Assembly (NCBI RefSeq): GCF_001485575.1
Contig: NZ_BCNB01000006.1
Span: 2,542,001 to 2,606,000, forward strand
DNA: 64,000 bases
Reading direction: 5' to 3'
DNA from: Haloarcula sp. CBA1127
GTDB taxonomy: Archaea > Halobacteriota > Halobacteria > Halobacteriales > Haloarculaceae
How positions within the stretch are numbered: position 1 is the stretch's first letter; each line of letters begins with the position of its first letter. The translations under genes and the position numbers were made by a program. Shown here piece after piece: positions 1 through 64,000 of this stretch. Below the pieces are notes generated by a model. It was not told the origin of the DNA. It did no database searches and saw only the letters and a list, made by a program, of their open reading frames with translations.

Positions 1-1680
1 GGCGTGCATCGCGTGGGTCAACAGTGTCACGATGCGCGTAATCGCCGTCGTCTGGACCCGACGACCGAACCGGACGAGCGCGTCGTCGACGTTCGCGCCC
101 ATCCTGATGTCGGCCCAGATACGGTGCATCTCCTGCGTGAGGACGCCGATGTCACTGCCCCGGACCCGTCGAAGGCTCTCGACGACGGTCATTCCGGCCT
201 CGTTCAGACTCGCCAGCCGTTCGAGCAGGTCCGGCGTCGCGTCCTCAATGCGGGACAGCCGCTGCGTGTAGATGAACCGCACCAGCGCGAACGGCCCCAG
301 AACCAGCAGGACCGACTGGATGACGAGGTCATCAAGCAAACGGATGTTGACTGTCGACGCCTGGAACGCAGGTGGGGCACGGACGAGCAACAGCACTACC
401 GCGACGGGCACGGTGAGGTAGAGGACGTACACCGGGTTCCAGACCAGCGACTGAATCGGGGAGCTAAGCAGCTCCCGAAGCGATTTCACGCGGTCGTGGA
501 ACCTGAGCCGGTCCCAGTTTGCCTCGTCGGCCGGAACGACGCCACCGTCGGGCAGGCCGAGGCGGTTGGTCCCCAAGCTGGGTTTCCCCAACGTCGCCGT
601 TTCGTACCGGTCCAAAATATCTGTCGTCCCGCCGTTCCCGATGCCCAGCGACTGGAGCTTGCTATCGAGATATACCATGAACCCGACGTTAGCCAGCGGG
701 ATAACGAGATACGCCATCATCTGTAATAGCCAGAGCGTGTCCGTCGTCGTCAGGCCGAAGACGAGGAGAATCGTCATCAGGAAGAGGACGGCGGCGACGA
801 ACACGGTGACGTACGCCTCGGCGACCGTTGCCAGCCGCTCCAGTAGGTCTTCCTGCCGCTCGGCGGCCTGCTCCTGATGGCGTTCGTACTGCTCGCGGAG
901 GAACGGGGCCAGCGACTGGCCGCTCTGGAGGACGCTGGAGAGGTTCTCGGTGAAGGTCTTGAACTGTTCGCTGGGAGTCCGCCGGGAGACGTGTTCGAGC
1001 GCCGTGATCATGTCCCGGCCGAACAGGTCCATCTCTCTGACGGCGACGCCGACCTCTCTGGCCGTGTCGCCATAGATCTCTTGATTCCGGGCCAGCACAC
1101 GCATCACGTCGGGGAAGGACATTCCACCGCGGGAGAGCGCGTACATGAAGGCGATGGTGCGGGCCATCCCCTCGTCGATGTTCCGGCTCCGCACGTCTGC
1201 CTGATTTTTCAGCCGTTCCCAGCGGTAGAGGTACGTGAGGCCGGCCGTTGCTGCGCCCGAAAGCACCCCGCCACCGATGAGGATGTACAGCGTCTGTGTC
1301 GGCGTCAACACGAGTTCGAACGTTCGCAGGCCGAAGGCGTTCACCATCGTCGAGGGGAGTCCCTGTGCGAGGTTCACCAGCGCCGGCAGGACCAGTAGAA
1401 AACCGCCGATGGCGTACGCGCCGGTGATAGCGCCTGCGACGGCCCCTACACAGGCGTACACCAGCGTTCTGGCAGCGTAGCCGCGGTACGTCTCGTCGAC
1501 GTATGCGGCTTCGAGCTGGCGTTCCCGTTCGGGCGACTGGCCTACGTACCGGCCGAAGAGCCGTCGGGACAGCCGCGTGACGTTGCGGTCGAAGCGCTCG
1601 TTGACGGTGCTGTAGCCGACCAGTCCGAGAATCCCAACGACGACGGCGAGCGGTGCCAGACCGAGCGGGTTCAGCGCCAT
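1..1680 (-). CDS. TadC/GspF-type membrane platform protein (C-terminus cut by window edge)
   Basis: Inner-membrane platform protein of an archaeal type IV pilus or type II secretion-like machine, working with the ATPase encoded just upstream. ATG at 1680; 560 residues are visible and the reading frame is still open at base 1. Hydrophobic segments lie near residues 60-85, 110-135, 285-305 and 315-340 and again after 430. The stretch around 165-260 (conserved MARTIAFMYALSRGG, then a helical SVLQSGQSLAPFL) reads as the first T2SSF domain. A second T2SSF domain begins near residue 510 (DATPDLLERLASLNEAG). The gene starts 1 base after the ATPase stop, so the two are one operon. Confidence 0.9.
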   Translation of the reverse strand, partial: MALNPLGLAPLAVVVGILGLVGYSTVNERFDRNVTRLSRRLFGRYVGQSPERERQLEAAYVDETYRGYAARTLVYACVGAVAGAITGAYAIGGFLLVLPALVNLAQGLPSTMVNAFGLRTFELVLTPTQTLYILIGGGVLSGAATAGLTYLYRWERLKNQADVRSRNIDEGMARTIAFMYALSRGGMSFPDVMRVLARNQEIYGDTAREVGVAVREMDLFGRDMITALEHVSRRTPSEQFKTFTENLSSVLQSGQSLAPFLREQYERHQEQAAERQEDLLERLATVAEAYVTVFVAAVLFLMTILLVFGLTTTDTLWLLQMMAYLVIPLANVGFMVYLDSKLQSLGIGNGGTTDILDRYETATLGKPSLGTNRLGLPDGGVVPADEANWDRLRFHDRVKSLRELLSSPIQSLVWNPVYVLYLTVPVAVVLLLVRAPPAFQASTVNIRLLDDLVIQSVLLVLGPFALVRFIYTQRLSRIEDATPDLLERLASLNEAGMTVVESLRRVRGSDIGVLTQEMHRIWADIRMGANVDDALVRFGRRVQTTAITRIVTLLTHAMHA

Positions 1681-1681
1681 G

Positions 1682-3304
1682 TCAGGCTATCGCGTCGTCG
1701 TCGATGTTTGCTATGACCTGCTCTTTGTCCGCGTAGTACTTGTTGACCATCGCCGTGAACTTCCGGTAGTCGGTGATACCTTCGGACTGGAGATAGCGGA
1801 GGAACCGCTGACGGTTGCGGAGTTCGGTCAGCAGTTCTGACTGCGTCCAGCCGCGCTCCTCGCGGATTTCGTCCAGTAGCTCGCTGTTGTTCTCGGAGAA
1901 GCGGTCCTCGGTGGCCCGCCAGTTGTACGTCGTTGAGTAGTCCAGTTCGCCGGTCCGCTGGTCGATACCCTCGATTTCGGCGAGCGTCTTCGCACGGCGG
2001 ACGCGCTCATCGCCCGAGCGGGCAAGCACCTGCACACAGAGGATATCGAGGCTCTGAACCATCGGCCGTGGGACGTTGATCGGCTCGTTCTCCAGCCGAT
2101 TGATGACGGTCTGGACCGAGTCCGCGTGCATCGTTGAGAAGGTCGTGTGCCCGGTGTTCATTGCCTGAAACAGCGTGATAGCTTCCTCGCCACGAACCTC
2201 GCCGACGATGATGTACTCGGGGCGGTGCCGGAGCGCGGACCGCAGCAAATCGTACATCGTGATGTCCGAATCGCCCAGGCGCTCGCGGGTGACCGAGGAG
2301 AGCCAGTTGTCGTGATACAGAGATAGCTCGCGGGTGTCCTCGATTGACAGCACCTTCGACCGGGGCGGGAGGAACATCGCCAGCGCGTTCATCGACGTGG
2401 TCTTGCCGGCCGCCGTCCCGCCCGCGAAGATGAGCGACTTGTTGGACTCGATGGCGAGCCAGAGGTAGGCCAGCATCTCGACGGAGAACGTACCGTACTC
2501 CAGCAGTTCGATGGGTGTGAACGGCTCGTCGGCGTACTTCCGAATGGTAAACGCGGAGCCACGTGGAGTCACTTCTTCGCCGAGCGCCAGTTCAATACGG
2601 GAGCCGTCCGGGAGCGTCGTGGAGACAACAGGGTCCGAAACGGAGACGTGTCGCCCCGAGCGCTGTGCCAGTTGGATGACAAAGTCGTTCAGTTCGTCGG
2701 CGTCGTATGTGATGTTCGTCTCGATGTCCGTGTAGCCGTCGTGGTAGACGAAGATGGGAAGGTTCGCTCCGTCACAGGAGATATCCTCGATGTCAGGGTC
2801 GTGCATCAGAGGGTCGATGTGACCGTAGCCCTGGAAAGAGCGATGCAGGTAGTAAAACAGGCGGTAGAACGTCTCGGGCTCGATGACAACGCCGTACTCC
2901 TCCAGCCTGGCTTCGAGCTCCTCGGTGAGGACGCGCTCCGGGTCGGCGTCGACGTCGTCGCGGTAGATGAGCGGGATGCGGATGTCCTCGAACAGGCGGT
3001 CGAGCAGTTCCCGCTCGATGTCGGAAAGCGACGGCTCGACGACGTGGTACAGGTGCTCGTCGCGGTCGGGATCGTGATTGAGAGAGGCGAAGGCGAACGG
3101 GGCGTTCAGCCAGTAGCGGTCGACCTCGTTGTAACCGTCCAGACCGTCGAATTCGACCAGTGTCCCGTGGCGACTGGGGTCGTAGTTCGCCGTCGGAACT
3201 GCTGACCCGCTCAACACCGTTGCGGTCCGCGAAAGCCACGACTGGATGTGGCCGAGCGGGTCCGAAACGAAGTCACCGGGTTCGGGAGAGTCTGGGTTCG
3301 ACAT
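1682..3304 (-). CDS. Type II/IV secretion ATPase (TadA/VirB11/GspE family)
   Basis: Hexameric cytoplasmic ATPase that powers pilus assembly or secretion. The Walker A motif GGTAAGKTTS has its Lys near residue 301. It is followed by the Asp box (LSIEDTREL), Walker B (YIIVGEVRGEEAITLFQAMNTGH) and the His box (TTFSTMHADS). The N-terminal half carries the usual archaeal N2 domain (FYRLFYYLHRSFQGYGHIDPLM). A longer frame opens at 3364, but the TATA-like AATTTAAGT at about 3367-3375 puts the transcript start near 3345. I therefore prefer ATG 3304 (MSNPDSPEP), giving 540 residues. First gene of the pair with the platform protein. Confidence 0.93.
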   Translation of the reverse strand: MSNPDSPEPGDFVSDPLGHIQSWLSRTATVLSGSAVPTANYDPSRHGTLVEFDGLDGYNEVDRYWLNAPFAFASLNHDPDRDEHLYHVVEPSLSDIERELLDRLFEDIRIPLIYRDDVDADPERVLTEELEARLEEYGVVIEPETFYRLFYYLHRSFQGYGHIDPLMHDPDIEDISCDGANLPIFVYHDGYTDIETNITYDADELNDFVIQLAQRSGRHVSVSDPVVSTTLPDGSRIELALGEEVTPRGSAFTIRKYADEPFTPIELLEYGTFSVEMLAYLWLAIESNKSLIFAGGTAAGKTTSMNALAMFLPPRSKVLSIEDTRELSLYHDNWLSSVTRERLGDSDITMYDLLRSALRHRPEYIIVGEVRGEEAITLFQAMNTGHTTFSTMHADSVQTVINRLENEPINVPRPMVQSLDILCVQVLARSGDERVRRAKTLAEIEGIDQRTGELDYSTTYNWRATEDRFSENNSELLDEIREERGWTQSELLTELRNRQRFLRYLQSEGITDYRKFTAMVNKYYADKEQVIANIDDDAIA

Positions 3305-3437
3305 CGGTGGTGCAGTGGGGAGCACACGGTGCTCCGCGGAATATACCTCTGCTATCGTATCCACCTACTTAAATTCGCTCGCCAAATTATCAGGAGTATA
3401 ATCGCCAGCGGTCGGACGAACAAGACCGGACTGGCTG

Positions 3438-3938
3438 TTACGCCCGGTCGACGGTCAGCAGCAGATAGGCGAACACGAGGGCGACGAGCGCCCCGATGGG
3501 GACGGTGATACCGGGGAACGACGTGATGAATAGCCCGCTGGCCGCGAGCGTGAGGACGCCCACAAGTCCGAGCAGCCCGCCGAACAGTCGGACAGGGTCG
3601 ACGGGCAGGCTCGCTTCGACGCGGTCCTCAGCGGCGTAGTAATAGAGGCTGAGGCCGAGCGGGAACAGGAAAACGGCCAGGGCCGCGACCCCGAGTGTCC
3701 CGGCGAGCGCAAGCGGCTCCGACTCCTGGAACGCGGCGACCTGCCAGGCCCAGAGAAACGGCCGCTCGCCGGGGAGCGTCGCACCGAAAATGAACTGGAA
3801 CCGAAAGGGGAGAAAGCGAAGCCCGACGACAGTCACTCCCTCAATCTCGAACAGCGACACCGACCACGGGGCCAGTCCCACGAGCCACGTCGCAAGCACC
3901 GCGAACTCGCCCGCGTACTCTGATTTCACCCAGGCCAT
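3438..3938 (-). CDS. Haloarchaeal multi-spanning membrane protein, function unknown
   Basis: A 166-residue protein with about four hydrophobic segments (near 12-35, 78-100, 115-135 and 140-160), so an integral membrane protein. It opens MAWVKSEYAGEFAVL and contains a conserved-looking WSVSLFEIEG...FRFLPFRFQF stretch typical of a small haloarchaeal membrane family. From memory it resembles proteins annotated as TIGR04206/DUF7549, but that is unverified. The frame is open further upstream, but composition there is that of an antisense frame, so ATG 3938 is chosen. It diverges from the DUF5793-type gene at 4041. No functional residues recognised. Confidence 0.75.
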   Translation of the reverse strand: MAWVKSEYAGEFAVLATWLVGLAPWSVSLFEIEGVTVVGLRFLPFRFQFIFGATLPGERPFLWAWQVAAFQESEPLALAGTLGVAALAVFLFPLGLSLYYYAAEDRVEASLPVDPVRLFGGLLGLVGVLTLAASGLFITSFPGITVPIGALVALVFAYLLLTVDRA

Positions 3939-4040
3939 ACTACTGTCAGAGGGTGGGCCGGTCCGGTAAAAGCTACCGATACCAACAGTCGGTGCGCCGT
4001 TACGTTCATTTGGCCAGGCCACGTACCTGTAAACACCGGA

Positions 4041-4466
4041 ATGAGGCGTGATTACTTCACCGTCGACATCCAGGCTTCGGCCACCGACAACGACGACCCG
4101 ACGATCGCGATTGTATACGATGGGCCGACAGGAGAGCTCCGTGAACGCCTCAGCAAAGTAGACGGCGGCACACTCGACGGCGAAGATATCGACGTGACCT
4201 TCCGCCGCCAGCCAGAGAGCGACGGCGTGCTCTCGCTGACGAACCGACTCACCGGCGAGTACGTCTTCGAGGCGACAGCACCGACGGCGGACGTCGACGC
4301 GCTCGTTTCCGCGGCGGACGCCCAAGAAGACCCACAGTTTACAGTCCGCCTCACCGACAGCGAGAGCGAGTCACGGACCTACGAACTGCGGACGCTACTC
4401 GTCTACGACCACGACGGGAGCCTCCTGCGCGGGCAGAGCCTGATTCCCGGCAGCGTCGAACTGTAA
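4041..4466 (+). CDS. DUF5793-type haloarchaeal protein
   Basis: A 141-residue soluble, strongly acidic protein beginning MRRDYFTVDIQA, the usual opening of a conserved haloarchaeal family that I recall as DUF5793. It has no Cys pairs, membrane segments or nucleotide-binding motifs. The alternating hydrophobic pattern (TVRLTDSESESRTYELRTLLVYDHDGSLL) suggests a mainly beta fold. ATG 4041 is the only sensible start, about 100 bases from the divergent membrane protein gene. It converges on the sirtuin gene with a 15-base gap. Function unknown. Confidence 0.8.
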   Translation: MRRDYFTVDIQASATDNDDPTIAIVYDGPTGELRERLSKVDGGTLDGEDIDVTFRRQPESDGVLSLTNRLTGEYVFEATAPTADVDALVSAADAQEDPQFTVRLTDSESESRTYELRTLLVYDHDGSLLRGQSLIPGSVEL

Positions 4467-4481
4467 GCCGTTTCCGCGCTG

Positions 4482-5264
4482 CTACACCCGCTCGACAATC
4501 GCCGGAAGAACCCGCGTGACATCCGCACGAAGCACGTGCGCCGCACTCGCGTCACGCGGCGTCTCCTCGTAGTTGACCACGACCAGCGTGCTGCCCGCCT
4601 CCGCCGCGATTTTCGGAAGCAGTGAGGCGGGCTGGACCGACAGCGACGACCCCACGGCGAGGAACACGTCGCTGTCCCGTGCGAGGCGCTGGCTCTCGTT
4701 CATCGCCACGTCGGGCATGGGTTCGCCGAACAGCACCACATCGGGCCGATAGACGCCGCCACAGTCACAGCGCGGCGGCAGATCGCTGCTCTCGGCAGCT
4801 TCCTCAAATACCGCCTCGGCGTCCCGACGGTGACCGCAGTCGTCACAGACCACGCGCTGGTGGGTCCCGTGGAGTTCGATGACTCGCTCCGTGCCGGCAG
4901 CGTCGTGCAGTCCGTCGATGTTCTGCGTGAGCACAGCGTCGAGCTGCCCCGCGGATTCGAGCGTCGCCAGTGCCTCGTGAGCAGTGTTAGGTTCAGGGTC
5001 GATGTCGCCGTAGATAGCCTCTCGAAGCGAGAGTCGGTCCGCCCAGAAGCCCGCTGGGTCGGCGTCGAGCCGACGGCGGTGGAAGTCCGCCGGGTCGTGG
5101 CGCTCCCAGATACCGTCGTCGCCGCGAAAGGAGGGGATGCCCGACGCTGTCGAGACGCCTGCGCCGGTGAGCGCGACAGCAGTCTCAGCCGCGCGAAGCG
5201 CCTCGGCCACCGCATCGAGCGTTTCGCCGTCAATATCGTCGATCCCGTGCCTGTCGTCGGCCAT
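4482..5264 (-). CDS. cobB: NAD-dependent protein deacylase, Sir2 family
   Basis: Sirtuin that removes acyl groups from lysines using NAD+. The Rossmann motif GAGVSTASGIPSFRG lies at residues 34-48 and the NAD/catalytic motif TQNIDGLH at 113-120. The catalytic His is in ELHG (H132). The structural zinc site has Cys140, Cys143, Cys166 and Cys168, and GSSLSVQPAS is the late NAD-binding motif. At 260 residues it matches the family. ATG 5264 is followed immediately by an acidic haloarchaeal N-terminus. The 238 bases between it and sucC carry the sucC promoter and no further gene that I can see. Confidence 0.93.
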   Translation of the reverse strand: MADDRHGIDDIDGETLDAVAEALRAAETAVALTGAGVSTASGIPSFRGDDGIWERHDPADFHRRRLDADPAGFWADRLSLREAIYGDIDPEPNTAHEALATLESAGQLDAVLTQNIDGLHDAAGTERVIELHGTHQRVVCDDCGHRRDAEAVFEEAAESSDLPPRCDCGGVYRPDVVLFGEPMPDVAMNESQRLARDSDVFLAVGSSLSVQPASLLPKIAAEAGSTLVVVNYEETPRDASAAHVLRADVTRVLPAIVERV

Positions 5265-5502
5265 ACGCTTGCTTCGGAGTGCGATGCTGTGGGTCTATCG
5301 GATTGGGGTACCCGAACTGGATGAACAAGACAACAGGGACAGCAATGGACGCGCCCTCTTGTCCCAAGCATCCATACTACAGCTATACCACCGCGTGCGA
5401 CTCGCTCGCTCTGGCAACCCACAGTAAACTGGGACTACCTGCTTGGTCGCAAGAAGAGAAACGGACGGATTTAAAACGTCACCGCTCGCCTTTCTGCATG
5501 AC

Positions 5503-6651
5503 ATGCGCTTGCACGAATACCAGGCGAAGCAAGTCTTCGCTGACGCGGGCATCCCGACGCCCGCCTCGCAGCTGGCCGAGACAGTAAATGAGGCCGTCGA
5601 CGCGGCCGAGGAAATCGGATATCCGGTCGCCATCAAGGCACAGGTCCACGTGGGCGGCCGTGGCAAGGCTGGCGGCATCAAGCTCGTCGAGTCCAAGGAG
5701 GAGGCCCGCGAGGCTGCCGAGGACATCATCGGGATGGACCTCAAGGGCTACCACGTCTCGAAAGTGCTCGTCGAGGAAGCCGTCGACTTCGTCAACGAAC
5801 TGTACGTCGGCGTGACGATGGACCGCGGCGAGGGCCGCCCGGTCGCAATGGTCTCGACGAAAGGCGGCGTCAACATCGAGGAGGTCGCCGAGGAGGACCC
5901 CGACGCCATCGCCCGCGAGCACATCGACCCCGCGTTCGGAATGCACCCGTTCCAGGCCCGGAAAGTCGTCTACGAGGCCGGCGTCGACCGCGAGGTCGCA
6001 AACGACGTTGCGAGCGTCCTCACGACGCTGTACCAGCTCTGGGACGACCGTGACGGCGCTGACACGGAGATCAACCCGCTGATGATTACCAGCGACGACG
6101 AGGTCATCGCGGCCGACGCTGTCATGAACGTCGACGGTGACGCCCTGTTCCGCCAGCCCGAAATCGCAGAGATGGGCGAAGAAGCGGCGGAAGGCGATGA
6201 ACTCGAACAGAAGGCCGACGAGTACGGATTCGATTACGTCCGACTCGACGGCAACGTCGGCATCATCGGCAACGGTGCGGGCCTCGTGATGACGACGCTG
6301 GACCTCGTTGATTACTACGACGGCGAGCCCGCCAACTTCCTCGATGTCGGTGGCGGCGCGAAGGCCGACCGTATCGCAAACGCGCTTGATATGGTGTTCT
6401 CCGACGAGAACGTTGATTCGGTCGTGTTCAACATCTTCGGCGGTATCACCCGTGGTGACGAGGTCGCCAACGGTATCAACCAGGCGCTGGAGCAGTTCGA
6501 CGAGATTCCGAAGCCGGTCACCGTGCGACTCGCAGGGACCAACGCCGAGGAGGGAATGGAGATTCTGAACGAGGATCTGGTGACGGTCGAGCACACGCTG
6601 GAGGACGCCGTCCAGCGTGCGGTTGAGTACGCAAAGGAGGTGGAAGCATGA
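5503..6651 (+). CDS. sucC: Succinyl-CoA synthetase beta subunit (ADP-forming type)
   Basis: Beta subunit of the TCA-cycle enzyme that interconverts succinyl-CoA and succinate with nucleotide phosphorylation. [18 protein letters not shown] at the start and [12 protein letters not shown] near residue 50 are ATP-grasp hallmarks of SucC. EINPL and the C-terminal ligase half with [13 protein letters not shown] are present. The frame opens at 5443, but the family N-terminus begins at ATG 5503, and TTTAAAA at about 5470-5476 sits about 28 bases before it, fitting a leaderless transcript. 382 residues. It overlaps sucD by 4 bases (ATGA), so the two are co-translated. Confidence 0.97.
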
Positions 6652-7520
6652 GTGTTCTAGTCGACGAAGACACACGCATCGTTGTACAGGGAATCACCGG
6701 CGGTGAAGGGAAGTTCCACACCGAACAGATGCTGGAGTACGGCACGAACGTCGTCGCCGGCGCAGTGCCTGGCCGCGGCGGGCAGGAAGTCGCCGGTGTG
6801 CCGGTGTTCGACACGGTGCAGGGCGCAGCTCGCGAGGCCGACGCGAACGCCGCCGTCGTGTTCGTCCCGCCGGCCTTCGCCGGCGACGCCTGCTTCGAGG
6901 CGCTCGATGCGAAGGGTATCGACCTCGTGGTCGCCATCACTGAGGGCATCCCGACGCAGGATATGGCCCGGGTCTACCGCAAACTGCAGGAGACCGACAC
7001 GCATCTTGTCGGTCCGAACTGCCCCGGCGTCATCACGCCCGGCGTCGCCAAGCTCGGTATCCTCCCGGGGAACATCTTCTCCGAGGGGAACGTCGGTCTC
7101 GTCTCCCGTTCGGGGACGCTGACCTACCAGGTCGTCGACAACCTCACCAACCGCGGTATCGGTCAGTCGACGGCTATCGGCATCGGCGGCGACCCAATCA
7201 TCGGGACGGACTTCATCGGCGCGCTCGAACAGTTCGAGGCCGACCCCGACACCCACGCCGTCGTGATGTGCGGCGAGATCGGCGGCGAGGACGAGGAGGA
7301 GGCCGCCCGCTACATTGGCGAGCACATGGACACGCCAGTCGCCGGCTTCATCGCCGGCCGCACGGCCCCGCCCGGAAAGCGCATGGGTCACGCCGGCGCT
7401 ATCGTCTCCGGCTCCGGTACCGGGACCGCGCAGTCGAAGATTACCGCGCTAGAGGACAACGGCGTCCCTGTCGGCGACACGCCGGAAGAAGTCGCCGACC
7501 ACGTCGAAGACCTGCTGTAG
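6648..7520 (+). CDS. sucD: Succinyl-CoA synthetase alpha subunit
   Basis: CoA-binding alpha subunit, 290 residues, complex partner of SucC. The N-terminal CoA-binding Rossmann fold runs from [24 protein letters not shown] and the phosphohistidine motif [13 protein letters not shown] are present, with the catalytic His at residue 248. The start ATG overlaps the sucC stop (ATGA at 6648-6651). Normal family length, no anomalies. Confidence 0.97.
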
Positions 7521-7563
7521 GGCACCGTCGGTTTCTTATCGCCTGTTTTCGTAGTGTTACCAA

Positions 7564-8556
7564 ATGACGCCTGCCCGTGGCACCGTCTATCTCGTGGCCG
7601 GTACCGAAGCGACTGATCTGGCTAAGACACTCTCCGAAGCACTGACCACGGACGGGACAACAGCTGAGGCCGTCCGAGACACGAGCACCGTACAGGACCG
7701 GCTGAACGACGGGGACGTCAGGGGTGTCGTCCTCAATGACGACGGTGAGTACGACGGGGTTGCGGTATTCGAGGAGCTGCGGGCGACAGGGGCCGATATT
7801 CCGATTGTCCTCGTTGCAAGCGACCCCGAACCGGACCGGGTCACCGAGGCGCTCCGGGCCGGCGTCACCGAGTATGTGACCGCAGAAACGCCGGCATCCC
7901 TGTTGGCCGCGAAGCTTGAAGCGTACGCGACCCGGTGGCCAACTGACTGGCGAGTCGGTGCCAGACAGTGGGACGAGATTTCGAGCGGCGTCTCCCACGA
8001 CGCGAAGAACCCGCTGAACGTCGTCATGGGCCGGTTAGAGCTACTGGACATCGGCGAGCCCCACGAAGATGCCCTGTTTCGGTCCGTCGACCGAGTCGAA
8101 TCGCTGCTGACCGATCTCTCTCGCATCGGAAGCGTCGCGTGTCCCGTCTCAGAAACCGATTCGCTTGCACTGGCTGACGTAGCCACTGAGGTCTGGGCCG
8201 CAGCAAGCTACGAGGACGCGACGCTCGAAGTACAGACGGACGCGGCTATTGACGCCGAACACGACCGACTGCAGTTGCTCCTCCGCGAACTGTTCGACAA
8301 CGCGGTCACACACAGTGAGGGACCAGTAACCGTCACCATCGGGGCCACCGAGTCCGGGTTCTACGTGGCCGACGACGGCCCGGGGATTCCCGAAGCGGAC
8401 CGCGACGAAGTGTTCGACCAGGGCTTCGGCACGACACGGGAGGGGGAGGGATACGGACTGTTCCTCGTCGACACTGCGGCGCGCGCCCACGGGTGGACAG
8501 TATCGGTCGGGAGCGGCAAATCCGGCGGCACGCGGATCGACGTGACGACAGCCTAG
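7564..8556 (+). CDS. Histidine kinase with degenerate N-terminal receiver domain
   Basis: A soluble 330-residue sensor kinase. Residues 1-120 have the receiver-domain pattern, but the usual phospho-accepting Asp is Asn58 (VVLNDDGEYDG). A short linker leads to the H-box SGVSHDAKNPLNV with His145. The ATPase domain follows, with N-box FDNAVTHSEGP, G1-box VADDGPGIPEADRD and G2 region EGYGLFLVDTAA. There is no membrane segment or PAS domain. It begins 44 bases after sucD and may be read from its own promoter. The changed acceptor suggests that input to the receiver is not by phosphorylation, which is an inference. Confidence 0.88.
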   Translation: MTPARGTVYLVAGTEATDLAKTLSEALTTDGTTAEAVRDTSTVQDRLNDGDVRGVVLNDDGEYDGVAVFEELRATGADIPIVLVASDPEPDRVTEALRAGVTEYVTAETPASLLAAKLEAYATRWPTDWRVGARQWDEISSGVSHDAKNPLNVVMGRLELLDIGEPHEDALFRSVDRVESLLTDLSRIGSVACPVSETDSLALADVATEVWAAASYEDATLEVQTDAAIDAEHDRLQLLLRELFDNAVTHSEGPVTVTIGATESGFYVADDGPGIPEADRDEVFDQGFGTTREGEGYGLFLVDTAARAHGWTVSVGSGKSGGTRIDVTTA

Positions 8557-8799
8557 CGGTTTTCTCACCCACAATCGCTGTCGGTCTCTGGAAGACGGCG
8601 GCCGCTCTGGTCCCGAACTGGCTGTTTCCGAGATGTGTACGTAGCTAGTCGGCCCCCTCAACCATTACTGTCCAAGATATGAGATGTATGTGGTGCCGAA
8701 AACCGACGGACGGCGGCCGACCCGAACCTTCCGTCAACGGAAAGAAGCGGCCGTGAACGTTCCGGTATCGCTATAAGGGATGAATCTGTAGTTTCGAAT

Positions 8800-9036
8800 A
8801 TGCCTCATATTTGTCGGAACTGCAAGCGGACCTTCGGCACAGAACTCGAACTCGAACTCCACCGCGACACGTGTTCGGACGGACAGCTCTACTGCGACGA
8901 ATGTGGCGACCGGTTCACCGAGCGAGCGGCGACGGAGGACGGCTGGCACTATCGATGTCCGAATGACGACTGTGACGGCACCGGAATCGACGACGACATC
9001 CACAAAGTATCGGACGCACGCGTAACCAAACAGTAA
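8800..9036 (+). CDS. Small zinc-finger protein
   Basis: A 78-residue protein with three potential zinc sites. The first is C2H2-like (HICRNCKRTFGTELELELHRDTC), the second is CDECG, and the third is CPNDDC. It probably binds nucleic acid or protein as an adaptor, but nothing in the sequence identifies the partner. TATA-like CTATAAG at about 8769-8775 precedes ATG 8800 by about 28 bases, fitting a leaderless message. An inverted repeat TTCCGT-CA-ACGGAA at 8729-8742 lies farther upstream and could be an operator. It sits between two histidine kinase genes; whether they are linked in function is unknown. Confidence 0.8.
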   Translation: MPHICRNCKRTFGTELELELHRDTCSDGQLYCDECGDRFTERAATEDGWHYRCPNDDCDGTGIDDDIHKVSDARVTKQ

Positions 9037-9153
9037 CTGGCAAGAAGAACGGGCAGAGCCGGCAGTACCGCGGACGACAGACCGGGAAATACGCCGCTCA
9101 CCTGTTCCGGTGGCCAGCAGATGTAAATGCACGTCTAACAAATCGATGCGGAA

Positions 9154-10371
9154 GTGACAGACCCAGATCGCCGCTCAGATCGCCTGCCAGCCCTTATTCA
9201 GGGAGTCGGGTGGCTGCTCCTTCTCGGAGGGGTCGCTAACTATTTTTATTTCTCCGATTCCGGCCTGTCAGCGCTTTTTACTGCTGATTTCGTTGTCAGT
9301 ATGCTGGCAATCGTTCCGTTTGCAGCGGCGATCATCGTCGGTGGGTTCTGGCTCAGTAACTCGGAGATCAATCCGGACCACTATCGGCGTATCGGGGTCT
9401 GGTTCACTGGGGGACTCGTCTCTTTTCTGCTGTTGAATGTGGCGATGATTCTAACCTGGCCGACGGGGTCGCTAAGTGAAGACATCGGCTGGGCGCTGTT
9501 TGCGGCTATCGTCGGCGGCTTCGGTGGCCTCATGATGGGTATCTTCGAAGCGCGTGCGATATCCCGAGCCGTCGAGGTCGAGCGACAGCGGCTCCAGCGG
9601 GAGGCCATCGAGCAGCGCAACGAACGCCTCGACGAGTTCGCGGCCGTCGTGGCACACGACCTCCGGAACCCGCTCAACGTCGCATCAGGTCAGCTCGAAC
9701 TCGAACGAATGGACCGTGACTCGGAACACCTGGAGACGGCTGCAACAGCGATGGACCGGATGGAAACGCTCATCGACCGGACGCTGACGCTGGCTCGAAG
9801 CGGACACGTCATTAGCGATACGGAGGCCGTGGATCTCGCAGAACTGGTCGATAGCTGCTGGGAGGCCGTGCCGACGGCGGATGCGACGCTCGAAAACGAA
9901 GTAACAGCCGTCATCAACGCCGACCCGGATCGGCTCCGTCACCTGTTCGAGAACCTGTTTCGGAACGCCGTGGAGCATGGCTCCACGGGCAGTCGGACAC
10001 GGTCCGACGACAGTGTAGAACATGGTTCTACAAGCAGTCGGCCGGCGGCTGATGACACCCTCGAACGTGGCAGTGCTGACCTGACGATTCGTGCCGGCGA
10101 GATGGCTGGGGGGTTTTATGTCGCCGATGACGGCTCCGGAATCCCGCCCGAAAAGCGTGATGCGGTGCTCGACGACGGTTACACCACCACCGACGGCGAA
10201 GGCGGGCTTGGACTGGCAATCGTCCAGCGAATCGTCGAAGCCCACGGCTGGGAAATCGACGTGACCGAAAGCGACGGGGGCGGGACACGCTTCGAGATTA
10301 CGGACATCACGAGGACGGATAGCTCCGAGGAAGACACCTACACGCGCTCGAAGACGCCGATACAGCCCTGA
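9154..10371 (+). CDS. Membrane-bound sensor histidine kinase
   Basis: A 405-residue kinase. Four hydrophobic helices fill residues about 10-32, 44-68, 78-101 and 108-130. A helical connector follows, then the H-box VVAHDLRNPLNVASG with His168 and an ATPase domain with N-box NLFRNAVEHG, G1-box VADDGSGIPPEKRD and GGLGLAIV. Just after the N-box the coding DNA carries a tandem 45-base repeat (9970-10014, 10015-10059 and a partial third copy) that inserts about 35 polar residues into the ATP-binding fold. GTG 9154 is the start, because the ATG at 9146 runs straight into a stop. No periplasmic sensor domain, so the signal is probably sensed in the membrane. Confidence 0.88.
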   Translation: MTDPDRRSDRLPALIQGVGWLLLLGGVANYFYFSDSGLSALFTADFVVSMLAIVPFAAAIIVGGFWLSNSEINPDHYRRIGVWFTGGLVSFLLLNVAMILTWPTGSLSEDIGWALFAAIVGGFGGLMMGIFEARAISRAVEVERQRLQREAIEQRNERLDEFAAVVAHDLRNPLNVASGQLELERMDRDSEHLETAATAMDRMETLIDRTLTLARSGHVISDTEAVDLAELVDSCWEAVPTADATLENEVTAVINADPDRLRHLFENLFRNAVEHGSTGSRTRSDDSVEHGSTSSRPAADDTLERGSADLTIRAGEMAGGFYVADDGSGIPPEKRDAVLDDGYTTTDGEGGLGLAIVQRIVEAHGWEIDVTESDGGGTRFEITDITRTDSSEEDTYTRSKTPIQP

Positions 10372-10391
10372 TGAGTCAGCGCGGTCGCTGC

Positions 10392-10823
10392 CTATGCCTC
10401 GCGTTGCTGTGCCAGAGCGGCGATTCGCTGGCACGCTCGGGCACACACCGGAGCGTAGCCAGTCGCCAACAGAGGAATCTCGAACCCAACGACGGAGCCG
10501 GTAGCCCGTTCTTCGGCGAAGTGGCCGGTTGCAGGGAGCCGAGCGACATTCCACGTCCAGCGGTACGGTGCACACGTAGTCACCTCGAACGGGAGCCACA
10601 TCGCGCCGGCAACGCGAACGCGGCCGGTCGTCCCGTCATCGATGTGCCGATCCGTCGTCTCGACGGCCGTGACCGACGGCCCCCAGTCTGACCAGCAGTC
10701 GGTGTCGGTCAGAACATCCCACACTGTGTCGACCGACGCATCGACGTCATGCAGGACGATCAGCCGTCGCCCGTCCGGTGTTTTACCGAGCGAAACACTG
10801 TTCGTGCCGAGTTCGAGAGCCAT
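10392..10823 (-). CDS. SRPBCC (START-like) ligand-binding family protein
   Basis: A 143-residue soluble protein with the opening pattern of polyketide cyclase/START-like proteins: a beta strand (LIVLHDVDASVDTVWDVLTD), then WSDWGPSVTAVE, then later strands TGRVRVAGAMWLPFEVT and WTWNVARLPATGH. Such proteins hold hydrophobic ligands in a helix-grip cavity, but the ligand cannot be told. ATG 10823 (MALELGTNS) is preferred over 10835. It diverges from the ABC operon at 10884 across a 60-base gap and converges on the kinase at 9154. Confidence 0.8.
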   Translation of the reverse strand: MALELGTNSVSLGKTPDGRRLIVLHDVDASVDTVWDVLTDTDCWSDWGPSVTAVETTDRHIDDGTTGRVRVAGAMWLPFEVTTCAPYRWTWNVARLPATGHFAEERATGSVVGFEIPLLATGYAPVCARACQRIAALAQQREA

Positions 10824-10883
10824 TATCAGAAGCAATAGGCCGGAGCCAAGGTATAGGTTAGTTCACCCACAATCAATCGGCAG

Positions 10884-11786
10884 ATGATTGACGCCCGGGA
10901 CATTCGGAAGGAGTACGGCGGTTTCGTCGCTGTACAGGGCAGTTCGTTTTCGGTCGACCGTGGTGAGGTGTTCGGTATCATCGGGCCGAACGGGGCCGGC
11001 AAGACGACGACGCTGAAGATGCTCGCGGGCCTGCTGGAGCCGACGAGCGGCTCCGCTGAGATAGCGGGACTCGACACCGAGACCGCGGAGATGCGCCAGC
11101 AACTGGGCTTTCTGCCCGAGGAATCGCCGCTGTACGAGGAGATGACGCCGATCTCCTACCTGAAATTCTTCGCCGATCTCTACGACGTGGACCCGGACGT
11201 GGCCGAGGAACGGATGCACGACACGCTGGACGAACTGGAACTCGAACACCGCGACCGAAAGCTCGGCGATATGTCCAAGGGGATGAAACGGAAGGTCGCC
11301 ATTGCTCGCTCGCTGATCAACGACCCCGACGTGCTCATCTACGACGAACCGGCGTCGGGGCTGGACCCGTTGACGACGAACTACGTCATTGAGTTCACGG
11401 AGCAGTTGGCGAAAGAGGGGAAAACCATCGTCTTCTCGGCGCACAACCTCTTTCACGTCGAATCTATCTGCGACCGAGTCGTCATCATGAACGAGGGCGA
11501 AATCGTCGCCCGCGGCGACCTCGAAGAACTCCAGGCCGAGTACGGCCACACGCGGTATCACGTCTACACGACCGTCGACGTGCCCGGCGCAGCCAAGGAA
11601 AACGGGTCGTACAAGCGCGTCGTCGAGAGCATGGAGGAAGTCGAAGCAACGCGAGAACAGGCGGAGTCAAACGGCGGTGACGTGGTCGACATACGGACGG
11701 AGGAGTCCAGCCTGGAGGAGGTGTTCCTCAACGTCGCCGAGGCCGGCACTCGCGGCACGCGGTACGTCGAGGAGGACGCGGAGTAG
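10884..11786 (+). CDS. ABC-2 type transporter ATP-binding protein (NatA-like)
   Basis: ATPase subunit of a three-gene exporter, 300 residues. It has Walker A GPNGAGKTTT (about 36-45), the Q-loop region at FLPEESPLYEEMTP, and a signature MSKGMKRKVAIA in place of canonical LSGGQ, common in NatA/CcmA relatives. Walker B is VLIYDEPASGLDP and the H-loop is VFSAHNLFHVE. The C-terminus has an extra domain about 80 residues long that ends with EEVFLNVAEAG. Its stop TAG is followed directly by the ATG of the first permease. Directionality as export is inferred from the ABC-2 permeases. Confidence 0.93.
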   Translation: MIDARDIRKEYGGFVAVQGSSFSVDRGEVFGIIGPNGAGKTTTLKMLAGLLEPTSGSAEIAGLDTETAEMRQQLGFLPEESPLYEEMTPISYLKFFADLYDVDPDVAEERMHDTLDELELEHRDRKLGDMSKGMKRKVAIARSLINDPDVLIYDEPASGLDPLTTNYVIEFTEQLAKEGKTIVFSAHNLFHVESICDRVVIMNEGEIVARGDLEELQAEYGHTRYHVYTTVDVPGAAKENGSYKRVVESMEEVEATREQAESNGGDVVDIRTEESSLEEVFLNVAEAGTRGTRYVEEDAE

Positions 11787-13658
11787 ATGCAGTTGGATAA
11801 GCTCCTGCGCGTCGCGAAGTGGGAGGTGACGAAAAACGCCGGCGGCGTCGACAAGCGGACTATCGTCGTGATGGCGCTGTCCCTTGTTGCGATGGGGGCG
11901 GTCGCCGCGATAGCCGTCAGCGGCGGCACTGGTGCGGGCATGGACGACGGCATCTACCGGATCGGCGTCGACGACGACAGCCCGTACTACGGCGTCGCGG
12001 CCGATGACCGGACGTTCGATATCCGTGAGCCAGACCCTGCTGCCGTCGAGCGACACCAACAAGAACTCCTGTACCGGGGGACCCAGCTACAGAGTGTTCC
12101 ACGGACGGCCAAAGAGCGGGCCGCACTCACTGAACTCCGCGACAGCACAGCGCAGTACAACGACCGAACACTCGCTCGGGACGACAACCAGACCGCCGCC
12201 TTCCCCGTTTCTGTGACGCTTGTCTACGAGCAACAGTCGGGGAGCAGCCAGCTTGACCCCCGGAGCGACGACAGCAGCGATGGGTCAAGTTCCTCGGACA
12301 GCAGTGGGACGAGTACCGGCGGCAGCGGTGACGGGTCGGATACGAGCGGCACCGGTGGGTCAGTCGCAGGCGGCGGAGACGGTGGAACCGCCGGCGGCAG
12401 CGGCGCGAACCTCGGCGCTATCGGCGCACGGTTGACCGGCGACGTGCAGGGTGGCACTCCCTCCGATATCTCGCCGCCGTTCCCCTTCGAGTCGCTCGTG
12501 CTTGCCTTCCTCTACATCGTGCCGATGAACTTCGTTATTCAGGCCTACGGCTCGTCGATGCTCTCGGAACGGCTGAACCGCCGCGGTGAACTCCTGCTGG
12601 TAACGCCAGCCTCGCGGGGCGACATCATCGGCGGAAAGACGCTCCCGTACCTCGCGGGCGCTGTCGGCGTGGCGGCGCTCATCACCGCGGCGCTACGGTT
12701 CGGGAACATCGCGCCAGCGGGGAGTTACGTCGCGGTGCTGGCGGTGGTCCCGCTCGTCGTCCTCTTCCTCTCGGCGACGTTCTGCGGGGCGATGTTCGCC
12801 CGCTCGTTCAAGGAGCTCACCTTCGTGACGGTGACCATTACGGTGACGCTGACCTCCTACGCGTTCGTCCCGGCCATCTTCACCGACGTGACGCCGATTG
12901 CACTCATCTCGCCGCTGACGCTGGTCGTGCTTGACCTGACTGGCCAGTCCGTCGGGCTCTCGTCGTTCGTCTTCTCGACGACACCGCCACTCCTGACCGG
13001 ACTGGTGTTGTTCGGTCTGGGGGCCGGTCTGTACCGGGAAGAGGATATGTTCACTCAGCGACCGATTCCGCTGAAGGTGCTCGATGCGCTGGCCGGTGGT
13101 ATCAACTCCCGCCGGAGCGCGCTAAAGATGAGTATCGTCCTGTTGCCACTGGTCATCGTCGCCGAACTGGCAGCCATCGCGTTCCTGTTCGTCCTTGACT
13201 CGGTATCGCTGAACGTCTTCGGGACGAACCAGTCGCTCGGTATCGTCCTCGTGCTCGGCGTCATTGTCGTCATCGAGGAACTGGCTAAGAGCCTGCACGT
13301 CTACGCCGGCTACGAACACGCCCGCTACGAGCGGACGCTCCGGTCGGCGCTCGGCGTCGGTGCGCTCTCCGGACTCGGCTTCTTCATCGGGGAGAAAGGG
13401 CTGCTTATCGCCAGGCTCTCAGACCTGGAGAGCCTGCCTATCGGTGAAGCAGCCTTACAGGGCGCAACGTTGCCCGCCGGCCTGCCGCTGTGGGTTGCGG
13501 GGCTGCTGTTCCTCCTTCCGCTGGCGTTGCACACGGTGACAGCGGCCATCTCATCGGTCGGCGCGAGCCGCGGGCGACGGGCCTACGTCGCTGCGCTGAC
13601 TGTGGCTATCGTCGTCCATTTCGCCTACAACTTCACGGTGGTGAGTACCCTTGTCTGA
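11787..13658 (+). CDS. ABC-2 permease fused to a PrsW-like intramembrane protease domain
   Basis: A 623-residue membrane protein. The N-terminal half is NatB-like: one membrane helix near 30-50, then a long outside domain with a Ser/Gly/Asp-rich linker (about 150-215), then about six helices from 230 to 425 with the ABC-2 signature region QAYGSSMLSERLNRRGELLL. The C-terminal 180 residues add helices carrying PrsW-type metalloprotease residues: EELAK (E497, E498, K501), FFIGE (E536), H582 in LALHTVTA, and HxxxN (H611, N615). PrsW relatives cleave membrane proteins within the bilayer. Protease activity here is inferred from these motifs. Overlaps the next permease by 8 bases. Confidence 0.85.
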   Translation: MQLDKLLRVAKWEVTKNAGGVDKRTIVVMALSLVAMGAVAAIAVSGGTGAGMDDGIYRIGVDDDSPYYGVAADDRTFDIREPDPAAVERHQQELLYRGTQLQSVPRTAKERAALTELRDSTAQYNDRTLARDDNQTAAFPVSVTLVYEQQSGSSQLDPRSDDSSDGSSSSDSSGTSTGGSGDGSDTSGTGGSVAGGGDGGTAGGSGANLGAIGARLTGDVQGGTPSDISPPFPFESLVLAFLYIVPMNFVIQAYGSSMLSERLNRRGELLLVTPASRGDIIGGKTLPYLAGAVGVAALITAALRFGNIAPAGSYVAVLAVVPLVVLFLSATFCGAMFARSFKELTFVTVTITVTLTSYAFVPAIFTDVTPIALISPLTLVVLDLTGQSVGLSSFVFSTTPPLLTGLVLFGLGAGLYREEDMFTQRPIPLKVLDALAGGINSRRSALKMSIVLLPLVIVAELAAIAFLFVLDSVSLNVFGTNQSLGIVLVLGVIVVIEELAKSLHVYAGYEHARYERTLRSALGVGALSGLGFFIGEKGLLIARLSDLESLPIGEAALQGATLPAGLPLWVAGLLFLLPLALHTVTAAISSVGASRGRRAYVAALTVAIVVHFAYNFTVVSTLV

Positions 13659-14739
13659 GGACCGCCCCCTCTGGCGCGACCCGCGAGTCGTCATAGCCCG
13701 GCGGGATATCCGGTCGCTCTCCCGCGAGAAGACCATCGTGCTGGCGTTGCTCATTCAGCTGTTCGTCGCGGGGTTCTCCTCGTTCCTCGTCGTCGGCCTC
13801 ACATCGCTGTACGACCCCAGCTCGGTCGCGGCCGGCGAGGTGGAGATGGCTGTCACCGGCGATGCCCGCGAGGAACTGGAAGCCGCGGCCGCTGAACAGG
13901 ACGGGACCAGCGTCACCGCCTTCGAGAACGAAACCGCCGCACAGCGGGCGTTCGACCAGCGCCGGGTAGACGCGATACTGCGCGGTGACTACGTGCCGTC
14001 GACGCGCGGGCCGGGGGAGCAGATAGCAGTCACGGCCATCGTTCCCGAAGGAAGCATCCGGTCGACGCTTATTGTCGTCGAAGTGCGCCGGGTCCTCAGC
14101 GCTCTAGAGCGCCAAGAGCGACTGGAGCGGACGCCGTATCTCGACCAGCCGCCCGTGCCGCTCCCGGACACCGTCAGCGCGAGCCAGTACTTCGGGTTCA
14201 CCTACACCATTCTGATTCCGCTGTTGCTGTTCCTCCCGCCGTTCATCAGCGGCTCTGTGGCCGTCGACACCGTCACCGAGGAACTCGAGCGCGGGACGAT
14301 GGAACTGCTCCGCGTGGCTCCGGTGTCGCTGCTTGACATCATCGACGGGAAGGCGCTGGGAATGGTGTTGCTTGCCCCCGCACAGGCGCTCATGTGGCTT
14401 GCGCTGCTGTCGACGAACGGTATCGCCGTTTCGAACCCAGCGGCGATTCTGCTGTTCATCACCGCAGTCACCGTCGTCGTCGTGACGCTCGGGGTCGTGC
14501 TGGGCATCACGCTCCAGAACCGTCGCCCGGCGCAGTTGCTGTTCTCCGTGCTTACCCTCGTGCTCTTTGGCGGAGCCGTACTCCTCCCGGAACACCCGGC
14601 AACGACGGTGGCGAAGCTTGCGGTCGATAGTCCGACCCTACTGACCTACAGCCACATCGGCGGGGCTGTCGTGCTAGCAGTTGCCGGCTACGCCGCGGCC
14701 AGAGTGTACATCGGGCGAGTCGCAGCTGAATCACTGTAA
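13651..14739 (+). CDS. ABC-2 type transporter permease
   Basis: Second permease, 362 residues, completing the exporter. It has one N-terminal helix (IVLALLIQLFVAGFSSFLVV), then an external domain of about 120 residues. At least five helices follow, from about residue 180, with TEELERGTMELLRVAPVSLLDIIDGKALGM in between, which is the ABC-2 coupling region. The start is TTG 13651, inside the end of the preceding gene; no better ATG or GTG exists in frame without losing the conserved WRDPRVVIARRDIRSL opening. The overlap implies translational coupling, probably giving a permease heterodimer. Confidence 0.88.
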   Translation: MSEDRPLWRDPRVVIARRDIRSLSREKTIVLALLIQLFVAGFSSFLVVGLTSLYDPSSVAAGEVEMAVTGDAREELEAAAAEQDGTSVTAFENETAAQRAFDQRRVDAILRGDYVPSTRGPGEQIAVTAIVPEGSIRSTLIVVEVRRVLSALERQERLERTPYLDQPPVPLPDTVSASQYFGFTYTILIPLLLFLPPFISGSVAVDTVTEELERGTMELLRVAPVSLLDIIDGKALGMVLLAPAQALMWLALLSTNGIAVSNPAAILLFITAVTVVVVTLGVVLGITLQNRRPAQLLFSVLTLVLFGGAVLLPEHPATTVAKLAVDSPTLLTYSHIGGAVVLAVAGYAAARVYIGRVAAESL

Positions 14740-14782
14740 CCGACGGCGAACCTTTTTCGCCAGCGCGGACGGGAACCTGAGC

Positions 14783-15760
14783 ATGGAGTACACGACACTC
14801 GGGTCGACTGGCATGGAGGTCAGCCGGCTCTGTCTGGGCTGTATGAGCTTCGGAACCTCGGCGTGGCGCGACTGGGTGCTCGACGAAGACGAGAGCCGTG
14901 AGGTCATCGAGCGGGCCATCGACCTCGGCATCAACTTCTTCGATACGGCCAATATGTATTCGATGGGCGAGTCCGAGCGCGTCCTCGGGACCGTTCTCGA
15001 CGACTACGACCGCGACGGGCAGGTCGTGGCGACGAAGGGGTACTTCCAGATGGACGAGGACAACCCCAACTCCGGCGGGCTTTCGCGGAAGGCAATCGAA
15101 CAGGAACTGTCGAACTCGCTGGACAGACTCGGGATGGACACTGTCGACCTCTATCAGACCCACCGCTGGGATTACGACACGCCCATCGAGCAGACGCTCC
15201 GGGCGCTGGACGACGCGGTCCGGCGGGGACAGGCGCGGCACGTCGGTGCGTCGTCGATGTGGACCCACCAGTTCGCGGATGCGCTCCGGACGAGCGAGCG
15301 CGAGGGGCTGGAGCGGTTCGAGACGATGCAGAACCACTACAATCTGCTGTACCGCGAGGAAGAACGCGAGATGCTGCCGCTGTGTGACAAGGAGAATGTC
15401 GGCGTCATCCCGTGGAGTCCGCTGGCCCGGGGCTATCTCACCCGGCCGCACGAGCAGGTCGAGGAGACGGTCCGGGGGGAGACGGACGACTACGCCCGCG
15501 AACACCCCTACTACGAGGGCAACGGCCGCGAGGTCAACGAGCGCGTGCAGGAGCTGGCCGACGAGTACGACGCCTCGATGGCACAAATAGCGCTGGCATG
15601 GGTGCTCGACAAGGGCTGGGTCGACGCACCGATTATCGGGACAAGTAGCCTCGAACACCTCGAAGAAGCGGTTGCGGCGCTCGAAATCGACCTCTCAGAG
15701 AGCGACGTGGAGTGGCTGGAGGCCCCCTACGAGCCAGTTCGGGTGTCAGGCCACGAGTGA
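14783..15760 (+). CDS. Aldo/keto reductase
   Basis: A 325-residue NADPH-dependent oxidoreductase with a TIM-barrel fold. It starts MEYTTLGSTGMEVSRLCLGCMSFG. The catalytic tetrad is visible: Asp in NFFDTANMYSMGESE, Tyr in the same motif, Lys in VVATKGYF and His in LYQTHRWDYDTP. The cofactor-binding tail APIIGTSSLEHLEEAV is intact. The frame is open earlier, but ATG 14783 matches the family N-terminus. Closest in style to YajO/PdxI-like or voltage-gated potassium channel beta-like AKRs; the substrate is not predictable. Confidence 0.93.
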   Translation: MEYTTLGSTGMEVSRLCLGCMSFGTSAWRDWVLDEDESREVIERAIDLGINFFDTANMYSMGESERVLGTVLDDYDRDGQVVATKGYFQMDEDNPNSGGLSRKAIEQELSNSLDRLGMDTVDLYQTHRWDYDTPIEQTLRALDDAVRRGQARHVGASSMWTHQFADALRTSEREGLERFETMQNHYNLLYREEEREMLPLCDKENVGVIPWSPLARGYLTRPHEQVEETVRGETDDYAREHPYYEGNGREVNERVQELADEYDASMAQIALAWVLDKGWVDAPIIGTSSLEHLEEAVAALEIDLSESDVEWLEAPYEPVRVSGHE

Positions 15761-15790
15761 ACCGCCGAAATTGTTAAGCCACAGTGAAAT

Positions 15791-15804
15791 CAAGCTCTAG
15801 CTTG
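15791..15804. promoter_or_regulatory. Palindrome at the putative transcription start of the 15818 gene
   Basis: CAAGCT-CT-AGCTTG is a perfect inverted repeat with 6-base arms. It lies about 20 bases downstream of the TATA-like TTGTTAAG (15770-15777) and 14 bases before the ATG at 15818, where a bound repressor would block initiation. No matching copy was noticed elsewhere in the window. Confidence 0.35.
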
Positions 15805-15817
15805 AGGAAAGGTAACA

Positions 15818-16111
15818 ATGACCAACGCTCGGGGACCGAGCAGCGAAACACTCGAGGAGACGACGGGCGGTGACGCCTGCGTTTGCTCGATAGGCAATGC
15901 AGCCGAACACTACATGACCGGGATACTGGGACTCGTCGCGACGCTCATCGTCGGTATACAGGCCTATCCGTGGCTACAGTCTGTCGCCGATACCACGTCG
16001 TATCTCGGGCCGACGTGGCTGGTGTTTAGCTTCGCCGCGATATGGCTCGTCTGCTGGATCGCACTGGAAGTCGCCTGGGAGTGGCGTGCCGGGCGCGTCC
16101 ACCTGCTGTAG
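15818..16111 (+). CDS. Small two-helix membrane protein, function unknown
   Basis: A 97-residue protein with a hydrophilic N-terminus carrying a Cys pair (DACVCSIGNAAEHYM). Two membrane helices follow (GILGLVATLIVGIQAYPWL and TWLVFSFAAIWLVCWIALEVAW) and a short basic tail. The Cys-x-Cys and a nearby His could bind metal or heme, but that is only a possibility. A TATA-like TTGTTAAG and a palindrome at 15791-15804 precede it. Convergent with the macro-domain gene. Confidence 0.7.
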   Translation: MTNARGPSSETLEETTGGDACVCSIGNAAEHYMTGILGLVATLIVGIQAYPWLQSVADTTSYLGPTWLVFSFAAIWLVCWIALEVAWEWRAGRVHLL

Positions 16112-16118
16112 CGGACAG

Positions 16119-16619
16119 TCAGTCGCGAATACCAGCCGCGACTCGTCGCATCCCTTCGAAGTCGTCGTCGGAGTAGGCGATGAGTCGCACGTCTGTCAGG
16201 GAGTCAGGCTGATACTCATCGATGACAGCGCAGATAATTCGGATACCCTCCTCGAAGTCGAACCCGGCGATGCCACACCCGATGGCCGGGAAAACGATTG
16301 ATTCGCAGTTTAGCGCGTCCGCCTCCGCCAGTGTGTTTTGGGTTGCGTTCTGGATGCTTTCAGCGGTTGACTGACCACCCGGCGGCATCGCGGCGGCGTG
16401 GATAACGTACTCGGCGTCGAGGTCGTAGGCGTCGGTCGTGGCAACACCGCCGAGGTCGACCGGCCCTTTCGCGACGGCCTCGTCGTTCAGGCCCGACCCG
16501 GCCGCACGCTTGAGCGCCCCCGCGACGCCGGAGCCCATCCGCAGGCTCGTGTTCGCCGCGTTGACCAGTGCGTCCGCCGACTGTGCAGCGATGTCGCCCT
16601 GGATTACCTCGAACTTCAT
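16119..16619 (-). CDS. Macro domain protein (ADP-ribose / O-acetyl-ADP-ribose hydrolase family)
   Basis: A 166-residue single macro domain. MKFEVIQGDIAAQSADALVNAANTSL is the classic opening, with Asp and Asn that bind adenine and the distal ribose. MGSGVAGALKRAAG and FPAIGCGIAGFDFEEG form the phosphate loops. Such enzymes remove ADP-ribose from proteins or deacetylate O-acetyl-ADP-ribose, the product of sirtuins; a sirtuin gene lies at 4482-5264 but not in the same operon. The start ATG 16619 matches the family; the earlier frame opening at 16673 adds a non-homologous leader. Confidence 0.92.
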   Translation of the reverse strand: MKFEVIQGDIAAQSADALVNAANTSLRMGSGVAGALKRAAGSGLNDEAVAKGPVDLGGVATTDAYDLDAEYVIHAAAMPPGGQSTAESIQNATQNTLAEADALNCESIVFPAIGCGIAGFDFEEGIRIICAVIDEYQPDSLTDVRLIAYSDDDFEGMRRVAAGIRD

Positions 16620-16738
16620 ATGCGATGCTGGGAGCGGCACTGACAAAGTTTTAGTGCTGACACGACCGGCCATTTCAATTGGTGTCTGTCACCGCGCCCC
16701 ACGACAGGCAGAAACCCGTCTAGTTCCTACGGGTAAGT

Positions 16739-17443
16739 ATGGACCTGCTGACGATGACGTGGCGGGACGTGGGGTTCATGCACTGGCCGGTCGAGCCTGA
16801 CAGTGTCCAGACGACACTGCCGGACGGGCTCGATGTCGACACGTACGACGGGCAGGCATGGCTCAGTGTGGTCCCGTTCCAGATGGCGGACATCAGACCG
16901 CGCGGCAGTCCAATCGGGCGCTCCTTCGGCGAACTAAACCTCCGGACCTACGTGGTCGCCGACGGGACGCCGGGGGTGTACTTCTACAACCTCGACGCCG
17001 ACGACCGCCTCAGCGTCACGCTGGCCCGGAAGCTGTTCCAGTTGTCTTACTACAGGGCGTCGATGCAGATCCGGACCGACGGCGACAGCGTCGAGTTCCG
17101 GAGCCGGCGGACCAGTTCGCGTGCGCCACCGGCGGATTTCCACGCCACCTACGAGCCGACCGAGGCACCGTCGGCACCCGAACCGGGCTCGGTGGAGTCG
17201 TTCCTGGTGGAGCGGTACCGCTTCTACGCCGCCAGCGACGACGAGACGGTGTATTACGCCGACATCGACCACGAGCCGTGGCCGCTTCAGCGCGGGCAGG
17301 CAGATATCCGGACGAACGGCCTGTTTGCCGCGTCGGGGTTCGACAGGCCCGACGGCGACCCGCTCGTCCACTACTGCGCCGAGATTCCGGTGACTGCGGG
17401 GCGGCTCCACCGGCTTGACGGGGCCGCCCAGTACACTGATTAG
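16739..17443 (+). CDS. YqjF/DUF2071-type protein, copy 1
   Basis: A 234-residue soluble protein of the YqjF-like DUF2071 family. It has WRDVGFMHWPVEPDSVQTTLPDGLDVDTYDGQAWLSVVPFQM, FGELNLRTYVVADGTPGVYFYNLDADDRLSV, and the late HYCAEIPVTAG. These proteins share a beta-rich fold with acetoacetate decarboxylase-like proteins; their reaction is unknown. ATG 16739 is the clear start. A diverged second copy follows 21 bases downstream, so the two are probably cotranscribed. Confidence 0.85.
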   Translation: MDLLTMTWRDVGFMHWPVEPDSVQTTLPDGLDVDTYDGQAWLSVVPFQMADIRPRGSPIGRSFGELNLRTYVVADGTPGVYFYNLDADDRLSVTLARKLFQLSYYRASMQIRTDGDSVEFRSRRTSSRAPPADFHATYEPTEAPSAPEPGSVESFLVERYRFYAASDDETVYYADIDHEPWPLQRGQADIRTNGLFAASGFDRPDGDPLVHYCAEIPVTAGRLHRLDGAAQYTD

Positions 17444-17464
17444 CGTGTCGCCCTCAATGACTGT

Positions 17465-18139
17465 GTGGTTGCCCTCCGTCCGCTGCAGGTCACGCTCGAC
17501 GACGTGTGCTTCTGTCACTGGCCGGTCTCCGAGGCAGCGGTACGAGCGGCAGTTCCCGACTGGCTCACCGTCGAGACGGCCGACGGTGACGCCTGGGTGT
17601 CGGCCGTCGTGGCGACTGTCGACCGCGTCGAGACGTTTGGTATCGAGGTCGCCGGGCCGTCTGAGTTGCTCACGGTTCGGACCTACGTCCGCGGCCCGAC
17701 CGGTCAGCGTGGGGTCTGCGTGCTCGGGCTGTTCGGTGACGACAGGCGGACGGCGACAGCAGTCTCGGAACTGTTTCGCATCACAGTGGGAGATGCCGTC
17801 CCGCGGATGCTCTCAACGGCTGACCGTCGCCGGGTCCTCGACGCTGGCGACCGCCGGTTGTTCGAGTGTCGGTACACGACTGATGGTGAGCCAGTAGCGA
17901 TTCCACCGGACTCGCTGGCTTCCTTCCTCGTCGACCGGCAGCGATACTTCACAACAGGGCGTTTTGGGACACGGCTCGTGGGTAGCGTCGGCCACGACCC
18001 GTGGCGACTCGACCGTGTTGACGCCAGTGTAACCGGCTCTGTACTCGCATTGGTTGACATATCGGCCCGTAACTCGGCCCCACTGATCCATCACAGTCCT
18101 GGCCTCCGCGTTTCGATTGCCCCACCGGTACCGCTTTAG
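17465..18139 (+). CDS. YqjF/DUF2071-type protein, diverged copy 2
   Basis: A 224-residue paralog of the preceding gene. The frame is kept: VTLDDVCFCHWPVSEAAVRAAVPDWLTVETADGDAWVSAVVATV mirrors copy 1, and LLTVRTYVRGPTGQRGVCVLGL replaces LNLRTYVVADGTPGVYFYNL. ESFLVERYRFY is echoed by ASFLVDRQRYF, and HYCAEIPVT by HHSPGLRVS. Identity to copy 1 is low and several conserved polar residues are changed, so the function may have shifted. The start is GTG 17465; no in-frame ATG precedes the homologous region. Tandem duplication followed by divergence is inferred. Confidence 0.75.
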   Translation: MVALRPLQVTLDDVCFCHWPVSEAAVRAAVPDWLTVETADGDAWVSAVVATVDRVETFGIEVAGPSELLTVRTYVRGPTGQRGVCVLGLFGDDRRTATAVSELFRITVGDAVPRMLSTADRRRVLDAGDRRLFECRYTTDGEPVAIPPDSLASFLVDRQRYFTTGRFGTRLVGSVGHDPWRLDRVDASVTGSVLALVDISARNSAPLIHHSPGLRVSIAPPVPL

Positions 18140-18219
18140 CCGGGACCAGCGGGCAACCTAGCTCCCTTGAAATATAAGTATGGACAGACCGTTGGGGGAA
18201 CAAGGACCCTGCCGCCCAT

Positions 18220-19605
18220 ATGACATCTGAAACTAATATACGAACGCTTGTTGTTGACGACAGCGATTTTTTCGCGGAGATGACCGCTGATACGCTCACG
18301 CAACAACACGGCATTGAGTCCGTCGCGGCAAACAGCGCTGCGGAAGCGCTGGAGCGGCTCGACGGGGGCGGGTTCGACTGCGTCGTCAGTGACTACGAAA
18401 TGCCCGAAATGGACGGGCTGGAACTCCTTGAAGAGATCAGAGAGACAAACCCGTCGATCCCGTTCATCCTACTGACCGGGCGTGGAGACGAAGAGACGGC
18501 GAGCGCTGCTATTGCGGCGGGCGTCGCTGATTACCTCCTGAAGCTCGAAGTCGTCGAAGACAAACAGTACGGTCGGCTGGCAAACCGGATCCAAAACGTC
18601 GTTTCGCAGGAACGTACCCGCAAGAAGTTTGAGTCACTTGTTTCGGACTCGCCGGACGGTATCGTCCACCTGACGACGGACGGAACCATCCTTTCAGTGA
18701 ATCCCTCGATGGCACGCAGACTGAGTGCCGACCCTGATGCGCTCGTCGGCCAGAAACTGAGCGCAGTGATGGACAGCGAGGCGGCCAGCCAGCGTCTCGA
18801 AGCCGGGAAAAGCGCGGTCGAAAACGGGACTGCGACACGCTCCGAGGACGCCGTCGGCGGCCGACATTATCACAATCAGTATATCCCCGTCGACAGCCAT
18901 CGCAAGTCAGATACCTTCCAGTTGGTCTCACGCGACATCACTGAACGCGTCGAGCGCCAGCGCGAACTGGAACGCCAGAACGAGCGACTCGAAGAGTTCG
19001 CCAGTGTCGTCAGTCACGACCTGCGGAACCCGCTGAACGTCGCGCAGGGCGCGGTTGACCTGCTCACGGAGCCAGACGATAGCGAGGAGGCCGAACTGGT
19101 CGCCAAGATCGACCGGTCGCTGGACCGGATGGGCTGTATCATCGAGGACGTACTCACGCTGGCAAGACAAGGCCAGACAGTCAGTGATCCACAGGAGACG
19201 GAACTATCGACGCTGGCGTCGACCGCGTGGACCTGGATCGAGGCGGAACAGGCGTCCATGTCGGTCGAATCGAGCACGAAACTCGCCGCCGACAGCGGGC
19301 GCGTGCAGGACCTGCTGGCGAACCTGTTCCGGAACGCCATCGAACACAACGACGGCGACGTCGAAATCGAGGTCGGACTGCTGGAGTCCAACGACGGGTT
19401 CTACATCGCGGACAACGGCGACGGAGTCGAAGGCGACGCTAACGACGTGTTCGAGATGGGCTATTCCTCGACGAAGGACGGAACCGGGTTCGGCCTGGCT
19501 ATCGTCGAACAGGTCGCCGAGGCCCACGGCTGGGAAGTGTCACTGGCCGAGAGCGACAGCGGCGGGGCGCGCTTTGAGGTGTCGGGCGTCGAACTTCACG
19601 ACTGA
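18220..19605 (+). CDS. Hybrid response regulator / PAS / histidine kinase
   Basis: A soluble 461-residue signal protein. The receiver domain (about 5-120) keeps Asp58 in VVSDYEMPEMDG, the acidic pair DDSD and Lys in the YLLKLEVVE loop. A PAS domain spans about 135-240 (LVSDSPDGIVHLTTDGTILSVNPSMARRL). A short helix precedes the H-box VVSHDLRNPLNVAQG with His266. The ATPase domain has NLFRNAIEHND, IADNGDGVEGD and GTGFGLAIVEQ. TATA-like AAATATAAG at about 18171-18179 lies upstream. This is the intact counterpart of the 7564 kinase, whose acceptor at the same position 58 is Asn. Confidence 0.92.
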   Translation: MTSETNIRTLVVDDSDFFAEMTADTLTQQHGIESVAANSAAEALERLDGGGFDCVVSDYEMPEMDGLELLEEIRETNPSIPFILLTGRGDEETASAAIAAGVADYLLKLEVVEDKQYGRLANRIQNVVSQERTRKKFESLVSDSPDGIVHLTTDGTILSVNPSMARRLSADPDALVGQKLSAVMDSEAASQRLEAGKSAVENGTATRSEDAVGGRHYHNQYIPVDSHRKSDTFQLVSRDITERVERQRELERQNERLEEFASVVSHDLRNPLNVAQGAVDLLTEPDDSEEAELVAKIDRSLDRMGCIIEDVLTLARQGQTVSDPQETELSTLASTAWTWIEAEQASMSVESSTKLAADSGRVQDLLANLFRNAIEHNDGDVEIEVGLLESNDGFYIADNGDGVEGDANDVFEMGYSSTKDGTGFGLAIVEQVAEAHGWEVSLAESDSGGARFEVSGVELHD

Positions 19606-19641
19606 GACGGACTTTTTACTGCCGGGTCCCGAGTGGTGGTA

Positions 19642-20436
19642 ATGACAGTTGCGGGGGCTATCATCGACCTGGACGGAACGGTGTACCATGGAGACACGCT
19701 GTTGCCGGGCGCGGCGTCAGCAATCGACGTGTTCAGAGAGCGCGGCCTGGGAATCTGCTTTTTTTCGAACAATCCTATCCACGACGGGAGCGAGTACGTT
19801 GAGCGGTTGCGGGGGCTGGGCGTCGACGCCCGCGAGGGTGAGGCCTGTTCCTCCGGTGTCGTCACCCGCGAGTACCTCAACGGGTCCCATGCGGGTGACG
19901 ACGTGTTCGTCATCGGGAGCGACCCGCTCCGGAGTATGGTCATGGGGACAGAGGCACAACTGGTCGAAGACCCTGCCGAGACTGACGTGTTACTGGCCTC
20001 CTGGACGGACGGCTTCCACTACCACGACATGGTCGACGCGCTCCGGGCCATCGACGAGGAAACCGTCTTCCTCGGGACTGACCCGGACCGGACGTTCCCC
20101 GGCGAAGACGGCGACCCGGTCCCTGGTTCCGGGGCGATAATCAACGCCGTTGCCGGCGTCATCGAGCGGGATCCGGACCGGATACTCGGCAAGCCATCGG
20201 AGATTGCCGTTCAGGCGGCACTGGAACGGCTGGACTGTGCCCCGGCAGAGTGTCTTATCGTCGGTGACCGACTGGAGACAGATATCGCGATGGGCGAGCG
20301 GAACGGGATGACGACTGTTCTCGTCCGGACCGGCGTGTCCAACGAGCGGTCACTGGAACGGAGTGCCGTGACGCCTGACTACGTCATCGACTCGCTGGGG
20401 GACATCGAAGAAGTGCTGGCATCGCTCGGCGAGTGA
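19642..20436 (+). CDS. HAD-superfamily IIA phosphatase (NagD-like)
   Basis: A 264-residue phosphohydrolase. Motif I is DLDGTVYHGD near the N-terminus, motif II is FFSNNP, and motif III/IV is KPSEIAVQAALERL plus VGDRLETDIAMGERNGM. The cap between is the IIA type found in NagD, p-nitrophenyl phosphatases and phosphoglycolate phosphatases; the true substrate is open. GTG codons at 19633 and 19636 are possible starts, but ATG 19642 (MTVAGAIIDLDGT) gives the usual short N-terminus. Confidence 0.92.
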   Translation: MTVAGAIIDLDGTVYHGDTLLPGAASAIDVFRERGLGICFFSNNPIHDGSEYVERLRGLGVDAREGEACSSGVVTREYLNGSHAGDDVFVIGSDPLRSMVMGTEAQLVEDPAETDVLLASWTDGFHYHDMVDALRAIDEETVFLGTDPDRTFPGEDGDPVPGSGAIINAVAGVIERDPDRILGKPSEIAVQAALERLDCAPAECLIVGDRLETDIAMGERNGMTTVLVRTGVSNERSLERSAVTPDYVIDSLGDIEEVLASLGE

Positions 20437-20502
20437 CATAGAGCTGGTAATTCACCTGCGACTTTATTTCGACGGCGACCGTAGCTTTCAGTGGTGTTTC
20501 CA

Positions 20503-21051
20503 ATGGGCAAAGACATTCTCATGATCGCCGGCGATTTCGTCGAGGACTACGAAATAATGGTGCCGTTCCAGGCGCTGCAGATGGTTGGCCACGAGGTCGA
20601 CGCGGTGTGTCCCGACAAAGCGGCCGAAGAGACAGTTAAGACAGCGATACACGACTTCGTCCTGAACGCGACGATGGCCGACGTAAATCCCAGTGACTAC
20701 GACGCACTCGTCGTTCCCGGCGGGCGTGCCCCGGAATATCTCCGGACGTACGACGAGGTGCTGGACGCAGTACAGCACTTCTTCGAGGAGGACAAACCGG
20801 TCGCAGCGCTGTGTCACGGCCCGCAGATTCTCGCCGCCGCCGACGTGCTCGACGGCTACGAGATGACGTCGTACCCGGCCTGTCGCGCCGAGTGTGAGGC
20901 CGCCGGGTGTTCGTGGGTCGACGAAGTGGTCACCGACGGCAACCTCGTCACCGGGCAGGCCTGGCCCGACCATCCCGAGTGGCTCGCACAGTTCATGACG
21001 CTCCTTGGCGACGACGTGTCCCACGGCGAGCCGATTCCCGCTGACGACTGA
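20503..21051 (+). CDS. DJ-1/PfpI family protein
   Basis: A 182-residue class I glutamine amidotransferase-like protein. The nucleophile elbow is VAALCHGPQIL with Cys followed by His, and a conserved acid lies at GDFVEDYE. The YEMTSYPACRAECEAAGCSWVDEVVTDGNLVTGQ segment is the typical PfpI core. Family members act as protein deglycases/glyoxalases, proteases or chaperones; the exact role is not predictable. ATG 20503 matches the family start MGKDILMIAGDFVEDYE, with TATA-like TTTATTTC about 40 bases upstream. Confidence 0.9.
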   Translation: MGKDILMIAGDFVEDYEIMVPFQALQMVGHEVDAVCPDKAAEETVKTAIHDFVLNATMADVNPSDYDALVVPGGRAPEYLRTYDEVLDAVQHFFEEDKPVAALCHGPQILAAADVLDGYEMTSYPACRAECEAAGCSWVDEVVTDGNLVTGQAWPDHPEWLAQFMTLLGDDVSHGEPIPADD

Positions 21052-21066
21052 GGCCATAGAAGTTTG

Positions 21067-21157
21067 GAGGGATTCATAACAAACAAATAACGTGGGCGTT
21101 TCCCTCCGTTGAGGCGGGTGGGAACTGGCATAGTGCACCATTACGTTCGCCCGCCTC
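21067..21157 (+). other. Two consecutive stem-forming repeats downstream of the PfpI gene
   Basis: GGAGGG (21067-21072) can pair with CCCTCC (21102-21107), and GAGGCGGG (21111-21118) with CCCGCCTC (21150-21157), the latter followed by GTTTTA. Loops are long (about 30 bases). This may be a terminator for the PfpI gene or a structured leader; the 183-base gap to the zinc-ribbon gene holds nothing else I recognise apart from that gene's promoter. Confidence 0.3.
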
Positions 21158-21233
21158 GTTTTACAGCGGTCATCGTAACTCTCGACAGGGTAGCACCAGA
21201 TTTGTTACACAGGGGCACAAAACGTCGACTGCA

Positions 21234-21461
21234 ATGCCCTCCAACACTTCACCACAGGACGACGACCGCGGCTGTCCGAAGTGCGGCCACACCGGCACCG
21301 ACGTGGGTAGCATCTCGACCACCGGCGGCGGCCTTTCAAAGATGTTCGACATCCAGACCAACCAGTTTCAGGTCGTCACGTGTACGAACTGCGGCTACTC
21401 GGAACTGTACCGGGACACCGGGTCCGCAGGCAGTGACCTAGCAGACATTTTCCTCGGCTAA
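21234..21461 (+). CDS. Zinc-ribbon protein (DUF2082-like)
   Basis: A 75-residue protein with two CxxC knuckles, CPKCGHTGTDVGSISTTGGGLSKMFDIQTNQFQVVTCTNCGYSELY. This is the pattern of PF09855-type nucleic-acid-binding zinc ribbons. Asn-Gln-Phe between the knuckles and the tail EL-Y are family features. It ends 2 bases before a predicted membrane microprotein. Its function is unknown. Confidence 0.85.
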   Translation: MPSNTSPQDDDRGCPKCGHTGTDVGSISTTGGGLSKMFDIQTNQFQVVTCTNCGYSELYRDTGSAGSDLADIFLG

Positions 21462-21463
21462 CG

Positions 21464-21634
21464 ATGCCTGCCACGACCGGGCTGTTCCTCGTAGTCATGT
21501 TGCTCGCGGTGGCCGCACCGCTGGCCCTGTACGCGCTGGTCCGAAGCGAGCACGATCAACGCGTCGAGACGGACCGTGAGACCGCCGAACGGCTTGCCCG
21601 GCGCGATACGGACGACGAAAGTCGAGTCCGGTGA
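21464..21634 (+). CDS. Single-helix membrane microprotein
   Basis: A 56-residue frame, ATG 21464 to TGA 21632-21634. One hydrophobic helix near residues 6-25 (LFLVVMLLAVAAPLALYALV) is followed by a charged amphipathic tail rich in Arg, Asp and Glu. The start lies 2 bases after the zinc-ribbon stop, so the pair is probably cotranscribed. No homologs recognised. Confidence 0.65.
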   Translation: MPATTGLFLVVMLLAVAAPLALYALVRSEHDQRVETDRETAERLARRDTDDESRVR

Positions 21635-21795
21635 GTACTCCAAGGCTGTCCCATCGAATGGTAGGGGTGAGTTGTTCATACATCGGTACAGCACCGCGAG
21701 GGTCCAGAGCGGCGCAGGCCTCAAATAAACTCAAAACAATGGGAAAGTGTACCGATGTCGAACCTTTTATGAGAATACTCGCACAACGTCCGATC

Positions 21796-22044
21796 ATGGT
21801 TGACAAAGAAGACCTCCGCTCACAGTTCGTTGATGCGTTCGGCGAAGCAGACTACCCGATTTCCAGTCCGATGGACCTCGTTCCGGCACTTCCGGGCGGC
21901 CCGTCGACGAAGTTCGAGTCTGGTGACTTCTCGATGACAGCAATGGAACTGAACACGAAGCTCAACGGGGAGTTCCCATACGACAACGTCGACGCGTTCG
22001 TCGACGACGTCATGGCCTCGCTCGAAGACCAAGACCTCATCTGA
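21796..22044 (+). CDS. MTH865-like family protein
   Basis: An 82-residue acidic protein, MVDKEDLRSQFVDAFGEADYPISSPMDLVPALPGGPSTKFESGDFSMTAMELN. It matches the small archaeal MTH865 family, an EF-hand-like helical fold with unknown function. TATA-like CTTTTATGAG at about 21763-21772 sits roughly 26 bases before ATG 21796, so the message is leaderless and the longer frame from 21631 is not used. Confidence 0.85.
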   Translation: MVDKEDLRSQFVDAFGEADYPISSPMDLVPALPGGPSTKFESGDFSMTAMELNTKLNGEFPYDNVDAFVDDVMASLEDQDLI

Positions 22045-22173
22045 GCGGGCCACACCGGTTCCCGACCGCTTCACCGATTCCGTGCGATAACTCGCGAGAT
22101 TCCCGGGCGGACGAGTCGGTAGCCGTTCCGGCATACCCTTGAGGTTTATCAGGGCAACGTCCCTAATCAGCGT

Positions 22174-22323
22174 ATGGTCGGTTTGCCGGGGATCGAGACG
22201 CTTGTTCGGACGTTCGGACCGTTTCTCATCCCCGCAACGCTGTTCGTTCTGGGTGCCATCGGCTATCTGTTCCTGTGGCTCCTGACCCGGAACCGACGCG
22301 AAACGTACGCTGCCGACGAGTGA
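22174..22323 (+). CDS. Single-helix membrane microprotein
   Basis: A 49-residue frame, ATG 22174 to TGA 22321-22323. It has a short N-terminus, one long hydrophobic stretch (FLIPATLFVLGAIGYLFLWLL) and a basic then acidic tail. TATA-like GTTTATCAG at about 22143-22151 lies some 26 bases upstream, supporting a real leaderless gene. It lies just before the SirR-type regulator; any link is unproven. Confidence 0.6.
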   Translation: MVGLPGIETLVRTFGPFLIPATLFVLGAIGYLFLWLLTRNRRETYAADE

Positions 22324-22383
22324 CAGCGGTCGGCCGAATATGGCCGGCGCGCACAAAGTTGTTGGAATCGCCAATCTTTTGGG

Positions 22384-22397
22384 TTAGATTCGTCTAA
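22384..22397. promoter_or_regulatory. DtxR/SirR-type operator before its own gene
   Basis: TTAGA-TTCG-TCTAA, a perfect 5-base inverted repeat, ends 8 bases before the ATG at 22406. It overlaps the region where transcription should start. An equivalent dyad TTAGA-CTAA-TCTAA lies upstream of the metal ABC importer at 27260-27273. The position fits autorepression by the encoded regulator. Metal-dependent binding is inferred from the DtxR family. Confidence 0.65.
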
Positions 22398-22405
22398 TTT
22401 GGTGT

Positions 22406-23098
22406 ATGTTGAGTGCCAAGATGGAGGATTATCTGAAGGCCATCTATCGCCTTGAGCGGGACGGCGACCCGCCGATTGCTCCGTCTACTATCGCCGAGAT
22501 GCTGGACGTTACGGCACCGACGGTCACCAGTATGGTCGAGAAGCTGGCTGACCGCGGGCTGGTCGAACGGGAGAAGTACAAGGGCGTGCAGACAACGCCG
22601 GAAGGCGAGACGGTGGCGCTGGAGATTATCCGCCACCACCGCCTGCTTGAGACGTTTCTCACCGAGCAGCTGGGGTACGACTGGGCCGAGGTCCACGAGG
22701 AAGCGGAGGTGCTCGAACACCACATCAGCGAGGAGTTCGAGCGCCGGGTCGCGGCTGTCCTCGACGAGCCGGAGTTCGACCCTCACGGGGACCCAATTCC
22801 CAGCGACTCGCTGGACCCCATCGACGACGAGTCCGCGACGGCGCTGTCAGAACACAGTGAAGGGGGGCGACTCGAAGTTGCACGGGTCCGGGACCGTGAT
22901 CCCGACGAACTCACGTATCTCTCCGACGCCGGCATCACGCCGGGGACCGTGTTGACTGTCGAGGAAGTTGCTCCTATCGGGATGGTGACGGTCCAGCTAG
23001 AGAGCGGGTCGTCGGTGTCGCTCCCGGACCACATCGCCGACGCGATTCAGGTCCGCGCACCGGATACGCAGGGCGAAGACGGAGTGAGCCAAGCGTGA
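22406..23098 (+). CDS. sirR: Metal-dependent DtxR/MntR-family regulator, SirR-like
   Basis: A 230-residue metal-sensing repressor. The winged helix is at about 5-65 (MEDYLKAIYRL, then PSTIAEMLDVTAPTVTSMVEKLADRGLVER). The dimerization/metal domain is at about 70-140 with the ligand-type residues EIIRHHRLLETFL and EAEVLEHHISEEFERR. An SH3/FeoA-like tail follows (GTVLTVEEVAPIGMVTVQL...VSLPDHIADAI). In Halobacterium, SirR controls the ZurMA-YcdH manganese/metal ABC system. Here the like-organised ABC operon at 24346-27208 carries a matching operator. The gene overlaps the GDT1-type transporter by 4 bases (GTGA). Confidence 0.9.
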   Translation: MLSAKMEDYLKAIYRLERDGDPPIAPSTIAEMLDVTAPTVTSMVEKLADRGLVEREKYKGVQTTPEGETVALEIIRHHRLLETFLTEQLGYDWAEVHEEAEVLEHHISEEFERRVAAVLDEPEFDPHGDPIPSDSLDPIDDESATALSEHSEGGRLEVARVRDRDPDELTYLSDAGITPGTVLTVEEVAPIGMVTVQLESGSSVSLPDHIADAIQVRAPDTQGEDGVSQA

Positions 23099-23802
23099 GC
23101 GACGCGACGTGGCTGACGGTGGTGGCAATAGCAGCCGGTGCGCAGCTCGCGGTCCTTCCCGGCGAGAAAGTCCAGTTCATCATTGCCGGCCTGTCGACGC
23201 GGTTCAATCCGTTCCTCGTTGTCAGTGCCGCGGGTACTGCCTTCGCCGGCTGGACGGCGCTTGAAATCTGGTTCGGCTCCGCAATCACATCGCTACTACC
23301 CGGTATTGTCCTCGAAAGCCTCACCGCCGGGATGTTCCTGCTGTTCGCGATACTACTGCTCCGTAGTGCCCCGGCAGCCGGCGCAGCGCAACAGGAGCCC
23401 GCGTCCGGCTTCACCACTGACGGCGGACAGCTAGACGTTCGCGTTCCCGTCGTCGACTGGCAAGTGCCGAACAAGCTCGGCGGCTTCCTGCCCATCTTCG
23501 CGATGATGGCCTTCGGCGAGTTCGGCGACAAGACCCAGCTCATTACAATCACGCTCGCCGCCCAATACAGCGCCCACGCCAGCGCTATCTGGACCGGCGA
23601 GATGCTCGCCATCATTCCGGTGAGCCTCGCCAACGCGCTGTTTTTCCACCGGTTCGCTCATCGTTTCAACCTGCGGAAAGCTCACTTCGTCGGCGCAGGG
23701 CTGTTCCTGTTTTTCGCCGCGGACTTCGCCCTGAGCGTGACGATGGGGTTCTCGCTGTGGGAAACGATGATCTCGGGTATCGCGGCACAGATGGGCGCCT
23801 GA
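23095..23802 (+). CDS. TMEM165/GDT1 (UPF0016) family cation transporter
   Basis: A 235-residue membrane protein with about six helices in two repeats. The second repeat keeps the family signature EFGDKTQ (in MMAFGEFGDKTQLITITLAA). The equivalent place in the first repeat reads VLPGEKVQFIIAGLS, so the ExGDK motif there is altered. Family members move Mn2+ or Ca2+, in bacteria as Mn exporters. Translational coupling to a SirR/MntR-type regulator (GTG 23095 inside its stop) makes Mn homeostasis the best guess. A loop of about 40 residues joins the halves. Confidence 0.85.
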   Translation: MSDATWLTVVAIAAGAQLAVLPGEKVQFIIAGLSTRFNPFLVVSAAGTAFAGWTALEIWFGSAITSLLPGIVLESLTAGMFLLFAILLLRSAPAAGAAQQEPASGFTTDGGQLDVRVPVVDWQVPNKLGGFLPIFAMMAFGEFGDKTQLITITLAAQYSAHASAIWTGEMLAIIPVSLANALFFHRFAHRFNLRKAHFVGAGLFLFFAADFALSVTMGFSLWETMISGIAAQMGA

Positions 23803-23868
23803 GCCGGTGTGATATCGGTTGCTGTGTGAGCGACAGAAGACTTTTCCAGAACGGCCGAACAGTTCTGG

Positions 23869-24270
23869 ATGATGCCCTCCAGGCGCACCGTTCTCACAGC
23901 AGGGACACTCTTCGCACTCTCGGGATGTTCAGCGCTCAGTACTGCGAGCGCTCAGCTCGCCGGCGTACGGCTGACGAACACCGGGTCGGTGGCACGTGAG
24001 TTCGAGTTCACGGTCACGGTTGACCGCGAAACGGTGTACGACGAGACACATACCGTCGCGGCTGACGAAGACGGCGCAACCGTGGAACTGGATGATGCGC
24101 TTCCGGACGAGCAAGGGAGGATAACGATAGCGACGGCCATCGCCGGGACCGATATCTCTGAGGAGACGACGTTCGACGATGACAACTGTTACGATGTCAT
24201 TGTCGAGTACACCGGTGACAACGTAGTCCACTGGCAGAGCGGGAGCAGCGACTGTGACGCATTCCAGTGA
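23869..24270 (+). CDS. Secreted lipoprotein-like protein, function unknown
   Basis: A 133-residue protein. The N-terminus MMPSRRTVLTAGTLFALSGCSAL has a twin Arg and a lipobox-like LSGC, so Tat export with a lipid anchor is likely. The mature part has a beta-rich, immunoglobulin-like pattern (GVRLTNTGSVAREFEFTVTVDRETVYDETHTVAADED) and two Cys near the C-terminus that could form a disulfide. The start could be ATG 23869 or 23872. It converges on the ABC permease gene. Confidence 0.75.
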   Translation: MMPSRRTVLTAGTLFALSGCSALSTASAQLAGVRLTNTGSVAREFEFTVTVDRETVYDETHTVAADEDGATVELDDALPDEQGRITIATAIAGTDISEETTFDDDNCYDVIVEYTGDNVVHWQSGSSDCDAFQ

Positions 24271-24323
24271 CTCGCTCATCGGCCAGCGTTTCGTCGCCAG
24301 CCGTGGCTCTCAGTCGCGACCAT

Positions 24324-24341
24324 CGACCTCAGTCGAGGTCG
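24324..24341. terminator. Hairpin between convergent genes
   Basis: CGACCTC-AGTC-GAGGTCG forms a 7-base-pair stem with a 4-base loop, 5 bases from the end of the permease gene (24346) and 53 bases past the lipoprotein gene. It could mark transcript ends for both. There is no adjoining T-run, so this is tentative. Confidence 0.35.
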
Positions 24342-24345
24342 TCGT

Positions 24346-25320
24346 TCAGTCCTGGCTGATAGTGTCGAGTTCCCGCGTCTCATCCGGCGCACCCGTCTGT
24401 TGGACTTTCCCGGCAACCACTGAGAGGACATAGATCCCCACTGCGACGAGAACGATGACGCCGCCGGCTGTCGCACCGGCGTAGTACGAGATACCGATCC
24501 CCAGTACGACGGCGAGTTCGGCCAGTACAATCGAGACCAGCAGCGATTCCGAGAAGCTCCGGGACACCTGCGTCGCGCCGGCGACCGGAACGACCAGCAT
24601 GGCCGCGACGAGGATGACGCCCATGATCTGCATCGCGCCGACGACGACGAGCGCCGTCAGCATCACCATGATCCGGTTGTACCAGGCAACCGGCAGTCCG
24701 GAGACGGCGGCGGCGGTCTCGTCGAACGTGACGTACAGCAACTGGTTGCGGGTGAGCGCGACCGTCCCGACGATGACGCTGAACAGCCCAAGCATGATGA
24801 CCGCGTTCTCGGCGGACACCGTCGAGAGGTTACCAAAGAGGTACTGATTGATACCGACAGCCAGTCCGCCCGCGTTGAGGCTGATGAGGACCGTCCCCAG
24901 CGCGAACCCCGTCGAGAGGACAATCGCCATCGACACGTCGTTGTAGGCGTCGGTCGCCTCGGAGATGAGTTCGATGAGCAACGCCGCGATAACGGCCACG
25001 ACGACGGCGGTGAGATACGGCGAGACGCCCAGTTCGAGGACGGCATTGAGAAACAGCCCGACAGCGACACCAGCGAAGGCCGTGTGGGCGAGTGCGTCCC
25101 CGATGAGGGCGAGCTGGCGGTGGACGAGGAAGGTCCCGATTAACGGCGCGATGACGCCGACGCACAGCCCGACGAGTATCGCCCGGTACATGAATGTGTA
25201 CTCGGGGTTGATGAGTTCCAGTCCGGTCAGATGGTAGAACTGTGTCAGGAGCCAGTACCACGCTTCGAGGACCGGGACGAACGTCTCGTAGACGCCGCCA
25301 GCAGCAAATGCAAGCGTCAT
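24346..25320 (-). CDS. Metal ABC transporter permease (ZnuB/TroC/ZurM family)
   Basis: A 324-residue integral membrane subunit with about eight or nine helices, third gene of a metal importer. Family motifs include RAILVGLCVGVIAPLIGTFLVHRQLALIGDALAHTAFAGVAVGLF near the N-terminus and VGAMQIMGVILVAAMLVVPVAGATQVSRSF, the coupling region. ATG 25320 overlaps the ATPase stop by 4 bases. Probable substrate is Mn2+ or Zn2+; the SirR-type operator upstream of the operon favours Mn/Fe-responsive control. Confidence 0.93.
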   Translation of the reverse strand: MTLAFAAGGVYETFVPVLEAWYWLLTQFYHLTGLELINPEYTFMYRAILVGLCVGVIAPLIGTFLVHRQLALIGDALAHTAFAGVAVGLFLNAVLELGVSPYLTAVVVAVIAALLIELISEATDAYNDVSMAIVLSTGFALGTVLISLNAGGLAVGINQYLFGNLSTVSAENAVIMLGLFSVIVGTVALTRNQLLYVTFDETAAAVSGLPVAWYNRIMVMLTALVVVGAMQIMGVILVAAMLVVPVAGATQVSRSFSESLLVSIVLAELAVVLGIGISYYAGATAGGVIVLVAVGIYVLSVVAGKVQQTGAPDETRELDTISQD

Positions 25321-26120
25321 CGGTTGCCTCCGGTCAGCGTCTGCGCACCCGTCCCGAACGCTCTGGACAGCGCCGCGCTGTCGGTGAATTCCGCCGACGG
25401 CCCGTCGAAGTATATCTCGCGGTTCAGGCAGATGACGCGCTCCGCGTGTTCGATGACGGCCTGCAGGTCGTGTTCGATGAGCAGGACAGTGATGCCGTTG
25501 TCGTGGAGCGATTCGAGCAGTCCGTAGAAGGCGTCGACCGATTCGGTGTCCACGCCGACGGTCGGTTCATCCAGAACGAGCAGGTCGGCTTCACCCGCCA
25601 GCGCCCGGGCGATGAATGCCCGCTGGCGCTGCCCGCCAGAGAGCTGGGTGATTCGCCGGTCGGCGAACGCCGACATCCCAACTGTGTCGATGGCTCTGTC
25701 GACGATACGCCAATCGGCCGCAGAGAGACGCCCGAACCCGACGTGTGGGAACCGGCCCATCTTCACCACTTCGCGGACCGTTATGGGCATCTCCCGGCTC
25801 GTCCCGGCACGCTGTGCGACGTAGCCGACTCTGGCCCCGTCGTCGAACGCCGTCGCGTCGACGCCAAACAGCTCCGCAGTTCCGCTGTCCGGTTCTAGAA
25901 GCCCGAGCAACAACTGCATGAGCGTTGACTTGCCGGAGCCGTTCGGGCCGACCACGGCGACGTACTCCCCGGCGTCGATACTGACACTGATGTCTTCAAC
26001 GACGGGCGTAGACGTGTACCCGAATGATACATCTGTGAGTTCGACGACGGCTGGCCTGCTCTCGTTTGGTTCGGTCGTCGCCTCGTCGGCACCGTCTCGA
26101 TGGGGTGAACGCATCGTCAT
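25317..26120 (-). CDS. Metal ABC transporter ATP-binding protein (ZnuC/TroB/ZurA family)
   Basis: A 267-residue ATPase that drives the importer. Walker A is GPNGSGKSTLM, the Q-loop lies near VGYVAQRAG, the signature is LSGGQRQRAFIARAL, Walker B is LLVLDEPTVGVD, and the H-loop is VLLIEHDLQAV. An extended polar N-terminus of about 35 residues precedes the fold. The frame is open to 26141, but ATG 26120 (MTMRSPHRD) begins 2 bases after the substrate-binding gene stop and is preferred; 26114 is another choice. Confidence 0.93.
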   Translation of the reverse strand: MTMRSPHRDGADEATTEPNESRPAVVELTDVSFGYTSTPVVEDISVSIDAGEYVAVVGPNGSGKSTLMQLLLGLLEPDSGTAELFGVDATAFDDGARVGYVAQRAGTSREMPITVREVVKMGRFPHVGFGRLSAADWRIVDRAIDTVGMSAFADRRITQLSGGQRQRAFIARALAGEADLLVLDEPTVGVDTESVDAFYGLLESLHDNGITVLLIEHDLQAVIEHAERVICLNREIYFDGPSAEFTDSAALSRAFGTGAQTLTGGNR

Positions 26121-26122
26121 TA

Positions 26123-27208
26123 TTATTCGAAGTTCCGCCATTCCTCGCTCCAGCCGTCGGGGCCCGCGTCTTCAGGTGCCATATTGCCCAGAACGACCTC
26201 GAACGTCGGCATATTTATTTGATAGGCGATTTCTTCGTACCCCCAGCCGTTTTCGACCCACTCCTCACGGACGCCAGCATACGGTGTCACGGGGTAGTAG
26301 GCTTCGACCGGTGTCTCGGCGAGTAGCTGCTTTGCAGGCTTGCGCGTCTCGAAGACGCCGGCCCCGATGTACCGGATGTCGTTGTCCTCAATGACCGCTT
26401 TCGCCTCAGTGATGTCCGTGGGTTTCACGTCACCGCTGGCTGCGAGGTTGACCACGAGCGGGCGCATCTCAACGCCGTACCGCGAGCCGATGTACTGGAA
26501 GGCGTTGTGCGCCGCGAGCTGGACCACGTTCCTGTCGGCCCGGTCGAAAATATCGGCGTAGTCCGCGTCGATGCGGTCGAGAACGTCCGCGTTGTACGTC
26601 TCGGCGTTGTCCCGAAGCGTATCTTCGGCGTCCGGTGCGAGCGCGACCAGCCCCTCGGTAATATTGTTGACCGACTGTTTCGCGCGTTGCGGGTCAAGCC
26701 AGAAATGAGGGTCGCTGGCCCTATCCTGTCCAACGCCTTCTTCGTCGCGGTCGAGACTCGCCGCGAGCGATTCGAGTTCGATACCCTCGCGGACGTTGAT
26801 GAGTTCGGTATCGACGTTGTCGTCTTTGAGCGTCTGAATCGCGCGGTCAGCCCACGGCTGGAAGTCTGGGCCGACGTGGATGAACGCGTCCGCGTCGATG
26901 ATATCTCGCGTGATCCCGGCGTCCGGTTCCCAGCCGTGGCCGTGTAGTCCGGTCGGGATAAGGTTCTTGACCGTTATCGGCGTCCCGCGTGCGACCTTGC
27001 GGGCGAAGTCGTAGAAACTAAAGAACGACGCGACCGCGACCGGTCCGTCCGCACCGCTGGTACTGTCGCTGCTATTCGATCCCGCTTCCGTCCCGCCGCC
27101 GGTCAGACAGCCAGCAAAGCCGGATGCAAGGACTCCCGCCCCGGCACTGAGTGCCTGCCTGCGGGTGACTCTATACGTCTGATCATCGCAGGGTTGGTTG
27201 GTTGCCAT
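26123..27208 (-). CDS. Metal ABC transporter substrate-binding lipoprotein (ZnuA/TroA/YcdH family)
   Basis: A 361-residue cluster A-I binding protein. The N-terminus has RRQALSAGAGVLASGFAGC, a Tat signal with a lipobox. Ligand candidates are His in LIPTGLHGHGWEPDAG, His in DPHFWLDPQRA and His in VQLAAHNAFQYIG, with a late acidic residue near GAGVFETRKPA. It lacks the long His-rich loop of zinc-specific ZnuA proteins, which mildly favours Mn (inference). First gene of the operon. TATA-like ATATAATAG at 27232-27240 lies about 27 bases before the ATG, with two dyads directly upstream. Confidence 0.93.
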   Translation of the reverse strand: MATNQPCDDQTYRVTRRQALSAGAGVLASGFAGCLTGGGTEAGSNSSDSTSGADGPVAVASFFSFYDFARKVARGTPITVKNLIPTGLHGHGWEPDAGITRDIIDADAFIHVGPDFQPWADRAIQTLKDDNVDTELINVREGIELESLAASLDRDEEGVGQDRASDPHFWLDPQRAKQSVNNITEGLVALAPDAEDTLRDNAETYNADVLDRIDADYADIFDRADRNVVQLAAHNAFQYIGSRYGVEMRPLVVNLAASGDVKPTDITEAKAVIEDNDIRYIGAGVFETRKPAKQLLAETPVEAYYPVTPYAGVREEWVENGWGYEEIAYQINMPTFEVVLGNMAPEDAGPDGWSEEWRNFE

Positions 27209-27241
27209 GTGTTGTTTGCTGTCGGAACGGAATATAATAGT

Positions 27242-27273
27242 TTCTATCTAATAGAAGAATTAGACTAATCTAA
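27242..27273. promoter_or_regulatory. Paired dyads upstream of the metal importer promoter
   Basis: Two inverted repeats lie next to the importer TATA box (27232-27240). TTCTA-TCTAA-TAGAA is at 27242-27256. TTAGA-CTAA-TCTAA is at 27260-27273 and has the same TTAGA-N4-TCTAA layout as the site before the SirR-type gene. On the importer strand they cover the BRE and upstream area, where a repressor or activator could act. Confidence 0.65.
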
Positions 27274-27361
27274 TCACTGAGTTGCTCATGCCTGAACTCC
27301 ACTTTGCGGCACAGACACGGGCGGACACAACACATAAACCGGCGCTCGAAGTTGGTCCGAT

Positions 27362-27952
27362 ATGCCCGGACTCGACGACACGGACCACGAAATCCTCCGA
27401 TTGCTGCTCGAAGACGCCAGACGGCCCTACAGCGACATCGCCGAACGAGTAGATCTCTCGGCCCCTGCGGTCTCCGACCGCGTCGACCGACTCGTCGAAA
27501 TGGGACTGATACAGGGGTTTACTGTCGATGTCGACCGCTCGCTGTTACAGGCCGGCGTACCCGTTCTGATCGAAGTAGATGCGAAACCGGGTCGGGCCAC
27601 CGATATCGCCGGGGCGGTCAGCGACGCCGACACCGTCGAGCGGGTCTATCGAACCGCTGGCGGCCGGGTCGTGCTGGCGGCGACCGTTCCTCAGTCCGAC
27701 GCGAGCGAACTCCTCGCCGAACACGTCGACCTTGGGGACGTGAACCGCTACGAGGTGCGGATGATTGCGGACAGCGAGTGGACCGCCGGGCTGGGTGCGG
27801 CGGAGTTCGCGCCCGACTGTGCGGAGTGTGGCAATAGTGTCGATGAAGAAGGCGAGCAGCGCACGCTCGACGGAGAGCGGCACTACTTCTGCTGTGGCTC
27901 CTGTGCACAGCGGTTCGTCGACCAGTACGAGTCGCTGAAAGATGGTGCCTGA
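27362..27952 (+). CDS. Lrp/AsnC-family regulator with C-terminal TRASH metal-sensing domain
   Basis: A 196-residue regulator. The Lrp helix-turn-helix is at 5-60 (LDDTDHEILRLLLEDARRPYSDIAERVDLSAPAVSDRVDRLVEMGLI) and a RAM-like domain spans 65-140. A TRASH domain at 155-190 supplies the cysteines CAECG...FCCGSCAQRF for metal binding. The Halobacterium homolog VNG1179C acts on the copper-exporting ATPase YvgX. The same pairing is seen here, with copA 130 bases downstream on the same strand. ATG 27362 follows a TATA-like ACATAAACC by about 25 bases. Confidence 0.92.
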   Translation: MPGLDDTDHEILRLLLEDARRPYSDIAERVDLSAPAVSDRVDRLVEMGLIQGFTVDVDRSLLQAGVPVLIEVDAKPGRATDIAGAVSDADTVERVYRTAGGRVVLAATVPQSDASELLAEHVDLGDVNRYEVRMIADSEWTAGLGAAEFAPDCAECGNSVDEEGEQRTLDGERHYFCCGSCAQRFVDQYESLKDGA

Positions 27953-28021
27953 ACCACGACGCGCTCTTTTGATTGCTGACTTTCCGGCGGCGTGGGTTTG
28001 GATATCAGCCTAAGAGTCTAT

Positions 28022-28039
28022 TTTGAGATTCGAATCAAA
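28022..28039. promoter_or_regulatory. Palindromic site in the copA leader region
   Basis: TTTGA-GATTCGAA-TCAAA is an inverted repeat with 5-base arms; its centre holds the perfect palindrome GATTCGAATC (28027-28036). It starts 2 bases after a TATA-like CTATTTTG (28013-28020) and 43 bases before the copA start. It is a good candidate target for the TRASH-domain regulator encoded upstream. Confidence 0.5.
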
Positions 28040-28051
28040 GGGACAAACCGC

Positions 28052-28089
28052 ATGAATACGGGGGGCGTATAATGAAACAAGATGAGTAA
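28052..28089 (+). other. Two overlapping mini reading frames before copA
   Basis: ATG 28052 reads MNTGGV and stops at TAA 28070-28072. The last base of that stop begins ATG 28072 (TAATG), which reads MKQDE and stops at 28087-28089, overlapping the copA ATG at 28082. If transcription starts near 28043, as the TATA-like 28013-28020 suggests, ribosomes would meet these first. Could be chance. Confidence 0.3.
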
Positions 28090-30715
28090 CCAGACCACCC
28101 GGCTCGAACTGACGGGGATGAGCTGTGCCAACTGCGCGGGCACTATCGAGGAGTCGGTTGGCGAGCTTGACGGGGTCTCGTCCGTCGACGCGAACTACGC
28201 CACCGACGGGGGGAGCGTCGAGTACGACCCCGACGTGGTGTCACTGGCCGATATCGTCGCCGCTGTCGAGGACGCTGGCTACGGCGTGGCGACGGAGACG
28301 GTGACTGTCGGCATCACCGACATGTCGTGTGCGAACTGTGCAGACGCCAACGAGGAGGCACTGGAAGGGACCGCGGGCGTCATCGACGCCAGCGTGAACT
28401 ACGCCACCGACGAGGCCCAGGTCACCTACAACCCGGCCGACGTGTCGCGTGCGGACCTCTACGACGCCATCGAGTCAGCCGGCTATACGCCCGTGAGGGA
28501 GGACAGTGGGAGTGCAAACGGCGACGGCTCCGGTGATGAGCAATCCGGCGCTGACCGCCGTGCCGCCGCGCGCAACGAGGAGACGCGCAGACAGCTCCGA
28601 CTCACGCTGTTCGGAGCGGTACTGTCGGCCCCGCTCTTGCTGTTCATGGCGGACCACCTGTTCTCGCTCGGTCTCCTCGGCGAGACGGTGCTGGGAGTAC
28701 CACAGGGTTGGGTTGCCTTCGCGCTGGCGACGCCGGTCCAGATACTGTTGGGCAAGCCGTTCTACGAGAATTCCTACAAGGCGCTGGTCAACAACGGGCG
28801 GGCAAACATGGACGTGCTCATCGCACTGGGTTCCTCGACAGCGTACCTCTACTCGGTGGCCGCGCTGTCTGGACTGATCGCGAGCACGGGGCTGTACTTC
28901 GACACGGCCGCGCTGATCCTCGTGTTCATCACGCTCGGGAACTACCTCGAAGCCCGCTCGAAGAGTCAGGCCGGGGCCGCCATCCAGCAACTGCTCGAGA
29001 TGGAGGCTGACACGGCAACGGTCGTCCGTGACGACGGCAGCGAGGAAGAGATGCCCATCGACGAAGTGGGGGTCGGCGACCGGCTGAAAGTCCGGCCCGG
29101 AGAGAAGATTCCGACGGACGGCGTCGTCGTGGACGGCGATTCGGCGGTCGACGAGTCGATGGTTACCGGCGAGTCGGTCCCGGTCGAGAAAGGTGGGGGC
29201 GACGAGGTCATCGGCTCAACGGTGAACCAGAACGGCGTCCTCGAAGTCGAGGCGACGAAGGTCGGCTCGGAGACCGCCATCCAGCAGATCGCCGAGCGGG
29301 TCCGGCAGGCCCAGTCGCGCCAGCCGGACATCCAGAACGTCGCCGACCGCATCTCGGCGTACTTCGTCCCGGCTGTCATCGGCAACGCCGTCCTCTGGGG
29401 GGTACTGTGGGCGGTCGCGCCGGAGACGCTGGCGGCCGTCGTCGACGCGCTCCCGCTGTGGGGACTGGCCGCAGGCGGCCCGACTGGCGTCGGCGTAAGC
29501 GAGTTCGCTATCGTCGTGTTCGCGTCCGCTGTCCTGATCGCCTGTCCCTGCGCACTCGGGCTGGCAACGCCCGCGGCGACGATGGTCGGAACGGCAATCG
29601 GTGCGCGCAACGGCGTCCTGTTCAAGGGCGGCGACGTGCTCGAACGCGTCCACGAGGTCGACACCGTCGTTTTCGACAAGACGGGGACGTTGACGAAAGG
29701 CGAGATGGAACTCACTGATGTGGAAGTCGTCGGCCCCGCGACGGACGGCGGGGCGCTCAAGCCCGAGCGCGAACGGAGCGAGGCGTTCGTGCTCGAAGTC
29801 GCCGCCAGCGCCGAACACGCCAGCGAACACCCGCTGGCCGAGGCTATCGTCGAGGGGGCACGCGACCGCGGTATCGAGGTCGAAGACCCCGACGAATTCG
29901 AAAACGTCCCCGGACAGGGCGTGAAAGCGACGACGCGCCACGGTCGCGTCCTCGTCGGCAACCGGAAACTGCTGTCCGAGGTCGGTGTCGACACCGCGCC
30001 GGCGGAGGAGCGGATGGACACGCTCGAACGCGAGGGCAAGACGGCGATGTTGGTCGCGCTGGCCGAAGACGCAGGCGGTGACGGCACCGAGGGCGACAGC
30101 GACCCGGACTACCGGCTCATCGGTATCGTCGCCGACGCCGACACGGTCAAAGAGTCCGCGAAGGCCGCCGTCAGTGGGCTGCGAGAACGCGGACTCGGCG
30201 TCTGGCTCATCACCGGCGACAACGAGCGGACTGCCCGCGCCGTCGCCGAAGAGGTCGGTATTGACCCCGACAACGTGATGGCCGACGTACTGCCGGAAGA
30301 CAAGGCCGACGCGGTCGACGACCTCCAGAGCGACGGCGACCAGGCGATGATGGTCGGTGACGGCGTCAACGACGCGCCGGCACTCGCAGCCGCGAGCGTC
30401 GGCTGTGCCATCGGTTCGGGGACCGACGTGGCGATCGAGGCCGGCGACGTGACGCTACTCCGGGACGACCCCGCCGACGTAGTGAAGGCTATCCGGATAT
30501 CTGAGGCCACGCTCCAGAAGATCAAGCAGAACCTCTTCTGGGCGCTCGGGTACAACACCGTGATGATTCCGCTGGCCTCACTGGGACTCCTCCAGCCGGT
30601 GCTTGCCGCCGCGGCGATGGCCGCCTCGTCCGTGTCGGTGCTCGCAAACAGTCTCGCGTTCCGACGGTATACACCGGACTCGGAGTACCGCCTGTTCGGC
30701 TTCCTCCGTCGCTGA
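28082..30715 (+). CDS. copA: Copper-translocating P-type ATPase with two heavy-metal domains
   Basis: An 877-residue P1B-ATPase that exports Cu+ across the membrane. Two N-terminal HMA domains carry MSCANC (C15, C18 and C83, C86). Six or more helices follow. The ion path motif CPC is at 488-490 ([12 protein letters not shown]), the phosphorylated Asp is D532 in DKTGTLTKG, with the SEHPLAEAI nucleotide motif, [11 protein letters not shown] hinge and ATP-binding GDN. It follows the Lrp-TRASH copper regulator. ATG 28082 is followed directly by the first HMA domain. Confidence 0.95.
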
Positions 30716-30767
30716 GCGGGGCCCGTCTCCAGCAGACTCATTTGTCGCCGGGCCTCACTTGCGAACA

Positions 30768-32522
30768 GTGACAAGTGAGGAGCGTGCCGCCGATGAGCCG
30801 ACGGGACAGACAGTGTCACAGCCGGGCGGCGTCGGCGTTCGGCTCCGGGCCCTCTGGCGAGCGCTCGTCATCGTCTGGCAGTTCGTCCCGCTGCTCTGGC
30901 AGTGGGGCCGGGACCGGAAACGGTTCCTCCTGTTCGGTCGGTCCCGGTCAGTGGCCCCCGAGACGCGGACGCGGCGCGCCCGCTACCTGAAGGATACGTT
31001 CGTCGACCTCGGCCCGGCGTTCATTAAACTCGGACAGATGCTCTCGACCCGGCCCGACGCCCTGCCGCGGGCGTACGTCGACGTGCTCTCGGAGCTACAG
31101 GACAACGTCCCACCGGACGCGTGGGCGACCATTGAGCCAGTTATCGAACGGGAGTTGGGCGACGATATCGATACGCTGTTCGAGGCGTTCGACACGACAG
31201 CCATTTCCGGGGCCTCGCTGGGCCAGGTGTACGAGGCACAGGTCGACGGCCAGCGGGTCGCCGTGAAAGTGCTTCGACCCAACATCAGGACGCGCGTCGA
31301 ATCCGACCTGCGCGTGCTGTCGACGCTGCTACCGGTGCTCACCTACGGCGCAGACCCGGGCCAGGCGTTCACGCTGGAGAATCTCACCGAGGAGTTCGCA
31401 ACGACGGTCCGCCGGGAGATGGATTACGGCCACGAGGCGCGAATGCTTCGGGAAATCGGCGACAACTTCGCAAACGACGACGACATCGCCATCCCGGACG
31501 TCGTCGGGAGCCACTCGACGGACCGCGTGCTGACGATGACGTACCTCGACGGCGTGAAAATCGACGACGTAGAGCGGCTGGACGAACTCGACATCGACAG
31601 GCCGGCACTTGTCCGCCGGCTCGAAGAGGTGTACATCCAGATGATCGTCGAGGACGGCCTCTTCCACGCTGACCCCCATCCCGGCAATCTGGCGGTCCAG
31701 CCCGACGGGACGCTCGTCTTCTACGATTTCGGGATGACCGGCTACCTTGGTCCCCGAACACAGGACCAGCTACTTGAGTTCTATGTCGGACTGGCAACAG
31801 ACGACGTAGACCGGGTGATGGACGCCTTCGTCGAGATGGGCGCGCTGGACCCGATGGCCGACCGCGAGGTGATGCGGGAAGCATTCGACATCGTCATCGA
31901 GCAGTTCCGCGGCGAGGACATCAGTGAGTACCGCATCGAACAGCTCGTCGGCCAGTTCGAGGCGCAACTGTACGAGTTCCCGATGCGACTACCACAGGAC
32001 CTGGCGCTGGTGGTCCGCGTGACAACGGTGCTTGAGGGCGTCTGTCGGACGCTCGACCCTGAGTTCGACTTCATCGAGATCATCTCCGAGTACGTCATGG
32101 AGCAAGGCGCCGGGGATGACGTTCGGGAGCAGATCAAGACGGAAATCCAAGAGACAGTGACTGGCTCGACCCGGTCAGCGGTGCGAGCAGCGCCGAAGCT
32201 AGAGGACGCACTCGACAGGGTCGAGCGCGAAGAACTGCTTGTCAAGACCGTCCTGGAAGACTCCGACGGACTGAGTCGGGTGCTTGCCAAGCGGCTCCTG
32301 CTCGGTATCGTCGCTAGCGCCGGCGTGCCGGTGAGTGCCTACCTCTACACCGTGAGCGGGCTTCAGCCAGCAGGCCTCGCGCTGGGCGGGAGCGCGGCGG
32401 TGCTCGGAATTCTCGCGTGGTCGTTCCGCCGACGGCGCGGGCCGGCGCTGTCCTCGCCACAGTTCACCCGTCACGAGATGCAACAGCGACAGGCAACTGA
32501 CGCCGCGGACGGAGACGAGTAA
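30768..32522 (+). CDS. ABC1/AarF (UbiB/ADCK) family atypical kinase
   Basis: A 584-residue protein-kinase-like protein of the UbiB family, linked in other organisms to quinone biosynthesis and lipid homeostasis. The KxGQ motif appears as FIKLGQMLSTRPD, the Ala-rich nucleotide loop as ISGASLGQVYEAQ, the ATP-binding Lys in VAVKVLRP, catalytic HADPHPGNL and metal-binding YDFGMTG. Two helices near the C-terminus (about 515-560) anchor it in the membrane. GTG 30768 is chosen because upstream codons lie inside copA; there is no in-frame ATG before the conserved region. Confidence 0.93.
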   Translation: MTSEERAADEPTGQTVSQPGGVGVRLRALWRALVIVWQFVPLLWQWGRDRKRFLLFGRSRSVAPETRTRRARYLKDTFVDLGPAFIKLGQMLSTRPDALPRAYVDVLSELQDNVPPDAWATIEPVIERELGDDIDTLFEAFDTTAISGASLGQVYEAQVDGQRVAVKVLRPNIRTRVESDLRVLSTLLPVLTYGADPGQAFTLENLTEEFATTVRREMDYGHEARMLREIGDNFANDDDIAIPDVVGSHSTDRVLTMTYLDGVKIDDVERLDELDIDRPALVRRLEEVYIQMIVEDGLFHADPHPGNLAVQPDGTLVFYDFGMTGYLGPRTQDQLLEFYVGLATDDVDRVMDAFVEMGALDPMADREVMREAFDIVIEQFRGEDISEYRIEQLVGQFEAQLYEFPMRLPQDLALVVRVTTVLEGVCRTLDPEFDFIEIISEYVMEQGAGDDVREQIKTEIQETVTGSTRSAVRAAPKLEDALDRVEREELLVKTVLEDSDGLSRVLAKRLLLGIVASAGVPVSAYLYTVSGLQPAGLALGGSAAVLGILAWSFRRRRGPALSSPQFTRHEMQQRQATDAADGDE

Positions 32523-32556
32523 CCAGTGTCGACGGTCTCCCACGAGACAGCGGCCC

Positions 32557-34083
32557 TCAGAGTTCGCCTTCGGCCGCCATTTTGCGGATCTCTTCGGCCC
32601 GTTCGCGTATCTCCGTGAGTTCCTCGTCGCCTTTGTTGTCGACGTGGCTGTACATCAGTCCCATCCGGTGGTTCGACCGAAGCGTGTCTTCGTTACGGTC
32701 GAGGAAGTCCCAGTACAGCGCGTTGAACGGGCAGGCTCCGTCGCCGGTGGTCTTCGTCTTGTAGTACGGACAGCCCGAACAGTAGTTGCTCATCTTGTCC
32801 ACGTAGTTCGCCGACGAGGCGTAGGGTTTGGTGGCGAACACGCCCGCGCCGTACAGCCCCATCTCGACGACGTTCGGGGTCGTCACCCAGTGGAAGGCGT
32901 CGACGTAGCCGGCGTGGAACCAGCGGTTCAGTTGTGCCGGTTCAACGCCGTAGATGAGCCCGAAATTCGCGAGAATCATCAGCCGCTCGATGTGGTGTGA
33001 ATACCCTCGTTCCCGGACTCCGTCCACCACGTCGGAGAGACAGGCCATGTCGGTGTCGCCGTCCCAGTAGAGGTCGGGCAAGGCCTCACCAGCGCCGAGC
33101 TGGTTCGCCTCAGCTAAATCCGGCATCTCCCGGCGGTAGACGTGCCGAAGGAACTCGCGCCAGCCGAGCACCTGCCGGATGAACCCTTCGACGCTGTTCA
33201 GCGGCGCGTCGCCGTCCTCGTAGGCGGCGATAGCGCGCTCGATGACCTCCGCAGGGCCGAGGAGTCCCAGATTCAGCGACGTGGAAAGCAGGCTGTGGCT
33301 CATCGCCCACTCGTCGTCCAGCATCGCGTCCTGATACGGCCCGAACTCCGTCAGCCGGTCCATAACGAAGTGGTCCAGCGCACGGACGGCCTGCCGGCGA
33401 GTGACAGGCCAGCGGAACGGTTCGGGGTCGGCCCAGTCGCCGCCGTACGGCCGCTCGTCGTAGCTTCCCTCGAACGTCGAATCGACCCACTCGATAACGT
33501 CCTCGGTCACGGCGTCGGGCTCGAACCGCGGTGGCTCCGGTGGTGTCCACTCGTCGGGTGGCGTCTCACGGTTCTGGTCGTCGTAGTTCCACTCGCCGCC
33601 AACTGGGTCGCCGTCCGCCATCAGGTAGCCCGTCTCCCGGCGCATGAACCGGTAGAAGTCCTCGTGGCGGTAGCGGCCGTCGCCGCGCCACTCGTCGAAC
33701 TGGGACGGTGCGCAGAGGAACCGTTCGTCGGCGACAAACTCGACGGCTCCGCCTGCCTCGGCGACCAGCGATTCGAGACGTGCCCGTGCGGACTCAGTCT
33801 GCGGTCGGTGAGTCACGAGCGTGTCGTCAGGGTTGGCCTCAAAGTGTGCCGCCAGTCCGTCCTCGAAGGTCTCTGTCTGGCGGTACTGGACCGTCCGACC
33901 GTTGTCTCGGAGGTCGTCGCGAAAATGCCGCATTGCGCTAAACAGCAGAATCAGCTTGTGTGGGTGGTACGGCAGTTTGCGGGCAAACGACTCCGCCTCT
34001 ATCAGAAGCACCGGTTCGTCGGGTCGGTTGTCGACGGGGCCGGACCGGCGGAGGAGGTGGTCGCCACGAAGCCAGACGGTCAT
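32557..34083 (-). CDS. Iron-sulfur cryptochrome/photolyase-related protein (FeS-BCP, PhrB-like)
   Basis: A 508-residue DNA photolyase of the prokaryotic (6-4)/FeS-BCP branch. The N-terminal antenna domain begins VWLRGDHLL. FAD-domain landmarks are EGFIRQVLGWREFLRHVY and the helix with SHHIERLMILANFGL. Near the C-terminus, Cys in SNYCSGCPYYKTK plus GACPFNALYWDFL gives ligands for the [4Fe-4S] cluster (a fourth, near DMACLSDVV, lies upstream). It repairs UV photoproducts using light. ATG 34083 has a TATA-like GATATAGC about 27 bases upstream; the frame opening at 34188 is not used. Confidence 0.92.
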   Translation of the reverse strand: MTVWLRGDHLLRRSGPVDNRPDEPVLLIEAESFARKLPYHPHKLILLFSAMRHFRDDLRDNGRTVQYRQTETFEDGLAAHFEANPDDTLVTHRPQTESARARLESLVAEAGGAVEFVADERFLCAPSQFDEWRGDGRYRHEDFYRFMRRETGYLMADGDPVGGEWNYDDQNRETPPDEWTPPEPPRFEPDAVTEDVIEWVDSTFEGSYDERPYGGDWADPEPFRWPVTRRQAVRALDHFVMDRLTEFGPYQDAMLDDEWAMSHSLLSTSLNLGLLGPAEVIERAIAAYEDGDAPLNSVEGFIRQVLGWREFLRHVYRREMPDLAEANQLGAGEALPDLYWDGDTDMACLSDVVDGVRERGYSHHIERLMILANFGLIYGVEPAQLNRWFHAGYVDAFHWVTTPNVVEMGLYGAGVFATKPYASSANYVDKMSNYCSGCPYYKTKTTGDGACPFNALYWDFLDRNEDTLRSNHRMGLMYSHVDNKGDEELTEIRERAEEIRKMAAEGEL

Positions 34084-34253
34084 CTGCGAACAGACACTCC
34101 CATTGGCTATATCGTGGGCCCGTATCCGCATCAATCCCCGTCCGAACTGTGTTGGTATCGCCACACCGCAGGGCGGTACAATCCTCAATTATTGTTCCCG
34201 TCTAAACGACAGAAACGACTTGCTTATAAGTGCAGAGTCATAACTCTAGTTGC

Positions 34254-34811
34254 ATGACAGACGACCTCGACAGGCGGACGTTCATCCGCACGACGGCAGC
34301 CGTATCAGGCGCTGGACTCCTTGCTGGCTGTGGCGGGTCCGGCGGCGATGGTGGCAGCGGCGAAACGGAAGCCACCGAAGCAGAGGAGATGGCGACCACT
34401 GAAGCCGAGGAGATGGACACCGAGAGCAGCGGTGGGATGGAAACCGTCGAAGCGTCAAGCGAAGTGGCGGACTACGTCGGCGAGTCGTCCAACTTCGACG
34501 GCAACACGGTCGTGATGACTGATCAGGACGAGGTCTCCGTTGCAGTCGGCGCTGAGGGGAACGGCGGCGCGTTCGCCTTCGATCCGCCCGCGATCAAAGT
34601 CTCGACCGGAACGACGGTCGTCTGGGAGTGGACCGGTGAAGGTGCCGGCCACAACGTCAAGTCCGAAGGCGACGGCCCGCTCGACTCGGGTTCGGCTGTC
34701 TCAGAGGAAGGAAACACCTACGAGTACACGTTCGAGGAAACCGGCACCTACCTCTACAACTGTGTCCCGCACAAGGCGCTGGGGATGGTCGGCGCAGTCG
34801 TCGTCGAGTAA
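34254..34811 (+). CDS. Halocyanin, single copper domain
   Basis: A 185-residue membrane-anchored blue copper protein, an electron carrier on the outer face of the membrane. The Tat lipoprotein signal is DRRTFIRTTAAVSGAGLLAGC. A Glu/Thr-rich linker with repeated TEAEEM follows. One plastocyanin-like domain keeps all ligands: His in GAGHNVKSEG, then Cys, His and Met in YNCVPHKALGM. ATG 34254 lies about 27 bases after TTATAAG (34224-34230). An AGAGT-CATA-ACTCT repeat at 34234-34247 overlaps the start region. Unlike the two halocyanins downstream, it has no 17-base palindrome. Confidence 0.93.
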   Translation: MTDDLDRRTFIRTTAAVSGAGLLAGCGGSGGDGGSGETEATEAEEMATTEAEEMDTESSGGMETVEASSEVADYVGESSNFDGNTVVMTDQDEVSVAVGAEGNGGAFAFDPPAIKVSTGTTVVWEWTGEGAGHNVKSEGDGPLDSGSAVSEEGNTYEYTFEETGTYLYNCVPHKALGMVGAVVVE

Positions 34812-34833
34812 CGCGACAGTCGACGAGCCGTTT

Positions 34834-35136
34834 TTATCGTTTTACTAGCGCGGAGCGACTGGTGACGTACAGCGAATACGCGATGACCGCGAAACCGACC
34901 GCAGTGAGCGCGTTTTCGAAGATCAGTGCAGCGTTGGTACTCAGACCGAACAGTTGGTCCGCGACACCGGCGGTGAGCGACCCGACAGTAATGGTCGCGA
35001 ATCCAACGGCGAGATAGGTGAGTCCGGTGGCCCTCGTTTTCAACGCTGCGCGAGCGGCAAAGTAAGTAATGAGCCCGCCAAGCAACACTGTCACAGTCTT
35101 GAATCCGATGACGATGAGTGGGATGTCTCCGTTCAT
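34834..35136 (-). CDS. Small three-helix membrane protein (DUF7521-like)
   Basis: A 100-residue protein, MNGDIPLIVIGFKTVTVLLGGLITYFAARAALKTRATGLTYLAVGFATITVGSL..., with three hydrophobic helices. From memory it resembles the haloarchaeal DUF7521 group, which commonly sits beside a winged-helix gene. Start ATG 35136 overlaps the upstream regulator stop (ATGA), so they are cotranslated. Such pairs look like a membrane sensor with a transcription factor, but that is inference. It is convergent with the first halocyanin gene. Confidence 0.8.
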   Translation of the reverse strand: MNGDIPLIVIGFKTVTVLLGGLITYFAARAALKTRATGLTYLAVGFATITVGSLTAGVADQLFGLSTNAALIFENALTAVGFAVIAYSLYVTSRSALVKR

Positions 35137-35495
35137 AGTTCCTCGCTGACGCGCGACCACAGGAGTGCGAGCCGTTCGCTCGGCCGCTCCTCGGCCGGCA
35201 GAACGTCGATCTCGAACGCGCCGTCGGCGTCGACGCCAACGAACACGCCGCCACAGTCCCGGACGTACGCCGTCGCGTGATGGCCGTCGGGACGCACCTC
35301 CGTCTCCTCGGCGACCAGTTCGGCCTCGCTCAACTGTTCGAGCTTCCGGTACGTGCTTGTCTGGGGGAGGTCACAGACCGAGGCGACCTCCTTGGCTGGC
35401 AGCGGCTCGTCGAGCACCCTGAGTATGTCGCGACAGTCAGGGTCAGCGAGGGCGTCGAACAGCGCCTGTGTCTTGCTCGCGTCGTTGTGTGCCAC
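35133..35495 (-). CDS. Winged-helix (ArsR-like) transcriptional regulator
   Basis: A 120-residue DNA-binding protein. ALFDALADPDCRDILRVLDEPLPAKEVASVCDLPQTSTYRKLEQLSEAELV is a clear ArsR-type winged helix, followed by a beta wing (HATAYVRDCGGVFVGVDADGAFEIDVL). The start is GTG 35495. It is coupled to the membrane protein at 34834. It sits between the single-domain halocyanin and the two double-domain halocyanins, so it is a candidate for binding the 17-base palindrome shared by the latter. That link is untested. Confidence 0.85.
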   Translation of the reverse strand: MAHNDASKTQALFDALADPDCRDILRVLDEPLPAKEVASVCDLPQTSTYRKLEQLSEAELVAEETEVRPDGHHATAYVRDCGGVFVGVDADGAFEIDVLPAEERPSERLALLWSRVSEEL

Positions 35496-35673
35496 GGCGG
35501 ACCCTTCAGGGGACGGGTGGAGGTGGTTCTGCGCGCGGTTCGATTTCGATATGACGGGGCAGCGACGTGAAACCTGTGGGATACTGCGATCACAGTGTCC
35601 CGCGGTCCTCCGGTAGCAGCCCCCGGCCAGTGTCGGAAATATAAAACACCCTCAGATAAAGGGCGACCGTTTG

Positions 35674-35690
35674 TTTCCAGAATCTGGAAA
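35674..35690. promoter_or_regulatory. Perfect 17-base palindrome upstream of halocyanin 2
   Basis: TTTCCAGAATCTGGAAA, perfect 8-base arms around a central A. It ends about 13 bases upstream of the TATA-like CTTTTCTAT (35702-35710) and 46 bases before ATG 35737. An identical copy occurs before the next halocyanin gene at 36695-36711, with nearly the same spacing to its TATA box and start. Strong operator candidate. Confidence 0.75.
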
Positions 35691-35736
35691 GGACACACCG
35701 CCTTTTCTATCATCCAATAACAACGATTAGCCTGCT

Positions 35737-36675
35737 ATGCAACGGCCCTCCACTCGCAGACAGTTTCTTGCAGGCACAGGGTTGACAGCGCTTGCCGTCA
35801 CCGCCGGGTGCGTTTCCACGGGGAGTAGTTCGGAACCAGCCCCGGAAACCGGCACCGAGACCACGACTGCAACCGAAACCGCTACAGCGACCGAAACTGC
35901 AACGCCTGAATCGACGCCCGAGTCCCTCGACGACTGGCTCGACGACGCCAACGGCTACGACGGCGAGCCCCGCACGTACGGTCCACGCTCACAGCCAGTA
36001 ATCATGGTCGGTGAGGGAACTGATGGGGGCCTGGCATTCGATCCGCCAGTCATCGAAGTATCGCCGATGACAAACGTCACATGGGACTGGACTTCCCACG
36101 GTGGTCAACGGAACGTCGTCGCGCTTGATGGGACCTTCGACAGTGGCCGGACGAACGCTCAGTTGGGGACGAGCTACCACTACATCTTTGACGAGGTCGG
36201 CGAGTACCGCTACGTCTCCGAGCCCCACCGCGATGAGGGAATGAAAGGGGCAGTCATCGTCAAGGAACGGGAATCTTCAGGATATCCAGCCATCGACCAG
36301 TGGCTCGGAGCGACGGGTAATTTCGATGGGTCCATTACTGACCGAACCGGGAGGTCCGAAGCTACGGTTGCCGTGGGCGCAGAAGGCAACGGCGGTCAGT
36401 ACGCGTTCGACCCGCCCGCCATCAAGATATCAACCGGAACGACGGTTACCTGGGAGTGGACCGGCGTTGGCGCAGCACACAACGTATTCTCGACTGACGG
36501 AAGTCAGATGGCGTCGGATAGCGTCATTTCGACCGACGGTAGCCCACTTGATTCAGAACTCGTCTCAGAGGAAGGCAGTACCTACAAGCACACCTTCGAG
36601 GAAACCGGGGTATCTCTGTACACCTGTCAACCGCACCAAGGCCTCGGTATGAAAGGTGCGGTCGTCGTCGAATAG
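35737..36675 (+). CDS. Halocyanin-like lipoprotein, two domains, first one lacking copper ligands
   Basis: A 312-residue exported cupredoxin. The Tat lipoprotein signal is RRQFLAGTGLTALAVTAGC, followed by a Thr/Glu repeat linker. Domain 1 (about 90-180) has GGQRN where the copper His should be and YVSEPHRDEGM where Cys should be, so two of four ligands are gone. Domain 2 (about 200-312) keeps His (GAAHNVFS) and Cys, His and Met (TCQPHQGLGM). Compared with its neighbour, domain 2 has a short duplication (a repeated STDGS with about 10 extra residues). ATG 35737; promoter with a 17-base palindrome. Confidence 0.9.
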   Translation: MQRPSTRRQFLAGTGLTALAVTAGCVSTGSSSEPAPETGTETTTATETATATETATPESTPESLDDWLDDANGYDGEPRTYGPRSQPVIMVGEGTDGGLAFDPPVIEVSPMTNVTWDWTSHGGQRNVVALDGTFDSGRTNAQLGTSYHYIFDEVGEYRYVSEPHRDEGMKGAVIVKERESSGYPAIDQWLGATGNFDGSITDRTGRSEATVAVGAEGNGGQYAFDPPAIKISTGTTVTWEWTGVGAAHNVFSTDGSQMASDSVISTDGSPLDSELVSEEGSTYKHTFEETGVSLYTCQPHQGLGMKGAVVVE

Positions 36676-36694
36676 CGCAGCAATCGGTGACTCA

Positions 36695-36711
36695 TTTCCA
36701 GAATCTGGAAA
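36695..36711. promoter_or_regulatory. Perfect 17-base palindrome upstream of halocyanin 3
   Basis: Same TTTCCAGAATCTGGAAA as at 35674. It is followed by ACTTTTCTAT (36722-36731) and ATG 36758. The whole promoter and signal-peptide region is duplicated with few changes, so the two genes share ancestry and probably regulation. Confidence 0.75.
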
Positions 36712-36757
36712 GGGCACACCCACTTTTCTATCACCGAATAACAACAACTAGCTTGCT

Positions 36758-37651
36758 ATGCAACGGCCCTCCACTCGCAGACAGTTTCTCACAGGCACAG
36801 GATTGACAGCGCTTGCCGTTACCGCCGGGTGCGTGTCCTCGGGAAGTAGTTCAGAACCAGCGGCCGAAACCGGAACCGAAACCGCGACGGCAACTGAAAC
36901 TGCGACACCAACCGAAACACCTGAATCGACGCCCGAGTCGCTTGACGACTGGCTTGATGATGCCAACGGCTACGACGGCGAGACCCACAGATACGGCCCG
37001 CAGTCCCGACCAACAATTATGCTTGGCGAGGAGACGGACGGTGGACTGGCGTTCAGCCCACCGGCCATCGAAGTTCCGCCGATGACGAACGTTCGGTGGG
37101 ACTGGACGGGCCACGGCGGTCAGCAGAACGTCGTCGCGCTCGACGGCACCTTCGACAGCGGCCGGACGAACGCCCAGTCCGGGACGATGTATCACTACTT
37201 CTTCGAGGAGCCCGGCGAGTACCGCTACGTCTCCGAACCGCATCGCGATGAGGGCATGAAGGGTGCGATTATTGTGAAGGAACCGCCGAGTTCAGGCAAC
37301 ACAAAAGTCGACGAGTGGCTCGCAGCGGCGAGTAACTTCGAGGGCACCATTGTCGACCGCACCGACACTGACACCGCAACTGTTACGGCCGGTGCGGAAG
37401 GCAACGGTGGAAAGTTCGCGTTCGACCCCCCAGCGCTGAAAATCTCGACCGAGACGACCGTCCGCTGGGAGTGGACCGGCGACGGTGGGCCACACAACAT
37501 CGTCTCAAAAGGCGATGGCCCGCTCGACTCGGAACTCGTCGCCGAAGAAGGGAACACCTACGAACACACCTTCGAGGAGACCGGGACCTACCTGTACTCG
37601 TGTATGCCACACAAAAGTCTCGGGATGAGAGGCGCAATCGTTGTCGAGTAG
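36758..37651 (+). CDS. Halocyanin-like lipoprotein, paralog of the preceding gene
   Basis: A 297-residue paralog with the same layout: Tat lipoprotein signal RRQFLTGTGLTALAVTAGC, Thr/Glu linker and two cupredoxin domains. Domain 1 again lacks ligands (GGQQN for GxHN, YVSEPHRDEGM for the Cys motif). Domain 2 is complete (GGPHNIVS, SCMPHKSLGM). Signal, linker and domain 1 are almost the same as in the 35737 product, which points to a recent duplication. Likely an outer-face electron carrier with one active copper site and one structural or docking domain (inference). Confidence 0.9.
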   Translation: MQRPSTRRQFLTGTGLTALAVTAGCVSSGSSSEPAAETGTETATATETATPTETPESTPESLDDWLDDANGYDGETHRYGPQSRPTIMLGEETDGGLAFSPPAIEVPPMTNVRWDWTGHGGQQNVVALDGTFDSGRTNAQSGTMYHYFFEEPGEYRYVSEPHRDEGMKGAIIVKEPPSSGNTKVDEWLAAASNFEGTIVDRTDTDTATVTAGAEGNGGKFAFDPPALKISTETTVRWEWTGDGGPHNIVSKGDGPLDSELVAEEGNTYEHTFEETGTYLYSCMPHKSLGMRGAIVVE

Positions 37652-37692
37652 CGATCGCCGTGGAATAGTGTCCGAACTGACCGGCTGCCGGC

Positions 37693-38466
37693 CTATGGTA
37701 TCTTGACGCTGTGTTTGAGCGTCCCGATTCCTTCGATTTCGACTTCGACCTCGTCGCCGTCTTCCATCGGGCCGACCCCTTCGGGCGTCCCCGTAGCGAT
37801 GACATCGCCGGGTTCGAGCGTCATATACGAGGTTATCTCCGCGATCAGTTCGGGGACTGAGAAGATGAGGTGCTCACGGGAGGAGGACTGCTTCGTCTCG
37901 CCGTTGAGACGGAGTTCGATACTGGCGTCTTCCGGGACGTGCTCCGGTGTGGCCACGAGCGGGCCGATGGGGCAGGCGTTGTCGAAGGCCTTCCCGCGGA
38001 CCCAGTTCTGTTCCCGCCGCTGGTCGTCGCGGTTAGAGATGTCGTTGACACAGGTGTAGCCCGCGACGACGTCCATCGCGCCCGATTCGCTGACGTTCCG
38101 GCACTGCTCGCCGATGACGACCCCGAGCTCGGCCTCGTAGTCGATGCGCTCCTTCCCGGAGGGCATCGTGAGGTGCTTGCCGTGGGACGCGACGGCGTTC
38201 GGGGCTTTGAGAAACAGCATCGGCCTGTCGGGGAGCTCCGAGTCCATCTCCTCGGCGTGGTCGGCGTAGTTGCGCCCGATACAGACGACTTTCGTCGGCT
38301 CGCAGGGCGGGAGGATATCTACCTCGTCGGGGTCGTAGGACTCGTCGCCGAACGCAATACGGCCGTACGGTCCGGCGGCGGCGGTGACGACGGGCTCGCC
38401 GTCCTCGACGGTCCAGCGACCGCCGCGAACGTTCCCCCCAGTATCACGGAATCGAACGCGCTTCAT
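37693..38466 (-). CDS. Fumarylacetoacetate hydrolase family protein
   Basis: A 257-residue FAH-fold enzyme acting on C-C bonds or carbonyl tautomers of small acids (acylpyruvate hydrolase, oxaloacetate decarboxylase/tautomerase type). Motifs are CIGRNYADHAEEM, PMLFLKAPNAV, metal ligands in DYEAELGVVIGE and the DISNRDDQ region, KAFDNACPIGP and GDVIATGTPEGVGPM. ATG 38466 with TATA-like CTTATCTG about 25 bases upstream. Normal length. The exact substrate cannot be assigned. Confidence 0.92.
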   Translation of the reverse strand: MKRVRFRDTGGNVRGGRWTVEDGEPVVTAAAGPYGRIAFGDESYDPDEVDILPPCEPTKVVCIGRNYADHAEEMDSELPDRPMLFLKAPNAVASHGKHLTMPSGKERIDYEAELGVVIGEQCRNVSESGAMDVVAGYTCVNDISNRDDQRREQNWVRGKAFDNACPIGPLVATPEHVPEDASIELRLNGETKQSSSREHLIFSVPELIAEITSYMTLEPGDVIATGTPEGVGPMEDGDEVEVEIEGIGTLKHSVKIP

Positions 38467-38629
38467 GTCACCGTTCTCTCAGGGCCGACAGATAAGCGTT
38501 TAGGAGGGGGAAACCGGACTACAGCGGGCTGTTCGACGGTTGTCTACCCGGCCATCGTCACCTGCGGTGTCGCGGCGAGCAGGCGTGTGACCGAACGGCT
38601 TTTGAGACGGGACGGGCTACGCTGGGCCG

Positions 38630-39364
38630 ATGAACGTCCTCGTCGTTGGCGCCGGCGCGATGGGCCAGTGGTTCGCACACACGGTCCGGACCCACGCCGA
38701 CGCGACCGTTGCCTTCACGGACCTCGACCAGTCGGCCGCCGAAGCCGCTGCCGACGCGGTCGGCGGGCGCGCTGTCGCCAGCGACGCGGCCGAGACTTTC
38801 GATGTCGTCTGTATCGCAGTGCCGATGCCCGTCGCCGAGACGGCTATCGACGAGTTCGCGCCGTGTGCTACGGACGCAATCGTTGACGTAACGGGGAGCA
38901 TGGCAGGCCCCGTCGCAGCGATGCGGGACGCGATGCCCAATGGCCAACGACTCAGCCTGCACCCACTGTTTGCCCCCGAGAACGCGCCTGGGAACGTCGC
39001 CGTCGTCGCTGACGGGTCGGGGCCCGAAACCGAAGCCGTCGTCGACGCAATCGCTGCAGCCGGAAACAACTGCTTCGAGACGACGGTGTCGGAACACGAC
39101 GAAGCCATGGAAACGGTCCAGGCCAGCGCTCACGCCGCCGTACTCGCGTTCGCGATGGCCGCCGCCGACGTGCCCGAGCAGTTTCAGACGCCGATTTCGG
39201 CCGGCCTGTTCGACCTCGTCGGGCAGGTCACCGGCGGCGACTCGCGGGTGTATGCCGATATTCAGCGGACATTCGACGGCGCGGACGCGGTCGCCGACGC
39301 CGCCAGGGAACTCGCCGACGCCGACGCAGAGACGTTCGAGCAGCTCTACGAGCAACTCTCATGA
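38630..39364 (+). CDS. tyrA: Prephenate/arogenate dehydrogenase
   Basis: A 244-residue NAD(P)-dependent dehydrogenase for tyrosine synthesis. The Rossmann motif is VVGAGAMGQWFAHTV at 4-18, with FDVVCIAVPM, DVTGSMAGPVAAM and the catalytic His in SLHPLFAPE (the LHPMFGP motif). The helical second domain includes QASAHAAVLAFAMAAADV. It is the short archaeal form, without ACT or chorismate mutase domains. ATG 38630 lies about 25 bases after GCTTTTGAG. Overlaps the Rsm22 gene by 4 bases (ATGA). Confidence 0.9.
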   Translation: MNVLVVGAGAMGQWFAHTVRTHADATVAFTDLDQSAAEAAADAVGGRAVASDAAETFDVVCIAVPMPVAETAIDEFAPCATDAIVDVTGSMAGPVAAMRDAMPNGQRLSLHPLFAPENAPGNVAVVADGSGPETEAVVDAIAAAGNNCFETTVSEHDEAMETVQASAHAAVLAFAMAAADVPEQFQTPISAGLFDLVGQVTGGDSRVYADIQRTFDGADAVADAARELADADAETFEQLYEQLS

Positions 39365-40821
39365 ACCAGGACACACGCCAGCAGATACGCGACAACGCCC
39401 AGTACCTCCGGAACGTCCGACCGCTGGACCCCGAGGAGCTACACGAATACGTCGAGGGCCAGCCCCACCCCGCCGTCGTCAAGCAGGTGCTCCGAGAGGA
39501 AGCGTTCGACCTTGGCATCGTCGAGCAGGATGACGGGACCTTCGTGCCGGCACCGGAGGGTCGCCTGTCGGTAACGTTCGACGGCGTCGAACGGTTCCCC
39601 GACAGCTACGAACAGCAGGTCATCGACCTGCTGACGGAGTGGGGCGGACTGGAGTGGCACAGCGGTGACAGCGGTGACGAACTCCGTGAGCGTATCCGCG
39701 ACATCAAGGAGCGGTACCTCCAGGGCAAGGCCGTCGAATACGACGAACTGACCGCGCTGGGCTATGCCGTCTACCACCTGCCGGACTACTACGCCGTGGC
39801 GAAATACGTCCTCGCGGACCTCGCCGCTGACGGCCTGCTTCCGTCACAGCTTCGAGTGCTTGACGTGGGGGCCGGCGTCGGTGGCCCTGCACTCGCCCTG
39901 CGCGACCTACTCCCCGACGACGCCCTGCTGGATTACCACGCCGTCGAGCCGAGCGCTGCCGCGGATGTGCTGGAGAGCCTACTGGCAGATAGCGGCCAGA
40001 ATGTCCGCTGGGAGATCCACCGGTCGCTCGCCGAGGAATTCGACCCGGCGTCGCCGCTTGCTGGCGACGACAGCGGTGGAGCGGGTGGTGGCGATGGCGA
40101 CGACAGCGAGGGATACGACCTCATCATCTTCGGCAACGTCCTCAGCGAACTCGACGACGCGGCGGCGACCCTCTACCGGTACGTCGAGGCGCTTGCCGAC
40201 GACGGGACGTTGCTGGCGCTGGCTCCGGCCGACCGGAACACAGCCATACAGCTCCGAACAGTCGAGCGCGAGGTGGCCGATGGCGGCCCGGCGACGGTGT
40301 ATGGGCCGACGGTGCGGCTCTGGCCCCACCAGTCTCCCGACAGCGAGTCGTGGTCGTTCGACCGCAAACCGGATATCGAGGTGCCAACCATGCAACAGCG
40401 CCTCGACGACCCTGCCGGCGGAACGGGCGAGTTCGTCAACACGGACGTGCAGTTCGCCTACAGCGTCTTGCGAACCGACGGCAAGCGGATGCACGATGTA
40501 ACACCGGACCGGGGCATCCACGCGCCGATGGCCGACGCCGAGAACTACGTCACCGACCGGGTGAACTTCCTCGGGGTCAAACTCAGCCACGACCTCGCCG
40601 AACGGGAGGGTTCGAACCCGCTGTACTTGCTCGGCGATGGGAGTCAGAAGGTCGACCACTTCGCCGTGCTCACCGAAGCGTCGATACTGAACGAGGACAT
40701 CCGGAAAGCCGACTACGGCGACCTGCTGTCCTTCGAGAACGCCCTGGTCCTGTGGAACGACGACGAGGAGGCGTACAACGTCGTCGTCGACGGCGAGACG
40801 GTCGTCGATCGAGCGCGCTAG
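39361..40821 (+). CDS. Rsm22/METTL17-family methyltransferase-like protein without cysteines
   Basis: A 486-residue ribosome-assembly methyltransferase relative. The N-terminal helical part has ERYLQGKAVEYDELTALGYAVYHLPDYYAV. The SAM-binding fold is LRVLDVGAGVGGPALAL at about 160-176 with IIFGNVLSELDD. A Gly/Asp-rich insert near 240-255 is a haloarchaeal feature. The C-terminal part is beta-rich. In Rsm22/METTL17 four Cys hold a [4Fe-4S] cluster. Here that motif region reads VRLWPHQSPDSESWSF, and the entire protein has no Cys. Coupled to tyrA by ATGA overlap. Confidence 0.85.
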   Translation: MNQDTRQQIRDNAQYLRNVRPLDPEELHEYVEGQPHPAVVKQVLREEAFDLGIVEQDDGTFVPAPEGRLSVTFDGVERFPDSYEQQVIDLLTEWGGLEWHSGDSGDELRERIRDIKERYLQGKAVEYDELTALGYAVYHLPDYYAVAKYVLADLAADGLLPSQLRVLDVGAGVGGPALALRDLLPDDALLDYHAVEPSAAADVLESLLADSGQNVRWEIHRSLAEEFDPASPLAGDDSGGAGGGDGDDSEGYDLIIFGNVLSELDDAAATLYRYVEALADDGTLLALAPADRNTAIQLRTVEREVADGGPATVYGPTVRLWPHQSPDSESWSFDRKPDIEVPTMQQRLDDPAGGTGEFVNTDVQFAYSVLRTDGKRMHDVTPDRGIHAPMADAENYVTDRVNFLGVKLSHDLAEREGSNPLYLLGDGSQKVDHFAVLTEASILNEDIRKADYGDLLSFENALVLWNDDEEAYNVVVDGETVVDRAR

Positions 40822-40857
40822 CGGTGGGCTTTTCTCACAGACGGCCCCACGAGGCGT

Positions 40858-41667
40858 ATGGACGAGCCGACGATTTTGCTGACGAACGACGACGGCATCG
40901 AGAGCGCCGGCCTCCGGGCGGTGTACGACGGTCTCTCGACAGTCGGCGACGTGACTGCGGTCGCCCCGGCAGAGGACCAGAGCGCGGTCGGTCGGGCTAT
41001 TTCACACGAAGTGACCGTCCACGAGCACGAACTTGGCTACGCTGTCGAAGGGACTCCTTCGGACTGCGTCGTGGCGGGGCTGGAAGCGCTCGTCACCGAC
41101 ACCGACCTCGTCGTCGCGGGCTGTAACCGCGGGGCGAACCTCGGCGCGTACGTTCTCGGGCGCTCGGGGACCGTCAGCGCCGCCGTCGAGGCCACTTTCT
41201 TCGACGTGCCGGCGATAGCCGTCTCGATGTACATCCCGGTCCGTGAGGACGCCGCCTTCGCCGACATCGAGGCCAACGGCGACAGCTACCGCGAGGCAGC
41301 GAAAGCAACGACCTATCTGGCCGACCACGCCGTCGACGCCGGTGTGTTCGAGCAGTGCGACTACCTGAATATCAACGCCCCCGTTGCCGAGTGGGGCGAC
41401 GCACAGATGACGGTCACACGGCCGTCTCACCTCTACGAGATGGATGCTGTGCAGGATGGTGACGCTGTAACGCTCCACGACCGGATCTGGGAACACATGG
41501 CCGAGGGCGACATTCCCGACCCCGAGGGGACCGACCGTCGCGCCGTCGTCGACGGAAAGGTCAGCGTTTCGCCGCTGACTGCGCCGCACACGACGGAGCA
41601 CCACGAAGCACTGGACGCCATCGCAGAGACGTACGAGCCGGGCGACAGCGGCGAGGCGGCCGACTGA
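40858..41667 (+). CDS. surE: SurE 5'/3'-nucleotidase
   Basis: A 269-residue metal-dependent nucleoside monophosphate phosphatase. The metal-binding N-terminus is ILLTNDDGIESAGLRAVYDGL, with a Ser in APAEDQSAVGRAIS, Asn in VAGCNRGANLGAYVLGRSGTVSAAVEA, and the late SEP-like PSHLYEMDAV. It starts 36 bases after the Rsm22 gene and ends 7 bases before an EamA-type transporter, so an operon is likely. Confidence 0.95.
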   Translation: MDEPTILLTNDDGIESAGLRAVYDGLSTVGDVTAVAPAEDQSAVGRAISHEVTVHEHELGYAVEGTPSDCVVAGLEALVTDTDLVVAGCNRGANLGAYVLGRSGTVSAAVEATFFDVPAIAVSMYIPVREDAAFADIEANGDSYREAAKATTYLADHAVDAGVFEQCDYLNINAPVAEWGDAQMTVTRPSHLYEMDAVQDGDAVTLHDRIWEHMAEGDIPDPEGTDRRAVVDGKVSVSPLTAPHTTEHHEALDAIAETYEPGDSGEAAD

Positions 41668-41674
41668 GCGGACA

Positions 41675-42598
41675 ATGCGGTTCCGCAACGCCATCCTCTT
41701 CGTCGCGCTCGCAATCGCCTGGGGCAGCGCCTTCACCGCGATCAAAGCCGGGCTAGAGTATTTCCCGCCGATCCTGTTTGCGGCGTTCCGGTACGACCTC
41801 GCTGGGCTGTTGATGCTCGGCTACGCGGTGTACGCTACCGACCAGTGGGTCCCGAAGGGTCGAACCGACTGGATCGTTGTGGGTATCAGTGGCACACTCA
41901 TGATCGCCGCGTACCACATCTTCCTGTTCGTCGGCGAGCAGGGAACCACCAGTGCCGCCGCCGCTATCGTCGTGAGCCTCTCGCCGATTCTTACGACCGG
42001 GTTCGCGCGTGCGCTCCTCCCGGACGAGCGTCTCACGACGCTAGGAATCGTCGGTCTGCTCGTCGGGTTCGTCGGTGTCGGCGTCCTCAGCAACCCCGAC
42101 CCGGGGAACCTGCTCGACCCCCGAACCATCTCGCTAGTGCTGGTGTTCCTCGCGGCCACGTCCTTCGCCCTCGGGAGCGTGCTGACCCGTCGGTTCGAGG
42201 ACAACCTAGAGATAGAGACGATGGAAGCGTGGTCGATGCTGCTCGGTGCGGTGCTCATGCACGGCATCAGTTTCGGTGTCTCCGAATCGGTTGCCAATGT
42301 TCAGTGGACTGCTGAAGCCGTGCTGGCTCTGCTGTATCTGGTTGTCGTCGCCAGCGCGCTCGGATTCCTCATTTACTTCGACCTGCTGGAGCGACTCGGG
42401 CCGATCGAGATCAACCTCGTCTCCTACGCCGCGCCTGTCGTCGCTGCCGCCACTGGACTGCTGTTCCTCGGCGAGACGCCGACGGTTTACACGGGTGTCG
42501 GATTCTCCTGTATTCTCGTCGGGTTCGGGCTGTTGAAGCGGGACGCGCTGCGAAACGAGGTCGCACGGTTCAGCGGGACGCCGAATCGGGGCGATTGA
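41675..42598 (+). CDS. EamA/DMT-family transporter
   Basis: A 307-residue membrane protein with ten hydrophobic helices in two EamA repeats. The first repeat starts FVALAIAWGSAFTAIKAGLEYFPPILFAAFRYDLAGLLML and the second SLVLVFLAATSFALGSVLTRRF. Near the end LGPIEINLVSYAAPVVAAATGLLFLGETPT is the family signature. Members export metabolites or take up nucleotide sugars or amino acids; the substrate is unknown. Ends 1 base before the convergent AlaX-type gene. Confidence 0.92.
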   Translation: MRFRNAILFVALAIAWGSAFTAIKAGLEYFPPILFAAFRYDLAGLLMLGYAVYATDQWVPKGRTDWIVVGISGTLMIAAYHIFLFVGEQGTTSAAAAIVVSLSPILTTGFARALLPDERLTTLGIVGLLVGFVGVGVLSNPDPGNLLDPRTISLVLVFLAATSFALGSVLTRRFEDNLEIETMEAWSMLLGAVLMHGISFGVSESVANVQWTAEAVLALLYLVVVASALGFLIYFDLLERLGPIEINLVSYAAPVVAAATGLLFLGETPTVYTGVGFSCILVGFGLLKRDALRNEVARFSGTPNRGD

Positions 42599-42599
42599 G

Positions 42600-43856
42600 T
42601 CAGTCGCCGTGGTCTGTCGCCTCTGATACATCCCGGAGGAACGCAACGATTTCGTCCCCGTCAGCACCGAGTCCACCGCCCTGAGCAACTGTCGGTCGCC
42701 CGCCGCCGCCGCCACCGAACTCTGTAGTCACCTGATCGACCACCTCGCCGGCGTCGACGCCGCCGGTCGTCGCGACACCCAGATACTGCCCATCGGCGTC
42801 GACCAGTGCAGCCACGTCGATCTCGTCGCCGACGGCGGACTCCGCCCGGTCAGCGAGCGCGTTCGCGTCGAGGCCGGCCACGGTGCCGACGAGCCATTGC
42901 TGCTCGTCCACTTCGATGGCGTTGTCACGCAGTTCCGCGAGACGGGAATCGACCAGACGCTCCTGAAGGTCCGATACCGTGTCTCGGAGGTCGTCGCGCT
43001 CCGACTGGAGTCCGTCGACAGCATCCGGGAGTTCGGCAACGTTCGTATCCAGCGACTGGGCGGCAGCCATCGACCGCTCGTGCTCGGTCGCGCGCTGGCG
43101 GATTGCTCGCGGACCGACGGCGAACTCGACGCGAGTCAGGCCCTCGCCGGGGTTGGACCGACCGAGCACGGTCACTGGCCCGATCTCCCGCGTGTTCCCG
43201 ACGTGTGTCCCACCACAGGCTGCCACGTCCCAGTCTTCGATGGTGACGACACGGACCGTCTCACCCTCGATTCCCTCTTCGGTCTTCGTGTTGAACGCGA
43301 TGTCGTCGCGGTCCAGTGCCTCGTCCCGCGGAATTTCTTCCCAAGTCACGTCGTAGGATTCCCAGACGGCGCGGTTGGCCAGCCGCTCAAGTTCGGTGAG
43401 TGTCTCGTCGTCGATTTCGGTCGTCGTTTCGAAATCTACACGCACCTTCCCGGAGATAGCCGGTCCGAAGTCGTCGTCGGCGTTGTCAGGGACCGTCGCG
43501 CTGATGTCAAAGCCCCCGTAGCCGAGATTCGACAGCAGCCGGCGACCAGCGCCATAGAGGACGTGGCTGGCCGTGTGGGCACGCATACAGTACGTCCGAA
43601 ACGCCGTGTCAATCTGGCCTTCGACTGTCTCGCCCGGCTCGAACGCCGGCGGTTCGGCCAGTTCGTGGATGATTTCGCCGTTTCGATGCTGGACATCAAC
43701 GACTTCGGTGCCACCGAGAGTTCCTCGGTCCGCCGGCTGTCCGCCGCCTTCGGCGTAGAAGTACGTCTCCGTTAGCACGACAGCGGTCGTATCGATACGG
43801 TCGACGGTCGACGTGAAGGTCGTCACAGTGGGCTCGGACGCGGCTATTCCCGTCAT
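42600..43856 (-). CDS. Alanyl-tRNA editing protein, AlaX-L type with DHHA1 domain
   Basis: A 418-residue free-standing editing enzyme that removes Ser or Gly from mischarged tRNA-Ala. The N-terminal beta barrel has TETYFYAEGGGQPADRGTL. Zinc/catalytic motifs are MRAHTASHVLYGA (HxxxH) and VAACGGTHVGNTREIG (CxxxH). A coiled coil at about 265-310 joins a C-terminal DHHA1 domain with TTEFGGGGGGRPTVAQGGG. ATG 43856 directly precedes the conserved domain. Length fits AlaX-L. Confidence 0.92.
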   Translation of the reverse strand: MTGIAASEPTVTTFTSTVDRIDTTAVVLTETYFYAEGGGQPADRGTLGGTEVVDVQHRNGEIIHELAEPPAFEPGETVEGQIDTAFRTYCMRAHTASHVLYGAGRRLLSNLGYGGFDISATVPDNADDDFGPAISGKVRVDFETTTEIDDETLTELERLANRAVWESYDVTWEEIPRDEALDRDDIAFNTKTEEGIEGETVRVVTIEDWDVAACGGTHVGNTREIGPVTVLGRSNPGEGLTRVEFAVGPRAIRQRATEHERSMAAAQSLDTNVAELPDAVDGLQSERDDLRDTVSDLQERLVDSRLAELRDNAIEVDEQQWLVGTVAGLDANALADRAESAVGDEIDVAALVDADGQYLGVATTGGVDAGEVVDQVTTEFGGGGGGRPTVAQGGGLGADGDEIVAFLRDVSEATDHGD

Positions 43857-44029
43857 CGGGCGTGGCTACGTCGGCGTGAACAAAAACGTCTGGGCGGCCC
43901 GGGACAGACGAGTGTCGGGACTGAACGGCCGACAGGAGCGCAGTCTTCGTGCGTGCCGAGTCAGTAGGGGCGGTGTAGGGGGTTACCGACGCCGGTGTCA
44001 CGGTTATCCGAGGTATAATCCACTTGTGT

Positions 44030-44054
44030 CACTGTATCCGTTCCCGATACAGTG
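44030..44054. promoter_or_regulatory. Perfect 9-base inverted repeat next to a TATA box
   Basis: CACTGTATC-CGTTCCC-GATACAGTG, perfect 9-base arms with a 7-base spacer. It ends 6 bases before the TATA-like ATTAAGTA (44061-44068), which itself is about 26 bases from ATG 44091. A regulator bound here would touch the BRE/TATA region. The rest of the 43857-44090 gap holds the AlaX promoter and nothing else recognised. Confidence 0.6.
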
Positions 44055-44090
44055 CTACTAATTAAGTACCGATAGTGACGCTTACAGCCC

Positions 44091-44219
44091 ATGCTCTGGA
44101 GTGGAGTCCAATCGATACTGCTCTGGCTGGTGGTGGTCTGGCTGTTCGCAGTTGGGCTGTTTCTGGCACTTCTGTACGCGTCCGGCAAGCGGGACCGGCG
44201 AGAGCAGACCCGCGCGTAA
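44091..44219 (+). CDS. Single-helix membrane microprotein
   Basis: A 42-residue frame, ATG 44091 to TAA 44217-44219. It is a hydrophobic helix (ILLWLVVVWLFAVGLFLALLYA) with a strongly basic/acidic tail (SGKRDRREQTRA). A clear TATA box at 44061-44068 and a perfect dyad at 44030-44054 upstream support expression as a leaderless message. No family recognised. Confidence 0.6.
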   Translation: MLWSGVQSILLWLVVVWLFAVGLFLALLYASGKRDRREQTRA

Positions 44220-44363
44220 CTGTCGTGACTGGCGTCCCGGATGGCGTGATAGTGCTGTCTGTCGTCCGGCTGACGGCCCATCGGAATCGACCCTCTGTCT
44301 TGCGGTTTTCACTTTCACTGTGGATTACCCGGTTATATACGGCCTGGCTCCCTGCCTGGCAAT

Positions 44364-44504
44364 ATGATCGAGCGATTACGCCGTGTCGTGGGGACTCAAC
44401 AGCAGTCACATCTGGAGTGTCGACGCTGTGGAACCACCATCGAAACGGATAGCTCGACCTGCCCAGTGTGTGGCTCCGGTGACATCGCGCAGTACGATCT
44501 TTAG
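44364..44504 (+). CDS. Zinc-ribbon microprotein
   Basis: A 46-residue frame, ATG 44364 to TAG 44502-44504. Two knuckles, LECRRCGTTIETDSSTCPVCG, make a rubredoxin-type zinc ribbon. TATATAC at 44334-44340 lies about 26 bases upstream of the ATG, so it is a leaderless gene. Small CxxC-CxxC proteins of this size are common in haloarchaea, with roles in regulation and growth for a few. It is convergent with the transducer gene. Confidence 0.7.
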   Translation: MIERLRRVVGTQQQSHLECRRCGTTIETDSSTCPVCGSGDIAQYDL

Positions 44505-44518
44505 CCGTTGTCTCTCTG

Positions 44519-46093
44519 TTAGTCCGTCGTCACTCCCGTACTCACGGCCCCTGACTGGGCCTGTTGCTCCTGTACGTCAAATTGGGCGACAAGGGAGAGG
44601 AGTCGCTCTGCACTGTCTGACAGCGAGTCAGCACTGGTCGCGATTTCCTGAATCGTCGCGGTCTGCTCCTCAGTCGCCGCCGATACTTCCTGTGCCTGTT
44701 CGGCTGTCTGGTCGCTAATCGATGTTACTTCGTCCAGCATCGTGACGACCTTCTGCCCGGAATCAGCCTGTTGATCGGTGGCCTGGCTGATCGACTGGAT
44801 TGAGCTGCTGGCCTCCTCGACTTCGGTGACAATTCGGTTCAGTACGGTGGCTGTCTCGTCGATCGTTTCCCGCGTTTCCTCGACCTCTGACTGCGTGTCA
44901 TAGATATCGTCGGCAACACTTTCCGTGGAATCCTCGATTCCCTCAATGAGCGTCTCGACTTCCTGGGTTGCGTCAGCAGTCTCACCGGCCAGCGTCTTGA
45001 TCTCGGACGCCACAACGGCAAATCCTTCACCGGCTTCGCCGGCGCGTGCGGCCTCAATCGACGCGTTGAGTGCGAGCATATTCGTCTGTTCCGCGATGTC
45101 GTTTATCAGGTTCACAACCTCCTCGATTCGCTCGACAGCGTTCTGGAGGTCTGCTACCTCTGAGACAGTTTCATCAGTCCGGGCTTCAAGCGTGGCCATC
45201 TTTTCCACAGCTGTCCCAGCCGCTTCTTCGCCTTCTTGACCTAGTTCTGCGGCCTGCTGTGACTGGGTAGCGACTTCTTCAGACGAGGAGGCGATCTCCT
45301 CAATCGTCGCCGATAAGTCGCTCATCTCGCTGCTCGCTTCGTTGATTTTCTCGCTCTGTGTTTCCGTTCCGGCAGAAATCTCTTCGGTGCTCTCGGCGAC
45401 TTCTGCACTGGCGGACCGGATATCCGAAGCTCCGCCTGTGACTTCTGTGCTTTCTGTGTCAACCTGCTGTGCGAATGATTGAATCTCGGCGATAACGGTC
45501 TGGAGTTCGTTCATCATCGAGTTGAACCCTGACCCGATTCTTGCCATCGCATCGTTCTGGCTATCTGCGTCTACCCGGACCGTAAGATCCCCAGCCGCTG
45601 CTCGTTCCATCGCCTGGCCGTAGGACGTGGCAGTCGATTCCAGATCTGCGGTCAACTGCTCAAGCTCCGCCTCACGTTCTTTGATCTCCGCGCGTGCCTC
45701 CTCGGATTCACGCTGTGCGTCTTTTGCCTGCTCGCGCTGTTTGTTCGCCTTCTGTTTCGCTTGCTCCGCCTCTTGTCTTTTCGTCTCTGCCTCGTCGACC
45801 AGTTCTTGCATCTCCGTGACAAGCGAGAGGGTGGCTGTCCCTCCGATAGCGAAGACGGCAACGGTTGATGTCATCAACGGCCCTGTTGCCAGATTGAACA
45901 CCTCTACGTAGATGCCGGCCTTCTCCAGCATGAGGCTGAATGTCCAGACGGCCCCAAGCGTAGATGCAAAGCTGAACGTCAGCCAGAAGGCCGACTCGGC
46001 TTCAGTGTCCCGATAATTGAGCCAGCCAAGCGCCGTTGCAGCAATAAAGCCCAGCGCGCCCAGACCGTCGAAGATGGGTGTAATTCCGACCAT
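44519..46093 (-). CDS. Methyl-accepting chemotaxis transducer with three-helix membrane input module
   Basis: A 524-residue transducer that controls CheA. Residues 1-95 hold three membrane helices and no large external domain. A long coiled coil (about 95-160) leads to a HAMP-like segment (AMERAAAGDLTVRVDADSQNDAMARIGSGFNSMM). The signalling domain follows, with hairpin tip EQTNMLALNASIEAARAGEAGEGFAVVASEI. Methylation-type Glu/Gln-rich helices flank the tip. It follows a small membrane protein of similar architecture by 2 bases. The signal is probably sensed in the membrane or through the partner. Confidence 0.92.
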   Translation of the reverse strand: MVGITPIFDGLGALGFIAATALGWLNYRDTEAESAFWLTFSFASTLGAVWTFSLMLEKAGIYVEVFNLATGPLMTSTVAVFAIGGTATLSLVTEMQELVDEAETKRQEAEQAKQKANKQREQAKDAQRESEEARAEIKEREAELEQLTADLESTATSYGQAMERAAAGDLTVRVDADSQNDAMARIGSGFNSMMNELQTVIAEIQSFAQQVDTESTEVTGGASDIRSASAEVAESTEEISAGTETQSEKINEASSEMSDLSATIEEIASSSEEVATQSQQAAELGQEGEEAAGTAVEKMATLEARTDETVSEVADLQNAVERIEEVVNLINDIAEQTNMLALNASIEAARAGEAGEGFAVVASEIKTLAGETADATQEVETLIEGIEDSTESVADDIYDTQSEVEETRETIDETATVLNRIVTEVEEASSSIQSISQATDQQADSGQKVVTMLDEVTSISDQTAEQAQEVSAATEEQTATIQEIATSADSLSDSAERLLSLVAQFDVQEQQAQSGAVSTGVTTD

Positions 46094-46095
46094 TG

Positions 46096-46377
46096 TTAGC
46101 CCTCAGTTTTGATCCGGTTCTCACGACGAAAGTAGGCTGCCAGGAAGAAAGTAAGCCCAGCAACACCGATTCCAACGCCGTGCTCAACGAGATTCAGTAC
46201 ATCACCGAGAATGACCGCTTCGAGGTTCGTTGCGATCATGCCAACCACAAGGAGGACGTATCCGGCGGTGAACCACCGAGTCTCCTCCCGATACTGTGAG
46301 AGAACGGGTACTAAGCCGATTACTGCAACGAGCAGACCGACAACTTCCAGTGTTCCGAATGGGCCAATACCGACCAT
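46096..46377 (-). CDS. Three-helix membrane protein, operon partner of the transducer
   Basis: A 93-residue protein with three hydrophobic helices (EVVGLLVAVIGLVPVL, TAGYVLLVVGMIATNLEAVIL, GVGIGVAGLTFFLAAYF). It looks like the N-terminal module of the transducer encoded next: both open MVGI, have YR followed by acidic residues after helix 1, and similar helix spacing. TTTAAAAAAG-type TATA (about 46395-46403) lies about 25 bases upstream of ATG 46377, so it is the first gene of the operon. A sensor or partner role is inferred only. Confidence 0.8.
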   Translation of the reverse strand: MVGIGPFGTLEVVGLLVAVIGLVPVLSQYREETRWFTAGYVLLVVGMIATNLEAVILGDVLNLVEHGVGIGVAGLTFFLAAYFRRENRIKTEG

Positions 46378-46454
46378 GTCTGGTCAAGCAATTCCATTTA
46401 AAAAAGTTTCTCGCCCATGGCATCAAAATCGATAATAGCAGCCCGCCTGAGTTT

Positions 46455-46466
46455 ATATAGCTATAT
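46455..46466. promoter_or_regulatory. AT-rich palindrome in intergenic region
   Basis: ATATAGCTATAT is a perfect 12-base palindrome in a short AT-rich stretch (46450-46482) of the 235-base gap between the 46377 and 46613 genes. It includes TATA-like strings on both strands but no convincing gene follows on the plus strand. Confidence 0.25.
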
Positions 46467-46612
46467 TTAACCATTTATAATAACGGCAGCCAATCAGTAG
46501 GCTTTCCGATGCAAGGAATGCACTACTGCTTTGTCGGTTACAGCGAGTATGAAAGCGTTCCAACGAGAGAAATAGCGATGGTGGAGGAGAAAGAGAGCAA
46601 CGATTCCGCTGA

Positions 46613-47026
46613 TTACTGTTCGACGTCCATCCACATATCAGATGTTATTTTCGCGTCCGAGTTGTCCGGATGCGTCATGGTGAGCTGGTCCCCGCCCTCG
46701 ACTGCAATGAGGTCGACAGTGTTGCTCTCCGTGTGATTCCGCGTCGGGTACGTAAATGGTCGTGACCGTGTCGGAAGATCGCTGATCGACGGACACTCCG
46801 GCGGCGCAACGACATCGTCAGCGAACCCATCCGTGTGAATCGTCGACTGTGGTTTGTCTCGACCACGTCTATCAAGCCACTCAACACACCTCTCCCCAAG
46901 TGAAATGGTCTCAATGGCTGAGCGCACGCGGTACCTGACCCGGTCCAGAAGCGAGGGTGGCGGCACGTCGCCGTCGTCCGTCCTGGCCCGGGCACCCCGT
47001 GGCTCATCCATGGGTGTGAGACTCAT
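46613..47026 (-). CDS. Haloarchaeal protein, function unknown
   Basis: A 137-residue acidic protein, MSLTPMDEPRGARART at the N-terminus. It has a helix RVRYRVRSAIETISLGERCVEWLDRRG and a C-terminal part ending NTVDLIAVEGGDQLTMTHPDNSDAKITSDMWMDVEQ. No membrane segment or known motif was seen. A TATA-like GGTTTTGTA about 27 bases upstream supports ATG 47026 and a leaderless message. The frame is long and has haloarchaeal composition, so it is probably real. Confidence 0.6.
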   Translation of the reverse strand: MSLTPMDEPRGARARTDDGDVPPPSLLDRVRYRVRSAIETISLGERCVEWLDRRGRDKPQSTIHTDGFADDVVAPPECPSISDLPTRSRPFTYPTRNHTESNTVDLIAVEGGDQLTMTHPDNSDAKITSDMWMDVEQ

Positions 47027-47073
47027 GGGCATAGCTAGGGAAGCACGGTACAAAACCGTTGTGTCGCTCCCGC

Positions 47074-47886
47074 TTAGAGTTCGATTCGCTCGACGATCTG
47101 ATTGCCGTCTTCTCGAGTGTTGAGCGCAACGATACGGACGTGTTCTTCCAGTCCAGAGTGCTTGAGTTTGGCTTTTAGAAGATTATCGACCTGATAGACG
47201 CCGGCCGCGTTGTTCATCGCGATTTCGACGAGGACGGGATAGTCGTCGCCCGGACTCAGCGTCACCGTCTCGATAGCCTGGCTGGAGACGGTGTCGATAC
47301 CGCGGCCGCCGCGCTTGTACGGAATGCGTGACCGACCGCGCTCCATGTCCAGCGCGTCGGCGACGCGAACGACGCCGGCTTCCAGCGTCAGCGGGTTTTC
47401 TTCGGTGTGATGACAGAGAATCGCGTGTAACACCTCGCCTTTTACCTGAACCGCCTGTCGAACGTCGTAGAACTCATCGAGCAGGTCATCGAGGAGGTCG
47501 GCTGCCAGTGGGATCGAATAATACGGGTGTGAATCGCGGTGGACGACGTGGCCGATGTCGTGCAGCGTCGTCGCAAGTGCGATGATGACGGCCTCGTCAG
47601 CCTCGTCGAGGCCGTGGTCGGCCGCACCGTTGAACTCGACGCCGCCCTGTTTGAGGAGGTCATACAGGCACAGCGCTCGGTTCCGAACGATACCGATGTG
47701 TTTCGCGCCGTGGTCGTTGTACTGTTTGCGCGCGACGGGGTTGATGTTCTGGGCTTCGAGATACGCCTGGATCTCCTCGTCAGCCGTGATGGTGTCGAGA
47801 ACTGCGTTCAGTCGCTCGTCCGGGAACGCATGGTCCGCCTCGGGGTCGTAGATACGGCCGCTGGTATCGTCGCTATCAACGCTCAT
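47074..47886 (-). CDS. HD-domain phosphohydrolase
   Basis: A 270-residue metal-dependent phosphohydrolase. The HD signature is seen as H in YNDHGAKHIGIVRNRAL, HD in TTLHDIGHVVHRDSHPYYS, H in GEVLHAILCHHTEEN, and D in GVVRVADALDMERGRSRIPY. The C-terminal 80 residues form a beta-rich extra domain. Substrates of such proteins are often nucleotides; none can be named. ATG 47886 (MSVDSDDTSGR) has GATTTTTCG about 27 bases upstream; the earlier frame opening is a non-haloarchaeal leader. Confidence 0.9.
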   Translation of the reverse strand: MSVDSDDTSGRIYDPEADHAFPDERLNAVLDTITADEEIQAYLEAQNINPVARKQYNDHGAKHIGIVRNRALCLYDLLKQGGVEFNGAADHGLDEADEAVIIALATTLHDIGHVVHRDSHPYYSIPLAADLLDDLLDEFYDVRQAVQVKGEVLHAILCHHTEENPLTLEAGVVRVADALDMERGRSRIPYKRGGRGIDTVSSQAIETVTLSPGDDYPVLVEIAMNNAAGVYQVDNLLKAKLKHSGLEEHVRIVALNTREDGNQIVERIEL

Positions 47887-47932
47887 ACCACAACCCAGAC
47901 GATCCACCGCGAAAAATCCCCCACCGGCGCGA

Positions 47933-48400
47933 TCAGGTGGCGGCGTCGATAACCTCGTCGTAGTCCGGTTCGACGCCAGGGTCGTCACTGACCCAGGCGT
48001 ACGTGACTTCTTGATTTTCATCGATAACGAAGACGGCCCGCTTGGCTACGTTCGGAACGCCGAGTGCCTCGAAGTCCATCGAGATGTCGTAGTCATCGAC
48101 GATCTCACGCCCCGAGTCGCTGACGAGGTCGAACTCGAGTCCCAGTTCGTCCCGGAACGCGTTCTGTGAGAACGGTGTGTCGATGCTGACACCGTACAAC
48201 GTCGCCCCCGCTTCAGTGAGTTCGTCGAGTCGGTCCTGAAATGAGTTCATCTCGTGACTGCAAACGCTGGTGAATGCGCCCGGGAAGAACGCGAGCACGA
48301 CAGGCCCGTCGTCGAGCGTCTCGGACAGCGTTATTTCGTCAACGTCGCCGTTTGCGATCGGTGCCGTGAAATCGGGTGCAGTGTCTCCGACTGATACCAT
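47933..48400 (-). CDS. Peroxiredoxin (AhpC/TSA, AhpE/Bcp-like)
   Basis: A 155-residue thiol peroxidase. The peroxidatic Cys47 sits in FFPGAFTSVCSHEMNSFQ, with the PxxxT/SxxC pattern, and Arg in the NVAKRAVFVID strand. There is no second Cys, so it is a 1-Cys type that needs an external reductant. ATG 48400 follows a TATA-like GTTTTACTC by about 26 bases, a leaderless message. Normal length. Confidence 0.93.
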   Translation of the reverse strand: MVSVGDTAPDFTAPIANGDVDEITLSETLDDGPVVLAFFPGAFTSVCSHEMNSFQDRLDELTEAGATLYGVSIDTPFSQNAFRDELGLEFDLVSDSGREIVDDYDISMDFEALGVPNVAKRAVFVIDENQEVTYAWVSDDPGVEPDYDEVIDAAT

Positions 48401-48459
48401 ACTGCCGAGTTGACCCAGGCGAGTAAAACCCTTTCCGACCTGACCGAGTCCGGGCGTGC

Positions 48460-48705
48460 TCAGAACTGTGCAAACTTCGCCGTGACCTCATCGATCCACT
48501 CCGGCAGGTCGCGGTCCGCAAGTGTCCCGTCAGCGTCACGGGTCGTGACGACATCAGCGATTTCGCCCTCACGCGTGATATCGAGTCGCCACACCCCGTC
48601 AGCCTCGATATCGACTCGAACGACGTCCTCCCCGACGGGCTTGATCGGTCGGATCGTTACCTCTTCTCCGCTCCTGACTTCCATTGTGTGACTATCGGCC
48701 GTCAT
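48460..48705 (-). CDS. Small haloarchaeal protein, function unknown
   Basis: An 81-residue acidic, beta-rich protein: MEVRSGEEVTIRPIKPVGEDVVRVDIEADGVWRLDITREGEI, then a helix at the end (LPEWIDEVTAKF). ATG 48705 follows GATATAACT by about 27 bases; the Met at 48684 is another start. No domain recognised. It diverges from the RNA candidate. Confidence 0.7.
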   Translation of the reverse strand: MTADSHTMEVRSGEEVTIRPIKPVGEDVVRVDIEADGVWRLDITREGEIADVVTTRDADGTLADRDLPEWIDEVTAKFAQF

Positions 48706-48824
48706 CTGGTATCTTTGAGCGCCCGACAGTAGTTATATCTCCGGGCGGAGAGTGTGCCCGTCCTGCGCTATGGCTGGTGAGCAGTGGCTTAACAAGAATA
48801 TAATAAATTGACACAAGCGCGTAG

Positions 48825-49151
48825 CCGGTACTGCGGGTGCGAACCCGCACGCAGGCAGACCATGTATGCCAGACATGGCCACGGAAATCGTGTCACCTGA
48901 ACAGCCCCAGCTATCGACACAGTCCCGTGGACATACTGCAGTCTACCCATCGACGTGCCAACCCAAGCCAGCGACACCGGGAAGTCAGAGATCCAGTGCC
49001 TCGTGTTACCGCTTCCGAGCCACACCCATTGCCCACGTTCCCTGTGTCAGGCCTCGCCGTCGGTTCCCGGCGAGGCCGTTTCGACAGACAGAGCGGCCAC
49101 GGCTCAGTTGTGACTACCGGTCGGTCTGCTGCCCACGCCAGCCAGTACTGG
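48825..49151 (+). ncRNA. Candidate structured non-coding RNA
   Basis: A 532-base stretch (48706-49237) has no protein with haloarchaeal character in any frame, but does have structure. TATA-like AATATAATAAA (48797-48807) predicts a start near 48825. There CCGGTACTG (48825-48833) can pair with CAGTACTGG (49143-49151), with one G-U, closing a 327-base unit. Inside are a stem with a GCGA (GNRA) loop at 48833-48848, GCAGACC/GGTCTGC (48855-48861 with 49123-49129), CCATGT/ACATGG (48860-48878, partly competing), and a 10-base stem GGCCTCGCCG/CGGCGAGGCC (49050-49077). No SRP or RNase P hallmarks were found. Confidence 0.45.
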
Positions 49152-49237
49152 AGAGTCGGTCTCGACAGCAGTGACTCGCCTGCCAAGCCGTCCTGAGCAA
49201 AAAGGTTATAATAGCAACCACGTAACCTTCGGATACA

Positions 49238-49507
49238 ATGTTAGGGACATCCGGAGTACTGTTCCCGGGGATGCCCGGGACGACGGAGATGATGGTCATC
49301 CTCCTCATCGCCGTCCTGCTGTTCGGCGCGAACAAGATTCCGAAACTAGCGCGGTCGACTGGCGAAGCCATGGGCGAGTTCCAGAAGGGGCGCGAAGAAG
49401 TCGAGCAAGAACTCGAAGAAATGCGCGATGGCGCTGCAGAAGGGACCGATGCGTCCACCGTGGACTCGGCCGAGTCGACCGAAACGGCGACGGAAACCGA
49501 GACGTAA
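49238..49507 (+). CDS. tatA: Twin-arginine translocase subunit TatA
   Basis: An 89-residue Tat pore component for export of folded proteins, the main route in haloarchaea; several Tat substrates (halocyanins, metal-binding lipoprotein) are in this window. It has a short N-terminus, helix TEMMVILLIAVLLFG, the FGANKIPKLARSTGEAMGEFQKG amphipathic helix, then an acidic Thr/Glu tail. GTTATAATAG (49205-49214) lies about 27 bases before ATG 49238. Confidence 0.93.
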   Translation: MLGTSGVLFPGMPGTTEMMVILLIAVLLFGANKIPKLARSTGEAMGEFQKGREEVEQELEEMRDGAAEGTDASTVDSAESTETATETET

Positions 49508-49584
49508 TCTCGACCACTTCTCCGTTTTCAGCGGGCCACAGTGATAACGAAAGGATTTTTCACCGCTCAATCGACCACCCGGTA

Positions 49585-49658
49585 GGGCGTGTGGCCTAGT
49601 GGACCAGGGCGAGGGGTTCCTAACCCCTAGAACGCGGGTTCGAATCCCGCCACGCCCG
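49585..49658 (+). tRNA. tRNA-Arg (anticodon CCT)
   Basis: Full cloverleaf: acceptor GGGCGTG/CACGCCC (49585-49591 with 49651-49657), discriminator G49658, and the D-arm with GGCCTAGTGGACC. The anticodon stem AGGGG/CCCCT has loop TTCCTAA and anticodon CCT at 49619-49621. The T-arm is GCGGG-TTCGAAT-CCCGC. CCA is not encoded, and there is no intron. Copies of its 3' end occur downstream. Confidence 0.95.
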
Positions 49659-49936
49659 TGAAGCGAACGCAGTGAGCGAACCGGCATGGCGGGATTCTAA
49701 TCAGGGAGGTCGTGCGCAGCGAAGCGAGCACGTCCGACCGTGGTTCGAATCCCGCCACGCCCGCTTCGTGGTTTCTCGCGTCCGCTCGAAACACACTCGC
49801 GGCCGTGGCGACCTTCGCGAAACCTGCGGTTTCGCTCAGTCCCGCCACGCCCGTGCAGCGACCGAAGAGAGCGAGCCGGTATGCCGGGGTTCTAATCAGG
49901 GGGGTCGCACGCAGCAAAGTGAACACGTCCGACCGT
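49645..49936 (+). repeat. tRNA-Arg 3'-end repeats and a 97-base direct repeat
   Basis: The last 22 bases of the tRNA gene (from GGTTCGAATC to its final G, 49637-49658) are repeated exactly at 49742-49763. The last 14 bases, with 2 bases beyond, recur at 49840-49855. A 97-base unit starting in the tRNA end, 49645-49741, is repeated at 49840-49936 without gaps, with 14 mismatches by my count. Just before the third tRNA-end copy lies the palindrome GCGAAACC-TGC-GGTTTCGC (49817-49835). No protein gene is credible in 49659-50042; the remainder carries the next promoter. Confidence 0.8.
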
Positions 49937-50009
49937 ACTGTCGCGCGGAGAAGGCCCGAGACGACTGGGTGGCGACGTAGTCGCCGCACACAGCACCTGA
50001 GATGCCAAC

Positions 50010-50031
50010 GTATAAGTTTAGGCTGACCTAA
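50010..50031. promoter_or_regulatory. TATA box overlapped by an iron-box-like dyad
   Basis: GTATAAGTTT (50010-50019) is the likely TATA box for the GMC gene. TTAGG-CTGA-CCTAA at 50018-50031, a perfect 5-base inverted repeat, overlaps its end. TTAGG-N4-CCTAA resembles sites bound by DtxR-type iron regulators (Idr family) in haloarchaea. It differs in one base per arm from the SirR-type dyads at 22384 and 27260. Position favours repression. Confidence 0.6.
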
Positions 50032-50042
50032 CTCCTGCTGAA

Positions 50043-51674
50043 ATGGACCGGGAGCCGTCCGAGCGGGCGGATGTCTGTGTCATCGGGGCCGGGCCGGCAG
50101 GGGCACTTATCGCGAGCCGGCTCGCCAGCGACGGACAAAGGGTGGTCGTGCTAGAGGCCGGGCCGCGGTTCGACAGGTCGAAGCGAGAGCAGCAGATGGA
50201 AGAAGCGATCCGGCCCGGCGACCACGGGTCCGTCTGGGAGATGGGCGGCGACCGCGACGCGTTCAGTGCGAGCGGCGAGCGGTACTACCCGCTGAACATC
50301 TCACGAGTGAAAGGCGTCGGCGGGTCGACGCTGCACTGGCAGGGGATGGTGATGCGGCTGCACCCCTCGGATTTCGACGGCAGCCACGACACCGACGACC
50401 CAGCGTGGCCGATCAACTACGAGGACCTGCGGCCGTACTACGCCGACGCCGAGCGGGCGCTGGGTGTCGCCGGTGACGCAGACAACCCGTTCGCACCGCC
50501 GCGAGACAGCGCGTATCCGTTGCCCGGATTCCCGCCGTCGTACAGCGACTCGTTGTTCGCCGAGGCCTGTGAGCGCCTGGGCATCACGATGCACTCCGTT
50601 CCTAACGCTCGCAACTCCGAACCGTACGATGGGCGGGGGCCGTGTGTGGGCTACGGGACCTGCCAGCCGGTCTGTCCCTCTGGCGCAAAGTATGACGCAA
50701 GCGTCCACATCGAGGACGCCGAAGCCGAGGGAGCCAGCGTGATCGACCGCGCGCCGGTCCAGCGCCTCGTTACCGACGCCGACGGACGCATCGAGGCGGC
50801 CGTCTACGCAACGCCGGACGGGACCGAACACCGCCAGACAGCCCGTGAGTTCGTCATCGCAGCGGGTGGCGTCGAGACGCCGCGACTCCTTCTCCTGTCA
50901 GCGAGCGACGACCACCCGGACGGGCTGGCGAACAGTTCGGGACTGGTGGGGCACTACTTCATGGACCACCTGTTCGCCGGGGCAGGCGGCACGCTCGACC
51001 GTGAAACGCGCCAGAACCACGTCGGCTTTCTCACGAGCGAGTGCCACCAGTTCTACGACGACCCCGGGCAGGCAGTCGAGCATATCGCGGACGGCGAAAC
51101 GGTCGTTGCGGCGACCGACGAGACGCTGTCGCCGCTGAAACTGGAGTTCCTGAACTACGCCGGTCCGTCGCCGGTCGAACTCGCGCTCTCCGGCGAGGAG
51201 TGGGGCGATACGCTGCTGTCGAGCCTCCGCGAGAGTTACGGAAACAGCATTGCGATGGGCGGACTGGTCGGCCAACCGCCACGGAAGGAAAACCGCGTAA
51301 CGCTGGACACGTCAACGACAGATGACCACGGGAATCCGGTGCCGGACATCAAATGGTCGTGGGGTGACCGGATAGAGCGATCGCTGGCTCGCGCGAACGA
51401 GATACAACGCGCCGTGCTATCGGAGCTGGGCGTCGACATCTCGTGGACGGTCGGGCCGGCCGACACCGGGCCGGCGTACCACCACATGGGTACGACGCGG
51501 ATGGGAACGGATTCCGACAAGAGCGTAGTCAACCCACAGTTGCAGACCCACGACGTGGCGAACCTCTCGATTGCGTCCTCGTCGGTGTTCGTCACTGCCG
51601 GGTCGATGAACCCGACGCTGACCATCGCCGCGCTCGCGTTAAAATGCGCTGACCACGTTTCTGAACGACTCTAG
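50043..51674 (+). CDS. GMC-family FAD oxidoreductase
   Basis: A 543-residue flavoprotein acting on an alcohol or sugar. The FAD motif is VIGAGPAGALIASRLASDGQRVVVLEAG at 13-40, followed by VGGSTLHWQGMVMRL and REFVIAAGGVETPRLLL. C-terminal GMC_oxred_C has the catalytic His region AYHHMGTTRMG and the final SSVFVTAGSMNPTLTIAALALKCADH. A Cys cluster GPCVGYGTCQPVCPSGAKY is typical of the gluconate/glucose dehydrogenase-like branch. An iron-type operator overlaps its promoter. It ends 4 bases inside the convergent YdjM-like gene. Confidence 0.92.
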   Translation: MDREPSERADVCVIGAGPAGALIASRLASDGQRVVVLEAGPRFDRSKREQQMEEAIRPGDHGSVWEMGGDRDAFSASGERYYPLNISRVKGVGGSTLHWQGMVMRLHPSDFDGSHDTDDPAWPINYEDLRPYYADAERALGVAGDADNPFAPPRDSAYPLPGFPPSYSDSLFAEACERLGITMHSVPNARNSEPYDGRGPCVGYGTCQPVCPSGAKYDASVHIEDAEAEGASVIDRAPVQRLVTDADGRIEAAVYATPDGTEHRQTAREFVIAAGGVETPRLLLLSASDDHPDGLANSSGLVGHYFMDHLFAGAGGTLDRETRQNHVGFLTSECHQFYDDPGQAVEHIADGETVVAATDETLSPLKLEFLNYAGPSPVELALSGEEWGDTLLSSLRESYGNSIAMGGLVGQPPRKENRVTLDTSTTDDHGNPVPDIKWSWGDRIERSLARANEIQRAVLSELGVDISWTVGPADTGPAYHHMGTTRMGTDSDKSVVNPQLQTHDVANLSIASSSVFVTAGSMNPTLTIAALALKCADHVSERL

Positions 51675-52249
51675 TCTGCAGAGTCTGTGAACACTGCTTT
51701 GCTCCGCCGGGTGACCGACCGAAGCCCGGGCGCGCCGTGGGCGAGCCATACGGCGACAGCGAGGCCGAACAGTCCGAACTGAAACAGGACGTACGGGTCG
51801 AACGAGAGCGCAACCAAGTGTTCGGCGAAAGAGGCATCATTGGCGTACGGCGGCGGCGGCTGGAGCGGCCAGACGAGAAAGCGAAGCCACTGGAACTGTG
51901 TCAGGTCACCGCCGAGCAGCCCTGCCACCGCCGTCGGGCTCATATCCGTCAGCGTGTGCACGAACGCACCGAGCGTGAACGCTGTCGAGAGGTCCGTTCG
52001 GCGATATCGAACTGCGAGTCGGTGCAGGACCACGGCGAGAACGAGGAGTGTGAACAGCGAATGAGCGAGCGACCGCCCGGACGGCAGGACGCCAAACGTC
52101 CAGGCGAACGGCTTGTCGATCAGGTCCGGAAACTGTGACCCTACTGCCAGCGCGGTCAGCGTGGCCGCTGTCTGGCGACGGGTCGGGTCAAACCGGGTGT
52201 ACACAACGTAGACGAGGTAGGCGGCGGCGAGATGTCCCCACGGCCACAT
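51671..52249 (-). CDS. YdjM-like membrane-bound metal-dependent hydrolase
   Basis: A 192-residue membrane protein of the PF04307 (YdjM/DUF457-like) group. The opening MWPWGHLAAAYLVYVVYTR has the conserved Trp-Gly-His. Family metal-type residues follow in AVGSQFPDLIDKPFAW, PSGRSLAHSLFTLLV and LGAFVHTLTDMSP. About four helices. The function is unknown; in bacteria relatives are induced by DNA damage. Tail-to-tail overlap of 4 bases with the GMC gene. Confidence 0.88.
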   Translation of the reverse strand: MWPWGHLAAAYLVYVVYTRFDPTRRQTAATLTALAVGSQFPDLIDKPFAWTFGVLPSGRSLAHSLFTLLVLAVVLHRLAVRYRRTDLSTAFTLGAFVHTLTDMSPTAVAGLLGGDLTQFQWLRFLVWPLQPPPPYANDASFAEHLVALSFDPYVLFQFGLFGLAVAVWLAHGAPGLRSVTRRSKAVFTDSAD

Positions 52250-52333
52250 TGTGTGCTGATATGCCGGATAGTGATTTGTATCTGCTGATACAGGTATGCG
52301 TGAGGAGTAAGCGGTAACTGATGTCTCGGCCGT

Positions 52334-52786
52334 TCAGTACAGACCGAGAATGGCGCCAGCGTCGAGCAGCAGGAGGATTGACACAAGAGACGCCCCCAGC
52401 AGGAACGGCCGTGCGTTCCGCGCGGGTTCGCGCACCTTCTGCTGGTCGAAACCGTCGCTGAGCTTCGACGCGCCGACCTCGACGAGGCCGGCCAGGATGA
52501 ACCACAGGACGATCATCGTGATGACGAGGTGCCCGCGACCGGTTCCCGTCAGCGATTCGGCAGTGTAGCGGGTCGCTGCCAGATGCCCACCCGTCAGGAA
52601 CAGGAGCGTTGCACTCGCCCGGGACACCGTCTTGAGCTTCCCGGTAATCGCCGACAGCGGTCCCGGCGAGGAATCGCCGTTCATCGCCGTCGGGAGCACG
52701 GCGTAGGTCATGAACAACACGGTTCCAGCCCACAGCGCGGCGAATATCAGGTGCACCCCGAAGACAGCCGCGTTTACGACACTCAT
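52334..52786 (-). CDS. CopD-like four-helix membrane protein
   Basis: A 150-residue protein with four helices, of the CopD/DUF2269-like type: VFGVHLIFAALWAGTVLFMTYAVLP at the start carries the family His. LLFLTGGHLAATRY, LVITMIVLWFILAGLVEVGASKL and a final helix (PFLLGASLVSILLLLDAGAIL) follow. Relatives bind heme or copper, but the role here is open. ATG 52786. It lies between the YdjM-like and CheC genes, all on the minus strand, with gaps of 48 and 84 bases, so an operon is possible but not proven. Confidence 0.8.
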   Translation of the reverse strand: MSVVNAAVFGVHLIFAALWAGTVLFMTYAVLPTAMNGDSSPGPLSAITGKLKTVSRASATLLFLTGGHLAATRYTAESLTGTGRGHLVITMIVLWFILAGLVEVGASKLSDGFDQQKVREPARNARPFLLGASLVSILLLLDAGAILGLY

Positions 52787-52834
52787 ATGCGGCGGTTGGA
52801 CGCGACCCCCTTCAACGTCGTGGGTTCGGTACAG

Positions 52835-53533
52835 TTACTCCGAAGAATCAAAGGCATCGAGGGCGTCCGCATCACCCGACATATCGAGCTCTTTGACCGC
52901 GTCGGTGTCGGCAGAGATGTGCGTCTCGCGGTCGGTGTCGTAGTCCAGTTGGTCGATGAGATGGACGAACGAGCCGGGGTCGGGGATGAGGAAGATGCGG
53001 AGCGAGAACGCGACATCGCTCTCCTTGATGTCGACGAGCGAGTCGAGTACGATAGTCAGCGAGTCCCGGCGGACGTGCGAGAGGGCTTTGTCGGCAATCT
53101 CGGTCGCGTCGTCCTGTACGACCGTCGGCGTCCCCATATTGATTGTCGCGTTCAGCGTGTTCGCGATGCCGTCAATGAAGCCTGAGGTGAGGATATTACA
53201 CATCTCCTGCAGCGCGGATTCGTGGAGCTGTGTGAACCCGTCGTCAACGCTGGAGCCGGTCATCAGCTCCGCGATCTCCGCGGCCGTCTCCGTCTCGAAC
53301 GTCATCAGGAAGACGCCGTACGGTGGCTCTGTTAACCGAACGCGAGCGCTGTAGATGTTTCCGCCGCCCATCTCGGTGGCGATGTCCTCCGGCTGGACAA
53401 ACGAGAGACTCTTGATCTCGACGGCGGCGTCGACGCCGGCCAGCGTCGCCAGCGAATCGGCGACCTGCTCGGCTCCATCCTGAATGAGTCTGGTGATGAG
53501 CGTGAGTTTCCGAATATCGATGAGAAGCGGCAT
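52835..53533 (-). CDS. cheC: CheC-type chemotaxis phosphatase
   Basis: A 232-residue CheC-family protein that removes phosphate from CheY or modulates receptor adaptation. The active-site ExxN motif lies in QLHESALQEMCNILTSGFIDGIAN. The second, symmetrical motif found in many CheC proteins is not obvious (ATEIADKALSHVRRDSL). It therefore resembles single-site forms. The C-terminus has a long acidic tail (DYDTDRETHISADTDAVKELD...). ATG 53533 with MPLLIDIRKLTLITRLIQDGAE. Far from other che genes in this window. Confidence 0.88.
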   Translation of the reverse strand: MPLLIDIRKLTLITRLIQDGAEQVADSLATLAGVDAAVEIKSLSFVQPEDIATEMGGGNIYSARVRLTEPPYGVFLMTFETETAAEIAELMTGSSVDDGFTQLHESALQEMCNILTSGFIDGIANTLNATINMGTPTVVQDDATEIADKALSHVRRDSLTIVLDSLVDIKESDVAFSLRIFLIPDPGSFVHLIDQLDYDTDRETHISADTDAVKELDMSGDADALDAFDSSE

Positions 53534-53790
53534 TGCACACTATCAGGACCTATGGTGTGTTACCGTTTTCGGTGGCTACAGCTGTCGGCGACTGGACAGT
53601 GGCCCACCGTAACGCTCATTACCACTGACTGACAGGGCTTCGGTGGGGAGCGTGCTATTCCGTGCCTTACCCGTCATCGACGGGTTTCTCACGGGAAGCC
53701 GCCATCGAATTTCTGTGCGATGCTCGCTGGGGAGCCACGGCCACGCCCGATGTGAGCACGCTTAAGCCGCCCCGTCCGTTTTGCACAGCC

Positions 53791-54873
53791 ATGGAACCAC
53801 GGGACCTCTCCGCTCACACTGTCTATCGGGCAGGTCGCGGTATCGAGGAGGTCGCCCGGGAACTCGGTCTCGACCCGGACGACATGGTGAAGCTGGCGTC
53901 AAACGAGAATATGTTCGGACCGAGCCCGGACGCCGTCGAGGCGATTCGCGGGTCTGCCGAGCGGATGCACTCCTATCCGAAGGCCTCCCACGCCGACCTT
54001 GTTGAGAAACTGGCGGCACTGTGGGACGTAACGCCTGAACAGGTGTGGCTGAGCAACGGCGGCGACGGCGCGCTGGACTGCCTCGCCCGGGCGATGCTCG
54101 ACCCCGACCAAGACGTGCTCGTCCCGTCGCCGGGCTTCGCGTACTACGCGATGAGTGCCCGCTATCACCACGGCGAGGTCAATGAATACACGCTCTCGAA
54201 GGCCGACGACTTCGCTCAGACCGCCGACACCGTCCTGAAAGATTACGACGGCGAGCGAATCGTCTACCTCACCAGCCCGCACAACCCGACCGGGGCGGAG
54301 TTCACGACCGACGCGGTCCGGACTATCGCCGAGGAAACCGACGAGCAGACCCTCGTCGTCGTCGACGAAGCCTACGGTGAGTTCACTGAAAAGCCGAGCA
54401 AACGGCCGTTACTTTCCGACCGCGACGACGTTGCGCTCCTGCGAACGTTCTCGAAGGCGTACGGACTCGCGGGGATTCGACTCGGCTACGCGGTCGTTCC
54501 CGAGGACTGGGCCGACGCGTACGCCCGCATCAACACGCCGTTCTCGGCCAGCGAACTCGCCTGCCGGGCCGGACTGGCGGCGCTCGACGACGACGAGCAC
54601 GTCGAGCGGTCGGTCGACACCGCCGCGTGGGCCCGGGAGTACCTCTCCGAGGAACTCGACGCGCCGACCTGGGACAGCGCGGGGAACTTCATCCTCGCGG
54701 AGGTCGGCGACGCGTCGGCCATCGCGGATGCCGCCCAAGAGCGCGGCGTCATCATCCGCGACTGTTCCTCGTTCGGGCTCCCTGAATGCATCCGTATCAC
54801 CTGCGGAACGCGCGAGGACACGGAACGCGCCGTCTCGGTACTGAACGAGGTTATCGAGGAGGTCAAGGCGTGA
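53791..54873 (+). CDS. hisC: Histidinol-phosphate aminotransferase
   Basis: A 360-residue PLP enzyme of histidine synthesis. Family motifs are KLASNENMFGPSP, SNGGDGALDCLARA, YLTSPHNPTGAEF, VVDEAYGEF, the PLP Lys in RTFSKAYGLAGIRLGY, and Arg in CIRITCGTRED. The frame opens at 53662, but GCTTAAG (53759-53765) is a TATA box about 27 bases before ATG 53791, giving a leaderless start. It overlaps the AK6 gene by 4 bases. The 257-base gap before it holds only this promoter as far as I can see. Confidence 0.94.
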   Translation: MEPRDLSAHTVYRAGRGIEEVARELGLDPDDMVKLASNENMFGPSPDAVEAIRGSAERMHSYPKASHADLVEKLAALWDVTPEQVWLSNGGDGALDCLARAMLDPDQDVLVPSPGFAYYAMSARYHHGEVNEYTLSKADDFAQTADTVLKDYDGERIVYLTSPHNPTGAEFTTDAVRTIAEETDEQTLVVVDEAYGEFTEKPSKRPLLSDRDDVALLRTFSKAYGLAGIRLGYAVVPEDWADAYARINTPFSASELACRAGLAALDDDEHVERSVDTAAWAREYLSEELDAPTWDSAGNFILAEVGDASAIADAAQERGVIIRDCSSFGLPECIRITCGTREDTERAVSVLNEVIEEVKA

Positions 54874-55376
54874 GAGTCGCCGTTACCGGGACGCCGGGGA
54901 CGGGCAAGACCACGGCAGCGGAACACCTCGACACAGACCTCGAAGTTCTCCATCTCAACGACGTCATCAAGGACGAGGGATTCTCGACGGGTATCGACGA
55001 GGATCGCGGGAGCCTCGTGGCCGACCTCGACAGGCTGTCCGAGTGGCTCGACGGCCGCGACGACGTGCTGTTCGAATCCCACCTCGCACATCACTTCGAC
55101 GCTGACCGGGTGATCGTGTTGCGAGCACATCCTGAAACCGTCGTCGAACGGCTCCGTGAACGTGGCGACGACGATTCGAAGGCCTACGAGAACGCGGAGT
55201 CGGAAGCGCTCGATGTCATCCTCGGGGAAGCCGTCGAGGAGCACGGCATGGAGTCGGTGTACGAGATCGAGACGACGGATCGAGATCCTGACGAGGTAGC
55301 ACAGGAGATTCAAGCCGTCGTGGACGGCGAGCGAGAGCCGAGCGCGGGGACTGTCTCCTACATCGACTGGCTATGA
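54870..55376 (+). CDS. AK6/Fap7-type adenylate kinase
   Basis: A 168-residue P-loop kinase. MRVAVTGTPGTGKTTAAEHL has Walker A at 7-15, LHLNDVIKDEGFSTGIDEDRGSLVADLDRL is the NMP-binding part, and FESHLAHHF precedes DRVIVLRAHPETVVERLRERG. In eukaryotes and archaea Fap7 acts in late 18S/16S rRNA processing of the small ribosomal subunit and has adenylate kinase activity. GTG 54870 is inside the hisC stop; an earlier ATG would duplicate hisC coding DNA. Overlaps the next gene by 4 bases. Confidence 0.92.
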   Translation: MRVAVTGTPGTGKTTAAEHLDTDLEVLHLNDVIKDEGFSTGIDEDRGSLVADLDRLSEWLDGRDDVLFESHLAHHFDADRVIVLRAHPETVVERLRERGDDDSKAYENAESEALDVILGEAVEEHGMESVYEIETTDRDPDEVAQEIQAVVDGEREPSAGTVSYIDWL

Positions 55377-55981
55377 CGCTCGACAAGTTCCGCCCGCTGG
55401 CCGACCGTGCGCTCGGCCCATTCGTCAGCGCCGCCAAGGTGGCCGGCCTCTCACCCAACGGCGTCAGCGTCATCGCGTTCCTGCTGGCACTCGGTGCGGG
55501 CGGGGTGTACGCTGTCGCGGCGCAGGAACCCCTGCTGTATCTCGGCGGCGCCGTCCTCGTCTTTCTGAACGGCTGGCTCGACCTCGTGGACGGGGCGCTC
55601 GCGCGGGAACTCAACGTCGCGTCATCGGGCGGTGATCTGCTGGACCACGTACTGGACCGCTACGCCGACATCGGCATCATCGTCGGCCTCGCCGCCGGCG
55701 TGAGCCAGTGGGAACTGGGCATCGCCGCCGTCACCGGCGTCCTGATGACCTCCTATCTCGGGACGCAGGCGCAGGCGGTCGGTCTCGACCGCGTGTACGG
55801 TGGCTTGCTCGGTCGCGCCGACCGGCTCGCACTCGTCGGTGTCGTGACGGGCGTCGCAGCGTTCGTCCCGACCGCGCTGGCCGGCTTGACGCTGGTCGGC
55901 TGGCTACTGGTCGTGTTCGCCGTTGTCGGCCACGTTACCGCCGCCCAGCGGTTCTATCACGCGATGGGCGCTTTGGATTAG
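55373..55981 (+). CDS. CDP-alcohol phosphatidyltransferase
   Basis: A 202-residue membrane enzyme of phospholipid synthesis, transferring an alcohol phosphate onto a CDP-archaeol-type donor. The signature DG-x2-AR-x8-G-x3-D-x3-D is present as LVDGALARELNVASSGGDLLDHVLDR. About six helices surround it. The head-group alcohol (inositol, glycerol or serine) cannot be told. Coupled to the AK6 gene by ATGA overlap and so to hisC; the three functions are otherwise unrelated. Confidence 0.92.
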   Translation: MTLDKFRPLADRALGPFVSAAKVAGLSPNGVSVIAFLLALGAGGVYAVAAQEPLLYLGGAVLVFLNGWLDLVDGALARELNVASSGGDLLDHVLDRYADIGIIVGLAAGVSQWELGIAAVTGVLMTSYLGTQAQAVGLDRVYGGLLGRADRLALVGVVTGVAAFVPTALAGLTLVGWLLVVFAVVGHVTAAQRFYHAMGALD

Positions 55982-56021
55982 CAGGAGTGTGTTTTGGAGT
56001 AGCTCTGCCTTCGACCAGCCA

Positions 56022-56133
56022 GAAAGCCCCCGTGCTATCGGACTCCCGCGACTCGTTGCGCGCTTCCTCGCTCCCGCCGTTCGCTCGTCCAGTGCTTACT
56101 TCGCCGAAGTTCGCCGATAGCACGGCCCCTTTC
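56022..56133. repeat. Long imperfect inverted repeat (haloarchaeal intergenic element)
   Basis: GAAAG-CCC-CCGTGCTATCGG (56022-56041) is mirrored by CCGATAGCACGG-CCC-CTTTC (56114-56133). The 12-base and 5-base parts pair perfectly and the CCC/CCC spacers do not. The 72-base centre has a TCGC/GCGA-rich pattern and ends with ACTTCG-C-CGAAGT. Similar elements ending in a GTGGGACTGAAAG-type string recur in haloarchaeal genomes by my recollection. It fills the 295-base gap before the MBF1 gene; no gene is seen there. Confidence 0.7.
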
Positions 56134-56276
56134 AGTCCCACCCAGCATAGATTGAGCAACTGGCTACGGGTGGGGCCGAAAGGGCAGTTGGCTCTCCACG
56201 AAGTCGTCAAAAACACTGATAACAACAGGAGGCGGCCAGCGCACCATTTATACCGCGCCCCGTCCAAGCCGTCGGT

Positions 56277-56807
56277 ATGGTTCAGTGCGAGATGTGCGGA
56301 ACGGAGGTTTCGTCTCCGAACCGCGTCAAAATCGAGGGAGCCGAACTCGACGTCTGTGACGAGTGTACCGACTTCGGCACGGAGGTCAAGACGGAGGAGA
56401 CGTCGTCCACGTCGACGAAGTACTCGACGTCGTCCTCCTCGTCATCGTCGTCGAGTTCGTCCTCCTCGTCGAGTTCCTCGGGTGGTGGCGGGTCCGGTGG
56501 CCGCCGTCGGGATATGTTCGACGAGATGGACGAGATCGCACAGGATTACCACGACCGTATCCGCAAGGGTCGGGAATCCCAGGGTCTCAGTCAGGAGGAA
56601 CTCGCCAAGCAACTCAACGAGAAGGCGAGCCTGATCCGGAAGCTCGAACAGGGCAACTCGCTACCCAGCGACGACGTCCAGAAGAAACTCGAAAGCGCGC
56701 TTGAGATTTCCCTGAGCGCTGGCGGTAGCGCCGACGAGACGGAGTGGTCCGGCGGGAGCAGCGACGGGGAATACACGCTTGGCGATGTCGTGAAACGGAA
56801 AGACTAG
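56277..56807 (+). CDS. Multiprotein bridging factor 1 (MBF1, archaeal type)
   Basis: A 176-residue coactivator-type regulator. The zinc ribbon is MVQCEMCGTEV...LDVCDECTD (C4, C7, C27, C30). A linker holds an almost pure Ser run (about residues 51-68) then Gly-rich GGGGSGGRRR. The Cro/C1-type helix-turn-helix is at about 85-145 (IRKGRESQGLSQEELAKQLNEKASLIRKLEQGNSLPSDDVQKKLESAL). Archaeal MBF1 links translation or transcription machinery; its role is incompletely known. TATTTATACC-type TATA about 27 bases before ATG 56277. Confidence 0.92.
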   Translation: MVQCEMCGTEVSSPNRVKIEGAELDVCDECTDFGTEVKTEETSSTSTKYSTSSSSSSSSSSSSSSSSSGGGGSGGRRRDMFDEMDEIAQDYHDRIRKGRESQGLSQEELAKQLNEKASLIRKLEQGNSLPSDDVQKKLESALEISLSAGGSADETEWSGGSSDGEYTLGDVVKRKD

Positions 56808-56808
56808 G

Positions 56809-57369
56809 TTACAACTGGAGGTCGTCTTTCTCTACGTCGAGTTCGTCCGCGAGCGACTCGACGTTCGACGAGATACGCTCGATCTCGTCCTGGAGTTCCT
56901 GATACCGGTCGCTGTCCTGTAGCTCCCGGTCGGTCTTCTCGACGCGGAGGACGTTGCGCTTGAGCTTTTTCGACGTGAGTGTCCGGAGTCTGTCGTTGTA
57001 CTCCCGGATCTTGTACAATCGGTCGACGACCTCCTGAAGGTCGTCGCGAGTGACGGGTTTGACGAGGTAGTCGTCGACGCGCATTTCGATGATGTCGAAG
57101 TCGGGGTCGATGGCGGTGACCATCGCGACGCGGCATCGAAGGCCCTTCTCCTCGATCTGTGCGAGCACTTCGTTGCCGGAGACGACCGGCATCCGGCGGT
57201 CGAGCAGCACCACGTCGATGTCGGGCGACAGCAGTTCCAGTCCTTCCTCGCCGCTGTAGGCCGTCTGGACGTGATACTGGTCGGATAAATAATCGGTGTA
57301 CAGATCGGCCAGATGTTGCTCGTCTTCAACTATCAGAACGGTCGGTGTGTCGTCATCCCCTGCTGTCAC
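56809..57369 (-). CDS. Response regulator with HalX domain
   Basis: A 186-residue regulator. The receiver domain has TVLIVEDEQHLADLY, the phospho-Asp in VVLLDRRMPVVSG, Thr in VAMVTAID and Lys in DDYLVKPVTRDD. The C-terminal HalX domain is a helical module (LYKIREYNDRLRTLTSKKLKRNVLRVEKTDRELQDSDRYQELQDEIERI) specific to haloarchaea. Starts at 57480 and 57414 are open, but the AATTATTA box at about 57401-57408 would place the message start near 57380. GTG 57369 is therefore preferred; ATG 57414 is the alternative. Tail-to-tail with MBF1. Confidence 0.9.
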   Translation of the reverse strand: MTAGDDDTPTVLIVEDEQHLADLYTDYLSDQYHVQTAYSGEEGLELLSPDIDVVLLDRRMPVVSGNEVLAQIEEKGLRCRVAMVTAIDPDFDIIEMRVDDYLVKPVTRDDLQEVVDRLYKIREYNDRLRTLTSKKLKRNVLRVEKTDRELQDSDRYQELQDEIERISSNVESLADELDVEKDDLQL

Positions 57370-57512
57370 GGCTTGTCTCGTTTCTTGTCTCGGCCGAAGC
57401 GTAATAATTGTCATCCCCGAGCGCCGGACCGAGATGGATCGACGGCACAGGGGTAAGGACGCCAAACGGCGGCTTCGCAACCTATTTCCCCACAGCAGCC
57501 GGTGCGTTTCGT

Positions 57513-58160
57513 ATGTTCGTCCTTGTCAATCTGAAGGCGTACCCGTGTGATCCAGTGGAAGTAGCGACCGCCGCTGCTGACGTGAGCGACGACTCCGGCG
57601 TTCGTGTCGCCGTCGCGCCACAGGCCGCACAGATCAGCGCTGTGGCGGAGACCGGCGTCGAGACGTGGGCCCAGCACGTCAGCGCCGTCGAGCACGGCAG
57701 TCACACCGGCAGTACCCTCGCCGAGGCCGCTGCGGACGCCGGTGCCGTCGGGACGCTGCTGAACCACTCCGAGAACCGACTCAAGCTCGCGGACATCGAC
57801 GGTGCGCTTGACGCCGCTGACCGCGCAGACCTCGAAACGATCGTCTGTGCGAACAACCCCGCACAGATCGGCGCTGCCGCCGCGCTCGACCCCGACGGCG
57901 TCGCCGTCGAGCCGCCGGAACTCATTGGGACCGGGACACCCGTCAGCAAGGCTGACCCAGATATCGTGACCGGCGCAGTCGACGCCGCCGCTCGCGTTAA
58001 CGGCGACGTGGACGTGCTCTGTGGTGCTGGCATCTCGACCGGCGAAGACCTCGTCTCGGCGAGCGACCTCGGCGCGAGCGGCGTCCTGCTGGCCAGCGGC
58101 GTTGCGAAGGCTGACGACCCGCGCGCGGCGCTCGAAGACCTCGTCGAACCGCTGCTGTAA
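57513..58160 (+). CDS. tpiA: Triosephosphate isomerase, archaeal type
   Basis: A 215-residue short archaeal TIM that interconverts DHAP and glyceraldehyde 3-phosphate. Substrate-binding Asn6 and Lys8 are in FVLVNLKAY, the catalytic Glu in [11 protein letters not shown], the electrophilic His in [11 protein letters not shown], and the phosphate loop is [33 protein letters not shown] 57513 matches the family start; the earlier frame is the divergent promoter region shared with the HalX regulator. Confidence 0.95.
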
Positions 58161-58186
58161 AATCGCCGGTATCGCACTACGAGTTT

Positions 58187-60094
58187 TTACTCGCTGTCCC
58201 CGTCCAGAAACGCCGATTCGAGTCGGGAGACAACTGACTCGACCTCGTCGTCGTCGAGTCGGCGGTTGCTCTCCTCCTGAACCAGCGCCGCCAGCCGCGT
58301 GTCGTACTTTCCACGGCCGACGTGTTCGACCAGGCCGCGGAGCCGGAGCTCCCTGTTTCGCGCGTAAGCCGCCGTCCGGTCGCCGGAGCCACCGGCCGAG
58401 AAATGGGCGTTCAGCGGCGTCCCGGGACCCTGCTCGCGGTAGTACGCGAGCATCCGGCAGGTCTTTCGGTCCAGTTCTTCGATGTCGGCTCGAAGGTCGG
58501 CGTAGACAGCGGGGCCATCAGCATCGGACGACATCTCGTCTTCGGCGGCTTCAGTTGCCCCGTCCGACTGCTCAGCTTCGACAGCCTCGGCGATAGCCGC
58601 TCTCAGATCTTCGTCATCAGTCTCAGCAGTGTCTGTCTCAGCCTGGCCGTTGGCTGGCACGGCCGCCGCACTGTTGTCTGGGCTGGCCCCGTTCGTCGCC
58701 ACAGCACCGTTCTCAGCGTGACCGTTCGACGCCGGTTCGGCGTCCACACTGCTGGCATCCGACTCAGGTTCAACGTCCGGGCTGCTACCATTCGCGTCTG
58801 CGCTGCCACTGGCGCTGCCGCCGTTCATCGCAGCTCCGTCCTCGGCAAAGGCGCTGAACGCGTCGCCGAACCCGCCGCCGGACGTGGCATCAGCGGTCTC
58901 GTCCGGTTCCGGGGGCTGTTCGTCGCGGGGATCGTCGGCGTCCGCCTCACTGTCGGCATCTGCGTCGCTGTCCGACGAAGATTGATCGGCGAACCGTTCG
59001 CGCTGGCGGCGCATCTTCTCCTGTTCTGTCCGACCGGGGTTGTAGTCCTCGGCCTGATCCAGCATCGCTTCGGTGAACTGCTCGGCCATCCGAGAGAGGT
59101 CCCGAGCGTCCTGCAGTTCCGCCTCCAGTTCAGCGATGCGGGAGTTCTTCTTGTCCAGTTCCTCGCGAAGTTCCTTGATTCGGTTCTCCGTCTCTTGCTG
59201 GTCCTCGCTGATGGTCTCCAGTTCGGAGACGAGGTCGTCGCTGACGGACTTGAGTTCCGGGCGCTCGAAATCGTCGAGGCCCGGCGTCGCGCCGGCGTCG
59301 AACGTCTGCTTGCGGTGGAACTGGACCCGGCTGACCTGCTCGGCCCAGTCGTTCATCATGAACGCCTCGCCGTCGTCCAGGTCTTCGACGGCGTCAGCGT
59401 ACTTGTTGTCGAGAATGCGCCCGACGACTTTCGTGTCGTTGTTCCAGGTCAGGCGATGCCAGACCAGCCAGTCACACTGGGTGATGTAGTCCTTCTTTAC
59501 GTCGGCCGGGCGCTGGCTGATGCCGACGATGCCAAGCCCGTGTTTCCGGCCGCGTTTCCCGATCTTGATGAGCATCTTCCCGACCTCGCCCATCGACCCC
59601 TTCTCCGGCATCCACTCGTGGCACTCCTCGACGAGCATCAGGAAGGGCTGTTTCTGTTTTTTCGCCTTCGCGAACAGTTGCTTGGCGACCTCGGTCAGGA
59701 GCGTCTCTGCTTCCGCCTCGTCAAGGAACGACGAGATGTCGAGAATGATGGGGACGTTCTGCTCCAGCGCCAGCGAAGCGATCTTGCCGGCATGGTCCTC
59801 CGTGACCTGAATGTCACACTCCTCATCGCCACCGACGTGGAGTATCTCGTACTCCTCTTTTAGACCGTAGTACTCGCCGTCGATATCGACGATAAGCAGT
59901 CCGAACCCGTTGTCCAGCAGCTTCTCGGCGATAACGCTCGCCGTGTTCGATTTCCCAGACCCGCTCTTGCCGGTAATAAACCCCCGACCAGTCAGCAGTT
60001 CCACCACCGGGAGATTGACAGTCTCTCCCGGCTCTCCGGTCCCACCCGGCCCCGCGCTCGTCGTCGCGACAGTTATCTGTTCGGTCTCTGCCAT
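58187..60094 (-). CDS. HerA-like (DUF87) ATPase with long acidic linker and winged-helix tail
   Basis: A 635-residue P-loop ATPase. Walker A is GKSGSGKSNT (42-51), Walker B LMLVEECHEWMPE, and an Arg-rich SQRPADVKKD region follows, all as in HerA/FtsK-type hexameric motors. A coiled coil spans about 275-340. Next comes a disordered Asp/Ser/Ala/Gly-rich linker of about 170 residues (365-535) and a C-terminal winged-helix-like domain (TCRMLAYYREQGPGTPLNAHFSAGG...LRLRGLVEHVGRGKYDTRL). Unlike classical herA it lacks nearby nurA, mre11 and rad50. Role in DNA transactions is likely but unproven. Confidence 0.88.
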   Translation of the reverse strand: MAETEQITVATTSAGPGGTGEPGETVNLPVVELLTGRGFITGKSGSGKSNTASVIAEKLLDNGFGLLIVDIDGEYYGLKEEYEILHVGGDEECDIQVTEDHAGKIASLALEQNVPIILDISSFLDEAEAETLLTEVAKQLFAKAKKQKQPFLMLVEECHEWMPEKGSMGEVGKMLIKIGKRGRKHGLGIVGISQRPADVKKDYITQCDWLVWHRLTWNNDTKVVGRILDNKYADAVEDLDDGEAFMMNDWAEQVSRVQFHRKQTFDAGATPGLDDFERPELKSVSDDLVSELETISEDQQETENRIKELREELDKKNSRIAELEAELQDARDLSRMAEQFTEAMLDQAEDYNPGRTEQEKMRRQRERFADQSSSDSDADADSEADADDPRDEQPPEPDETADATSGGGFGDAFSAFAEDGAAMNGGSASGSADANGSSPDVEPESDASSVDAEPASNGHAENGAVATNGASPDNSAAAVPANGQAETDTAETDDEDLRAAIAEAVEAEQSDGATEAAEDEMSSDADGPAVYADLRADIEELDRKTCRMLAYYREQGPGTPLNAHFSAGGSGDRTAAYARNRELRLRGLVEHVGRGKYDTRLAALVQEESNRRLDDDEVESVVSRLESAFLDGDSE

Positions 60095-60264
60095 GCGTTT
60101 CTGTCAGAACGGAGACGCGCAGGCCCCATAACTCTCCGTCAGACGACCGTCAACTGTGGTACAAGTCTGGGACAGGGGAGAACCGCTCGGAACGACGCGG
60201 GGGCTTTGCTCGGTCGGCTTCGCGAGTTCGTGTCCTTTCGGCGAGGGTTCTCTCACTGAATCCG

Positions 60265-60936
60265 TTATGACTGCGTTTCGGGTGTCCGACTGGGGTCCCA
60301 CTCATCGTGGTGGACCAGTTCCGCTCTGTCGATACGACTGCGCCAGCCTTCCTGTTGTAGTACCGGTTCGGAAGGGAAGCCGTCTTCGGGATAGCCGACA
60401 CAGAGGTAGGCTACGGGTTGGACGTGGTGTGGGATATTTAACACATTACGGAGTTCGTGGGGATACAGAAACGAGACCCAGCCGACACCGATACCCTCGG
60501 CACGGGCGGCGAGCCAGAGGTTTTGGACGGCAAGGCACGTCGAATAAACGTCCATTCGCTGCATCGTGTTCCGGCCGAGAACGTGTGGCGCATCACGAGT
60601 GGGGTCACAGGTAACACAGATATTCACCGGCGCATCGGTTATCCCCTCCAGTTTCAATTGGCCGAAATCTGATTTGCGCGGCTCCTCGTAGCCTTCGCGT
60701 GCGGCGGCTATCGCCCGTTCGGCAATCGCTGCGACCGCTGATTTCGTCTGCTCGTCCTCGATCACGACGAAATCCCACGGTTGCGAGAACCCGACGCTGG
60801 GCGCGTTGTGGGCGGCATCTAAGATTCGTCCCAACACCTCTTCGGGAACTGGGTCGCCAGCAAACTGTCTGATGTCCCGTCGCGAATAGATGGATTTGTA
60901 CACTGCTTCGCGGTCGCGGGGGCCGAACTCAGTCAT
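60265..60936 (-). CDS. bluB: 5,6-dimethylbenzimidazole synthase (BluB-like flavoenzyme)
   Basis: A 223-residue nitroreductase-fold enzyme. BluB features are clear: YKSIYSRRDIRQFAGDPVP, AHNAPSVGFSQPWDFVVI, CDPTRDAPHVLGRNTMQRMDVYSTCLAVQNLWLAARAEGIGVGWVSFLYP and PVAYLCVGYPEDGFPSEPVLQQEGWRSR. BluB breaks FMN to make the lower ligand base of vitamin B12. ATG 60936 (MTEFGPRD) is the family start; the longer frame to 61230 is not used. No other cobalamin gene is nearby. Confidence 0.9.
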   Translation of the reverse strand: MTEFGPRDREAVYKSIYSRRDIRQFAGDPVPEEVLGRILDAAHNAPSVGFSQPWDFVVIEDEQTKSAVAAIAERAIAAAREGYEEPRKSDFGQLKLEGITDAPVNICVTCDPTRDAPHVLGRNTMQRMDVYSTCLAVQNLWLAARAEGIGVGWVSFLYPHELRNVLNIPHHVQPVAYLCVGYPEDGFPSEPVLQQEGWRSRIDRAELVHHDEWDPSRTPETQS

Positions 60937-61105
60937 ATATTCCGTGACAGACGACAGTTGTATACCGGTTGTGCTGGCCAGCGGACTCTCAGGTGCAGTG
61001 AGATACGAACACGAAACAGACGGCGAGTGTTGCCAGCCAGTCTGAGACGGGGTAACGGCTATTGCGGTGGGACACGTTGACATCCTTGTTCGGCTGGGGC
61101 TGGCC

Positions 61106-61453
61106 ATGGACAGATACGAGACGTTCGTCGAGGACGGAACGGTGTACGTCGGGAGCGACGACGGCCCGCTCGAAGTGGCCCCGTTGGAGGACATCGTCGC
61201 GGCCGCCGGCGGGCCGGCCTGGACGATCACCTACACCGAGGCGGAGAAAGAACGCTACGCTGGGATGAACACCAGCGACGAGGGGCTGGTGGTCGACGTG
61301 GTCGATATGTTGCACGCAATGACCCACAGCCAGCGGTTCGTCGACACGCTGGCCGCACACCCGACGGACGTGCCGGCTGACGACACTATCTCCCCGCGAG
61401 CCGGACTGTTCGTCGGGAAACTACTGGAGAATCTGGAACACGGTGTCGCCTGA
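61106..61453 (+). CDS. Small haloarchaeal protein, function unknown
   Basis: A 115-residue acidic protein: MDRYETFVEDGTVYVGSDDGPLEVAPLEDIVAAAGGPAWTITYTEAEKERYAGMNTSDEGLVVDVVDMLHAMTHSQRFVDTLAAHP. It has a beta N-terminus and a helical C-terminus, without membrane segments or metal motifs. ATG 61106 is preferred over the frame opening at 61067. Convergent with dinB (6-base gap) and divergent from bluB. No family recognised. Confidence 0.75.
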   Translation: MDRYETFVEDGTVYVGSDDGPLEVAPLEDIVAAAGGPAWTITYTEAEKERYAGMNTSDEGLVVDVVDMLHAMTHSQRFVDTLAAHPTDVPADDTISPRAGLFVGKLLENLEHGVA

Positions 61454-61459
61454 GAACGC

Positions 61460-62821
61460 CTAGAAATCTGCGAGCGTGGTCTGACCGGGCGGGAGTGAGA
61501 TATGCGTCTCGCTGGCGTCTGTTCCCTCGCCCGCCGTGTCTTCGGCAGCCTCAGTATCCCTGTCGTTCGCAACGAACGTCCCGAGTCCGACCTGCCCGTC
61601 GTCGTCTAACTCGTCGGCCGCCGCTGGGGTACTGTTGGTGCGGGAACTACCGGACGCCTCCTCAGAACCATTGTCGCCGCCGAACCCGTCCAGATTGGCC
61701 TGTTCGCCGGCAGAGAAGTCCAGGTTCGAAACACGGACGCCGACCTTCCGAACCGGGTCGTCAACGAACTCGCCGAGCAGGTCCAGCGCGATGCGTCTGA
61801 CCAGTTCGGGTTCTTCAACTGGACCGGGGAGCGACCGGGCCCGCGTATTCACATCGAACGGCGGCGTCACGACCTTGATGCCGATGGTCTGGTAGCGCGC
61901 GCCTTTTCGTTCGGCGCGGTCAGCGACGGCATCGGCGAGGGTGCGGACCTGTCGACACTTGGCTTCTATATCGGTCGTCTCGTCAGTGAACGCGGACTCC
62001 CGCGAGAGGCTCTTGGGGTCGCCTTTCGGCGTCACCGAGCGCTCGTCCTCGCCGCGGGCGTAACGGCGTATTTCACGACCGCGCTCGCCGAAGCGTTCGG
62101 CCAACAGTTCCGGGTCAGCGGCCGCGAGGTCCCCCGCCGTTTCGATATCGAGTGCGGCGAGTTCTCTGGCGGTGACCGGACCGACGCCGTGGACGTCCTC
62201 GACGGGCAGATCGGCGAAGAAGTCCCGGACGGCCCCCGGTTCAACGATGACCAGCCCGTCCGGCTTGTCGCGGTCGCTAGCCACCTTCGCGGCGCTCATC
62301 GTCGGCGCGACACCGACGCTCGCGACCACGCCGACCGCTGATTCGATTGTGTCTTTCAGATCTCTTGCCCACGACTCGACAGTCTCCCACGAGACCCGCT
62401 CAGTTACATCCAGATACGCCTCGTCGATGCTCACCTCGCGGACGACGTCCGCTTCCGTGTGGAGGATGTCCCGGACATCCGCAGCGACGGACTCGTAGAA
62501 ATCCATGTCGACTGGGCGGTAGAGGCCGGCGTCTTCGACATCGAGGTCCGGGTCCTCGACGGCCTTGACCTTGCGTGGAAGGCGTTCCAGTGCCTCGGAG
62601 ATAGCCATCGCTGATTCGACACCGTACTCTCGGGCCTCGTAGCTCGCTGTCGCCACGGCCCCGTGGGTCGCGCCATTCTCGTAGCCCATCCCCACGACGA
62701 GCGGCTCATCTCTGAGTGCCGGCTCCCGACGCTGTTCGCAGGCGGCGTAGAAACAGTCCATGTCGACGTGCGCGACTATCTGCTCGGGGCCGCTGGTCCC
62801 GGGGAGCCGCGCAGCGTCCAT
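61460..62821 (-). CDS. dinB: DNA polymerase IV (Y-family, DinB)
   Basis: A 453-residue translesion polymerase. The palm motifs are IVAHVDMDCFYAACEQRREP and EVSIDEAYLDVT, with the catalytic acids. Thumb HhH elements are DLPVEDVHGVGPVTARELAALDIETAGDLAA, and the little finger follows. An acidic, low-complexity stretch (about 375-440) precedes a C-terminal PCNA-interaction peptide QTTLADF. ATG 62821 gives the family N-terminus; the Pro-rich frame up to 62983 is not haloarchaeal coding. Confidence 0.94.
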   Translation of the reverse strand: MDAARLPGTSGPEQIVAHVDMDCFYAACEQRREPALRDEPLVVGMGYENGATHGAVATASYEAREYGVESAMAISEALERLPRKVKAVEDPDLDVEDAGLYRPVDMDFYESVAADVRDILHTEADVVREVSIDEAYLDVTERVSWETVESWARDLKDTIESAVGVVASVGVAPTMSAAKVASDRDKPDGLVIVEPGAVRDFFADLPVEDVHGVGPVTARELAALDIETAGDLAAADPELLAERFGERGREIRRYARGEDERSVTPKGDPKSLSRESAFTDETTDIEAKCRQVRTLADAVADRAERKGARYQTIGIKVVTPPFDVNTRARSLPGPVEEPELVRRIALDLLGEFVDDPVRKVGVRVSNLDFSAGEQANLDGFGGDNGSEEASGSSRTNSTPAAADELDDDGQVGLGTFVANDRDTEAAEDTAGEGTDASETHISLPPGQTTLADF

Positions 62822-63215
62822 ACCCGACGCTACGCGTACTGGCAGAAAACCCCACCGGCCCTCGCCGGCCCTATCAGGACAACGTACGGACTGCTGTATC
62901 GGAGACACCTCGAAAAACGGGAGCAGGGAAAGTGGTGGGGGTGGGGGTGAGGTGTCAGCTGCTCCGTCTGCCGTTGGTTTCAAAGCGATACGTGACCGGT
63001 GGAGTGGCCAGCCTCCACCGGCGATGATCGTCCGCCGATGCCAATCCCGGATGGTACGACGGTCGTTCCCGCCGGGAGCGTAGGAAGCTCCATGTTAACA
63101 AAAGTCATGATAGTACTTCAATGTTGGCCGACGTTATGTTTGTCTCACACTTTGGAGTTCCATGACCGCATCCCGCTCGAAACGCTTTCAATCCTCTCTC
63201 CACGACGGCGACGTA
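62822..63215. other. Intergenic region without a recognised gene
   Basis: A 394-base gap between the dinB start and the 63216 gene. It holds the dinB promoter area, a G-run at 62934-62950 and a short stem GGAGC/GCTCC (about 63076-63093). Frames here lack haloarchaeal composition, and I see no tRNA or clear repeat. Confidence 0.4.
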
Positions 63216-63530
63216 ATGACCGAACTGACGGACTCGCTGCCGGACAGACCGCTCTCGACGAGCGAAATCTCGACCCTCGAAGCCCAGCACAAGGACTATG
63301 GATTCGCGCCAGTCGGGTTCTTCCCTGACCTCGATGTAGTGGCCGCGTTCGTCGTCATCATCAACGGCGACCGTGGCTACAGTCTCGGCTACGACCGCAA
63401 CGGCGACGGTTGGGTCGTCGTCGAGTCCTTCGAGGACGGCGAGGACTTCGCCGGGGTCACCGACCGCCTGCAGGAGTGGATGGGCGACGACTGGGAGGAG
63501 TTCGAGCAGGCCGCCGTCGAACCGGAGTGA
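63216..63530 (+). CDS. Small haloarchaeal protein, function unknown
   Basis: A 104-residue acidic protein, MTELTDSLPDRPLSTSEISTLEAQHKDYGFAPVGFFPDLDVVAAFVVIINGDRGYSLGYDRNGDGWVVVESFEDGEDFAGVTDRLQEWMGDDWEEFEQA. A mixed alpha/beta pattern with a conserved-looking YGFAPVGFFPDLD. A 5' extension to ATG 63162 is possible, but its residues (MTASRSKRFQSSLHDGDV) are not typical. No family recognised with certainty. Confidence 0.75.
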   Translation: MTELTDSLPDRPLSTSEISTLEAQHKDYGFAPVGFFPDLDVVAAFVVIINGDRGYSLGYDRNGDGWVVVESFEDGEDFAGVTDRLQEWMGDDWEEFEQAAVEPE

Positions 63531-63613
63531 AAGTGCCGACAGCTACGGAGTCGGACAGAGGACGAACGCGGCGAGTTTCAAACGCTTCGGCTGGTCGTCA
63601 GTGTCTGTGGCAC

Positions 63614-63668
63614 AGTACGGCGACTGGGGTTTGAACTCGGCTGCAAATCCTCGCTGTCGCTCGGATTT
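63614..63668 (-). repeat. Degenerate tRNA-Gly 3'-end copy with adjacent palindrome
   Basis: Bases 63614-63640 match the 3' half of the nearby tRNA-Gly gene (63724-63750) at 23 of 27 positions, including GGCGAC and TTTGAAC. The copy is followed by AAATCC (63645-63650) and GGATTT (63663-63668), which can pair. It lies downstream of the tRNA gene in the tRNA sense. Confidence 0.65.
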
Positions 63669-63726
63669 CCGTCGTTCAAATCTCCCGATGAAGCATTTGC
63701 TGCTCGCGGATGTACTCGCAGGAAAG

Positions 63727-63797
63727 TGCGGCGACCGGGATTTGAACCCGGGCCATGAGCTTGGAAGGCTCAGGTCCTACCACTAGACCACCGCCGC
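63727..63797 (-). tRNA. tRNA-Gly (anticodon TCC)
   Basis: A minus-strand cloverleaf of 71 bases. Acceptor GCGGCGG pairs with TCGCCGC (one G-U), discriminator A. The D-arm includes CTAGTGGTAGG. The anticodon stem TGAGC/GCTCA has loop CTTCCAA and anticodon TCC at 63765-63763. The T-arm is CCGGG-TTCAAAT-CCCGG. No CCA or intron. Confidence 0.95.
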
Positions 63798-63922
63798 TCA
63801 TCGCTTCGCGTCTTCGCGGCGTGCCTCGCGATTCCGTTGGAATCGCTCGCCACCGCCGCACGCTCACTTCGTTCGCGCGCGGCGTCGTTCGCAAATCCAT
63901 CGGATTTGCTCACCACCGCCGC
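63787..63922 (-). repeat. Tandem units with copies of the tRNA-Gly 5' end and a palindrome
   Basis: The first 11 bases of the tRNA-Gly gene (plus-strand ACCACCGCCGC at 63787-63797) recur at 63849-63859 (one change) and 63912-63922 (exact), 62 and 63 bases apart. Each copy is preceded on the plus strand, 4-5 bases away, by a palindrome with a 3-base centre: GATTCC-GTT-GGAATC (63830-63844) and AAATCC-ATC-GGATTT (63893-63907). The same design is seen at the tRNA-Arg locus. The remainder to 64000 has no gene I recognise. Confidence 0.75.
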
Positions 63923-64000
63923 TCACTCGCGCAGAGATGCAGTCCCGAGTGGGACTGTTCCGCCCGAGTGCGAACGTATACCCTCATAGATGGAAGGCAA

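Follow-up and report, generated by a model that had tools for sequence, protein, structure and literature searches.

The analysed stretch of Haloarcula sp. CBA1127 DNA (64,000 nucleotides, the window, to which all coordinates refer) contains a candidate non-coding RNA gene in the intergenic region between the gene of an 81-aa protein and tatA. The features of this locus are the following:

48460-48705, minus strand: gene of an 81-aa protein, divergently transcribed, without a Pfam match
48787-48812, plus strand: putative archaeal promoter CTTAACAAGAATATAATAAATTGACA, with TATA core TATAATA at 48799-48805 and identity above that of the flanks
48829-49082, plus strand: predicted non-coding RNA of about 254 nt, 5' end placed at 48825-48831 and 3' end near 49082
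48833-48848, plus strand: H1, 5' hairpin GCGGGT-GCGA-ACCCGC with a GNRA loop, stem nearly invariant
48880-48892, plus strand: H2, small hairpin CACGG-aaa-UCGUG, newly recognized here
48905-48934, plus strand: conserved segment around CCCAGCTATC-N6-GTCCCGTGGACAT, a candidate interaction region proposed from its sequence conservation
49050-49077, plus strand: H4, 10-bp 3' hairpin (GGCCTCGCCG, 49050-49059, with CGGCGAGGCC, 49068-49077), proposed terminator stem
49079-49082, plus strand: TTTC tail after H4, proposed RNA 3' end, from its sequence and its likeness to Haloferax
49238-49507, plus strand: tatA, twin-arginine translocase subunit (PF02416, E 2.9e-15), with its own promoter

The 81-aa protein is 88-99% identical among the genomes that carry the RNA. 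The tatA gene is apparently leaderless, its TATAATA core occupying 49208-49214 and the distance from the first base of this core to the ATG (49238) being 30 bases. The promoter-to-ATG stretch (49196-49237, AAAAAGGTTATAATAGCAACCACGTAA...) is nearly invariant in the aligned genomes, genus-wide and even where the upstream gene order differs, a constraint that seemingly exceeds the needs of a plain TATA box. Downstream of tatA, the last 22 bases of a tRNA gene (49585-49658) are repeated exactly at 49742-49763, and the tRNA 3' end together with the sequence that follows it forms a 97-base direct repeat (49645-49741 and 49840-49936, 86% identical); these repeated tRNA 3' ends (49585-49936) could be attachment-site debris.

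That the DNA before tatA lacks a credible protein, as the original prediction had it, agrees with our results: the candidate open reading frames gave no Pfam match, and relatives about 90% identical carry one- or two-base indels that break the frame, which excludes that the block encodes a conserved protein. An Rfam scan, proposed together with that prediction and extended to seven relatives, rendered no family match at the region, only the neighbouring tRNA and chance matches. The archaeal SRP RNA (RF01857) and RNase P RNA (RF00373) are stable non-coding RNAs of similar size, but neither covariance model matches here, and both RNAs are encoded elsewhere in the genome (G000:C6:1758760-1759072 and G000:C6:334027-334504, respectively), which bears out their earlier dismissal. 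A modification-guide RNA, of the H/ACA or C/D type, would be compatible in size if it had several hairpins, and ACA trinucleotides do follow some of the hairpins; we nevertheless consider it very improbable, given the lack of an Rfam match in the region or the seven relatives, a longest complementarity to 16S/23S rRNA of 14 nt including G-U pairs (barely more than the 11-12 nt in shuffled sequences), the absence of conserved C/D boxes from the alignment, and a restriction to one clade, in which it differs from conserved rRNA guides.

A DNA search followed by alignment located the block at one syntenic place in 14 of the 32 genomes of the genus, the named carriers being Haloarcula amylolytica, Haloarcula japonica, Haloarcula vallismortis, Haloarcula argentinensis and Haloarcula sebkhae. 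When these 14 carriers were used to build a covariance model covering positions 48815-48944, the model recovered the same 14 genomes with strong scores (E 7e-41 to 5e-15) and gave no credible match in the remaining genomes of the genus or in other genomes of the family (146 genomes searched). A second, weak match of this model recurs in the genus; it falls inside a sugar-binding-protein-like gene and was attributed to chance. No second copy was found in the own genome of the candidate, nor any similar sequence in plasmids and phages. One carrier (L010) has no H4, and a fifteenth genome (L014) retains only a truncated copy in which the promoter and the first half are lost; these losses indicate that the gene can be lost and is not strictly kept. 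In four genomes without the RNA (L015, L016, L018 and L019), the gene upstream of tatA encodes a relative of the 81-aa protein, about 50% identical, and has the orientation of tatA. The presence of the RNA thus accompanies a different neighbourhood.

The conserved block extends from about 48787 to about 49085 and comprises the promoter, the 5' GNRA hairpin, a variable middle and, on the 3' side, the strong hairpin with TTTC behind it. In nine diverse sequences, the mean identity between pairs, taken in bins of 15 bases, was 0.7-0.8 in the promoter, mostly 0.5-0.8 in the RNA and 0.82-0.89 in the 3' hairpin; it dropped to 0.59 in the bin 49081-49095 and was no more than 0.33-0.47 over 49096-49155. 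In comparison with two relatives (L008 and L009), identity was 0.77-0.81 in the promoter vs about 0.5-0.6 in the flanks, and 0.74-0.75 in the RNA vs 0.54-0.55 in the 3' flank and 0.49-0.61 in the 5' flank. Since conservation collapses right after H4, the 3' end of the RNA most likely lies near 49082 and not at 49151, the end originally proposed, the sequence from about 49096 onwards belonging to the most poorly conserved parts of the intergenic region. Conservation among Haloarcula genomes therefore holds for the block, but not for the part of the 327-base candidate that follows H4.

The TATA-like box reported before the RNA is present, and its core is identical to that of the tatA promoter. 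Applying the core-to-ATG spacing of tatA to this core would place the RNA start near 48829, which leaves a start at precisely 48825 uncertain; in Haloferax volcanii, TATA centroids of sRNAs are found near -29 (PMC5892119). With regard to the 3' end, intergenic 3' ends in Haloferax volcanii show a T stretch with termination at C, and hairpins have been described upstream of 503 mapped 3' ends (PMC7237163); H4 plus TTTC resembles these intergenic termini. A generic bacterial terminator scan gave no match, a result that says little for an archaeon.

These boundaries also bear on whether the block could be an alternative long 5' leader of tatA, starting at 48829 and acting in cis on the Tat subunit through read-through. 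The block is on the tatA strand and, in the carriers, always directly upstream of tatA. However, an almost invariant promoter belonging to tatA lies 30 bp before the ATG, the stretch from H4 to that promoter is poorly conserved, and other genomes of the genus have tatA without the block, so that a leader appears rather unlikely.

Local structure was evaluated over 12 sequences, pairing being expressed as the percentage of cells paired. H1, the GNRA-loop stem of the original prediction, was paired in 98.6% of cells, and one relative (L023) keeps the stem with a UUCG-type loop. H4, the 10-base-pair stem also singled out there, was paired in 97.5% of cells, with two compensated (two-sided) pairs, and is the most conserved part of the RNA. 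H2, which had not been listed before, was paired in 91.5% of cells, again with two pairs showing two-sided changes. When H1, H2 and H4 were taken together, only 0-1 of 500 shuffles came up to the real alignment in the main covariation measures, and pairing dropped to 32-47% in slid versions of these hairpins. The two-sided pairs total four over the three hairpins, a kind of count that kinship of the sequences can inflate, and the RNAalifold covariation term is about zero. A helix between CCACGG (48879) and CCGTGG (48930) was also considered; it was 88.6% paired with no two-sided change, and the local H2 was preferred, although the two could alternate. In the segment 48905-48934, many columns of the alignment (A2) are invariant or nearly so, and the exact CCCAGCTATC-N6-GTCCCGTGGACAT pattern is found in five named Haloarcula species. 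Elsewhere in the window, a hairpin at 40606-40621 (GAGGGTTCGAACCCGC) resembles H1 with two mismatches and could be a tRNA T-arm.

All the sequence elements named in the original prediction were located where it had placed them, including the closing helix (CCGGTACTG, 48825-48833, with CAGTACTGG, 49143-49151), the 3' arm of which (CCAGTACTGG) is itself palindromic, and the second long-range helix (GCAGACC, 48855-48861, with GGTCTGC, 49123-49129). It had been proposed from these that a 327-nt RNA is paired shut at its ends in a compact, riboswitch-scale fold, and the minimum-free-energy fold does contain the closing helix. Nevertheless, dinucleotide-shuffled versions of the 327 bases contain as many such helices or more (mean 3.2 vs 2 in the real sequence for helices of at least 9 bp, and mean 4.0 vs 2 for helices of at least 7 bp spanning more than 200 nt), which puts both long-range helices at chance level, and the 327-base fold exceeds that of shuffles in stability only slightly (z -2.3). 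Moreover, the closing helix was paired in 73.3% of cells, each of its pairs being broken in 1-5 of the 12 sequences, and the second helix, some pairs of which are disrupted in several relatives, in 65.0%; both fail in the divergent ones. Compensatory changes are found in H4, the GNRA stem being nearly invariant, but the closing helix is not maintained by them, and the comparison to riboswitch-scale RNAs is rejected as well. If the poor conservation of the 3' end and a z of about 0 in the middle are also taken into account, the end-closed fold is hardly tenable. Long-range helices picked by eye in GC-rich archaeal DNA are to be regarded as chance-level unless relatives support them.

Whole-RNA folding is only mildly better than that of shuffles (z -3.0 to +0.2, 12 sequences), and in none of the 12 sequences does the middle (48849-49045) surpass shuffles (z -0.7 to +1.2); the structure is a series of local hairpins joined by open linkers, and not a compact closed fold. 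It might be argued from the lack of excess folding in the middle that the block is a set of clustered, conserved DNA sites, or an intergenic remnant in slow decay, in which only promoter-like or palindromic pieces are constrained and no functional RNA is made. The identity of the middle, only moderately above that of the flanks (0.70 vs about 0.55, L008/L009), and the large deletions in two relatives would also be expected of a remnant. On the other hand, such a remnant would not readily account for the length and sharp edges of the block, for a promoter consistent in strand, or for the keeping of the H1 stem in L023 while the loop changes and the compensated pairs in H2 and H4. We regard this explanation as unlikely.

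The locus therefore probably holds, judging from the sequence comparisons, a non-coding RNA gene shorter and simpler than first proposed, and the best reading is still that of a non-coding transcript made from a promoter of its own. We favour, with some confidence, a fast-evolving small RNA gene of about 254 nt that is specific to the Haloarcula clade and stands alone in the intergenic region, because a conservation block with sharp edges fits a transcription unit, the same locus is found in 14 of 32 genomes of the genus, promoter and terminator-like hairpin are consistent in strand, H1, H2 and H4 are preserved with some pairs compensated, and frame-breaking indels, the lack of Pfam matches and a middle no more structured than shuffles all fit such a gene. 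The promoter, the hairpins, the boundaries, the non-coding character and the clade restriction are supported by evidence from the sequences. The small RNA reading is weakened by the thin covariation, since related sequences can exceed such shuffles without structure, by the partial losses in L014 and L010, and by the fact that no target stood out better than chance.

The candidate would best be placed, from its anatomy, as a new member of a loose class, the haloarchaeal intergenic sRNAs, as it lies between genes, has a conserved predicted TATA promoter of its own (48787-48812) and appears non-coding from its frame-breaking indels and lack of Pfam matches. The intergenic sRNAs of Haloferax volcanii (PMC3956466, PMC5892119) are likewise haloarchaeal, intergenic and stand-alone, with BRE/TATA promoters, and the candidate shares with them a length in the range of 50-1,000 nt, weak conservation from one genus to another and targets that are hard to predict; the likeness is one of anatomy. 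Poor conservation is typical of haloarchaeal sRNAs: those of Haloferax volcanii, which are numerous and in many cases give a phenotype when deleted, evolve fast, and 22 of the 27 tested are restricted to this one species (PMC3956466). The Haloarcula candidate, kept in 14 genomes of one genus, is more widespread than most of those tested. Methanosarcina mazei sRNA162 (PMC3510493) is thought to act on mRNAs by base pairing, and the candidate can be likened to it, by description only, as an archaeal sRNA with proposed mRNA pairing.

Transcription, exact ends, pairing mechanism and targets are what we infer from this analysis. The RNA would be transcribed from the plus strand by its own TATA promoter and would begin with the stable GNRA hairpin H1. 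Its C-rich middle would be mostly unpaired, with short stretches of conserved sequence, and the GC-rich hairpin H4 plus TTTC would form its 3' end at about 49082. By analogy with the Haloferax intergenic sRNAs, the hairpins at the two ends may shield the transcript from degradation and mark where it stops, and imperfect pairing of the conserved open stretches, such as 48905-48934, with at least one mRNA may be its mode of regulation. A search of the genome for targets rendered matches only at chance level, and those inspected fall inside open frames. The idea of leaderless mRNAs as targets, through ATGTCCACGGGAC, was also rejected, an exact-match search returning only the RNA itself.

There is also a slight chance that the RNA represents an undescribed, Haloarcula-restricted family, in which the 5' GNRA hairpin and the conserved segment CAGCUAUC...GUCCCGUGGACAU would bind a protein or a dedicated target and which may, for example, link Tat export to a regulatory signal. 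The small RNA that we favour, provided that it is transcribed, would be one shared by a group to which well-studied Haloarcula species belong, so that deletion would be a way to test its function.
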